DNA from: Scatophagus argus
Lineage: Eukaryota; Chordata; Actinopteri; Scatophagidae
Reading direction: 5' to 3'
DNA length: 64,000 bases
Assembly: GCF_020382885.2 (NCBI RefSeq)
Contig: NC_058506.1
Location: 14,052,318 to 14,116,317 of the forward strand
The notes beneath the pieces are model-generated. The model ran no database searches. It saw nothing but the letters and a program-made list of their open reading frames with translations, and was not told the DNA's origin. Positions 1-64,000 of this stretch are shown one piece after another; the stretch's first letter is position 1; every line of letters starts with the position of its first letter. Position numbers and translations under genes: made by a program.

Positions 1-1699
1 CACCGAACAGAGGATCAGAAAGGATTTTAACATGACGCTCCACAAATACAACCAAGTCTGCAAAGTGAGCTCTCTGCTGTGTCTGTTCCATGATTCCATA
101 AGCGATGGATCTCCATTGTTCCCTCAATTTGTATGGCAGCTTTGCAAGAATGGCTCTCATATTTGCAGGCATATCCAACTCTTGCATATACTCCAATTCC
201 TCCATTACATTACAGCAGCCACGCAGAAACAAAGAATATGCTTGGAGTGCTTTAACATCTTCACCCTTTATGGACTGCCAGGCTAGAACCTTTTTCATAT
301 AAGCATTAGCAATTTTATATTGATTTCCAAAATGCTCCTGCAGTAGGTCCTTAGCCACTGCATAGCCGCGATCAGGAGCCAAGTGCTGGCAGCTACGTAC
401 CAGTTGTTGTGGCTGTCCTCTGGTAAATTGCTCCAGATAGAAAAGACAATCTGCTGCTTCTGCTTTATTCTCCACTCCTTGCTCGAATGCTTTAATGAAT
501 GCTCTGTATTGCAAAGGGTTCCCTTCGAATATGGGAATGTCTCTCGGCGGCAGAGATCTTGCAGTTTGCTGTTGCACCAAAGCAGCTGTTATTTCATTTT
601 GTCTGTGCATGATGGTAAGTATGTCCTCAGATGCAATTTGATTTATGCAAGGATGAGTGAATTGATGAGTGATTTGGGGTTGACGGATTTCCTTGTTTAA
701 TTGAGAAGTTGTCATTTGACCTTTAAGTTGGTGTGAATTTCCCATGCTTTTCTGGTGGTCATGCATATTGTAGTGACGTTCAGAATCCGTTTTAAAACTT
801 GAGCCACGTTCCTTTGGTCGCACATCCAGTGGTTTATTTGGATTTACTGAACACTGTTGTTGCATCGACTTCCACAATCCAGACTGATATTCATTTGCCA
901 AAGAATTTAACACAACCACAGACCCATTTTTCCCTTTATTTTCCAGGTAAGAGCCCGTTGCATTTTTGGATCCTGAACCAGCACTTCCCACACTAGAGGA
1001 TTGCAATACTGCCAACTTAGCATTTGTTGCAGCTATTTCCACTTCCAAGTCCAGTTGTTCTCGTTTCCTCCTCAGTTGTTGCTCCTGCTCCTCCAATGCG
1101 TGTCTTTCCTTAAGAGCTGAAGCACGGGCAATAAGAGCAGCTCTTTCTGCTTCAGCCTTTATGCGTGCTGAAGCAGTGCTTGATCCTCCACTGGCTCTAC
1201 TTCCTTTACTTGAAGGTTTGCTTTCCACATTAGAAATGCTATCATCTGGGCCAATGTCATCCACCACCAGCCCAGTTGCATGTGCATTGTTTTCACTGCT
1301 TGTGACATTTTGATTGATACCAACCTCATTGTTTGTAACACCAACATTTTCTTGTATATTACCTTCCAAGTTTGAAACCCACATTTCTGCATCATGAAAA
1401 CATTCATTTAAAGACAGAAATTTTGCTTTAAACCATATTTCATGTTTTTCTTGTTCATCACTTGGCATTAAACCCAACAGCTGTTTATGGATACATTTTG
1501 CATCATCACACACCACCCTTAATTCATTCAAAGCATCACAAACCATTGTTTTATCACCCTTTACGATGAGATCTTTCATTAAGTTTCGTATATTGGCGGC
1601 TTTGTTCAGCTTTGCCTTTCGTTCCGCTTGCAACCTTAAAAGCTTATCAGCAAGCGCCTTTTCAGTCATTATAACTTTTCGTCCGCTTCCGGTTTCCAT
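1..1699 (-). mobile_element. BEL/Pao-type LTR retrotransposon, gag-like ORF (partial, continues past left edge)
   Basis: A single uninterrupted frame runs on the minus strand from an ATG at 1699 to the left edge, about 566 codons without a stop. The N-terminal part is charged and helical. A coiled-coil stretch of about 50 residues rich in K, E, R and Q follows (roughly 1040-1180). After a polar linker comes a conserved-looking block (roughly 1-560) with motifs such as IPIFEGNPLQYRAFIKAFE, LLQEHFGNQYKIANAY and FADLVVFVERHVKI. These are typical of the DUF1759/gag region that precedes protease and reverse transcriptase in BEL/Pao elements. Protease, RT and integrase would lie left of the window and are not seen. 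The frame is open and intact, suggesting a fairly young copy. It lies antisense to the limk1-like gene on its right. Family assignment is from remembered motif similarity. Confidence 0.8.
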
Positions 1700-2350
1700 G
1701 TTTCAGTCGCTCCACAGTTCGCAACAACCACAAAGTTAACACAAAGTCGATCACGTATTCAATTAGGCCACCAATGCATTGGAATTATGCCCCTTAATTG
1801 TGTGCACACAGGTCCAATGGCCATTATTGTAGCGCTACTCATACCTCGGCATCAGTGAGCTGGGCGCTATGCGGTGATCAGCTGATCCGATGCTCCGCTG
1901 CCTCGCCTGGCTCCGGTGTCCGCCGATCCGCTGCGGCCGTTCCTCCAACTACCGCCGAATTCCGTCGGAATCGCTGCGGCCCTCCGTAGCCGAACTCCAC
2001 CTCACGCCAAGACCCAGCAGCAACAGCAGCTCCTTTCGATCGTCCTCCCACGATCACCTCCTCCAGGCGCCATGCGGTACGGGCCGCTTTCCAGACCCAG
2101 CGAAGGCCGACAGGAACCACAAGGCCGATTGTTGCTTTCCCAACGAGTCCGATGGGAACCTAGTTTTTGACTAATATAGTGGCCCTTTGTCACTATCCGC
2201 GCACGCTGGTTGTTTGACTGGCTTGTACGCGTGCCTGTGTAGGTGTATGCAGGTGTAAATGCATAACACAGCCAATGTCCAAAACACTGCTGATTGTACT
2301 TCAGGTTTATTTAGTCTATATACAGTCAACTCAAAGGTACTCACTTTAAC
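1700..2350 (-). mobile_element. probable 5' leader and LTR of the BEL/Pao element (boundaries unresolved)
   Basis: This segment lies immediately upstream of the gag-like start. Reading on the minus strand, a TATATA box lies at 2317-2322 and an AATAAA signal at 2306-2311, an arrangement expected in a compact LTR with promoter and polyadenylation signal. A GC-rich leader follows at about 1860-2170. Without the second LTR, which would lie outside the window, the exact TG...CA ends, primer-binding site and target-site duplication cannot be fixed. No host coding exon is recognisable here. Confidence 0.4.
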
Positions 2351-2481
2351 CATAACAATTATTCTGACCTGAGAAGTAACACCATGGCACGGTCAAAAAC
2401 TGTGTGGATTCCCCAGCGTGCACCACTACCCTGATTAACCCACCTCCCTATATAGATACAAACCATGGCCTAATCAAGATA

Positions 2482-2495
2482 CTGCCACCTACTGG
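2482..2495 (-). promoter_or_regulatory. CTCF-like binding site (14-bp core)
   Basis: On the minus strand the 14 bases read CCAGTAGGTGGCAG, which satisfies every position of the remembered vertebrate CTCF core CCASYAGRKGGCRS. It lies between the probable LTR and the first LIM-kinase exon. Occupancy is unknown. Confidence 0.45.
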
Positions 2496-2589
2496 CAGAA
2501 ATGCATACAACACTTGTGAACAAAGAAAATAACCAATTTGGCTCCTACATTAAGTATGTGTCTCAATATGTTTCGCTGACGCTCTTCAG

Positions 2590-3841
2590 ATAATAGGTAG
2601 AGTGAGTGCCGACCCTGACTACCTTCCTCGGGCAAATGACTTTGGGCTAAATGTAGCTGGTTTCCTGCAGCAGCACCACCCTCCACAGTGCCCCTTGGCC
2701 TTCCTGCCACTGGCTGTCCTCTGCTGTGACATGGACCCTGATAAACGGTACAGCTACACAAATCCAACACAAATGCAAACCTATATTTCTGTAAAGCAAA
2801 ATATGTGCTATACTTAAAAAAACAATCCATTTTATATTTTGCTGCAAAACAGACTTTAATTAGTCAGATAATTTCAGTTCAGTTTCTGTCAACAAAACAA
2901 TCATAGGCCATGCCATCACTGGTTAAAATTTAAGTGTGTTTGTATAATATGGTGTCCATCAGTGCTATCAGTTCCACCTGATGGTGTATGTGCTGTGTAG
3001 TGCTGTGGTAGTATAATGTTGGACAGATAGATAATGTAGTTAATAGTTGATGTACAAAGTAGGTATCATAACAGAGCTATAAGCACAGATACAGCTTTTA
3101 ACACATACAGCTAAAACTGCACCAAGTAATACATTACACAAACAAACTAACAAACTAGTGACAAATAGCCTACTAAATATTCAGTCAATGCACTGCTGCA
3201 ATAACAACCTCTCATCACAACTCTTGGTCTTTGACTCTTTCAGTCCCACCTTTTCAAAGCTGGAGGAGTGGCTTGAGAACCTCCTGATGCACCTGGACAT
3301 CGGTCTCCCTCTACTCTCTGAGTTAGAGCAGCTCTGCAGAGCCTTCTGGCAGGTTCACAACCAGCAAAACCACTTTCCCAATCAGGACAAGACCCTTGAA
3401 CCTCATGTACAAAACCAGTGTTCAGAGCCGCAAAGACAGAGTCCCAACCCCAAGCGACGTTCACACAGTGCAAATAACCACACTGAGCCTAATCACTTCA
3501 CTCAGAGCCAAGATCAAATCAGCACACCTGAAAGCCATTTGGACGAACAGCAACATATGCCTGATAACCATGACATGAGGACTGAGCATGACCATCTCAG
3601 TCAAGAATGTAATGAATACTCCCAAGACAAGAGCCAGAAGTGTTGCAGGTCTTTGAGTACAGACTCTGGCAAGAATGGATCTGAAACCTACAAACAAAAT
3701 AATCCCTCAGGACAACCAAAAACCCAGCATGAGCCATCTGGACCCCAGGTCAACAACTCACTGCTAGGTCGATCCAACAGGCTCAGAAGGACAAGCAGAG
3801 TGCTGTGGGACAGATCGGCAGAGAACAGCTCTTTTCTGTGA
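2590..3841 (+). CDS. limk1: LIM domain kinase (LIMK1-like), last two coding exons; 5' part lies left of window
   Basis: Two exons, 2590-2747 and 3244-3841 (stop TGA 3839-3841), join in phase 2 through an AG acceptor at 2588-2589, a GT donor at 2748 and an AG acceptor at 3242-3243. The joined protein reads [20 protein letters not shown], then a cysteine/proline segment, then MDPDKRPTFSKLEEWLENL. This is the end of the LIM-kinase catalytic domain (subdomains X-XI); the closest remembered match is LIMK1 ([38 protein letters not shown]). LIM kinases phosphorylate cofilin and so stabilise actin filaments. Catalytic residues are on earlier exons not in view. After the kinase end the last exon encodes about 150 extra residues rich in Q, N, H, S and K, whereas remembered mammalian LIMK1 stops soon after FWE. 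The missing upstream exons are explained by the retroelement lying in the preceding intron. LIMK1 is favoured over LIMK2. Confidence 0.8.
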
Positions 3842-5870
3842 CTGCTTAATTGAATGGCCAAAACAGATCACATCTAAAAAAACCAGTTTTGGGGAATAAA
3901 AAGACTTGAAAACATTTGTGCCTTCTCAAACAATTGGGGAGAGTACTGAAAGAGTTGCGAAGCTGTATGTGGAGGACTATAGCATGGACAACCTACATAG
4001 AAATCATAAAAATAAAACCTGACCGATACTGGATTCAGCTGATAAGATACCCATTCCTTACCTGACTCCTGCTGATTCCTTAAATTTCTCAAAATCTGTC
4101 AGTGATCTCTGGTGAACAGACTGTATAAGGATACTGTTACTAAACTACCCTAAACATGGCTTATCAGTCCACATATGACATGATACTAATATATCTATAA
4201 TAAGCTAAAATTGGCCTTCCAGCTTATTGTTTGGGCTCTGGTATTGACTTTGTGCAGAAGCTGTGAAACACATGGCACTTTACACTTTAAGCTACATTGC
4301 ATAGATCAATTATTTATCTAAATGCCTTACACTGTATATTTTCTGTTGAAAACTTTCAGACCGCAACCAACACAGCTGTGAACACATACAACTACAACTG
4401 CAACATGAACCAATAGTTAACTTAATAAAGCGAAATAAAAATCAATGTGTCATCACTATTAGCATTAAATGTCTTGCTTTTTAATGTACCTGAGTAAAAT
4501 TTACTTCCACTTGAGTACCGAAAAAAGTACATCATTAAACTTAAAATACTTACCAGAAAAAACTATGCAAAAACCATCAAGCACACACCTCCTGAAGGCT
4601 TGACAGGTGAACCTGGAAAAAAAAGTATCAAAGTAAATGGCGCAGTAATCAACGAGTTAGCTATTTGAGCCTCTATTGTCTTTAACGTAACACAGCTAAC
4701 GTTGAAGACACTATTAGCTTAACTATAATCGCCCAATTTACAAGGGAACCACAATTAACGTTTTTTTCTGTTATATGTGTCAATACAGATTCATTAGTCA
4801 TTATATACACGGAAAAAATGTTGCTATACAAAACAGCGGCCACCAACGGTAACCTAGCTTAAGTTAACCTAGCTACTTAAGCTAACCTAGCTTAAGTTAA
4901 CGTAGTTTAAGTAGCCCCCAGCTACAAGCTTGAGGAATACAGTGTATTAAAATGTGACGCGAGCTACCGTTAGCTAACTACATTAACTCTTAAAACTCAC
5001 GACTTCACCATACACACCTCAGTCGTCCATCTGTGTTGTCAGTGTATAGCAAATATTCATATTTCCAGTCACTACATACACAGGTCCTAGGAAGATGTCC
5101 TGGTTAGTGTTGCCACAGTCCTGCCTTTTTTTAAGAGTTGTTATGCATTTCATGTTACAAATTTAACAGGCTGCGTGGAAGACATCGTGCATGTGGCCGT
5201 ATTTTAGTGTGTGAAGAAGTGGGGTGGACAGTGGAGAGACTGACAAAGTTTGTGTGGACTATTTGTTTTTGACTATGAGACTAATTGTTGGAGTTTCTGC
5301 TTTCACTTAGAGCAACGCAAGGTGAGACTTGCGACTTATCAGGAGTGTTTTCATACTGCATTCAGGTTTGACAACAGAAAATGCTCAGAGAATGAAGACC
5401 AATTGGTTTTCAAAATGTCCATGCATCTGCTACAATGGCTAAGAGACAGCCGTGAACAGAGCTAACCTCACCTACAGGAGAGGCACAAATTAGCTAAAGT
5501 TTACCATGAGCGTCGCCTCACCTTCACATGATCATGAAATTGCAGTAACAGTAGTTTTTGTTTGTTTTAATTATAATCTTTGGTAATAGTAACTATTGTT
5601 TTAATGATGTCATCTTGCACTGGTCACTGAGCTGTATGAGGGAATATCACCCTACCTGGTTTCTATCTTCTTGCACTCTGCTGTACTTAAAACCGCCTCA
5701 GAGCGGCAAGACTGAGCGGTCTGGAGTTCAGTCTAACGCATGGAGCCACACGCACACCATATGCCGTCGTCACATTTTAGCAGTTCTTGTATAGTTTGCT
5801 CTCTTGGCATCCGTAACGTTGTGGTTTATCGTTTTTCTGCCTCTGGTCTGGGGTCAGTGTGAGAAGCATC
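3842..5870. other. intergenic: LIM kinase 3' flank and septin 4 upstream region
   Basis: No coding exon recognised. The LIM kinase 3' UTR probably uses AATAAA at 3895-3900. A Tol2/hAT-like relic lies at about 4489-4560. A direct/inverted repeat cluster of TTAAGTTAACCTAGCT-type words occupies about 4855-4920, and GCTAACGTT/GTTAGCTAAC words lie at about 4690-4980. Short open frames at 5250-5465 and 5558-5794 lack any recognisable domain and are treated as chance. Confidence 0.5.
4489..4560. mobile_element. degenerate hAT/Tol2-like terminal fragment
   Basis: The stretch contains GTACCTGAGTAAAATTTACT, then ACTTGAGTACCG and further AAGTAC and AAAATACTTA words. Alternating (T)TACTTGAGTA words of this kind are typical of the subterminal region of Tol2 and related fish hAT elements. 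No transposase frame and no paired terminus is visible, so it is at best a relic. Assignment is from remembered Tol2 end sequence. Confidence 0.35.
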
Positions 5871-5916
5871 ATGGACCACATGTCTTCTCCGGTCAGGTTC
5901 CGCACCAATAAGAAAG
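5871..5916 (+). other. candidate first coding exon of septin 4 (frame does not join directly)
   Basis: An ATG at 5871 begins a 15-codon frame (MDHMSSPVRFRTNKK) followed by a clean GT donor at 5917. It ends in phase 1, whereas the next certain septin exon (7695) begins in phase 0 of its proven frame, so direct splicing would hit an early stop. An extra exon of 3n+2 bases would be required. A stretch at 6561-6649 (89 bases, AG before, GT after) fits that requirement by phase and is open, but its encoded peptide has no recognisable conservation. Alternatively this exon is 5' UTR, or translation starts at the in-frame ATG at 7746. Confidence 0.4.
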
Positions 5917-7694
5917 GTATGTCTGCAACACTGAACACCAGCATTTAAACTCTGTTAGGCCGCACTGTGTGGAAATTAACTGAAACAATAGATAGATTTG
6001 CAATGTATTGCTCGGCTCATGGGAAATTCACTACAGCAGCTTATAAATCGTGCAACAGGGATATATTTATGTGTAGCTCTTGTATTCTTGTTACACATGA
6101 TGACATTTTTGCACCTTGTTTACTTGTCTACCTGTATAGACCTGAACATGTGTGTGAAACACTGTAAAGACCACTACCAGACCACAGACTACCTAGTAAT
6201 AGTACTATCATTTTCTTTATACAACATGTTTTTCTGCATGTGTGTTTTCTTTTATACAAATGATACTTTTTCCCCATATTTATATATGCTGTCCTCTTGT
6301 GAAAAAAAGCTGCAACTTTCTCAGAAAAGGAGGTAGGACACGTTTGTAGACTTCTGTTTAATGATAGTGTTTATAGCTTGTTTGTGTCTGTGTGTGTGAT
6401 TAAAGAGTTAAATCTCCGACCCCCTCCCCATCCTGTGAGAGCATTACAAGCTGGGTTAAGCCTGCTGCAAAGCTTTGTGGGTAATGAGAGTTGACAGGTA
6501 CAGGGACGCCAGACGAATCCTGATCAGGACAGCAGCACTGGGCTGTTCTGCTGTCTTCAGACCAAGTCAGTGGGCTCTGTGTGAGACCGATGAAATGTGT
6601 GCCCTGTACAGAAAGTGTGGCAGCATGTCTGTCTCAACTCTTTGTGATAGTGAGTAGAGTCACTGGGGAAATTACCTGTGTGGCGACCAAAACCACTAGT
6701 TATGTGTGCATAAGCTATATAAGATGATAAAAAATTACTTCAGTCTAATTAGCATGAACAGTTGGACCACAGGTTTTACCAACCTCCAACTCCAGGCTGT
6801 CTGTTGTTCGTGTCGTCACCCTGCATGGACAGATGGATGAAGGCCTCTGTAATGGTATAATGGGATCACAGGTCAGGCCTAATCAGGGAAGAAAGGGAGT
6901 AGTCCTCCACTACAACAAAAGACACTGAAGGCTCATCACGTCATGCCCTGGCTGTGGCAACCAGTTAGTCAGCTGGCTGTTTGTCCGTCGACAATTTATG
7001 TTCAATATCAGTGCGAAGATACATAAATATATTACATACCCAAACAGCTATGTGGAAAATGACTCAAAATCGAAGGGGAATTGCCAAAATCTTGATTTTT
7101 CTTTTAGTGTCCCACGTGGAATAATAATCTATTGTAACTGATTATAAAAGAGGAAACCCCGCCCAGTGGTTTTCAGATGATTAGCTGGAGGTCTTAAGTT
7201 CTTGCGCCCTTGTCAGCTTTGTGTCTGTCTTTCAGTTTGGACTCCACAGTAAAAGTAATTCTGGGTCTTGCGGTCAGAGGTGTTGCTACAGCAGGCTTTG
7301 ATATTTCTTCTGCTTGCCAGTCCCTCTCTAGTGTCTTGCATGACTGCAAACATGACACTTAGAGATGACATTGTAGTGAATTTCAGGACAATTCTCTTAA
7401 GGTGTGTTCATCTTCAGCTGATAATTTGAAAATAGTGAATGACAAGTGAAATTCAAACTTTTCTTTTCAAACATTTGATATTACTTTTAGTCCTGTTTTC
7501 ATTTTTTTAATAACCATGTTTTTCCATCTTTTTATTTTTTGTAAATGTCGGTCCTCAAATATTTAGAATTCCAAGCAGATAAGTCAACAGGAAAAGAGAG
7601 ATCACTTCCTTTGTAGTTGTGATTAAAAGTGAGTTATTTAGACTTTTAATTGTCCATATAAAACCATGTGTAACTCTGCTGTTTCCCATCCTAG

Positions 7695-10600
7695 CTGTCA
7701 AGTCTGTCCATCGAGGACCCGGAGGACAGTCATTTTCCTTTTGCAATGAGGGATCTCCCCCCTCTTTCTCAGCCTGGCGAACTGCATCAGATACCAGGCC
7801 ACCAGGCACCAGTCAACCATGAGGCAGAGGGAGCTTGGACAACACCTAACGGGAGACTGCCCAGCCTTCCTGGGACTCCCCCTCCACCACGTCACATCCC
7901 CTGCCACTCCGTTGGTTCTCCGACTGTCCCTCCCAGATCAAATCGTGTGAGACCAGACGCAGAGTTTCAGCTCCAGCCACTGAGACAGCTCGTCTCTCAG
8001 GTGTCTATGGACTGTCCGTCCAGCCCATCCTCACGTCCACAGAGCCCCTGGTGTCGTTTTGACCCCTATGACTCTCCAGAGGTGTGTTTCTATGTGCTTT
8101 CATTTGTGTGTGGATGCAGTGGAGAGGGTGTACATACACGCATGTTATGTTTGTCTTGTCTGCAGGATCAGGACAAAGAGTATGTGGGATTTGCCACATT
8201 GCCCAACCAGGTTCATAGAAAGACAGTGAAGAAAGGCTTCACATTTACACTTATGGTGGCAGGTGAGTCCTTCCATATAGCTGCTAAGTAGTATAAGTTA
8301 TATTCTATTTATTGAGGCTGTCATAAGGACTGCAGGCAGGATTAAGGAGAATGTGAAAAACTTTCTTTTTTGTTTAAGGTTAAGTGACTGTATGTGTTGT
8401 ATTATACTAAGAAATATAAATGTTGCATAGTTGAATGTGATAATTTATTCAGGCTTGTTCAAGAGGGTTGGAGAGTCTTACTCTGTGTCTCTGTAGGGGA
8501 GTCTGGCCTTGGTAAATCCACATTAATCAACAGTTTGTTCCTCACTGATCTCTACAAAGACAGGAAGGTTCCGAATGCACAAGGTGAGATTAGCTTTATT
8601 TTTTATTTGCATGTGTGCTCCATTTAAATAAAGTAGGAACACTCTTGTTATGTGTTTGAACATGCTGTTATTTTGTGGCCTGTGTAGAAATTGTTGCTTT
8701 GTACGTGTGTGTGTGTGTGTGTCTGCAGAGCGAATCAGTCAAACAGTCGACATCGTCAGACACACAGTGAGCATCGAGGAGAAGGGAATCAAACTGAGGC
8801 TCACCATCATAGACACACCAGGCTTCGGAGACGCCGTCAACAATGCAGAATGGTGAGGTTATCGACCTCATATATGAATTACCTGGTTGAAATTTGGAGC
8901 AGTGGCAGGCTCCAGAGTCTCAAACCAAAATTCAACTCATGGCATCACAATCGTACTGAATACGCTTTTATTTTGAAATAGTTCGCATTATAAACAGTCA
9001 CTTCTCCAGCAGGGTTTTTGTTTTACTCACAGAGATGTTATGTGTTTCATCAGCTGGAAGCCGATAGAAGACTACATCGACCAGCAGTTTGAACAGTACT
9101 TCAGAGATGAGAGCGGACTGAACAGAAGGAACATCCAGGACAACAGAGTCCACTGTTGCCTCTACTTCATCTCTCCATTCAGTCATGGGTAGGCCGACAA
9201 CATGTTTTAGTCCTGCACATGAAGCTAAACCAGCACAACAGTACTGCAGTACTGCAACAACCTCACCTAAAAGTTGCTGTGTGTGCATTGACTCGTGCGT
9301 ACATGTGTGTTTTTTCTTCCACCAGTCTTCGACCTCTGGATGTGGAGTGTATGAAGGCCTTGCATGAAAAAGTCAACATAGTTCCCGTATTGGCCAAAGC
9401 GGACAGCCTGACACAAGCAGAGGTCCGCAGAAAGAAGATGAAGGTATGAGATCATAAACTCACACACACACACACACACCCAGACACCACTGGCGGTCAG
9501 GTATCTAATACACACAATAGTACTTCAGTGATTGGTATTGCACTTCCATACAGTTTTAAGAGTCTACAGCCATGGTAGCATACCAGTGAGACTGTACTTC
9601 GGCAGAGTGGTTTGAGCTGGATGCTTAACGTGAGCGTGCTAACATGTTTATGTTGAGCAGGTTTAATCTCTTTCAGTGTAGTGTACTAATAAGCACTAAA
9701 CACAAAGTACAGCTGAGGCAAATGGAAATGTCACCAGTGTAGCGGGTATTGAAAAAACTGCATTGTCATTTCCACGTGTTCATGTGCTGTAGATCAGAGA
9801 GGAGATCAAGCAATTTGGGATCAACATCTACCAGTTCCCCGAGTATGATTCAGATGAGGACGAAGACTTTAATAAACAGGACCAGATGCTCAAGGTTGGT
9901 GAGATGACTGATTCACTTCTTAAGGGCAAAATGTGCCATCTTGTCAAGATTGACAGTTTTATTGTTTTTTGCTTCTCTATAGAACAGCATCCCATTTGCA
10001 GTAATTGGGAGTAACGTTCAAGTGGAGAGTAAAGGTCGCAGGTTCAGGGGTCGTGCTTATCCCTGGGGTGTGGTAGAAGGTATTACTTTGGCTTAAGCAA
10101 TTTTTTACTTGGTTGGTGCTTATATATTGGATCAAATATGGACAATTTAGTAGACAGTAGCTAGATAGTTTTTCAATAAATGTATCTGTTTTTAGCACAG
10201 AAACAAAAACCACAGTCGGATCCAGTAACATGTTGTCGTTGCATTGTTCAGTGGAGGACCCGGTTCACTCTGACTTCCTGCTGCTGAGGAACATGCTGGT
10301 GAGGACGCACATGCAGGACCTGAAGGAAGTGACGCAGGAGACGCACTATGAAAACTACAGGGCCGAGTGCATCCACAAGATGACGCGCATGGTGGTGCAG
10401 GAGAGGAAGCGCAGGTGGGTAGAGTCAGGATGCACTTTGACACGTGGTTCGACACCTCTTGCAGTCTCGCTGAGACATATACTCACACAGATGTTGCTTT
10501 TCTATTTGTGTTTGTGGGTGTGAATATGGGTTTTAGTTTGCTTGAGAAGCATCAAGCGGTCAGCGAGGGAGATCTTCCTCTGCCGCTAGCCGCTGTAGAC

Positions 10601-10794
10601 ACCGAGAGAGAAAGGCTCATCTTTGAGAAAGACGAAGAGGTATGTCTCTCTTGCTGCCTTTCTCATTCAGATACTCAGTTACAAAGGTAATCACTGCTAA
10701 TTCATGTATTCCCCCTCTGTAGCTGCGGAGGATGCAGGAGGTGCTGGAGAGGATTCAGGAACAAATGCAACACGGTCAGAGAAGTGGCTGCTGA
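7695..10794 (+). CDS. septin4: septin 4 (GTP-binding cytoskeletal protein), eleven coding exons
   Basis: Exons: 7695-8081, 8166-8262, 8497-8583, 8729-8852, 9054-9188, 9326-9443, 9793-9894, 9983-10079, 10252-10414, 10537-10639 and 10723-10794 (stop TGA). All junctions are GT/AG and keep frame, giving 494 residues from 7695; an in-frame ATG lies at 7746. Residues of about 1-125 are a proline/serine-rich head ending [17 protein letters not shown], the mark of the SEPT4 long isoform. [15 protein letters not shown] and the polybasic VKKGF follow. GTPase motifs are complete: P-loop GESGLGKST (about 162-170), DTPG (about 219-222) and AKAD (about 300-303). The septin unique element covers about 370-430, and a C-terminal coiled coil begins [20 protein letters not shown]. 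Septins form hetero-oligomeric filaments at membranes, cytokinetic rings and the sperm annulus. SEPT5 is similar in the core but lacks this head. Paralogue (a or b copy) not resolved. Confidence 0.92.
8706..8722 (+). repeat. (TG)n microsatellite ending 6 bases before a septin 4 acceptor
   Basis: A run of alternating T and G lies directly before the TCTGCAG acceptor of the exon starting at 8729, in place of an ordinary pyrimidine tract. Confidence 0.8.
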
Positions 10795-11811
10795 TTCTCC
10801 AATAATTCCATGGGAGATGAGGAAAACAAAGAGGGACCAGGAAGACAGAGGAGGCCTTGTGTTAAAAGGAAGTCTGCCACATTGCATTCAGTCCCTTACA
10901 TGTTTTTTTTCTCCAGGGTTAGCAAGGCTGGGATCATGGTTCTCTAAAGATGTCTCTAAGGATCTCTAAGGATCTCTAAGGAGGCCTTACTATGGGTTTA
11001 TGTACGTTGCCCAGATTTTGGGAGACAGAGCATCAAATAAGCTGATTGGCTAATCCAGCTCTTGTCAGAAGGCCAACTCAAAATGACAAAAGAAATAAAG
11101 ACATGAAGTTAACACTGAAACTCTGTAGTATAGTACAGAAGACATTTGCCGTCGTGCAGCCAGGAGAAGCACATTCCAGCGCTGTCAACGACACTCGTGC
11201 TGCTCTTCACGGTTGCTGATCCTGCTGCAGGAATCAGTGGAGCACTTTCATTGTCTTTTTTTCTTTTTCTCTTTCCTCACCATCAGTATTAAACATGAAC
11301 TGCCTCTCGCTTTCTCATTCTGCCTCTTGAACAAACAATGTGTGTGTTTGAGAGACAGAGATACAGGCAGAGAAGGTGCACATGGTGTTTCAGGGTCATT
11401 CTGGAGGATTTTATTCAGTTATTCGGAATTCTGTTTTGCCTGCCCAATTCTGTGATTTCTCGTAAGCTGAATTCGCCCAACCCCCAGTTATAGGTCAACC
11501 CATGCATCACTATGGTGTTGCATTCAAGACTTCAGCAGGTCACACTAGCTTACAGCCAGTTGTGGTGGTGCTAAAATTTTATTTTCTTGCTTCATTGATG
11601 TGTTCCAGGACGTCTCCTCGATTAGTAACCTTCATAGCGATACAACACTGCCACCTAGGGGTCATTTAATAACATTAACTTTGGTATTTCAATGTATAAA
11701 CGACATTTTTCATGTTTTAATACTTTGAAGTTGAATTTTTTTTTCTTTTTTGTATGTCTAATCCTCAATTTTGCTGTTTCAGGAAGACATCTGAGAAAAC
11801 ATGTTAATAAA
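10795..11811 (+). other. septin 4 3' UTR
   Basis: Non-coding sequence after the septin stop. It holds a 10-base tandem repeat (four copies of a TCTCTAAGGA-type unit, 10941-10980), an AATAAA at about 11094 and a stronger downstream AATAAA at 11806-11811. The latter makes the transcript end about 80 bases from the facing mnt poly(A) signals. Confidence 0.6.
10941..10980 (+). repeat. 10-bp tandem repeat, four units
   Basis: Units are tctctaaaga, tgtctctaag, gatctctaag and gatctctaag in succession, the last two identical, within the septin 4 3' UTR. Confidence 0.8.
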
Positions 11812-12432
11812 AAAAGCTTTTTAACTGCAATTTATGTCTTATTTTTACACAAGATCATTAAACACAGGAGCAACATGTGTTGTAAATGTAATAAGATTTA
11901 TTAAGAATCTTTATTATTTTATCAGCATAATTCTTCATCATTAATATGTTGTATCCATTATCATCAGTTATCTTAAACAGTGGACAGTTAGATCTAAAAG
12001 GCAGCCCAAAGTGTACAGGCGATATATAACTTAAAACTTTCTCCATAGGGAAAACATGTTTTTATATTCATATATAATATCAATGTAGCATGAGGTCCAA
12101 GATCCTGCCCACGTTATACAGTATTGTACATGGTCCCAAAAACTAAAACAGAAAAACAAAACTCTTAAACAAAAGAAACTAAACAGCAATCTACATGCAA
12201 AACAAAACCAAAAAGAAACAAGCATATTAAAATTTGATACATACACTCATATGCCAAAACGTGCATACGATCACAAATTTACAAAACTTTCATACGTACA
12301 TACAAATATTACAAAACTCAAATTGAATATTAGACATTATTGTGTTATCAAGAAAAGAGCAACTACTTTTTTCTTTTTTTTTAACTTTTTCCACTCCATG
12401 TTGCAGTCCGTCTCACAAAATGGAAAACTTAC

Positions 12433-12454
12433 CAAAAAAAAAAAAAAAAAAAAA
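12433..12454. repeat. poly(A) tract
   Basis: 22 consecutive A residues on the + strand (poly(U) in the mnt transcript). Confidence 0.9.
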
Positions 12455-12938
12455 GAAAAACATAGGAAACAATTAGGACAGTAAATTTTTGTCTCTTCGA
12501 TTCGCTCAATGCGTACGTGTCTTGCCAGAGTTGTCACAGTGTTCAGGAAAACTGAGTATAGGCACACACACGATAGCACCCAAACAGGCTCATACCATAG
12601 ATCAACTCTGTGTAAAAAATAGCTCGCTTGCCACACACACACACGCACACACACACTCCATCATGCACAGGGTAAACTTTATAACAAAAAACAGAGCCAT
12701 GCTACAGATACAGTAGGATTAACTATAGTACAGAATATAAAACATACTGAATACAGTCACATATAAAGACATGACATACAGAAACAGCAGAAGAGGTGAG
12801 GAGCAGATCCACGCAACACTGACTACACATACACTAACGGGAGATTTTATGGCGTGACATGTATAGACTGGCAAGAGTGCTGTGAAGCCATGAATGATTC
12901 GAGTATGTGCACATAAAGACACACAGAAGACAAATACA

Positions 12939-12964
12939 AACACACACACACACACACACACACA
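12939..12964. repeat. (CA)n microsatellite
   Basis: Perfect CA dinucleotide run within the mnt 3' UTR. Confidence 0.9.
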
Positions 12965-14794
12965 AGGGAAAGTGGGCATCACAACAAAATTTCCATTCTG
13001 AAATGAAAGAAAAAAAAGAAACTCATTTTCTGAACTGGAGCAGAGGATTTTAGCTTGGGTGTTGGATACTGCTTGTTTGTTCGACATCACTGGGAAGAGG
13101 AAAAAAAAAATCTGTGATGTCGTTGCCAAATTATTTTTTTAAAAAACTGCAATAAAATATGAACTGATCCCAAGCTTGAACAATACTTCTTCCTGTCCAT
13201 TTTTTTTTCTGTGCCGCATCCAAACTTCTCAAAATTGTTTTTCTGTGGCTTCCATCCCCACCTCACAGTCTTCTCAGTGGTTGAAATTTGTCACATGACC
13301 CCAGATCCATACTGCATGTGATTTAATGCTGTATAAAACTAAAAAATTTGGATTATTTTTTCTTGAGTTGAAATTTTGTTTTCAAGAATGAGCTTTTACA
13401 GTCAAGGCGTCTCTCTCAATGTTTTCACAAATTTTGAACGTGTGTGCAGGAAGTTTGTGTTGTGCTCCGCAGTGTTGTGTGAGTAACATCAGTATGAGGT
13501 CTGGAATGAAGCAGCAGAGGGAGCTGTTGCATCAGCATGAAGAGGACGAAAGCTTGTCGTCTGACAGCAACGCCAGGAAACCTGTCTGTGTTTTGAGAGC
13601 AGTAAGCCAATGGCTGTATGGCATGTCGTCATCATCTGTCTTTGAACTTAAATTTATGCATCTGGGATACACACGCATCTTTCCACGTAGATCGTTGTTC
13701 AGCATGAACTACACTACTGTCCAAATAGCCTATGACAGGTTGGAAAACATGGTCTTGACTTTGAGGTCCTGGCTGGTTTCCTGAGCTTTTTTTTGCCTCA
13801 AAAATCACCAGCAGGTACAAAGACTTAAAGGGAATAATGCACTCAAATGACAAATCTTTTGATTTCTCACAGTGAAATTATCTTGTCCATAACCAGAATC
13901 AAATCATTCTGACAGCTCAAGAACCTTTAACATAAGAGTTCTCTAGAGGAGAGAGAGCTAACATTTAACCTTGACCAAGCTTTTCACTGAGAGACTGGTA
14001 ATCATGACAAAACTCATTGTTACGATCATTGATAAACATTTAACTAACTGCATGAATTTGTTTTTTCAAATTGAATCTCAAAAATCACACTTTTCCAAAT
14101 TTCCAATCCTAACTTTGTTTACTGTCTGTTTCAGGACTTTCTGACTGCTGAGCTCTAACATGTTGCTCTAATTGTTAATCTGTATTTTAGCGGCTTCCAA
14201 CAAGGAAATCTTTGTGCAATAACCAACAGGTAAAGTCCATGTTGTCTCTATAAATAACTTCTCCACAAGGCCAGTAATTGTTTCTTTGCCCTTTTTCAGT
14301 CTTTTTAAGTGCAGACTGGATCCTGTTTTATTAGTTCATTCTTCATTCTTTTCTTAAAAAGTTTGCAAAGTGTTTGGTGGCAAGTGCAGCGGTGAGGAAC
14401 CTTCATTTGGAAGGAAGAAGGAGAGGGCCAAGCAGTCATTTCATGGAGCACGTTTTGAGCCAGGATCAAGGAACAAAAGCAAAGTGGAAAAGAAACTAGA
14501 AGCAATATAACATACTGACATAAAGTGAAGAACTGTGTCAGTGACAATGCTTTGCTTCACACTTGATCAAAGCCCTGGGTGTCCTCCTGCTCTCAAACAC
14601 ATCAGTAACATTAATCCACTAGCACGTCCCACAAGACATCACCGATATATGAATACAAAATGGGCACATACTGTATCACCATGGCAACAGCATTCTCTCA
14701 TGCGTTTCCCCTCAATGAGTGAGTGAAGAGTTAAGGTAAATCCTTGATGCCTGAGTGTGAACTGAGCTTATTATGTTAGTGCTTCTGGTTGTAA

Positions 14795-14836
14795 AGGAAG
14801 GAAGGAAGGAAGGAAGGAAGGAAGGAAGGAAGGAAG
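14795..14836. repeat. (GGAA)n tetranucleotide microsatellite
   Basis: About ten tandem GGAA units (TTCC in the mnt transcript). Tandem GGAA is also the recognition word of ETS proteins. Confidence 0.9.
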
Positions 14837-15120
14837 ATAAAACAGAGTTCCTGTCCTTGTAGCGCAGACAAATGTCAAAGTCTTATTTTCAAAAACAATG
14901 GCCTGACCCACTGACTCTGCTTTAATATTACTGTTCCCATACGAGTTGTGACCAAGATATCTCTGGAGATATTCATCATAAGTTGTCCATAAAAACTGTT
15001 GATGAGTTGTATGAGAGTTGCAAATTTTCATGTGTCTGTCAGAGATTCTCCGCTTTTGATTACTGATAGGAGTGCAACAAAAGTTCTGAATGTTTTTCCC
15101 CTCATCTTTTCTTTACTCTA

Positions 15121-18100
15121 TCAGGCCAGTTTGAGTGTGCTGACAGGGAAGGTTGGGACTGTAACCATAGTGACAGGGTTGAGGACGGCAGCCTGTCCAA
15201 CCAGCTGTGGGTGGGGGGCCAGCACTGCTGTAGGTTTTCCCAGTGATGGGCTCCCCTGGCTCATCACAGCTGCGCTGTTCACCTGGGCTCCGTTAGTGTT
15301 AGCTTGATGATTGGCCTGGACGTGCGGCAGCGTGTGATGGGTAAAGGTGTGAGTGATGTGGCCCACCATGGTGGGCTGGGACACAGATACGCCCTGGGGG
15401 TAGAGAGTCGGGAGGTGGGATGGTAGGGGACCTCCCAGGTGAGCCACCGGGTGGACGGTGATGTGTCCGATGGGCTGGGCAGCTATCTGCTGGTGAGTGG
15501 CGGTCGCAGCTGGAGCCGCCGCAATTGGCTGAGGGGTAGAGGAAGTGGGGCCAGGTGACGGGGCGATGTGCGTCAGGTGCTTGTGATTGGCTGGCAGGCT
15601 GTGATTGACAGCCTGGATGACTGAAGCGTGGGAGACGGCGGCGTGAGCGATGACAGTAGGCTGGACCTGCACTGCCGGGGGTTGAATAGGATGAGCCTGC
15701 AGTGGTGGGGGTGGACATGGGGCCGGAGCAGGGGCGATGGCTTGAGGGGGAAGGGGAGCAGAGGGGGAGGGTGTAGTCAGGACACCAGAGAGCGGCAGGG
15801 CAGTGTGCTGGATTGACAGGTGAGAAGGGAGGAGCGGCTGGGCTTGTAAGATGGCAGGTGTTGGTTTGGGGAGGGATGTGGGAGCAGAAACAGGAGTAGG
15901 GACATCATCATCGATGTCCTGCTCAAAGTTGTCTTCTCCTTCTGTAGATCAGAGAGGAAAAATGTTAGACATTGTGATGCAACTCAAGACACAGAGCCGT
16001 GCATATGCACATTAATGTTATGCAAAGTTCATGCATTGAAATGCAAACTAATCACTGCTTACTATAAAAAGTTTTATCTGTGCAACAGTGTCAGGTGTGA
16101 AACTAACATCTAATGTATGCCTGAGAGTTGCCACATCTCATCCCTGTACCTGAGGCAGTGGACGTGGAGGCCTGGTCGTCCTCTGGCTGGATGGTCTGTC
16201 GGAGAACTCGGTCGATCTCGATGACATCCATACACTGGCTGAGCTCATTCTTGAGCTCGGCCAACCGCTGCTGCGTAGCGATCTTCTCTCTGGCCAGACG
16301 CTCCATCTCATGCTCGTACTCCTTCTCCTTCCTCTTCAGAGTCTTGCAGGGGAGACAAGACAGCAGAGTAGATGAGGCTCACTAGTACATGTAAGAACTC
16401 TTTAAAACTCTGATTAAGCTTTGATTAAGAAGAGGTGAAAGGCACATGGTTGACAAATGTGCTGTCGATTCTCAAAGTAAAGCATGTATTCAGCTGAGGT
16501 GGTAGTCTGTATGAATAAATGCAGGTCAGAAAACACACAAAAAGGAAAATATATATTACAATGGATCACATTATCATGGAAATTCTGCCTACTATTGAGT
16601 TCCATCAGTAAATTCCATAAAGTTTCTCTTTTCAACAAAAATACTACCCACACTCACTTCATTAGTTCTTATGCACTTTAAGATCAGGAAAAGTTTTAAT
16701 ATGAAACAGATGGAGGAAGTGTTGAGGTTTCATTAATAGTTCACAGTACAAACAGTAAATTAACAATCCAAACAGCAGTACATCACAAAACAGGGAACAG
16801 GGTAATAAAATATAAAAACAGGACAGTAGAGACAAAAAACTTTGTTCTGTCTCTCATAAGGCCACAAATTGAGAAATACTTTATGTACGTTATATGAAGC
16901 CAGGATTAGTTTTAATGTTCAGAGAACTGGCACCGCAACAGAAACAGGGATTCGGACCAACTTTCTCTTTGCAGTCTTGCCACTCCCACATTTCTCCCAG
17001 CTTGCACAATCCTGTAGCACAGTTTTGCCAGGTCAGTTTCAAACACCAGCAGGGAAACGTGTACGCAAGTTCAAGCATGTCCATACTGCTTCTGTTGGCG
17101 TCATCTGCTTAAGCTCGTCCTGTTTCCTGGCCATCATGTTTGTTTGTTTGGTTTTTTTTTTTTTCAAGACAATGGGGTTCGAGTAGGAGAACACTTCCTG
17201 CCATGTTTTATTTACACCTATCACCCAAGTTCATCACCAGGTCTCCTGTCTGTGGATTACTGATGCCTGAACATTAGTCACACATGGCTAAACAAAAGTA
17301 ATCATTCCCAGCACGGCACTGTGAGTGTGTTTGTAGATTTACAAATGAAATGATAAAGAAAAACATGGCAGGAGACACTAAAAGAAAGAAAAAGAAAGAT
17401 AAAGAGAGAAAGCACAGAAGCACAGCTTCTCCAGCCCCACCATGCAGTCTCTCTGACCCAGTTTCTGTGTGGGTCAGCTGACGCATGAACACCAAATACT
17501 ACGACGGACTAAGGATATTAACACAGATTACGAGGGAGGAATTGGGGGGGGTCACTGGAAGAAAATGTTGGGAAGAGGAGGGCAGAGGATGGAGAGGTGG
17601 AAAGCAAGGCTCTAAGGGATTAGGCTGGTAAACCAGTGAAACGTTTTATGTGTGCACCTGTTATTTCATCACATTACTGAAAAAGAATATTCAGTAGACA
17701 TGACTATTCGGCAATTCCTGAAATCCTTCTGATCCTACTACAGGACAATGCTTACTCTCTGCAGACATGTGATGGCCTCACTCACATGTCCACTTTTCTC
17801 ACCGTTCCCATCTTAATTCATAGCCCTCGTTGCTTTAATAGCTACCAGTCCAGACCTGGTGAACTGCAATCTTATAACAGCTCAGCATTTCTCGGAACAG
17901 CCCCCTGCTGTGCTTCCACACGCAGCCTTTTTCACATAACTGTAAGGGTAGTTTTTAGTAAACAGGAGCCGCTTCTGGAAATTACAGCAATTTCAGCTCA
18001 TAGATTTCCAATAAGTACACTTTAACAGTCTTAACATCTGTTGTTATAATAAAAGTTATTCCAGCTGATTTACGTTTGCCGTTTCATGTCTGACAGTAAC

Positions 18101-21100
18101 ATGTATCGTGTGTCTGCTGCATGAGCAGACTCACTGGAGACAGTCCCTTTACAAGACTCAGTGTGACACCACTGACACACATTCGAAGCCAACAGATATT
18201 CTCTCTTAACATAATCTTGCTCAAGCTGGCCACAGATGAACTACAACTGCTTATGTATGAGAGCGTGTACGCCCATGAACATCATTTCAAGGTCTTCCCA
18301 TACAAACCGAGACACCATTAGCCTGCAGCAAATCACCAAGGAAACAGCTGTCACCCATAGCAGTTTCCCTGGCAACCTCATCTGTGAGGAATTGGCTGCT
18401 GCTTGTGAAAAAAACATAAGCATCTAATTGGGTGAAGCACAGGGGTATTTACATGTGAGGAGTGATGTGACTGGATGTTTGCCAGTCGAGCAAATCACCC
18501 CCCCAATCCTACGCTCCCTCTTCTTCCACTCCCCCATCCATTGCTCCCTCGACACCCCCCACCCCCACTTCATCTACGCTTTCCCTTTCAACGCATCCTC
18601 TTAATATAAAAAGGTGAAAATGATTCAAGCGCTGATGATATTGTGTCCTGACAGGGGTCTCTGCCTTAATCACCTGTGCACCTGTGTAAATGTCTGACCT
18701 TCACCAGGTTGATATGAGGACAAGCACAATAAGACGGGGGGTGAACTGAAACGCTTCGAGTCCTGAAAGCTCACTTCAGTGCTCCATCATCCATGACTGT
18801 CGACAAAAAGACCAGTATAGCAGAATCTGATTTACACACACACACACACACACACACACTCAGGCAAACATGAAGGAAAACCCTGGCCACCTGCCGTCCG
18901 TCGCCATGGTTACCAAGTGTTCTGAACACCAGAGACAGCAGGGAGATGCAGGACAACACACAGATGAAGGGAAGAAAAGGTTGAGTCAGACAGGGGTTAA
19001 AAGACAAAGAAAATCTGCGCCGGTTCCACCGTTACAATCATGGAAACACTGCTGTGCCACCCTATTAGTGCAAGCGGTACCTGAAGCAGCCTCTGCAATC
19101 TAACGAAGCGGGTGAGCTTCGGTGACGTCAACAGGCTTGCGCTAGCCATGTGCTCAGATCTCACATGGCTCTGGGAGAGGGAGAGAGACTGGAGTTCACA
19201 TAAGGAGAGGCATCAACAGAGGAGGTGGGGAAAGGGGGAGGGGGCTGAACATCTACAATAAAGAACTGATGATTATGTTATACATCAGAGGGGAAGGTGC
19301 CAAAACAGGAGCAAATATACAGGGTGGTGGCTGGATATTCAGCTTTCTAAGGCTGAGGAACAGTGTAGCCATGTGAGACGGCCTTTCTCATTGGGAAATA
19401 TGCTGCCGTCCAAATTAAATATTCCAAGTTAATTTTACACAAACAAAAAAGGCATCTTAGTTGGGGTTTTTACTGATGCACAGGAGTGAAACAGTTCATT
19501 AAGGTTAACATACCGGTAAGTGTTCTCACTTTACATGTGATTTTCCATATATTAGCCGTATCATCTGACGGCTGGGTGGGTGGCAAATCAAAAGAGCTGT
19601 TCTCTAAACCTTAATTTTAAAACATGAAAACGTCAGGCCTGCAGTACGACTTTCCTCACCAGCACCAGCATATCAAAGCATCACGGTATCCTGTCAAAGA
19701 CTGCCTAAAATCCCTTTGTTGTGTTCCCTGAAGGCTGGCCCAAGATCTTGCAGCAAGTCTTGTTTTGAACAGGCTCTTCCATCTCATGGCCTAATTTAGC
19801 TCCTTCCACTGACTCCCCATTGCATATTCCATTGAACTCAATATCATGGAGGCTCTAGTCCACAAAAAAAAGTGAGAATCGCTGCATCTAGCTCCAGGCC
19901 ACAGTGCAGAAATCCTCCCTCGTCTACTTTTGTAAACTGAAAACTCATCTCTTCGAGGCGTTCCAGGTCCCTCCCCCACACCAACCTCAGCAATGCAATA
20001 TTAGTAGCCTCCTCTACACAACTACAATATGCTACAAAACTTTCGCCACAAAAATGTTACTCTAATCCTTTCCGGTCACTTAGTTCTTGGGACAAACAAT
20101 TCCGCGTCTATTTCATACTGCATGACAACAGGACGTTACACAACAATTCTACTAGATAAGAATCTCACCGAAACACTTGAAATGCAATGTTCTCAAGAAA
20201 AGGAAACTTACTATAATGGACAGTACATAATAAAGACTCTCATAGGCTGCTTCGCCAGTATTTGTTTGGATGCCATATCATAGTCACAAGGGACAAACCA
20301 ACCAAAAGCTTAATGGCTATGAAAAAAAAAACAGGGCATTATATATTAATTACAAATGACCAAAGCCTGTGCTCTTCCCAGAACTGAACCAATCAATTCA
20401 AAACCAAAGACAATGAAAAGCAAGAAGCGAGCAGTAGACCACGTCAGACCACACCGAGATGTAAAAGCTTGCAGTTTCACCATGCTGGGAAAGCTGAGAA
20501 CATCTTCAAACATTTACCTGTATGTAACGCAAAGCACTGCGGAGAACGCTGAGGTTGGAGGTTTTCTTCTCGTCAACATTTGGGACGTTCTTCTTCAGCG
20601 TCTCAAAACACTCCTTGAGGTGCGCTCGCCTGGAGATCCAAAAGTAAGAAACAAGAAAGAGTCACACTTTGCATGTATCTTGGAGAATATTTACTATTTG
20701 CTGTTAAGCTAATAATTTGCTTGAGTTGTTGTCATTTAAAGAGTCCTCTTAACTCTACATGCCTGAAAAGGATTTCATGGTTTGTACAGGAAATGCCACG
20801 ATCTTTGGCATTTGCTTTTGAGCCCTTTCATAAACACACTTAATAAACACAAGAACACCTGTATATGGCAGTCAGGCTAAGGAAATCGGCTGTTTTGCTA
20901 TCCTTAAATACTAACGGCAACAAAAAGAAGTTCACCTTATTATGACTAACCTGTTCTTCTCCAGTTTATTGTGCACCTCTCTGGTCCCGGCTCTGGAAAC
21001 AAAAAATAAATTATAAAATACAACCATAAAACAATCTGCACTATAAATAAACAGACGCACACACATATACACATAAACTGACCCTCCTGGTCTCCTCTTC

Positions 21101-22351
21101 CCTTCCATCCCCCTCATGTCCTCCATCGTCACTCCATTAGGCCGTGGCTGAGATGTGGGTGTAGCTTGATGGGGGACCAGTGCATGCTGGGAGCCAGAGC
21201 CATTAGTGCTGATGGAGGGTGGGTACTGAATCTGAACCTGAGGCTGTGGCTGGCTGGGCTTTGTGCCAACCAGCTGCTGACTGGTGTCTACCTTCATCTG
21301 GGGGGCGCACAACAGGTGAGGAGAGGCCGGCTGCTGCTTTGGAGAGGAGGAGGCGTTCTTGGCTGGCTGAGAGCTGTTGAGCGTCGTTGCTGCCGCAGCA
21401 ATCGGGGTTGTGAGTGGGAGAGGCGGGACCGAGGGCGTCGCAGTGACAACCGGGACCATTGGGATGACAGCGATGGGAACTTGTGGAGGTGGGAGAGAGG
21501 GGGGAGGAGGAGCGGGAGGTGGATGTAGCTGTTGACGTTGAGTATCATCTCCCCAAGTGATGTGGTTGGCTCTGACTGGCGGAGACAGCGAGGTCACAAG
21601 TTCCACATGCCTCGACTCTGCCTCCCTATTGATGAGCTCCTTCTCCTTGCGTTGCTCTTCCTCTGTAAGAAGAGAGGAAGGAAGATGCACAAAGGAGTGA
21701 GCGATGGGAAATGAGGACTAACAAGTTAGAAAGATAAGACGTAGGAGAAGGCAAACAGGAGGGTAAACTGTACAGATAAACAGAACACGGGAAGAACAGC
21801 CCTCAGTTCAGATTTAAGAAAAACAAATCACGATGGATTATTTCTAGTGTACATCTGTCCTTCATGCCATAACGTAGAGTACATGACAACATTCATGTAT
21901 AGACAAACACGTGTCCATCCTGAATGTAGACCATGAGCTACGTCGAGTTTAAACATCATTAATTACTTCGAACTACTTTATTACTACCATCATCCAATAA
22001 ATGACAGTCTTGCCTTCAGCCAGTCTTTGCTGTTTTCATTGTTGTGATACAGATAACTTTGACAGATTGGATGCCACTTCGGACGCCACACAAACACAAA
22101 CAAGGAATGATGTCATCGGGGAATCAGATCATCTGGAGGGAGAAACAACCACAGAAACTGTCTGCATCCCTGTCCTCCTGACCGGAGAGAACACCCCTCC
22201 GTCTGTCCTGTGATTGGACCGTTCCAGCTCTGAGCATGCTCATACGCCTGGGCCACGTCAGGGCAGTCTGACCAACAGCAGTGGACTGTAAAGGAGCCAC
22301 TCTGCTGGGTCAACTATGGTTGGCACAAGGATGGAAAAACAAGACTTGTTG

Positions 22352-22383
<32 letters not shown>

Positions 22384-24886
22384 GGTCAAAATATAGATTT
22401 AAAAAAAGAAAATCACATGGTAGGATGGGAATGTTCCCACGCTGTGCTCGTGTGGAGTATGCAGAGGCGCGCGCACACACACACACACACACATGGTATG
22501 AGTGAGTAGTTACTGCACACCGTAGCAGGCAGACTCAAAGCGATGTGGAAAGCCCTCGGTTACCATGGAAACAGCAGAATTAGACACAGAAGATCCCAGG
22601 GATTCCTCAAACCTGCACAATGCCAACACACACAGCCCAGCCATCACCACCATTATCAAACTACACAGGAACACCACATGCCAACATGCCTGGCTGGCTG
22701 GGTGTTAAGTAACACATTTTTACAGCTTCTTTGCATGAAAATGCAAACTCCTAATGACGCAGCTTCCTCTCATCTGGGGCAATAGTTCATCATGGAGAAG
22801 GCCTGTCCAGTTCAATGTGCTCGTCGTGATGATATGCAGAACGACATTATTATTCTGCACTTTGGAAATTGTACTTTCTTGGGCTTCAACAACATCCAAG
22901 TCAATACACTGTTAATCGTGCTACCTCGGAGTCCTGCCTGTTCGCTCCCAATAATTCATGTTTTCACGTTATTCATGCTAAGACATACAAGGATGCTCCA
23001 CCTTCTTGTGAGCACTGTGTTTGGTTTTAAGAAGAGATGGATGAGAGCTTATTGCAGCTAGAACTGAAATTATTCACTAGAAAACAAAACAACAGTTTGA
23101 ATAATCAGTTGTTTCAGTAATTCTTCCAAGAAAGAATGATTATTCTGTTGTTTGTGTGAGGATTTGCATCTTTATTGATAACCAAGCAAACTCAATATGT
23201 ATTGGAGTTGGATCACTAAACACTATGCATCACTTAATCTCACAGAAGCTTATAACTAAGTTAGTGTCTGCTTTACAATTATGATGTTTGTTCTCCAATA
23301 ATGTATAACAGAGGAACACCAAAGGTTGTCAAAATATCAATACTTTGATACTTTTTCAGTATCGCATTTTAGGCATTATTTGCATTTGATAGTGTTGAAA
23401 GTACTGAAAGCTATAAAAAAAACAGATCTACAATAAGAAATAAGGGCAAATTCCAAGGAGATATAGCAGAGGTATAAACTACAGTCCAGCAGACACAGAG
23501 GTCGATGTTAGCTGAGAGTAGGCTGTTCTTTCTAGCTTTTGTAGTACAATCCACTCGCACCATGCTCCAGATTGTCAAATGCACGCAAACGTAAATTACA
23601 TAACTTCTGCATTGAAAGAGGCTGGGCTGGGGTGGGGGGTGAGCCGAGACGCTGCCCTACTTACCCCCCTTTCTCTCCCTCTCTCCCCCTGTGTCTGACC
23701 CGCCACTGTCAGTACTCTGAATGGGAAGGGCGGGGATGAGAGTGACTGTGTGTGTGTGCGCGTGTGCGCACGCGCGTGCGCGTAGGCGTGTATCAGGAGG
23801 GGGGGGGGGTGCACGTGGTCGTGGTGGGCGGATCCTAGCACGCGGTAGGGTAAGTTATGCGAGGGGGAGGGGGTTGATTTGTCTGACACGTCATCAGAGG
23901 GGAGAAACACAAAAAGCAGACCCCCCGTCTAGTTTTACTGTCCATGATCATTACTTCGATTGACTACACATCGGTTTCAAATCAACACGAGGGACACAAA
24001 CAAACATGTTATACGCTAGCGCGCGCAGATATACTGTTGGGGACGGTGTGAGCGCGTGAGGCCCCGCCCCTGTGTGTGTCATGAGATAGCTGAGCAATGT
24101 CAGGGTATTATGTAAAGAGCAGCCTCTGCTCGCCACCGCCCTGCCGGTGCTCGACGGACAAAAAACTGGGGCAAATCGATTCGGTGGGGGGGTGCTCTTT
24201 TATAACAGGATATCTGTGAAACTCTCTTGAAAATAACACACTTTGAACGCCAATTTTAACACAACATTTAAATTGTGTTTGAGCTTTTACATGTATAAAT
24301 ATTGCATAAAGTGCACAGTCCACAGCTAACCGCTTCATAACAAAGATACTATACATAAATGGACCACGGTTATTGACAGGAACTCCCCTGCCATGTCTCG
24401 CTCTCTCTCTCTCTCTCACTCACACGCGCGCGCGTACGGTGAGTCACTTGAGTGTTGAAACTGTCACACACACACACACACACACACACGCCAAGAGCGC
24501 GCAAAGTAGTTCGCAAAACAACTTTGACCGTTTCCGCATTGGGGGGAGACAACTGCGTGCAATAATGAGCCACTGCGGAATTGCAGATAGGTTGTAGTGA
24601 CTTTGGTCCCTATTTTGGCATGAACCCGGGCGACCAAGAAAAAAAACTACAAACGCTTCCGTTCACCACAGGCGGGTCGGTTAAAAAAGCAAGTCCAGCT
24701 ATGGCTGGGAGTTACGGGCTTCGGTCCCCCAAAGGCAGTTTAGGGTGAAGCACGCACTGTTATTTGGTGTCATGTACGTTCAGCACGACTCGCCAGTCTG
24801 CTGTTCGACTTACCACGTGTGATCTGTTGTTGCTGGGCTTGCCATTCCAGATATCTGGCCGCCTCCAAAAGTGTATCGATGCTCAT
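15121..24886 (-). CDS. mnt: MNT, MAX-binding bHLH-leucine zipper transcriptional repressor
   Basis: Six coding exons read on the minus strand: 24886-24814, 21662-21083, 20992-20951, 20629-20518, 16342-16150 and 15941-15121 (stop TGA). The junctions close in frame to give 606 residues (human MNT is 582). Exon 1 encodes the SIN3-interaction domain MSIDTLLEAARYLEWQAQQQQ, nearly identical to mammalian MNT. Exon 2 is a proline/alanine-rich linker. Residues of about 218-270 form the bHLH: AGTREVHNKLEKNRRAHLKE, then CFETLKKNVPN, then KKTSNLSVLRSALRYIQ. The zipper follows (MERLAREKIATQQRLAELKN) with LSQCMDVIEIDRVLRQ and DDQASTSTASEGEDN. The last exon is Pro/His/Ala-rich and ends LNPVTMVTVPTFPVSTLKLA, the conserved MNT terminus. 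MNT pairs with MAX or MLX, binds CACGTG E-boxes and recruits SIN3/HDAC, opposing MYC in the nucleus. Intron 1 (3.1 kb) and the intron at 16343-20517 (4.2 kb) are the largest. Confidence 0.97.
16343..20517 (-). other. mnt intron 4 (4.2 kb), no gene recognised
   Basis: Contains (CA)n at 18833-18859 and a perfect palindromic CRE word TGACGTCA at 19123-19130. A segment at about 19650-19980 contains AAACTGAAAACTCATCTCTTCGAGGCG, a phrase like those coding the LKTHLF-type C-terminus of fish LINE reverse transcriptases, but broken by stops. Otherwise AT-rich and unremarkable. Confidence 0.4.
18833..18859. repeat. (CA)n microsatellite
   Basis: Perfect CA run in mnt intron 4. Confidence 0.9.
22352..22374. 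repeat. poly(A) tract in mnt intron 1
   Basis: About 23 A residues, followed by GAGAAAAAAGG. Could be the tail of an old retroposed element, but no body is recognisable beside it. Confidence 0.85.
22474..22492. repeat. (CA)n microsatellite preceded by GCGCGC
   Basis: A short GCGCGC run merges into perfect CA repeats in mnt intron 1. Confidence 0.85.
23747..23784. repeat. alternating purine-pyrimidine tract (Z-DNA prone)
   Basis: About 38 bases alternate purine and pyrimidine without a break, starting GTGTGTGTGT and passing through GCGCACGCGCGTGCGCGTA. GC-rich alternation of this kind is the sequence class most prone to left-handed Z-DNA. It lies about 1 kb inside mnt intron 1, near the promoter. 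Confidence 0.8.
24401..24489. repeat. compound (CT)n / (CG)n / (CA)n repeats
   Basis: A CT run (24401-24417) passes into CACACGCGCGCGCGTACG (about 24420-24437), and after a spacer a CA run occupies 24465-24489. Within mnt intron 1, about 350-400 bases from exon 1. Confidence 0.85.
24814..24819. promoter_or_regulatory. canonical E-box CACGTG on the mnt exon 1 splice donor
   Basis: The last six bases of mnt coding exon 1 are CACGTG, immediately followed by the GT donor at 24813-24812. CACGTG is the preferred MYC-MAX and MNT-MAX site. It encodes the end of Thr, the Arg and the first base of the split codon at the end of the SIN3-interaction exon. Confidence 0.6.
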
Positions 24887-25640
24887 TGCGCGTAAACCCT
24901 CACGGCAGGCGACCCGGTGGCCCGGGACGGAAGGAGGAAAAAGACCGTTGGGTAGGTAGTGTCCCGGTAGGAAGCGCCGTGTGCACTGTTAACACCTGCA
25001 CGCCCGAGCTCTTCGTCCCCTGCGTTTCTCCTGAAGGCAGTGGGACGATTTTTAATCCGGCCGAACGGAAAGTAGATCCTCGGATACGTAAAAATAGGAT
25101 TGCAACAAGATGGCGATGCGAGCACGGGAATACACACAACAAGGCGAGTCGTGTTCTCGTTAAGACCCGCCCCTCTCGGATTCCTGCCCCGCCCTGTTAC
25201 TACGGCCTCTGACAAAGCCCGGCGAACGCATCACGCCCTCCTACTCCGCGTTGTCGGTCTCGGTAAACGCTAGCTCTCTCTACTCACAAAACTGCGATTT
25301 CATCTATCGTAACCTCTGTGTTTTAAAGCTACCGGAAACAAAAAGAGAATTTCAGTCTACTCGCTTAGTTCCGTGTGCTTCGCGACAGGGAAGTCCCGTT
25401 GACGTCAATCGTCCTCCATGTTTTGGTTCCTGCTGTTGGCCCGCAGCGCATGAAGAACAATCAGGCGCCAGCGAGCCAATCAGCGCTCAGAACAACAAGG
25501 CATGGTGCTGGTCCACATGGGCACCCGCCCGGCCCGAGCGCGGCTCATTTGCATGGCGAGAGCGTGACTGGCCACCCTGCTGTCTCGAGATCAGAGCTGT
25601 CAATCAGAGGCCAATGGGCGGGGTTTACTAGTGTATGGGG
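24887..25640 (-). promoter_or_regulatory. mnt promoter / CpG-rich 5' region
   Basis: This stretch is GC- and CpG-rich compared with its flanks and lies directly upstream of the mnt start codon. It holds a YY1-like AAGATGGC word at 25107-25114, a perfect palindromic CRE TGACGTCA at 25400-25407, a CCAAT box at 25476-25480 and a second CCAAT at 25611-25615 abutting a GC box GGGCGGGG at 25616-25623. Paired CCAAT/GC boxes with CRE are typical of TATA-less vertebrate promoters. Transcription could also be divergent, but no plus-strand gene follows. The transcription start itself cannot be placed. Confidence 0.6.
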
Positions 25641-28600
25641 GTGAATAGGAGAAGCAGCTGACCAAAACTAGATTTATTATTATTATTATTCAGTAGGTTT
25701 ATGTTTAAGGCTCATAAGAATTCACCTAAATTCATGTATGATCTATTTTATACCATAGATATTGCACCCTTACCTTTAAACTGGTGTCTTTTCATGTGTT
25801 TCTTTTAATATGAAGATCAACACATAGGCTACTGTAATTTACAAAATAAAGGTAGATATATGTTATAACAACTATTCTCAAATATTGTTAGCAAACAAAG
25901 AATGATAGAGAGGCAACCAAAAATCAATTTATTAACATAAGAAAAGCTGAATTTGTTGGTATGTTACAGCATTCATGCTGTGTAGTGATTGTTTGAATGT
26001 CAAATTTTTTATTTCAAGTTCCCTTCCTGCCAGTTCACTGCATCTCTTTTCCAGATTTGTCATCTCTCACCCACTATTTCTGTATCTCAAGCTGAAAAAT
26101 CTTTGCGATTTGCTGCATCTCAAGGATTTTCTCTTTCTCTGTCTCCATTCATTATTTCCACGTGGTATGGTGCACTGCTTCTGATGCTGGATATTGAGTA
26201 TGGTATACTGTGAGTGTTGTGTAATGATGGATGTGCTGCATGACGTTATGTGATGATATTTAACATGTAATGAAACAGCAGTGCTGGTTTATGCAATACA
26301 TTTACCTCAGGTGAAAAATAAATCTTATCTTGGTGTTATGATATATTAATGGTTTACATTACAAGGGTGTGTTTTTCTATACACTGCATAGAGATGCATG
26401 TAGCGTGTATGTGGCTGCATAGTAACAGTCTTTGATTGGACACCGCTCTGTCGTATACATCCTCCACCGCATAACAGGGTCTGGCTGTCTGAGCCAATCA
26501 AAACAGCAGCTCAGAAGTACATAAGAGCTGCCTTCGCCATGCCATGTGTCCTGCCTGCACATACAAACCTACTAACACCATTATGGATTGAAAAAAACTG
26601 CAATGCAAAATGATCAGAAACAAATGCAAGAGACAGTGTGTTTGTGTGTGTATGTGTGTGTATGAGAGATAGAGAGAGGGAGAGGGGGTGGATGGAGGGT
26701 CGAAGGTGGGGGCATTTTGCAACAGGCTGAGACACCCATGAGAGCATGTATATCAGAAAATGAATCGGGTAGAAAGTGGGAGGAGGGAGAGAACAGGGAG
26801 GAGAGAGCTGCTGCACATGGTAAGCACATGAGCTGCATGAAAAAAATCTCTATAGGGATGCACATACAGAGGAAAAAGGGGAGGCGGAGGAGGGGGTGAA
26901 ATGGAGAGATGAGGAGGGTGGGACGGATGTGAGGCAGGGACGGGCTGACCCAGTTAGAAGCGCTGCATCACTACTGGATATTAAAGAGAAATGAAATGGA
27001 CCAAGCAAGGAGTGTGTGGCATCATGGACACAAGGGGACGAGAAGGACAGAATTAATTGGCCAAACTAAGAACTTGTAGATTTGTTGCTTGGGTTGTATG
27101 AGATGAATGCACAAAATAGGGGACATTTCTCACATACAAACCAGGGAGGATCAAAAGTTTAATTCCGAATCAAAACATATTTCCATAACTCCAAACCCAA
27201 TTATAATCTTATACTTGCCACTCAAAATTTAAATTCATGTCAAGGATGTCAAGAGAATGACAGTGCGATGTATTGTCACCATCATTAATTGTTAGACAGT
27301 TCCCTAAGGTGGAAAGTTAACAATGTCACCTGTCTCACTGTCATTATGCAGACACAATGAATATTAAAAAACAATTTCACTTTCACGTTTCTCCTCTGCT
27401 GCCTCCATAGAGCGACAACATGTTCAGGTTTATTACGCTTTTCCGTGATATCCATGTGACCACTGCTCACAGTGCCGCTGCTTTTTTGCCTTATAGGGAC
27501 ATTGAACCTCTCCATGTGTGTGTGTTACCACTAGAGGGCGCCGCATCCTGGAACATACCTCGTCCAAAACTGCTCCAGACCTACTCATCGTTGGGCTATG
27601 ATGGGATTAGTACGTCGGTCACGTAAACTAGCGGAACACACGTAAGCTATACCGGGGTGACACACAAACCTATATATTAATACAGACCCTGCAGCTCTCT
27701 CTTCTTGTCAATGTCTTCCTGCATAAAGACAGGCCAGCCTGCTGCTTAGGACTGTAGGTTACAATCCTCTGTGGGAGAATCAATGCTGCTGCACCTGACA
27801 GAGGCAGGTGTTGGTGTGTAGCCTACACTGACCTTGAAATTCTCAACACATCATCAGTGGTGGTTCATACCTCCTCTGTGATGACCTGACCTAGAAGCGG
27901 TATAAATGAGAAAGTGAGCTTCTTCTGTCCTGTTATGATGCTTTGAGCTCGCATGAGGGGGAGGAAAAAAAAAAAAAAGTGAGTGCAAGGAAGGAGAGCG
28001 TGGTGACGGGCGGATGTAGGCCAATGTTTCTACTCCGGTGCCTCCGCTGAGGAACAGGAGTTTCAGACCGAGACAGGTTTATTATCCTTTCATTAAGTCC
28101 CAGATGAAGGCACTTGCACACGTGTAAGCTCACCAGCTTCAGCGCAAACCATACCGTGACCCCATTGTCGCTGTCCCTCAGTTGAACCTGGTGGTGTGAG
28201 AACTTTCCCCTTCGTTTCCATCTGCATTTTACGCTTTACTCCACCCTCACGGACCTGCAGGACAGAGCAAGGTGTGGTGTGCGCACATTTGGTATCCTGG
28301 CAACAGCGACAGAGTAACTGCTGTGTGTGTGTCTGTTTGAGGTAGGCTGGGGCACCGTACATAATTGATCAGGGGGGCCTGAACTGTGCCTGCTGCCTCC
28401 TGATGCCTCTGCCTCTCCAGTGTGAGCCTGCAGTGTAAGCAACTGGGCTGAACCCGAGGAATAAATGTCAGATGTTATTATACAAGTATCAGTGCTACAC
28501 CGTTTCCATCTCAAAAAACAAACAACAACAAAAAAAGATCTGTTCCTCTTCTGCATGCATCAATAACTGCGTCCACACTCTGACCTTTGCTCAGCTAGCA

Positions 28601-29200
28601 GGTGGCTAAAAATGCTAAGAGGCCTTGCAGTAGCATCCCTTAAATCAGTGCGCCAGAGCCTGGTAGTTGGTTATACATAAATAATACTTGCTGTCTAGTG
28701 CAGCAGTTTTCCAGTTTTTAATCTCATGACCCCTTTTATTCCCGGAAGCTCTTTATTCTTATGATGGTATGAACCCATTTTTCAAAAGAACATCTTAGCA
28801 CTTAATTTTGTGGGCCACTCATTTTGTGGGTCACTGATCTCCATTTCACAAACTGATAGTTGAACTAATAGTATTTCAAAATGCCCAAATTTTCAACTGC
28901 CACAGCGCACAACAGCCAGAGTTAGACAGATTAAATGATTGAGAATATATGAAATATGAAAAATTTCCAGAAAACCTTGTAAGAATGGAGTCTAAATATT
29001 GCCAATTTCAGTACAAGTCAAGAGAATTTCCTACTATGCCAACCTAAATCGAAATAAGGCTGTTCAGGATGGACAAAGTTCAACACATCTGACCTCACTA
29101 TGAAACTGTTTCCCAGAGGCTTTCTTTCCCCCCATCATCTCGTTTCAAGCTCCATTCCTCAAAAGAAAGCACACAAACAGGTAACTTATATTTACAGAAT
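25641..29200. other. intergenic region between mnt and pafah1b1
   Basis: No exon or RNA gene recognised. AT-rich with short TTATTA, GAGAGG and CA/TG runs. A strong CTCF-like core is at 27528-27541. Short open frames here, for example at 25975-26213 and 27420-27626, lack domains and are treated as chance. Confidence 0.5.
27528..27541 (+). promoter_or_regulatory. CTCF-like binding site (14-bp core)
   Basis: CCACTAGAGGGCGC meets every position of the CTCF core CCASYAGRKGGCRS. It is the only strong match on the plus strand noticed and lies in the mnt-pafah1b1 intergenic region. Occupancy is unknown. Confidence 0.5.
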
Positions 29201-29202
29201 TT

Positions 29203-30422
29203 TATTTCATTATGTTGCAAACAATGACATCCAGATATATTGATACACAATTTTTACTGTGCGTGTATGTGCATTTGTGAGTGTATGTGTATGTGTGTGT
29301 GTGAAGAGAGCAGTGAAACCACAGAAAGCAGAATGAATATCCCGTGAGGGAGCCCTCAGTGGGTTAACAAGGCAGAGTTAGCGAGAGAGAGGGCACTGGG
29401 CGATTCTCTGGGCCGACGTACACACACACACACAAACCTCATAAAAGGTGAGCAGACTTTTTCCTCTGTTAAACACACTTTTGCTATGGGGCGTGTGCCT
29501 GTGCTCTGAGCAGCTTAGGGATCATTAAGGTCCTGTGAGTGTCTACTAGAAAGCAAGTTTGTTAAAAGAGATGAAGTAGCATGAATGAACACAGTGGGTG
29601 AGAAACTTTGCCCGTCTCTCCTCTGACCATCAGAGCAGAGACGATGGAGAGGTTCCCGTCATATTATACAAACATACACACACACACGATGTATGCACAC
29701 ACGTACATGTGCAGTCGCCCACAGAAACTCGTGATTCAACTAAGGAGCTGCATCCTGCTTCATTTTTTTCTTCAACTGGTTATCATCCTCTCCGGGACAG
29801 CTTTTCACTCGTTCTCTTTCTTTTACGCTTACTTTCCTCCCACCATCCGCGCAGTGACAGGCCACAACAATGGAAGCATGGAGTAGAACAAAACAAAACC
29901 TAAACCCCCTCAACAAGGGGTGCGGTCAGTCAGTTAACCGAAATCCACCTGCGCCAGCACACAAGGATATGTTACCCTTTGATCCGACAGGAAGTCTTGA
30001 CAACAGTATGCAAATTCGGCAAATTTAACAGTATACAATTTTTTTTGTTTGATTCACCATGCAAGGAATACTTCTTATCTTTTGAGTGTGTTTATGTGTC
30101 AGAGATTGCGTGACATTTATTAAGCGTACCCTACATCCAGAATAATTTACATAAAAGGACGATAGTCATCTTAATAGGGCTGGACCGATGTAGGGGAGGA
30201 GGGGAGGAGAGGGGAGCGAGGGGAGGGAGAGGATGGCGAGAAGGTAAAGCGCCATGGTCAGCTATGGTTTGGAGTGCGAGAGATGAGGGGCTGGGCTGGT
30301 AGTCAGGACACAAGAGAAAGGGCTGAGGTGCAGGAGCGGGGTTGTTGTAAGGTGGGGATTCAGGGCTGTTTTTGGAGTTAGGAAGAGGGGAGCAGAACAG
30401 GGATGGAGAGATGGAGGCAGTC
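29203..30422 (-). other. pafah1b1 3' UTR
   Basis: The segment follows the LIS1 stop and ends at a probable minus-strand AATAAA signal near 29203-29208. It carries purine/pyrimidine-rich tracts (30185-30300 on the plus strand is GAG/GGGA-rich) and short CA runs. No exon of another gene is seen. Confidence 0.5.
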
Positions 30423-35274
<4,852 letters not shown>

Positions 35275-37417
35275 GGTGGCTGCTGTTCTCTCCCTCTTGG
35301 GGAGGTGAGGGTGATATGCTGGGAGAGTCTGGCAGGAAAGTGTGTGTTGGGGAGGTCCGATCCCTCAGTGATGTTCTTCCTTCGGAGACTCAGAGGTGGC
35401 GAGAAGAGTGCCACGCAGAGGGAGGTAAACTGGAAATGCTGCTGTCAATCAACTGCTGGAACAAGGCTCCACAAGTATTCTCGGTGGTCCAAATCTCACT
35501 CACTGATCAGATGTGCCCATCACCTGATGAACAGAGAGAGGAAAAATAGGAAAAATTAGGCATCTGCACAAATTGGTTCTATAACAAGATTTCTTATCTA
35601 CCTTCTTTAAGTAAAACAAAGAAGTGAAGTGATACAAAACCTTACAGTACAATATTAAATTAATTAATGACAGGAAGTCATTATTATTTCATGGGAGTGT
35701 AAGACATACTTGCATTAATTTTGGTTTTAAATTTGAGTTCTAGGGCACGTAACCATCCCAGTAAAAGAGCACAGATCAACAGCACAAACTGACTTATCAA
35801 AACATGACACTCAGAGATTGTGAAGCTAATAAGAACGTTCACTTCCTGAGCTTCAACACTGCTGGTACCTGGAGCCACAATAGCACTAAGCTGCTTAGCG
35901 GCTAGACCAGACAACCTGAAGTCTATATACTCTGTGTGTGTGTTTCTGAGTGATAGAGACTACAAGTCCTCCATACAGCTGACAGTGCAATGTAAAGATG
36001 GGACTGGACAGCAGCTAACGCGATTAACCCCAGACACAGAGGGAGGACTTTCAAGGCAAGCCACCCTTGCGTGCATTATTGTCTGGTGCAGCGTTCTTGT
36101 CAGTTTCACTGTCTGCTGCCAGCTACTGCTTCTAAACACAAAAAAAACTACTTCAAGAAAATAAATAATTGAATGATACTTCTAACATTCTGCATATATT
36201 TTTTTACTTCACAGATGAGCACTGGAGCATTTCTTTCAGTGAAATCATCGAAGCAGCAGACGACAACAAAACATTTGGCCAGAAGCGTCCTAGAATGAAC
36301 CCCTTTTTCCTCCCTGCAAAAATGATGAGTGCTGAGGTGACAGGAGAGATCTAGTGATTTTAGCTGAGCAGCACCCACAGCATGTCTCAAAAATTTGACC
36401 AAAGAGACCAACCTCTAAACTATTACATAACTAAGGCGATCTCTGTGTCTTCTGTACCCGCCCGAGACTCCTGAGCTTCACCGGCAACTGTATTTGATGG
36501 AAATGTTTTAAGGGAATACATACATAAATTGATATGCAAAATAAACTAATGACACTATGGCGTCTAGTTTCAGTCAGTTAAAAAATATTTTTAAGACCTG
36601 CAAGAGTCCTCCAATTATCAGTGAAAGGCAAATGTACAGTTTTGTAGTCTTAGCATTAAATAGCGGAACAAAGACAGTCATAAATAAAGAAGAGTTCAAG
36701 GTCCTGTCTATGTGTCAGGCTTATCAAAGGAAATGATGTAGAGTGGTTTGTTTACAACCTGTGCGATCATCTGAGCGCTAAGTCCACTTCAGCCCTAAAA
36801 TGCATTGATTGCTTATTTGCACCCATAAAAAGTATTGTATCTTCACACTTGGCATTATAACATGGTTCCACTTGCATTTGGAGTGACGACTTTGCTCCTC
36901 CCCACTCTGTCTGTGAATACTACATGTGGTCAGGTCAAGGGTCCAAAACAAATTTTTTTAAACGCCCAGCTGAAGGGTTTTTCTAAAAGTACCGTAGGTA
37001 TCCCTGAGCAAGGTGCTGAACTGACCACCTCCTACCCCTGGGACAACATGATCAGGCTTACTTTGAAAGCGAACAGAGGGGAAAAGATATTTTCCAGCTG
37101 CAGTACATGAATACATCATTTGAATTTAAATGTCTGTAAACAGTAAAGTAGAACAAAGAGTCATTTTCTGGAAATGCCAGTAGGGGCCTGTAAAAATGAT
37201 CACACAAGTCATTGTTCCTCCACAAACTCAGCATTCTTTTGCCAAGGACATATGACAGAAAGTACACAAAAATACACAGACTGTCGACAGGGACAAAAGC
37301 CATAGCGATGAAATTAGAGATTCAAGCAAGATACAGATGGTAGATGACTTGGACCTAACAATACAGCGATACACATACACGACCACGCACACAACCCACC
37401 GCACCAACACATATAAT

Positions 37418-39356
37418 CAGTGTTTCCCCTTTAACTGAACAAGCCTGGCAAGCCAACGGGAACCTCTACCAAGTTAAAATGAAAAAACCTTAAAACCAAA
37501 AATCCTTTGATTTGAAAATCAATTACTTGTGTATGTGAAAGCCTCTTTGTGGTACTGTTCTGAAACCTGAGTCAATTCCTGTGTCACTGCCTGGAAAACT
37601 CTTGACATGATGTGGGTGCCACTGCTGTCAGAGTCTGTAAGTGACTATGGAGCACAAGCACATGGAATAAATGTCAACTAACATGAGAATGGTGCTGCCA
37701 GTGAAGATAAAAGGCTCGAATGCAGGGGACAGACAACCACTACCAAATACATTAATGTTTTTCTCCAAAACTCCACAGCCAAGCAAAAATAAAGATGGGA
37801 AAAAGGGCACAAGTGGGACAAGTGAGACAGGCAAATGAGAAAAAAGTCAGAGGGGCAAAAGTGAGGGACTCGAGTAAAGTCAAGACTTGCTTACAAGACT
37901 CCAGCTCCAGGATACAAAATAAAGGCACACATCAACAATGTGGCTTGGGCCCAGAGTGGTTGAAGGGGCCCCAAATATAGCCCTAAGTTGTACCAGACTA
38001 CCCATGGTAAGCTGCAATTGGTTGAGCATATCACAAATGGAAAAGTGATTAGCTTATACTGTATTTTTGTGCTATTGATGAATGACTGATATCATACAGT
38101 TACACAGTATTATGCAGTAAATAAATACATACATATTCATGCAATGAATACATCTCATTAAATCATCCTCTCCTTGTGATATTTTTGGATGTAATGAGTG
38201 AACAAAATTTGAACATAAATACAAATTGGCACATTGATCGAAGTGGATTGCATCAATATACCAACACACACATCTCATCTGTTATTGGGAGCATAACATC
38301 GGGCCTGACAAACTTTTAAGAGAAACACTGCTGTAAAACCTGAATCAGAATCAGAAATACTTTATTGATCCCTAGGGGAAATTGCTTAGTTACTACTCAA
38401 TCATATGTGTAGTATTTGTAGTAAAACAGAACAAGGGGAACAGGAAGCTGCCTAGAATGAACACTGGCAACATGGTACCAACATCCAGGCTGTGACTAAA
38501 TCTAAATCTGTGCATTGCAGATACACTACACAAAACACAGATGATGGATACTATTAAATCCATTTGGACAAAACAGCCATCTATAAAACACAAAAAACAT
38601 TCAAAATTTCTGGAGATACTGTTCCTTAATTAAATCAATTTTCTGTTACACTTTTTAGTTTTCTTAATTTGTTTGCCTAAAGAATCCTGCAAACATTTTT
38701 TTAACAAGGTATTTGTTAATTCCTTTGCATTACAGATTACACAAAATGTATTGCAATGATGCTGCATAACACAGCAACTGTCCACCTAATTTTATGGTTT
38801 ACTCACGTCTCTTTCCCCAGACACAGGCTTCTACACCTCTGGTCTCTGACTGCCCACAGAGCAGCTTTCCCCACCCCACCTCTTTCTGTTTATCTCAGTC
38901 AGTGTCTTTGACTTGACTTGACTGTCTTTCTCTTTTCTCTTGACTTTCTTCATTAGTGGCTGAGGAGCACGTGGAGGAGGCTTCTTGTTCGTGACATAGC
39001 AAAATGATTAAAAGCAACCTGGTACCAAATGACATTGCAAGCACACTTGCACTTCCAAGCAAGTGTACTTACAAGCTTAAACAGGAGAGGTCACACATCA
39101 ATCAGTGCATTTAATACCCAAGAACTTCTCTCTCTCCCTGTCTCTGCAGAACATGACTGTCAATACTCAGTAGATGGGAGGGGTAGAATGACAGGAGATT
39201 GTCTACTTCATCAATTGTGGATGGTGTCGGACAAAAAGAAAAAAGAAAATAAAAACAGATTGCCAAATATTCTTTGGTGATCCATCTGGCACCGATCTTT
39301 GGTGGCCATTAATGTACCTGGATGGCCATCCCAACGAAACTCTATAGGAAACACTG
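37418..39356. mobile_element. hAT-like transposon termini (possible non-autonomous element, about 1.9 kb)
   Basis: CAGTGTTTCCCC begins at 37418, and its inverted counterpart AGGAAACACTG ends at 39356; a third inverted end GAGAAACACTG ends at 38330. CAGTGTTTCC-type termini are common in fish hAT elements. The 8-base flanks of the outer pair do not match as a target-site duplication, so the outer ends may belong to different or nested copies. No transposase frame is present. Confidence 0.35.
38343..38384 (+). mobile_element. LINE-type 3' tail fragment, copy 1
   Basis: The words AATCAGAATCAGAAATACTT, then TATTGATCCC and GGGGAAATT occur in a row, a sequence very frequent in fish genomes at retroelement ends. 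The exact family is not certain from memory. A second copy lies in opposite orientation at 60385-60426. Confidence 0.45.
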
Positions 39357-41723
39357 CTAAGTAAGAGGACATTTATATCACAATCTCAATAAATCACCTG
39401 AAAAGTAGAAGCTCTATGATGATCTCAAACCATCAGCTCATTCACCCCTTAGCTTGACTCAGTGGGCTGCACTCCACAATCACGGCTCATTTTGACAATC
39501 CCTTCAAGATGGCAATACGCTGACGCAAAACCCTGGCCTCTATCATCAAACAACCTCCTGTTTAAACTCTCAAAGTGTATAAATTAGAGATGTATCAGCC
39601 GATACGAGCTAATTTCAGACATTACGTTATCAGTATATATGTGAGCTGACAAATAACAAGAAACTGAAGTAAAAAAAACAAAAAAAAAGCCAAATCATTA
39701 AGCAAAACCAAAGAGTACAAGTTGCAAATTGCTAAAAACGGAAAATGCTGATTTATTTAATGGGTTGTGTGAAGAAAATGAATACATGTTAATATACTGA
39801 AGTTTGAATGTGATAAATCATTCGACTGCACCAATGATCGACAGCGGCAAATCTGTTATCTCTCCACAAGCATCGGTGTAAAAACATTCAGGTAGCAGCT
39901 TCTCTTTTTATGGCCGGATCGCATTCATCGTCACTACCTAAAGTTAATTGTGTGAGTAGCTTGATAACAGGCCAAACAAGCTCTGGTGCAATCATTTCCA
40001 AGTGTGTATGACCTTTGGGGTGTTTAGCAAAACGAGGAGCATTAAACTGCTGTGCCTCATCTCTGTCTTCCACTATTAATCAAAATGTACATTCTAGCTG
40101 CTTAAGGGCCACAAAACTTGACCAGGACATCCCTGGTATGAATTGTAATAGAAAGCCTTTCCTTTAAAAAATTGAGGAAAAAAAAAAATCACATTTGAGT
40201 AGTAATAATGCATTTTAGATGGAAAAACAATCTCACCTCAATATGTGACTGACTACATGCGTAGTGTGCAGACAATTGAGAGCACGGGCAGCATGACATC
40301 CAAATTTAATTTACCTGCCACTGAAGAAAACTGGGACGTCACTAAGTGGTGGTTGAGTCTCTGCATCCTCTCTGCTCTCTCTCAAGAACTACAAAATTTT
40401 ACCAAAACATATTGTCTTGTCTGGTTTAAAATGTAAAATCTAAAAAGGTGAACAGATTACATGAATTTAAGCTCCCATTAGGCTACAATAACAAGGAGTG
40501 ACGTCAATCATGCCTCATCTGGTTTTCTCAGAGCCCTAAAAATTTGTCTTGGTCACAGTGGCATGTTCAGTCATGCAAACAGTACACTGATGTGACCAAG
40601 TCTTTACCAAATGAACAACAGTTATCAATTCTGGTATAAAAGCACCACTCTAAAACTATGTAGAAATTAACGTGAAAATGTAATGTTGATTAAGAAAATT
40701 TGTCTATAAGTTGTTCTATACTAAATATTTTTCGTCAAATTCAATGTTATTTTAACACAACAAACAATTACACAAAGAAGCACTGAATTTTGAAGAGACA
40801 ATCGCTGTAAAACTGACAAAACAGCAATTAAACCAGCCACCAGCATTAGTTCAGGCTGCATATCAAGTTTTCAGTCATTGTGTGTTGATTATCTGAAGCT
40901 GTTCTACAATGCCCCTCCTTATGGGTGACCTTCAAGCTAAACAAGTCCCTACTGGCACAAATGAACCACAAGGCCATGTTTGATTACAAATCAGACATCA
41001 AAACAAATGTTTTAGTTTCTTAGCCCCGCAGTACTTCAATACATTTTCTTGAACCAATAAGGTGTCTCAGGATTTATTGTGATATTAGTCTAACGTCCCA
41101 CAATAGCACTCTAAGCTCAAAAGTTACTCAACCATTATCTAAAACATACTGCACATGCCATCAATTCCAGCAGTCATCATTTAGTTCTTCTCATATTGAT
41201 AGGAAAAAGAATAAGTGGAGATGCAGGCATAAATATAGCAGAACTAAAACCTTCACTGCACTTTCAAAAACATCTTATTATTTTAGAAAACACAGCACAG
41301 GTAAAATGTTGAGATGCTGGAGTGCTTTGAAAAATTGAGCATATTTAAATAGGTCCACAGCCTATTCTACAACCAGACAGGCACTGTAATATTTAATGCT
41401 TTGCAGTGAAAGCTACTGGACAATTTCTGACTGTTCAGTTGGCTAGTAAAATTCAGCTCACGCGACAATCCTGTAGATCTCAAGAACTGGTATATTTCGT
41501 ACTGGCCCTTTTTCTAGTCTCCACCCTAACCGTGATTCCTCAAACCGTGATAGATTATATTTAGGAAGCTTGCAGTATGTATGAAAACATCAAAAATAAT
41601 TAGACTGCTGTGCGTTTTTGGAGAAACGGTTCTGAGTCCAATATCTAGATTGGGTGACGTCTTTCCAAGATTCGATGCCCACAAGGGCAAAGTTGCAGCA
41701 ATGGCTCAGCAACGCCCTTTGCA

Positions 41724-41735
41724 GCTAACGTTAGC
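41724..41735. repeat. 12-bp palindrome GCTAACGTTAGC
   Basis: Perfect palindrome in pafah1b1 intron 1. Two half-site clusters and a second perfect copy (42190-42201) follow within 500 bases. Confidence 0.8.
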
Positions 41736-42189
41736 TTAGCGCGATAACGCAGACGTTAACTGAAGCTGTCAGTTTGAGCAGGCTAGATTACACTAACACA
41801 CAGTCACCAAAGGAAAACATTCAACGGCCGCCAACAAGTACCTAAGCAGCACAGTCACTTGTTGAAAATAAAACATTACTTCGGTGTTAAAATATGTAAG
41901 TCGAATAGGATATGTAACTTAAACCAAGTTTGATTAACGGAGTTATTAGCTGATATTTACCAGTACAACACTATTTAGTTGTTACAGACTCACATAATTT
42001 AAATATGTCCATACCAAACTTTGTCAATGTTTCAAATTTAGCATTTGATTAGTGTATTTGCTAGCAACATCAGAATATTTGCACCCGGCTGTAAAAAATA
42101 TGGCAGCTAGATGACAGCATCTAAGTTAGCTTAGCCGGGCTAACGTACCACGTTAGCTGTTCCCAGCAGAACGCCCATAAATAGACGTA

Positions 42190-42201
42190 GCTAACGTTAG
42201 C
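42190..42201. repeat. 12-bp palindrome GCTAACGTTAGC (second copy)
   Basis: Identical palindrome about 110 bases from the putative pafah1b1 first exon. Flanked by GTTAGCTTAGCCGGGCTAACG-type half sites at about 42124-42160. Confidence 0.8.
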
Positions 42202-42305
42202 CAAATGTTCACAACAAGTGTCTCGACACCAATCACACATTGACCGAGAAACACATAACTGGTTTTAAGAGCGCAATCACATTCTGCATAGTTGAATATC
42301 ATCAC

Positions 42306-42740
42306 CTTGGTATTATTTTCACACCCAGTCTCTGAATCGATGCTCTTGTGAATGCCAACTTTGCCACTTAGCTTAGCTTTCGGCCTCTCCGCCATTTTGA
42401 GATCGGAACGGGAAAGCGCAGACACTGCAGGTAATTCGTCGTCAAAAATAACAAGTATTTTTAAGTGCCAAAACAAAAACACGGACGCGTGTAAAAACTA
42501 CTAACTTACCCTCTGAAAAGGGGTCATTCTCATATCCCCTTGAAAGGTCTAAGCATGCGATGGGATACCCTGATTTTGCTGTGGTATTGTGACTTTTCAC
42601 ATCACCGGCACGGTCGGTCAGATTTTTTCTCCTCTTTGGTACCACCGCATTTGCCCGGCCCCAGCTAACGGTCGCGGTTGGATATCGGCCGCGCGCACGT
42701 TGGAGGTGAGCGGAAGCGCGCGGCGTGGATATCTTACGCT
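42306..42740 (-). promoter_or_regulatory. pafah1b1 promoter and putative non-coding first exon(s)
   Basis: A GC/CpG-rich block (about 42590-42740) lies upstream of LIS1 and just beyond the end of the cluh 3' UTR. Two possible leader exons end at GT donors: one ending near 42510 (AGAGG/GTAAGTTAG) and one at 42306 (CCAAG/GTGATG). The latter contains an AAAATGGCGG YY1-type word at 42389-42398, typical of TATA-less start sites. Its ATG (42395) opens a 30-codon frame that does not join the LIS1 frame at 35274 and so would be an upstream ORF. Exact exon usage is inferred. Confidence 0.45.
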
Positions 42741-42784
42741 CTTTGAATTAAAGGGGAAACACACCATCACTTTAAGTTCCATAT

Positions 42785-43755
42785 GTTAATGTTTATTATT
42801 TAAAAAAATCATTCATCCACTCCATAACAGAATCAAATGAAATCATAATTCTATACTTATACAATGAAATAGCAGTTATTACCTGAAATGAAAGTGATCT
42901 CACAGTCAGTCACTGATTTGGTGTCGGTTGATCATCTTTGTAAAATATAATTTTATAACAAACCCTAATGTCTTCATTTCAGTTTTAGTGAGTCTCTAAT
43001 CTGAGTTGTTAGTGTACAATGAAGACATAAGATGCTCAGATGGTTATGGTTTCCCAACAGTCACCTGGATATTCATCCATATAACGTGGATTAAATTATA
43101 ATGGAATGCTAGTACACATCCAAAACAATCATGAAAATGATTCTCTGTATACAGCCACAGACCGTATACTGTACTATGTTTACATGTTCTGCATATAGAC
43201 AGAGACATTCACGCTCTGAGAAGTTTTATGGCACAAGTGTGAAACCCAGTGGACACAAAGGGGATTGCAAGACTACAGCACAATCTTTCAAAATCTAAGA
43301 AATCTGGACTCTTATAACACTGTTGCTTTATTTCTTTTTGTCAGTAGAAGTAGATCTAAACACAATGTCCCTTTCCATTCATATAGCAGTATAATTAGTA
43401 TACACTTTATTTAATATGTAGGGTTCCTGCATTTGTCTGACAAAAGAGTCATACATATTTGCCTTCAAAGTTATAGCCTGCAGAGTTCATTTATGGATCC
43501 CTACATCACGTCTGCAGGTAGCCCTGCATTAGATAAAGCCTGCTTCAACGTCCGGTCTTCAACGTCCAACAGCAGAGCAAAGTCCTGTTCCACAAGGAGA
43601 GGGCTGGACCTGTTTGTTACTTGCATTGTTGTCCAGAATAGGACAACACTAACAATAAAACCAGCAATTTGCTCAGCTTTTATTTGCCATTGCAGTTCAG
43701 AAGTCTGACTGAAAACACAAATATTCTATGTGCGTGTCCACACTGTTTCTAAGTT
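42785..43755 (-). other. cluh 3' UTR
   Basis: AT-rich sequence after the CLUH stop. A minus-strand AATAAA near 42792-42797 is the likely 3' end, placing it only about 100 bases from the GC-rich pafah1b1 promoter. Confidence 0.5.
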
Positions 43756-46700
43756 TCAGGTCTTTTTTTCCAGCTTGTCCACTTGAACCTTTCCTTGCAA
43801 CTCTGTCCTTACTTCTGCAATTTCCTTTGCACTAAAGGGAAAAAAAACATACATGTGAGGGAATCATAATCACAGAACAATCATCAGAAGAGATGAGAGT
43901 AGCAACCACTACTTTAGTTTATGTAATTTATTAGTTTAACATTACTTTAGTTATTTTTTATTTCTTGAAGTGGGACTGTTTCAGTGTTCACCTGAGGGGA
44001 ATGAGAATGATGCCATATATCAGGTTGAGCTGCTGAAGGATTGTGGGAAGGCTTGGTGTGGAAAACTAGAGAGAAACACAGGTGAGATAAAGTATCACAC
44101 AATCAGAAATGCTTGCATGTATATATATTCAGGTATTTACAAAGGTGAACAAACCTTTGGAGGTGGAATGCAGGCACTGGGTGTGTTACTGTAGATTTGG
44201 TTGATGGCTTTCTGAAGGATCACGGCCTGCTGGGTGAGACTCCTCAGGTACTCTGAGCTTTCTTTCGTACTGTCGTGGTCCTCACCAACCTTCATGTGTG
44301 AAATGTGAAAAGTCTCTTGTTTGAAATGAGAGCATATAGCATAAACATAATACCATCAAACAAGGTACTCTAACATTTAAAAACACACCTGGTTCTTATA
44401 TATTGAATAAGCCTCTTTCTCATGTTGCAGGGCGGATCGAAACTCTCCTTTGCTCTCATACACAGTGGCGAGCAGATGATGACTGCGCAGGAGACAGAGA
44501 TGGAGATGCACAGAGGTAGAGAAAAAAGCATTTCCATCATTTTCTCGTTACTTCAATGCAGTCTGTGTTTTTTGTCTTGCTTCTGAGAAAAGTGAGGAAC
44601 ATGACAACAAAGTGTCTTACCAGTGTGCAAGTTTCAGGGATGTGGCACCGTGGTATTTTGAGGTTGAATTTAAAGCATTCTGTAGGTACTTCAGGGAAAG
44701 CTCATACTCCATCAGTCCATGAAGCACTAGACCCAGCATACTCTGAGACAGCAGAGCATAACAAGATGCAGTTATACCTTCTAAAAGTGAAAGTGACTTT
44801 ATGTAGAAGCCTTCCCTGAATGTTCACAGGTGAGGACAGGTGATAAAGTATCTTGTGGTTGAGTACAGTGTTTTATTGTGATGCGGCAAGCTATCAAGTT
44901 GCCTGTTTGCATTACCCAGTTCCTTATCTACCTGGACTTTGTGTATGTACGTTTTATTCACATATGGTCCTCATCGAACATTGAACACAGAAAGGCATAA
45001 CGTCTCACTTACATCTAGCAGTGCAACTTGTGGATGGTCTTCTCCAGTCACAAGCAGGGTCAGGTACCGAGCACGATACAGCAGCTGCAGTGAGGTCAAA
45101 AGCTGGCCTCCAGCAAAGCAGTACAGAGCCAGGTGAGTCTGAATCACAGACAGGAAATTACTTCCATGTGAAGACATATAATATGAATACATTTAACTTA
45201 TGGTCCAACAATCTGTCTGTGAATTGATGAGAACTTACATAGTCTTGTATGGTCTGTGGGTGGTCTATACCCTGCACTCGCTCACTGCTCATAACAGCCT
45301 TCTCCTGGTGACTGAGGGCCTATGTGACACGGGGAAGTGAGGGAAACTCACTTTATGGAAACTCACAAATGTTTATATTTCTGTCTGTGATGATTCAGAA
45401 GTCTGGAACCTGGACAGGTAAATGGTAACGGTATAAATGAATCTGCGTACATCTGCATAGTCCCCCAAGATGTAGCTGAGCCGTCCAAGGAGACGCAGGC
45501 ACATGCACACATCCTCATGTAGGACCCCACATACACTGCTGAACAGAACGAGGGCCTGGCTGATCATTTCGTAGCCATCTTTGAGATGTCCTGGAAGCAA
45601 ATACAAAACACTGCTGATGAGTCTCAAATGTAGAAAAAATAATTAATTAACATGTGCTCTTCACATCCAGATGGTGACTCTAATCCACTAAATGATATCA
45701 CCTATCAAATCTCAGCAAATCAGTGCTGAATACATGACCGAGTACATACGTGACTTTAACTATTTGTGTATATGCCCTGAGTGACTGAGTTCATTTAATC
45801 TTGTGGTGCCCTCAAGTGGAGTTGTGTTTACTGTGTGCACAAGAAGAGTCCATTTGAAAACACCCAACCTAACATGTTAAAGTCATCCTTATATTTTCAA
45901 GGGTATCATAATAATAAACCCGCATTTCCATAAGCACCTTGAAAGGTTGGTGATAGGATAGGATAGGATAGGAAGGATGATAGATAGATAGATAGATAGA
46001 TTTTTTAAACTTGACATTGACTCCCAGTTGTTTAAAAGTAGCGCTCTACAGCCTTCAACCACTTTGAATTTGAATAGTGAGCTTTACTTTATACATCAAA
46101 AATACCCCCTCATAAGTTCAATTTAAAGGCACCAATAATACCAGATGTGTGACCATTTTAATTCTGCAACATTTTTGCCATGTAATATGTAATGAATGAT
46201 GTGATACTGTGTATGTAGTAAGGATATAAGGAAACATTTTTCTAACACATCCCATACTGTGTCTGTGTAGCTGGTAAATGTAATGTCTTGTTCCTCCAGG
46301 TCACAGTCAGTCACTTTAAGCACCTAAGTGGGGCGACCATGCTACCCTAAATGCAAACATATTGACTGTGTTACATGCAGCTGTAATTGTTTCGTATTTG
46401 TGTCTGTGTTGCTCACCCTGCTGCACTGCCACCTGTGCTTGCTGCACAAGCCGCGTGGCATCAGTTCCTGTAAGTTTCAGATGTTTGACCACAGGGAACA
46501 TATTGATAACATCTTCCTCGCCAAAAACCGGCCTGTGTCGAGACTCAAATGCATACTCCCTCAGCTGCATCTGAATACAGAGAAAAGGAAGCTGCACTGG
46601 ATTATTTGCACTTTGGCAGTTCCAAGTCAGTGCTGGAGATAATTTCAGTTTTTAGCAACCAAAAATCCTGTAGCATATTGTTAAGTCTCAAGTTATGTAA

Positions 46701-49700
46701 TCAGAAATCTGTATTGTTAAGCATCAAACATGAGCATACATTTCTTTTTTTCTGTGAGCTTGTAACATCTTTCTTGAATAAAGCAGAATCTATTTATATG
46801 AGCTCATGGGTAAACGAGATACATGGTGGATGACTGACCTGGATGCCCATCTTGATGGCAATCTCTCTCAGGAGGGAGCTCTTCTGAAGACCGTGCCTCT
46901 CTATTACTTCATCTATGCTTTCACTGAACAGAGAGGAAGACAGTTTAAAATCCTGTTGCACATATAGAGCCACAGACACGCACACACAGACACACACACC
47001 TGTCTATTTTGTAGTGGTAATAATCTCCAGCCTCAGTCCTGATCCTGTCCCACAGCTCCCCAGGGGTCAGTCTAGCCCACACACTGTCCGTCAACAAGGC
47101 AACACGACTCCCGTGGCTCCGGCGACGTCGGCTCCTGCGACGAGAGAGTAGCTCATCTGAGCAGGAGTCTGGGAAACAGGAGGAGGAACTCAGGAGGCAG
47201 TTTAGGAAGTGACTGACAGCAGCGGAGAACGCTGCAGGTTCCACATCCTGGGGACAAAATAGGATTAACGTTCATATTAGAAAAGTCACGCTGAACTGCA
47301 AAATTTATTCTCAAATTCTACTCGTCAACATTATTTGAACACCTCACCTGTAGATAGGCCCTGAAGACGTGTTTCGCACTTCTGATGATGACTTCACTGA
47401 TAGAAATTCTCTGTGAGGGAACATTTGATCAGTTATTTGATCGGGAGGAAATGTTCTCAATGTACAAGTTAACCGGAGAGGTAGAAATGGGCAGCTATGA
47501 TGACTTTATATACATGCAGTACGGTGAATATTAGATAGAGTACATACCAGTATGTGGCTGAGTCTCTGTCTGTCCTCCACACTGTCCAGCTCCCTCAGCA
47601 GGTGGCCCAGGTATCGTACGTTCACACCCCGCTGGTGTAGCGCTGAGGTCAGGGTCGCTCCATCCACTGGCACTGCAGCATGGTCGAGACAGTCCCTCAG
47701 CTACCAAACACACACACACACACACACAAGGGAGCAGCAGTATAATTATAGATCATCTTTAATTTCATGCACATGATAGACCCGAAGATTATTGCTCCAC
47801 ACACGACTCACCACTGCTGGAATCTGATTGGACAGTAGAAAAGCAGCAGCGTCCCATAACAGCTGCCTCTGCTTCTGAACCTCAGCTGCACACTCAGAGG
47901 AGAAACGAACACCTACAGCAAAGACTCACTGTTTAGTTGCTGTCTGATTTTTTTAAAAAAATGTCATATAAGCATGCGTGTGTGTGTGTGTGTACACACA
48001 AGTGTGTTCAATACCTGGAGAGCAAACATCAGGATTGAAGGAGATGTCAAAGGAAGAGTCGCTGACTGATCCGACAGCCTTACAAGCATTCATAATCACA
48101 CTTCTTCTTTGAAAATCTACAAAAGTAAAAGAACAACTACTAATGATGGAGATGAGTTTGTTTTCCAAGTTCAGGAATTACCTGGTGATAATCATCGTAA
48201 TATGCATGCATAACTGATTACTGTTTGTACCTTCCTTCTCACTGCATGTTTCTCTGTACAGTCATCTCATTTCTCCTTGTTTATCAGTAGGTTTGTCAAT
48301 TCACTTCACCTGGCTGATGTTACTCACCAGTGTCAGCACCAGTCGTTACTGCCTCTCCGGTTCTCGGCTCACAGACCGGCCCTTCACTTGGCTCTGTGGA
48401 TTTATCCTGGTCTTCCAGTTGGACGAGTCCCTGGGACACCATCTTAACGTACAGCTCATACCTGCAACAGGAGACACAAGAGGAATAAGATACGTCACAA
48501 GCTCAGTTCATCCTTCTGATTTAATAGTTAACGGGTGGCTTTCTTTGTGTCCAAAGCTGTTCCATATCTCCTCTTCCCCACCTGTGCTGGACGAAGGCCT
48601 CTATCAGCTCTGGTCTAAGGCTGGCCAGGCTGTGACGATGTTGCCGTGGGTAACCAAAGCTCTTACACTCCTTTGGCACCTCATTACTCTCTTCTGTCTC
48701 TGAAAACTGGAAGTTAAGGTCAGGGGGGAACGTCCGTAGAAGGTCCAAGATGTAAGGTCTTCCATCATTACCCAGGATGCCTTTGGTCTCGATGCCAGAG
48801 CAAAGCTCCACCGGCCTGTTGTTGTGGTCCAGCACCTGGTGACGCTGGATTCTCAGCGGTTTACTGGTTTTATCTAGAAGCTCCAGAAATCTGGTGCAGT
48901 GCAGAGAAAATTAAATGTTGCCTCAATATTTGAATTTGAACTCAATAAAATTCAATATACCTAAAATATTACATTTTATTGTTTTTTTGTGTGTTACCTG
49001 GGGTGTGTAAAAACTGTTTTTCCATAGTCATTAGAGCCATAGACTACACTCTGCTCCTGATTTTTCTCCAGTATGCCTGGAACAATTGTCTGAACAATGA
49101 CACGAATGCCACGATAGTCCACCAGAGCCATACCAAGTGTGTGAAGCCCCTCGGTATCAACAGATGTATAGGCCTGCAGCAGAGCAACACAAATATTCTT
49201 GTTTTGATGGCAATAACATGAAAGGATTAGATTACAGATCTTTGAAAGTGAAAATGATAATGTGAACCAAATATACATTTAAATGCAGGTGTTCCTGTCA
49301 GGATCTCTACCTGTGTTCCCTTCAGGTCACATACTGCAGCAGCATGAGCAGCAGCGTTGCCCCCTAGTGGGCGGTAGTGCTCGGATATGTCAAAGCCCAT
49401 GCTGAAGAAGAGGTTGTTCCAGATGAACATCTGCATATGAGGCACCTCCCCGGGGTTTAACGGCACAACGTTACCGTCGACAACGGCTACAGCACCTCGT
49501 GTTGCAGCTTCAACAAAGTCACTGTTGGTCTGGATGGAGGGGTAACGATCTTAGTTAACACAGCACCTCAACACATTTTAATCCAAGAGCGGGAAGAGGA
49601 AATTACTTCTGTGATCACACCTTGAAAATGCTCCTCTCTCTGTGTAGGCGCTCCTGAAGGGAGTTCCTGGCGAATTCCCTGCAGCCCTGCAGCTCCTCAT

Positions 49701-52700
49701 TCCAATCCCGACTCTGTGGTCATAAATATCAGCATCATCATTATTGTCAACACTTTCAGCTTGCACCATGACACTTTTGTTTTTGTTTGCATGTACATAC
49801 AAGCATGTGTCATAACTTCTATACTTTAGTGCAACATTATATTTCTCTGCATTTCCAAATTTCAGGTCTGCAACCTGCCCAGCTGTGTGTTCGTCCTGGC
49901 CCATGCGGCTGGTGTGTGTCTCCTCCGCTCTGACACAGTCCAGGGTGTGGTCTCCCTGATGGGCGATCCAAGTAAACACCTGAAAAGGTGTTGCAATCCG
50001 CTCATAAGGGTGTTGCTGGACTCTGGTTTAAAGCAAGTGACAAAAAACAAAAACAAAAAGAACAACATTTTTCTATGAGTGAAGTCAGTAGTCAGTATTT
50101 CTGTTTTATACAGATTAAAGTATTTAGTGTTATTTTCTAGAAGCACAAAGCCTCATATTGTATTCAAATACTGGACTGACGTGAACAGTGTTACATGTTC
50201 TTATATTAGCATGGATTTTCCAACTTAATTACAGTTTGTTCACCTCTTCCTCTGCAGGGCACTGAAGGTTTTCCTGAAAGCAGGGCTGACTTGACTCAGC
50301 AGCTCAACTAGAGAGTGGCAAAGGATTTTTGGAACTGCAGGTTTGGGGTTGAAGTTGAAGGCCGTTGACCTGGAGCAGTTGGAGCATGAACAGTTACATG
50401 AAGAGAGACTGCCAAAGTCACTATAATCCTGTGGGGGACATGAATGGTGGCACCAGATTTCACGGCTATTCATCTAGTAATGTCAATATCGGATACATCG
50501 TCTACTTTTATGTGCTTTTGGAGCCTGAGGAGAAGTAAGTTTATCATTTGAAGTCAACAAACACCTCAACCAGAAAGCAAGAACATCTGCACAAAATGTT
50601 GTGCCACTCGATTACAAAGAAAAAGAAAGAAAACAAGAGATATATCATGAGATAAGTAAAGTCTTGGCATGTCATTGGTGCCAATGGAAAGGCCAGAGGC
50701 TTCCACGGTGTCATTAGTATTCATCCTCTGCCGATCATTAATGGTTGTACAATCCATCCAATCATTGTTGAGATATTTCATTTTGGACAAAAGTAGAGGG
50801 ACGACCAACTCATTGAAATTGCTGCTAGCATTACTAATAGCAGTTTTCACATCTTAGCAAATGTGTAAATGGCTGATAAATTTCACACTCACTGGTTGAG
50901 GTAGAAACCACGCGTAGAGGATGTAATGTTGAGTTCTTTGTCTTCCATAGTCAGGACATTGAGGTACATTAAGTCCCCATGCATCTTCCTGTTTCCCGGA
51001 GGGGGGTTCCAGCTGCTCATGGTCAGGACCCGCAGACACTGTAATGGCTGCAGTGATACTTTTCATAAGTAATTCCACTGTTACTTCACTATAACTGAAT
51101 AACTACCAACTACCAATAACCACTCCACTACATTCTAACCAGTATCTGCATACAAGCGCTGATTTCTCACCTTCCTGTCCTCTCTGTTGGGTTGCAGTGG
51201 AGCAAGTGGTCGGTCCTTACATCCAGGAAGGACGTATTCTGGAGGTCTGAAGTCAACAGACTCCTTTTCAGAAGCTCGCCTGCTCCCCACACATTCGCTA
51301 TCTGAAAGGATGAAGATGGAGGATTACTGACGAAACTGCCCAGACAAAACCCGATGTGAGGAGGTTCTGAAGGAACAACATTACCTTTGTCCCCTCTGGT
51401 GTAAAATGTGAGGTAAGAGAGTGAGCTGCAGTTCACTCCGTTGTATGCATCCGCAGGGTCAAGGCTTCTGAGAAGATCACGTACATGTTTGAGGTGAAGA
51501 CGAGCATCGCGCACCGAGTAAGACTCTGCAGCAAGACCAGAGAAGATGCTTATGTAGAATATTATTCAGTCTTACACAAGTGCACACAATGAATGGAAAC
51601 TTGTTGCTATGTTGCTTTTCACAGAAGAGTATAAAAAACTAGTACCTTGGAAAATGAACAATACTCGGTATTTAAGTATTTAGTTTGTCACAAGGTGCAG
51701 CTTCTACTGATGAATCAGGTACACATATTTTTGACTGGTAGCGATGTGGGTTCTGTGGAGTCACGAATTCTGTCTTAAACCTTTTTGCATGAAGTGACAT
51801 TTTCAACATGTCTGCACAGCCTGATGGTCTGTGCGGTTTCGAGACATAAAGAGCGAGCATGTGTGAGTCCTGTACAGATTGGACAAGAGATCGACATGTT
51901 TCCCATGACAGCACATTACTGGTCCATATGAAGTATCATAAGATTGGACTGAAGTCAGCTTGTATTGTACTGTTATACTCAAAAGTGAACAAACTTAATC
52001 ATCACAGAGGGACAATTCATAAAGAAGAAAGAGAAGGATGAGGCAGTTACCCTCCACCACCTTGATCAACGCTCCGTCCTGCATGCCCTGGATGGAGCAC
52101 AGCTTTGTGAGACTGTCCAATGTGGTCCCTCCCAGCTGGAGGGAGAAGCATGTACGGTGACAGGTGATCTCATGCTCCATCAACACCTGGTGCAGTTCTG
52201 CCACCAACAGCTGGCCTGAAACCTGAGGGTGGGAGGCAGAGACTCTGGATTCAGAAAGACACATAGATACAGTGAAGTATCTAAGAAAATAATGACAGTC
52301 GGAAAGCCGAACCTGAAGCTCAAAACTTTCTGCTCCAGGAGGTTGAATTCTGACAGTAAAGCCCGTCTCTTGAAGATCAACTACGTCTCGGAGGCTAAGT
52401 TGTTCACTTCTGTCAACATTAGACTGCTGTGAGGGATCGTGCTCAGGGCTTTCTTCAGTTTGACGTGGAGGTGCTGCTGACAACAGAAGAGGCGAAATAA
52501 GGAGGTGAGAATGAAACCTGGCTATATGACATGGAAGATAAGTCTTCCAAGGATTGACACTAAAAGGACAGAGGAAAACAAGCTGTTATCATCTCACAAT
52601 GCAGGAAAATAATTTAATGTAAAACCGAAGAAAGAAACTATGAAAGGAAATTGAACATTTTCCATTTCCAATTGTAATTTAAGCAGTAGGCCTATAAGGC

Positions 52701-53832
52701 TCTCACCAGACTCTGACTTCTCCATATTTACGGTGTTTTTGATGTTGTATTTTGTCAGCTGAAGGTTCTTCTGTGAATCCACTGGAACTGTGTTTTCATC
52801 CATGTTATTTACATTGTGTTCAATCAGGTTCAGTAAGGTGCAGCCAGATTCAGTGTTTTGTTCTTTGTCCTTAATGTTCTCGAGCGTCGGTGGAGTGTTT
52901 TGCTCCGTCCAGGCGAAGTCTGTATTCAGTAGCAGCCTGAAGACATTCTCTTCATCAGTGTTCGACTCCTGCTTTAACTCTGTATTTTGTTCTTTTAGAG
53001 AGGTATGCTTTGATAAAATGCCAGTAAGTTCTTGATGGATGTGTTTCTCTTTCAGTTGTTCTTGTTTAGATTCTTTGTCTTTGCCCTCGAAGGCCAGTTT
53101 GTTTTTCTCTGTCTGTCTTTCCACCTTCTGTGGCCCCTCTACCACAGCAAAATCATCAGTGTCAGACCAAGTTTCAGAGTCTGTCTTCTTCTGTTGTTTC
53201 TCCAATGGTGCTTTAACGACAATTTCTGAGGATCTGTCCTGTGATGTTTGTGCATCTCTTGATGCTTCCAAGAGCACATCCACCTGTTTTAGTACTGTAT
53301 GCTCTTCCCAAACAACCATCTTGTTTGTAGTGCCAGTATTTGTTAGTGTATTTACTTCTCTCTCCAGAGCCTCATCATGACGCATGTGTATTTCTCTTTG
53401 TGGCTGTGACTCTGTCTGCGTCTGCACTCCCATACCAATCTGTGTCTCCACTTCAGTCTGTGTCTCAACTTCAGAAAAACCCCTGTTTCTCCCCTTGTCG
53501 AGCCTCTCTTGTCCTTCATCCCCCCTGACTCCCTCTTCCTCCTCAGAGACCAGCAGACACACCATCGGCTCCACCAAAGTCACGTCACCTCCCATGTTGC
53601 TGCTGAGGATGATGTCAGGAAACAGGAAGTGTTCAGGTTCGAGGGTTGGGTTTGTCACACCAGTGGACACGGTCAACACATCGTCCTCCAAGTTGTCTGG
53701 CAGACTCGGTGAGTCACATTCACTCTCTTCGCTGGAGAGGAGTGGTGATATTTCTGGCTCACCTTGGGCTGGTACATCCTTACACTTAAAGTAGTTTGAC
53801 AGTGTGTGACAGCATTGGACTATGTTTCCCAT
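43756..53832 (-). CDS. cluh: CLUH-family protein (clustered mitochondria homologue) with a large N-terminal extension
   Basis: 28 coding exons, minus strand: 53832-52707, 52476-52313, 52222-52051, 51525-51385, 51301-51171, 51047-50893, 50369-50244, 50022-49875, 49713-49621, 49529-49311, 49173-48998, 48890-48582, 48461-48328, 48116-48015, 47912-47812, 47700-47548, 47410-47348, 47247-47000, 46923-46839, 46570-46417, 45590-45451, 45319-45239, 45138-45013, 44742-44621, 44482-44389, 44289-44155, 44065-43992 and 43831-43756. Every junction keeps frame, giving 1615 residues (human CLUH about 1309). From exon 2 on it aligns throughout with CLUH: a ubiquitin-like CLU-N domain ([20 protein letters not shown]), the CLU domain ([33 protein letters not shown]), a middle helical part (NACKAVGS) and TPR repeats ([20 protein letters not shown]). 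CLUH binds mRNAs for mitochondrial proteins and sets mitochondrial distribution. Exon 1 adds about 375 residues absent from human CLUH, beginning MGNIVQCC, a predicted N-myristoylation/palmitoylation signal; an in-frame ATG 10 codons upstream (53862) is possible. Probably a fish-specific paralogue or isoform. Confidence 0.93.
45806..45819 (-). promoter_or_regulatory. CTCF-like core, one mismatch
   Basis: The minus strand reads CCACTTGAGGGCAC, differing from CCASYAGRKGGCRS at one position (T for A at position 6). It lies in a cluh intron (45591-46416). Confidence 0.35.
45952..46001. repeat. (GGATA)n and (GATA)n compound microsatellite
   Basis: Four to five GGATA units pass into GGAAGGATGATAGATAGATA-type GATA repeats within a cluh intron. 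Confidence 0.9.
49357..49370 (-). promoter_or_regulatory. CTCF-like core inside a cluh coding exon, one mismatch
   Basis: The minus strand reads CCACTAGGGGGCAA, matching CCASYAGRKGGCRS except at the last base. It encodes the segment HYRPLGGN of the CLU domain exon 49529-49311. Confidence 0.35.
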
Positions 53833-56800
53833 GATGCCTTTGTGCACAAAACAGCAATGCAACTGTGCAGGTGGCCTAAGGAAGAAAAGACCACAGTGTT
53901 AATACAGGCTCAGTTACAATCTTCTAAGAGAAACTTTGAGGTAAACTACGACTGATTACAAGTGATTTTTATTTTTGTAGCTTCAGCCAGCAATTCAGTT
54001 ACCGTAAATATAATAACCTGTCAAAGCTGGACCAGGATGTGGAAATGTGAGTATAGACTTTGTAAAAGTATTTGGTGAGTACAATATTATAAGAGCTGAT
54101 ATAAGACATAAAATTTGTAAAGAGAGATAAAACCCAAGATTATATAAACTGTAGTTTTCCTTTAACAGCAGCAAAAATAATCTTGTTTTACTGACCACTG
54201 GTTTCTCAGCTTCCTTCTGTTATGTAGAAGTGTACTCAAGGATATGGTTGGTGCATTGTGGCTTCACTGCGTCTCAACGATCGTAATTCATGGGAATATT
54301 CTCGGGTAAAACTCACTCAAAACTTTTTAAGAGCATATTTGAGTTAAGCTGCTATGTATAAACTGCAAAAGGCTTTGTCATTGTCACGTGTCTGTTTGCG
54401 TGGTATGTGTCAGTGCAAGCAGCTAAGAGCCTTAGACAACAGCTGATGACAGTGAGATTATGAATAGTTTCTACAGAGGTGTCACCTTACAGTGGAAAGG
54501 ACTGGAAGATCTCTATGACTAAATCTCATCAGATGAACTCTGGATTGATGAGTATGTGGGAAGCTTTGAGCACAAATGATGGGGAAAACTGAGGAGAATT
54601 TTACATATTACCTCTAAGTTACAGTTATGTGACTCTATAAAAGCAGCAGAATATCCTAAACACATTCTAGCTAATCAGAGCTACATGCAACACTCCTTAT
54701 TCGAGCTAATGAAAACACAAAAATGCAGCAAAAAACATGTTGAACATGTCTCAAACAACAGCAGAATATAACAGCATCAGTAACATATTCGTGTAACCAA
54801 TCTATGGGCCCTACCAGCGAGTGCAGAGAGATGGAGAGACTGCCAGTCTCTGTCTCTAGATTCCTCTGCTGTTCATGCTGCTGAAATCAGAGGGCTGAGT
54901 TCCCCAGGCTTTCCTCTAGTGCAGGAGGCTCTCCTGTCCTTGCTGCGACACCACGCCACACAAACCCTGTCAGTGCATGTGTTTGTCTGCCCTTCATGGG
55001 TGGAGAGGAGCTGTGAGAGAGCATGCAGGCCCTCTATTCACACACACACGCACACACACATGCACACGCACGTTCACACACTTAGTACCCATCCAAGTCC
55101 AGAAGAGGGCAATCTCTCCACCGTTCATGATGTAACTTCCTGTACTCACACCAGCCCGTGCACTCTCTATCAACCTTGAATGTGAGCACATGCAGGAGGA
55201 GTATAAATAGCAGGAGGAGGTCTGGCACCTCTGCACATTTTGCCGAGCCTACCCCCGCCTCCTCCACCCCTCCAGTTTTCTGTCTCCGTCCTCTTCACAC
55301 ACTTTGAGGCATGAGCTGGAACACAGCCCTCTGGTTGCCATGGCAGCGCTGCAGAGAGACATTAACATTCTGAGCAGGAGTCCATGACAACTGTGGGAAC
55401 ATTCTAGAATGGGACGATTGCTAGGAGACAAGTCGTCCCTACTATTAAATGCATGTAGTAATGACTCAGTGTCTCTTCATGATCGTCATTAACTTAATCA
55501 TGAAATGAATCTAGAATTGTTAATTTCTTAGGTTTTCACTGCAGCAACATATCTACTGTAACAGGTTATTCAATTTAGATCCCATTTCAATTAATTAGTT
55601 CACTGCATCATTTCAGTGTTCAGTTTTAGTTTAATGTTAAAGGAACAACAGAGGCCTCAGACCCCTGCCAAGGCCAATATATTTTGTTTGAGAAAAACGG
55701 GTTGTTATATTTATGGGATGCTACAATTGAAACTGCTGTCCCTGAGTGCTCCTTAACAACAACTTTCTCTATGACTTCCACCAAGTTTCTGGCCAGTAGT
55801 TTTTCCATAATCCTGCTGACAAACAGACAAACAAGCCAAGACCCTAAAACAAAACAGTTCTTACCTCAGTCCAAAAACACCAATGTGGTTTTGTCCTGGG
55901 AACCTTGGGCTGACCCTGCCACGACCCTTGCTCAGAACCTACCTATGTCATTTTCCCATTTGCAAATAACTCTCTACTCTATTTCAGACAGCAGATGGAC
56001 AGTCAGAGTGAGTCATCACAACCTTCCTGCCTGTCTCCTCAGAGTCCTTTGAACTCTTCACCCTCTCTCCCTTTGAATATTTAATTTGCTCAACCAAGCC
56101 TAGAAAACTTGGAGATTTGGTTTGTTTTTTTTTACTTCTTTGACACCTTCAGAAATGCAGGAGGATCTGAGCATATTTTAGTCCTGGTCAAGGCTGGGTT
56201 GTACTGCCACCCAGTGTAGGACTTACGAGCTTTTAAGTGGCATGCTGTAGTATCTTTGAGCTGCTGAAAACATTCCAGATCCTAAAGTGGGCCATGAACC
56301 ACTTTGATAAGTTTATGCTAGGTTATATTTATTAGTGGTGAATGTTTGGGCTTATTGGGCTTATACAGGGCTTATTTTGGCTAATTAAGAAATTATTTGG
56401 TCTACAAAACATAATTGCCTTGTGTGTTCAATATTCCAACCCCATAAATACTCAGTTTACAGTAAATCAAACGGAGGAGAAGCTGGAAACAAAATGCTTT
56501 TGCTTTTTTTGATTTTCTGTTGACTGACAATCTGATTAAATATCTAATTTTTTCAGCTCTTGTACAATTTCAGTAATAGTGAAACCTGTGAAAGAGCAAC
56601 ACTAATGTAAGTGCCACTTCTGAACAGCAGTAGGTCTCATAGCTGATATTTTAATATGTCACAGTAGGAAAAGCATGGGCGTAAGTGGTAAAATGAATGA
56701 TGGCTGGATTCCATTTAGCTCACAGTCCTGCTACTCTGGCTGCTTCATTTCAGCAGAGCTAACCTTAATGTTACTGATGATTTCCATACTTTGACTGTGA

Positions 56801-57350
56801 GAAAGACCTATTAAAAATACACATTTCAAAAAAACAACATGACATCAGAGGTTCTTCTCTGCCATTACCAGGCACATTGCATGAATTTAATAAAGTGCAA
56901 ATCATACAAAATGTTCCCTAAGCCTTCTAGAGTGATTTTCCAAACCTGGAATACGACTAGTGCAGTGAAAAAGCATGTTGCCACTTTGAACAGTGTGGCA
57001 TAAGAGTTCATACACCCAGAGGCAAGGCTATTAATTACAGGCAAAAGCCGTGAGCAACAGTGGCAAGCTGAAAAGGCATTCATATGAAACAGTCCCACTA
57101 TTCAGTCTTCTCTGACCCACACATGTCCGTCAGTATGACAAATTCAGTTAATAGGTCTTTGTGTACGTCTTTGTTTGCTCACACACACTCTTGTGCAACT
57201 AACTCTAAATATCTAACTTCCTGAAATCTACAGACAATCACAAGGTTACATCTCTCTCTCATCGTAAGCTGTTTCTAGAATAGTGGCATCAGCTGCGGAC
57301 TGATCGAGGCCGGGAACCTGCTGGAAGACAACTTTGTCTGTTTATCCTCA
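53833..57350. other. intergenic: cluh promoter side and ccdc92b 3' flank
   Basis: No protein-coding exon recognised. A possible acceptor (CCTGCACAG, near 53855) before the cluh start suggests one or more upstream non-coding exons that cannot be placed. CA/TG runs at about 55035-55080. Short open frames such as 55684-56052 show no domain. Probable ccdc92b 3' UTR occupies the right part. Confidence 0.45.
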
Positions 57351-59478
57351 TCACAGAGCAGTTTCTCCCTCTCCTGCTCCCATGTCCACCCTGCTGTGTA
57401 CCCTGATGTCCTCTATGTCCTCCCATTCGTCCTCCAGCCCCTCTCCCTCCTGTGTTCTGAGCGGTTGGCTCAAGCGAAGGAGGCGATATCGAAGCGGCAC
57501 CAAGAAGAGGGCGGGGTCGGGCATGGGGTGTGGCCTCTGCGGTGATGTCACTCTCTCCTGTGGGACGCAAGCTCTGACCCTCTCCTCCCTCACGCTGACA
57601 CGCCTCCTGTGTCTATCTTCTGGTAGACTTGGAGAGGCGGGAGGAGGCGGAGACAGAAGCCAGTCCGAGCCCTCCTCTTCATAATCTTCATCCTCTTCCT
57701 CCTCTTCGTCATCTTCATCCTCATTCTCCTCCTCCTCTCCCTCTTGTACCTCCTTTCCTCTGGGTTCCTCGTCTGCCTCTGCAGCAGACTCTGTGCTCTG
57801 CCTTTGTTGGAACAGTTTTAAGCGTGCCGTGTGGAGCTCATGGCAGAGGCTCGTCGTGATGACATTTTGCCGTTGGAGTTCGCGACTCAGCAGAGTGATC
57901 TTGTGGCTGCGGCGTTTCAGTTCCTCCAGGAAACATCGCTCTTCCTCCCTCAGGCTCCTTCCAAGCGCTGATGCCCGTGCTCGGCCGGCCCGCAGCTCCC
58001 CACGCACAGCGACCATCGTGCATTGCCGGTCCTGTAGGAGATGCTCTGTAGCCTCACATCGTGCTGCCAGTTCTGCTTCCTCCTCTGAGACATAATAATA
58101 ATAATACATACAGGATTGACTGAAGTGTATGTGCACATTTCACAGATACAGACGATAGTGTAGATGCTGATTTGACCTTCACTTATCACCCATTGCAACC
58201 TAGCTGAATAAATAAATCATACACCAGGATACCAGGATGTGTCCAGATGGACTGATTTAACTTTTTACACTCCCACCTCATCTCAGGGTATGTGCCAAAT
58301 CTGTGCAGCTTACTGTGTGGAATTCATGGCTGATTTTTATGTCAGGTAACATAATCAACGGCAGAAAACAAAGAATTTTCTGGTGTAATTTACAAAGAAA
58401 CTGGATGGAAGTCATACAGATACTTCATCTGTAAGAATCAGTGGCATATTGGATCAGTGCATCCTTTTTACTAACAACATAAGAATGGCCACATAACACA
58501 TTATAATAAAGCTCCACAAATTCAAAAGGAGCACATTTCAAGACATGCAGTTTCAATGCCAGAAAACATGCTGGTTATGTTGGATACTGTGTCCTCTGTC
58601 TACAAGTCTTGCTCAGTCAATATCTACCTTAAAGGGCCAACTCGACATATCACCTTCAGGCAGCCAAAACAAATCAGAATTCTTCAAAGTATTTTTTTAG
58701 AACAGATTTTTGAAGTCACTGTACACAGGAACAGATCACACCAAACACGTCTGCACAACTGCTCTTCAGGAATAACTTTATATCTGCCTACTTTGGTAGC
58801 CAGTACCAAGTCTTAATTGAGCACAGAATGATCTTTGCCATCTTTTTAAATTATGTTTTAAATGAGGTTCCTAATACAAATCATTTTTAATTTGAATGGA
58901 ATTTCTGAGCTTTGGCTTGTTCCAAATCTCCTATTTCCATTGTCTTAAAAAGGATCTGTCACAGTAATGCAGTAAAATATATAAAAAGGCTTCACTCCCT
59001 TTACTGTAATAATGTTGCATGTGCCTTGTCATTGCACCCCCTTCTGGCATGAGATCCTTCTGAGTTTCCAGTCCTCCTCTGCAGAGCTTTCAAGCTTTCC
59101 TCTCCATTACAAGAATATACAATTTCAGCATCTCCAGCATTTCATTTTCCCCTCGAGAAGGAGTTGTACTGTCTTACCTTGTGTGTTTCTATCAGGAAAC
59201 CTGGAGTCCAGCTCACAGCTTAGCTCTGCAACCAGGAGGAGGAGAAACACAAGAGTTACACGGACAGAAATAAAAGATAAAGACAGTGTGACAGACAGGT
59301 AGTCAGGTGGTTAAGAGATGGAGAGCAGCAGGTCATGAGCAGACTGACCATGACAGCGCCTCTTCAGGTGTGTGATCTCCAGCTGCAGACCGGTCAGCAT
59401 GGCCAGGTGCTCCTGCTTCAGGAAGGCGATGCCTCTGTCCACGCTGGCCACCTGCTGCTCCAGCCTCCCTGCATCCAT
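57351..59478 (-). CDS. ccdc92b: coiled-coil domain-containing protein 92 family (CCDC92B-like)
   Basis: Three coding exons on the minus strand, 59478-59349, 59225-59178 and 58084-57351 (stop TGA), join in frame to give 303 residues. The N-terminus (LEQQVASVDRGIAFLKQEHL, then MLTGLQLEITHLKRRCHELS) matches the CCDC92 coiled-coil opening (LENQLHSAQKNLLFLQREHA, then LKGLHSEIRRLQQHCTDL). The second exon is unusually short compared with CCDC92. The last exon continues the coiled coil (FLEELKRRSHKITLLSRELQ), then has an acidic run of about 40 residues dominated by E and D (about 57665-57745) and a conserved MPDPALFLVPLRYR motif like MPDPTPFLLARE. CCDC92 proteins are associated with centrioles and cilia; a role for the B paralogue is inferred only. 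Its place beside cluh agrees with human CCDC92B on 17p13.3. Confidence 0.85.
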
Positions 59479-60384
59479 GGCTGAATCCTGCACACAGATG
59501 CTGGTAGTGGGATGACTTAAAAAGGGGGGGGGGGGTCCCCCACACGGTGTGTTTACATTACGGCAGTGTCCCAGTATGAGCTCTGACATAAAACTGTGCT
59601 TGGATATAAAAGTGTCAATACCATGGAAAATATTATAACAACACGTGTATTCATCAAAGTATAATGCAGATATAAATCACTAGCTAGTCTGGTGAGTAGT
59701 AAGATTATTCTATTTTGTTGTGATATCACACCACTAACTCTGCAACGACTTATTTTGTGTTTTTTCTGCAACCATCAAAAGGTTTATCAGGTAATTCTCT
59801 AATTTACGAAATGCATTCAGTTTTATTAAGACCCTTATCCTTGTCTGCGAAAGCTTTCTGATTTCTGCACCGCTGTTCTCTACCTGTAACTGTGCACTCG
59901 TCGCCGTGGCCTACCGTGATACTGAAGCGGTATCCTATTCAAAGCGTCTCTCATGGATCCTCGTATCGCCCTGATATCTCTGTCCTTGATGCAGCCGAGA
60001 TGGGGATCAAAACAAAAGAGCCGTGCAAAACGTCCAGTACGGCGAGCGTTTCTCGTTGTGCTCCTTCAGTGCTGCAGCCGCTTTTTTGTTTTTTGTTTTT
60101 TTAACGGAGAGTTAATGAATTCTGCAGCAGTCAAGAGTCGGAATAACCTCCTCATAACCTTCTGGTTGTACGTGCTTTGCTGCGCCTCTGCTGCACTCAC
60201 AACAAAGCGGGCCGGTATGAGGGGTGATAAGTGCCACGATGCAGGGAGAGGAGGGGGAGGAGCTCCATGGAAATGAGGGTACCAGGTGCCAAAAGGAAAA
60301 GGGACAATTCCCTATGATGACAGTGAGCTAAAGGTGTCATTGCATCTCAGCATGCCTTTAGCTTATCATATAGCATTTTTCAAG

Positions 60385-60426
60385 AATTTCCCTCCAGGGA
60401 TTAATAAAGGAATTCTGATTCTGATT
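60385..60426 (-). mobile_element. LINE-type 3' tail fragment, copy 2 (inverted relative to copy 1)
   Basis: Contains AATTTCCCTCCAGGGATTAA followed by TAAAGGAATTCTGATTCTGATT, the reverse complement of the AATCAGAATCAG...TATTGATCCC tail seen at 38343-38384, with a few changes. Confidence 0.45.
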
Positions 60427-60524
60427 TGATGCTGCAGCCGATCGAGGTGACACCAGTTAGACTACTTACTGGTTGGTGGTTTAATTGAATTATGACGCAC
60501 TACACTCTATGAAGTTATTACAGT

Positions 60525-60526
<2 letters not shown>

Positions 60527-60580
<54 letters not shown>
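60527..60580. repeat. (TA)22 (TG)5 compound microsatellite
   Basis: A perfect TA run of about 44 bases followed by five TG units. The self-complementary TA run could extrude as a cruciform. Confidence 0.95.
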
Positions 60581-60581
<1 letters not shown>

Positions 60582-61312
60582 CTTTACTGTGATGCACTTT
60601 AAGATTTTTAGTCTATGTGCTAACAAAAATTACTTACTATTATTATTTTTTTTTTGAGTGATGTTTTCTCTTTAAACTTTCAGAAAATAGTGAAAAATCA
60701 ATTTATTTTTTTATATTTTTACTTTTGAGTCGCAAAACCAATAAATGTTTGGCAGTTTTGTTTAAAAAAGGTTTCTCCTGCTTCTCCTCACCGTGTGACA
60801 TAAACCATCCTCTATATGTTCAGTATGTTCACTCAATAAGTTTCAGTGCAGGATAAACTCATTTACACTTGCACTTTACGCTAATTTACAGATTAATGTT
60901 TTAGTCCGACAACAAGTCTTTATCTGAACCAAGTCACATTACAATATCAACAGCATCTATGTTAATCTGCTATTGTATTTCACACAAACATGCTGCTGCT
61001 CTCTTCACGAGTGAGGCAGGAGATGGTTTAAAAAGGCAGGTTAAGAGATGCGTGAAGTGAATAGAGGTGGAGGCATGGAGTTCATGTGCTCCAGAATCAC
61101 ATGTCATAATAAAGTACATGTTGCAGTAAATTAAAGCTGTCATGCCTTCCTTAGTGCTAAATGTTAGGTAGATCACAAAGGAGAAAAAGCTGAATTGTGT
61201 ATTACTGTGAATTACTGGTTATGAAACTTCCCAATACTTGGGAAGTCTAATCTGGCCATCAGTGTAAATAATACACAAATACACTCTTTTCAAGTAAAAT
61301 TTAATGTTCTTT

Positions 61313-64000
61313 TCATTGTTGCCATCTGTTTCCTGTGAAATGTTTGGTGAGGCTAAGCTTCTCCTTGCTGCCTTTTTGTTTTTCTCTCATGCCGGGGAGG
61401 GGAACAGCCTCGCTGTGCAGAGAGGTCTTGTAGTAGGGACAGACTTTTAGATGAGCAGATATAGCAGGGATGTCTGCCATATGCCAGGAGTCTACTGCAG
61501 AGAAGAGGTGACTAAACTCCCATACCTGGAGACAAACAGGAGGAGCGTCAGCAGGAGAGAAAAGGAAAATATGGATCACAGGTAAGACAGGATTTGTTAT
61601 TATAAAACACTAAAATGATGGATGGACTGGAAGATTTAGTGTGACTGTCTCACAGGTTTGGCCCTCCACTTGGCTCCTCCATGTGAGTAGGTCTTCCTCT
61701 CCCAGCGGAGGGTGACCATCCCTCTCTCCTGCAGCAGCGAGGAGCACACCTGCCTCATGAGCCGGGACACCAGAGCCAGCTGAGACAGGGACAGACTGTC
61801 CAAGAAACTTGCCATGTGGCACAGCACCTCGTAGGGCAGCGAGCTCAGAGAGTCCTCCCCTCCTCCTGCCCGACTTCTTCTCTTCCTCTGAGCGGCGGAG
61901 GAGTCCACTGAATTTCGTGGCTGCTGGGAGTCGTCACATACTGAGTCCTCAAGCGTCGGCCGCAAGTTGAAACTCCTGAGCTGCTGACTGCAGGGAAGAA
62001 AAGATTTTGTTCACTGATGCAAATCCAAGCCTGAGTGCAAGATGAGATTCTAAACTTAATTTAAATATGGCTAAATATTAAATATTAAATATTTATTAAT
62101 GGATACTTAAAAATGGCTACTCTATGTTGACCCTAGGTGTGAGTGTAGGCGTGAATGATTGTCTGGATTTGGTGGAATCGATTAAAAGACACATGGTTGG
62201 ACTGATGAATGTGAGTTTTGCTCACTTGTAGGAGACAGTGGCTTTATGTGTGGAGGGCTGAAACCTCCTCTGGCTGTAGGTGCATCCTAGATACGCTAGG
62301 GGGCATCTCTGCTCAAACCATCCACTCAGAGACGTCTGGATGTCACTGTGGACATTCCTAGAAAAAAATATGACGGTTAGCAAATTGGATAAACACACAT
62401 ATTTACATCCACAGCTAGTGAAAAAGGCACTCAGGTCCAAGATGGTAGACAATTGAAAAGCCAAGTGAACAGGCAACTGGTTTCTGCTTGTCATTTTTAA
62501 ATGAACTCTATTCATCCTACCAGTTTACATTTCCAGTTGGTTGCATCCATTTGGTACCCCACAAGTCGAGTTCTCATTGACAAATCACCAGTATTATTTT
62601 AATTTTAGTCATTTGAGATCAGACAGACAAACAGCTGAAAATGACACGTGATGAGTAAGGAGGTCAGCAGGGCACCTGAAATGCGTGGCGAACTCTCTGC
62701 GGGGGAAGGCGTGACCACAGAGGAAGGTGAAGACAGAGCTGGCTCTGTTGTGTCTGCTGTTCACCCTCTCGGCCTGCAGCTGGAGACGAAGCTTCAGTGG
62801 TCTGCCCACCATCACCTCCGCCAGGGTGGTCTTCCCTTTAAACGGAGCAGTGCTGAACGAGTGTGTCTGCGTTCCCACGTCAACATAGAGCCCATCGATT
62901 GCCTTTGACTCGCTGATCTACAGGAGGACCAGTCATCATAATTTGTTTTAAGTTTAAGGACCCCACCAATGTTTTCAAATCTTTGAGGCCATTTCGAGTC
63001 ATAAATCATGTACATTTGTCATTACTAACAAAAGTTTATCTTAGATATCATGACCATTGCCTCAACATAGTCACACTAATTAACATTTGTGTAGCACTGA
63101 CACAAATGAACAGCAAAACCGTATACATGAATAATCATATCATCAATTAGATCAATTACAATTAATCTAATTCTTGTTACTTGTTAACTGCTCAGTTTTC
63201 TGTGTACCTCATTGTAAAAGGTTAATACAAAAAGTATAATTTGTGATAATTTCTGAAAGTCTCCTGTGGCTTTAATGAATTCCCCTCACATCTCTCTACC
63301 TCCAGTCAAATTTATACCATCATAAGTATCACGCTGACCTTGTGACCCATGACCTCCTTCTCGGCGTAGCCCAGCAGGGTGGCTGCGGCTTCATCACTGA
63401 GCCAGTCTTCCTCATTGACTCCGAGGTCCGATGTGTCCACGCTGCAAGACTCACTCTGAGCCCTGGCAGCCGTGTCGTACAGATGAACCCGACGCCTGTA
63501 GTGATAGCTGTCGGGGATCTTATCAAAGAAATTACAATTACATCAGAAGCCTATCTGTCTATCTAGTCATAAATAAATAATATTAAAAAAAAAACTTCAT
63601 ACAAACTGATATCTTATAACTGACTTTTGTTTTGCAGTAAAAAAGTTTAACATCATCACCTTGAAAGAGCGCAGGGTCTGCACTGGGATAGGCTCCAGGC
63701 TGCCATAAACAAAATCTTTCTCCCTCGGCGTACAGGCCTGGATTTGTCCAAAGCTGACCAGCATGCGGCCGTGATGCACCACATACATGTTGTACTCCTG
63801 CGGGCTGAGCTCCTCCCTCAGACGGTCCAGCACCCCCTCCTGCCACGGGGCTAGCCCTGTCTTACTTATGTCTGGAGGAGGGCAGTTTTTATTTGCAGTC
63901 GTGCCATCTTTTCCTGCTTCCTTGCAATCTGCAGATGTTTTTTTCACCTTCTCATCAGGTTTTGGGTTCTTTTTGGGATTATCTTGGTTTGTCTGAGCGG
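61313..64000 (-). CDS. fbxo40: F-box only protein of the FBXO30/FBXO40 family, 3' part (runs off right edge)
   Basis: Six exons on the minus strand: 64000-63660 (5' partial), 63518-63339, 62917-62676, 62357-62226, 61987-61654 and 61525-61313 (stop TGA). Phases close at every junction, giving about 480 residues of the C-terminal part. The order matches FBXO30/FBXO40: an acidic/lysine-rich region, then EKDFVYGSLEPIPVQTLRSF, SDLGVNEEDW and SESKAIDGLYVDVGTQTHSF. A Cys/His-rich stretch follows (SVFTFLCGHAFPRREFATHF, then WFEQRCPLAYLGCTYSQRRF). The F-box is LSSLPYEVLCHMASFLDSLS, and the end is VWEFSHLFSAVDSW with AHLKVCPYY. F-box proteins bring substrates to SKP1-CUL1 ubiquitin ligases; FBXO40 in muscle targets IRS1 and FBXO30 also acts in muscle. 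The N-terminal TRAF-type zinc finger expected in the family lies outside. FBXO40 is favoured over FBXO30 by the PIPVQTLRSF segment and lack of the FBXO30 tail, but this is not certain. Confidence 0.8.

Follow-up and report, generated by a model that had tools for sequence, protein, structure and literature searches.

A candidate first coding exon with two in-phase splice donors would give a duplicated fish CLUH gene a variant N terminus

The genome of Scatophagus argus contains a CLUH gene in which a 375-codon exon appears to encode a variant N terminus. Both the exon and the CLUH copy are real. The gene is one of the duplicated CLUH genes of this fish, and its coding sequence most likely begins in this exon, which we call the MGN exon after its first residues. 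The gene lies on the minus strand of a 64,000-nt stretch of contig NC_058506.1 (assembly GCF_020382885.2, positions 14,052,318 to 14,116,317), hereafter the window, whose own numbering is used throughout. We assign a probability of roughly 0.55 to a gene model in which both of two in-phase donors in this exon are used, a figure that covers the gene model and excludes the lipid attachment and LC8 binding considered below. Under this model, the proximal donor would yield a near-normal CLUH of 1260 residues that starts MGNIVQCC, and the distal donor would add a 352-residue, acidic, disorder-like tail to give 1612 residues.

Results

The window contains an intact CLUH gene

The CLUH gene consists of 28 exons separated by 27 GT-AG introns, which together form a single intact frame of 1612 residues followed by a stop. 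Exons 2–28, including the stop, occupy 43756..52476 (-) and encode CLU_N, CLU, eIF3_p135, and TPR in one frame. A Pfam search with the short spliced form of the protein returned these domains in order (CLU_N, E = 5.7e-10; CLU, 5.8e-81; eIF3_p135, 6.3e-55; TPR, 7e-23), bearing out the gene identity assigned by a first-pass annotation made from the sequence alone. The annotation had also proposed a phase-1 splice from a GT donor at 52706 to 52476 on this strand, and our splice model agrees: the GT follows one extra base of the MGN exon, the intervening first intron is 230 nt (52477..52706, -), and the acceptor at 52476, which opens exon 2 (52313..52476, -) and the start of CLU_N, takes phase 1. 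This acceptor is a NAGNAG, either version of which keeps the frame. All splice-site scores reported here were obtained with matrices that we composed ourselves.

Several other reading frames were observed in the window. One of them, translated by eye, starts MAERPKAKLSGKVGIHKSIDSETG at about 42395 (-), 1.4 kb beyond the stop of CLUH. A 567-codon open frame at 2-1702 (-) matches DUF1759 in Pfam and is likely a retroelement. Open frames at 15124-15948 and 20935-21717 (-) resemble what we take to be MNT; the frame at 15124-15948 (-) had no Pfam match.

The open frame of the MGN exon is not due to chance

The first-exon frame runs from 53832 to 52707 (-) without a stop, and its 375-codon translation starts MGNIVQCC and ends MEKSES. 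Dinucleotide shuffles of the exon contained a mean of 19.5 stops and none of 2000 was stop-free, while the two other sense frames of the exon contain 17 and 28 stops. The stop-free run that encloses the exon extends for 434 codons; when the window was shuffled 60 times with a Markov model, the longest such run reached 248. Chance does not account for this open frame. The 375-residue exon described in the first-pass annotation is thus real, as it is stop-free where no shuffle was and splices in phase, but its full length may represent only one of two splice forms.

Codon usage was considered as proof that the exon codes and was rejected, since it does not discriminate the exon from presumed non-coding frames. 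The exon scored 71.3 bits and another sense frame of the same exon 69.5 bits; 48 of 894 frames from presumed non-coding DNA of the window scored at least as high as the exon, and the synonymous part of the exon's score was negative (-14.9 bits).

The peptide encoded by the exon has no relative in Pfam (E up to 1) or among PDB sequences (E up to 10), and a search of viral contigs gave eight pattern matches, none of which was confirmed. DNA and protein searches of the 570.7-Mb genome itself yielded no relative of the exon elsewhere; we attribute two further protein-level matches (E of 3.7 and 6.1) to chance. Among the papers listed from the open-licence PMC literature, we found neither a CLUH with such an N terminus nor the letters of its peptide.

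The ATG at 53832 is the likely start codon

The start codon and the residues MGNIVQCC are encoded at 53809..53832 (-), and the ATG lies in a strong Kozak context (ATCATGG). An acceptor-like site at 53875 (ttcttccttag/G), 43 nt before the ATG, scores 12.9 and is the best of ten sites scoring at least 5 between 55500 and 53833. Given the strength of this site, the exon probably begins there, with an untranslated 5′ part at 53833..53875 (-). By sequence inspection, there is no further ATG between 53875 and 53833, and together with the Kozak context this makes 53832 the likely start of the CLUH copy.

Could translation start elsewhere? The frame upstream of the ATG is open for 22 codons, and five donors further upstream have the phase needed to splice a coding exon to 53875, although these donors are weak (5.5–6.6) and the context of the ATG, as well as the lack of another ATG within the exon upstream of it, speaks for initiation at 53832. 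Alternatively, the MGN exon could belong to another transcript, with CLUH starting elsewhere, as two upstream ATG frames (with donors at 55303 and 55152) could bypass the exon in phase. We consider both versions of an alternative start very improbable, also because a second CLUH gene in this genome, described below, has a similar layout in which a stop in the same frame precedes the ATG.

Two donors could generate long and short isoforms

If translation starts at 53832, the two phase-1 donors of the MGN exon predict two proteins with the same start. The coding part common to both forms is 70 nt, or 23 codons plus one base (53763..53832, -), and ends at CAAG/GTGAGC, a proximal donor that scores 11.0. 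The optional coding extension is 1056 nt, or 352 codons (52707..53762, -), and ends at TCTG/GTGAGA, a distal donor that scores 8.7; the remaining CLUH donors score between 0.3 and 11.2. The proximal donor is the strongest of the 13 scoring at least 4 in the stretch comprising the exon and the intron. As seven of these 13 are in phase 1, the occurrence of two in-phase donors is less striking than it might appear, and their common phase is no more than mild evidence. Nonetheless, the stronger phase-1 donor at 53763 indicates that a short isoform could exist, in which MGNIVQCC and 15 further residues precede exon 2 and the 352 codons are optional. The predicted length of this form is 1612 less 352 residues.

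At one extreme, the proximal donor might be the only one used, such that the protein has the 23-residue start and 53762-52707 is an intron. The donor scores (11.0 versus 8.7) and the codon usage, which is not coding-like when computed on the whole exon, are consistent with this arrangement, but the 352 codons are stop-free, as were none of 2000 shuffles (mean 18.1 stops), which argues that the extension is translated at least some of the time and renders exclusive use of the proximal donor improbable. At the other extreme, only the distal donor would be used, giving one long, disordered, non-acylated extension that is tolerated or acts like a linker and involves no switch. The greater strength of the proximal donor weighs against this possibility; the frame that remains open through the distal donor, the disorder-like composition of the extension and the departure of its N terminus from the N-myristoyltransferase (NMT) motif (both described below) fit it, and we regard it as unlikely but as the best of the alternatives. 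Use of both donors is the reading that we prefer.

A second CLUH gene has a different predicted first exon

The first-pass annotation had suggested that the unusual N terminus might belong to an isoform or paralogue, and this holds, as a second CLUH gene with a similar first-exon layout is present in the same genome. This gene, on C5 from about 13869699, is 60–66% identical to the window copy in most matched pieces; overall, 718 of 1162 aligned residues are identical. Its first coding exon is predicted to comprise 45 codons that encode an unrelated peptide (MVSKTDD...) and to end in a phase-1 donor, and its CLU_N exon takes phase 1. This exon was the longest of four candidates with an ATG and a phase-1 donor. 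It was also chosen for its resemblance to what we take to be typical CLUH starts. An acceptor-like site lies 59 nt before its ATG, one of five such sites within 400 nt upstream of the exon, and an in-frame stop lies 12 nt before the ATG; the exon that follows contains a further in-frame ATG.

The two copies share a phase-1 first junction, an acceptor-like site ahead of the exon with the start codon and, as described below, a neighbor. They differ in that the predicted C5 exon codes for 45 residues of unrelated sequence; beyond the donor base, its frame runs into a stop after 8 codons, and the first intron of the C5 gene is 6397 nt. A tblastn search with the predicted C5 exon, taken as the canonical N-terminal peptide, gave no match in the window, a result that bears on the exon and not on the identity of the gene as CLUH. 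The MGN exon would stand where the C5 copy has its short MVSKTDD... exon.

A third, more distant CLUH-like gene on C4 (about 7379000-7387100, -) has CLU and eIF3_p135 matches, and its individual pieces are 31–61% identical to the window copy. Its acceptor at the first junction, read by eye, takes phase 1, so that phase 1 at this position is found in the window and C5 copies (scripted) and in the C4 acceptor. With C4 as outgroup, faster evolution of the window copy was not supported (43 sites unique to the window copy and 55 unique to C5), in an alignment that was built with the window copy as the query and favors it.

Upstream of CLUH and in the same direction, the window contains a gene (57354-59478, -) that presumably corresponds to CCDC92B, and a similar gene, likewise in the direction of CLUH, lies upstream of it on C5; the two are 48% identical in one exon. 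The presence of this gene beside both CLUH copies fits a duplicated block. We infer that the window and C5 genes probably arose by block duplication, probably in the teleost genome duplication.

The start could be acylated through its cysteines

If 53832 is the start, Gly2 follows the initiator Met, and the first-pass annotation had proposed that MGNIVQCC fits the NMT rule. This was not upheld. The motif attributed to Castrec and colleagues, MG[^DEFRWY]X[^DEKR][ACGST][KR] (PMC9018777), agrees with the sequence at positions 2 to 5, but Gln occupies position 6 in place of [ACGST] and Cys position 7 in place of [KR]. The requirement at position 7 is described as open to relaxation, and the further residues named for position 6 are Arg, Asn, Phe, and Val, without Gln (PMC9018777). 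A plant protein with Arg at position 6 is reported to be myristoylated in wheat germ lysate, whereas Arg-6 peptides were not myristoylated in rabbit reticulocyte lysate (PMC3668125). Myristoylation of the start is possible but not indicated. Myristoylation can help to direct proteins to mitochondria (PMC6235283), which is compatible with the tethering proposed in the first-pass annotation but adds no support for MGNIVQCC itself. No feature observed in this analysis pointed to the outer mitochondrial or the Golgi membrane, the two sites that the annotation had suggested.

The two adjacent cysteines noted in the first-pass annotation are present, at residues 7 and 8. We consider acylation of the MGN start, mostly through these cysteines, somewhat less probable than its absence. 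If acylation does occur, we envisage S-acylation of the cysteine-rich 23-residue start, either alone or together with weak myristoylation, and a loose association with membranes. Two other candidate signals, an EISPLL dileucine and a LIR-like DDFAVV, were dropped because they arise in 57% and 9% of shuffles, respectively.

The tail is disorder-like and contains clustered TQT motifs

Residues 1-375 have low hydropathy and a net charge of -37, which places them on the disordered side of the charge-hydropathy line, unlike the rest of the protein; by this composition, the optional extension looks disordered. At residues 124-141 (53410..53463, -), it contains an LC8-like cluster of TQTE, TQI, and TQTE, in which residues 124-127 and 138-141 conform to the core [TVI]Q[TV][DE]. 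In 20000 shuffles of residues 24-375, three TQ[TVI] within 25 residues occurred in a fraction of 0.0002, and two TQT within 16 residues in a fraction of 0.0027 of shuffles of the same residues, although the TQT motif was chosen after looking at the sequence. There is no TQ[TVI] in the other 1237 residues of the CLUH copy, where the looser core occurs once (VQVD at residue 1603), and the frame of the MGN exon is the only one of 163 open reading frames of at least 80 codons in the window to contain a TQ cluster.

LC8 is described as preferring D or S at -4 and K at -3 (PMC3078936). E and V precede the first TQT and G and V the second, so that neither flank has the preferred residues. Given these flanks and the post hoc choice of motif, LC8 binding is only a suggestion, and we think it doubtful that the TQT pair of the long form binds LC8/DYNLL dimers. 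Were it to do so, the tail could serve to tether CLUH ribonucleoprotein particles or to cluster them.

Discussion

To our knowledge, the placement of CLUH particles near mitochondria is not settled. CLUH binds mRNAs that encode mitochondrial proteins, and it assembles into ribonucleoprotein particles (PMC9135405). How might two donors in a first coding exon bear on this function? One possibility is that they constitute a splice switch, in which one form is a membrane-tethered CLUH with an acylated 23-residue start and the other adds the 352-residue tail, which recruits LC8 dimers. The choice of donor would then determine whether particles with mitochondrial mRNA are bound to membranes or are clustered or linked to dynein. 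We consider this switch improbable.

Because the window copy may have a built-in membrane anchor and an optional tail, exchanging first exons between it and the C5 copy would offer a direct test in a naturally occurring CLUH. The gene would also exemplify how duplicated genes can diverge through replacement of a first exon while the splice phase is kept. If the MGN start is not acylated, the exon would represent an unusual but ordinary N-terminal replacement.

The predicted features can be compared with those of known systems. LAMTOR1/p18 has Gly2, adjacent cysteines and then a dileucine, and the CLUH copy has these features as well, with EISPLL at residues 27-32; because such a dileucine arises so readily in shuffles, this likeness carries little weight. 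The tail resembles multivalent LC8 clients of the ASCIZ type in its closely spaced TQT anchors and disorder-like stretch, but differs in having two TQT and one TQI only, with flanks that depart from the preference, and in that its LC8 sites are predicted from sequence (PMC10046861). Finally, globin X of fishes and amphibians belongs to an otherwise soluble family and is extended at its N terminus by a segment in which Gly2 lies close to a Cys, as in the CLUH copy. The acylation sites of globin X were tested with mutants and its Cys is at position 3, whereas the CLUH start is read from sequence and has Cys at 7 and 8. Globin X thus shows that a fish protein can have an acylated N-terminal extension (PMC3176823).
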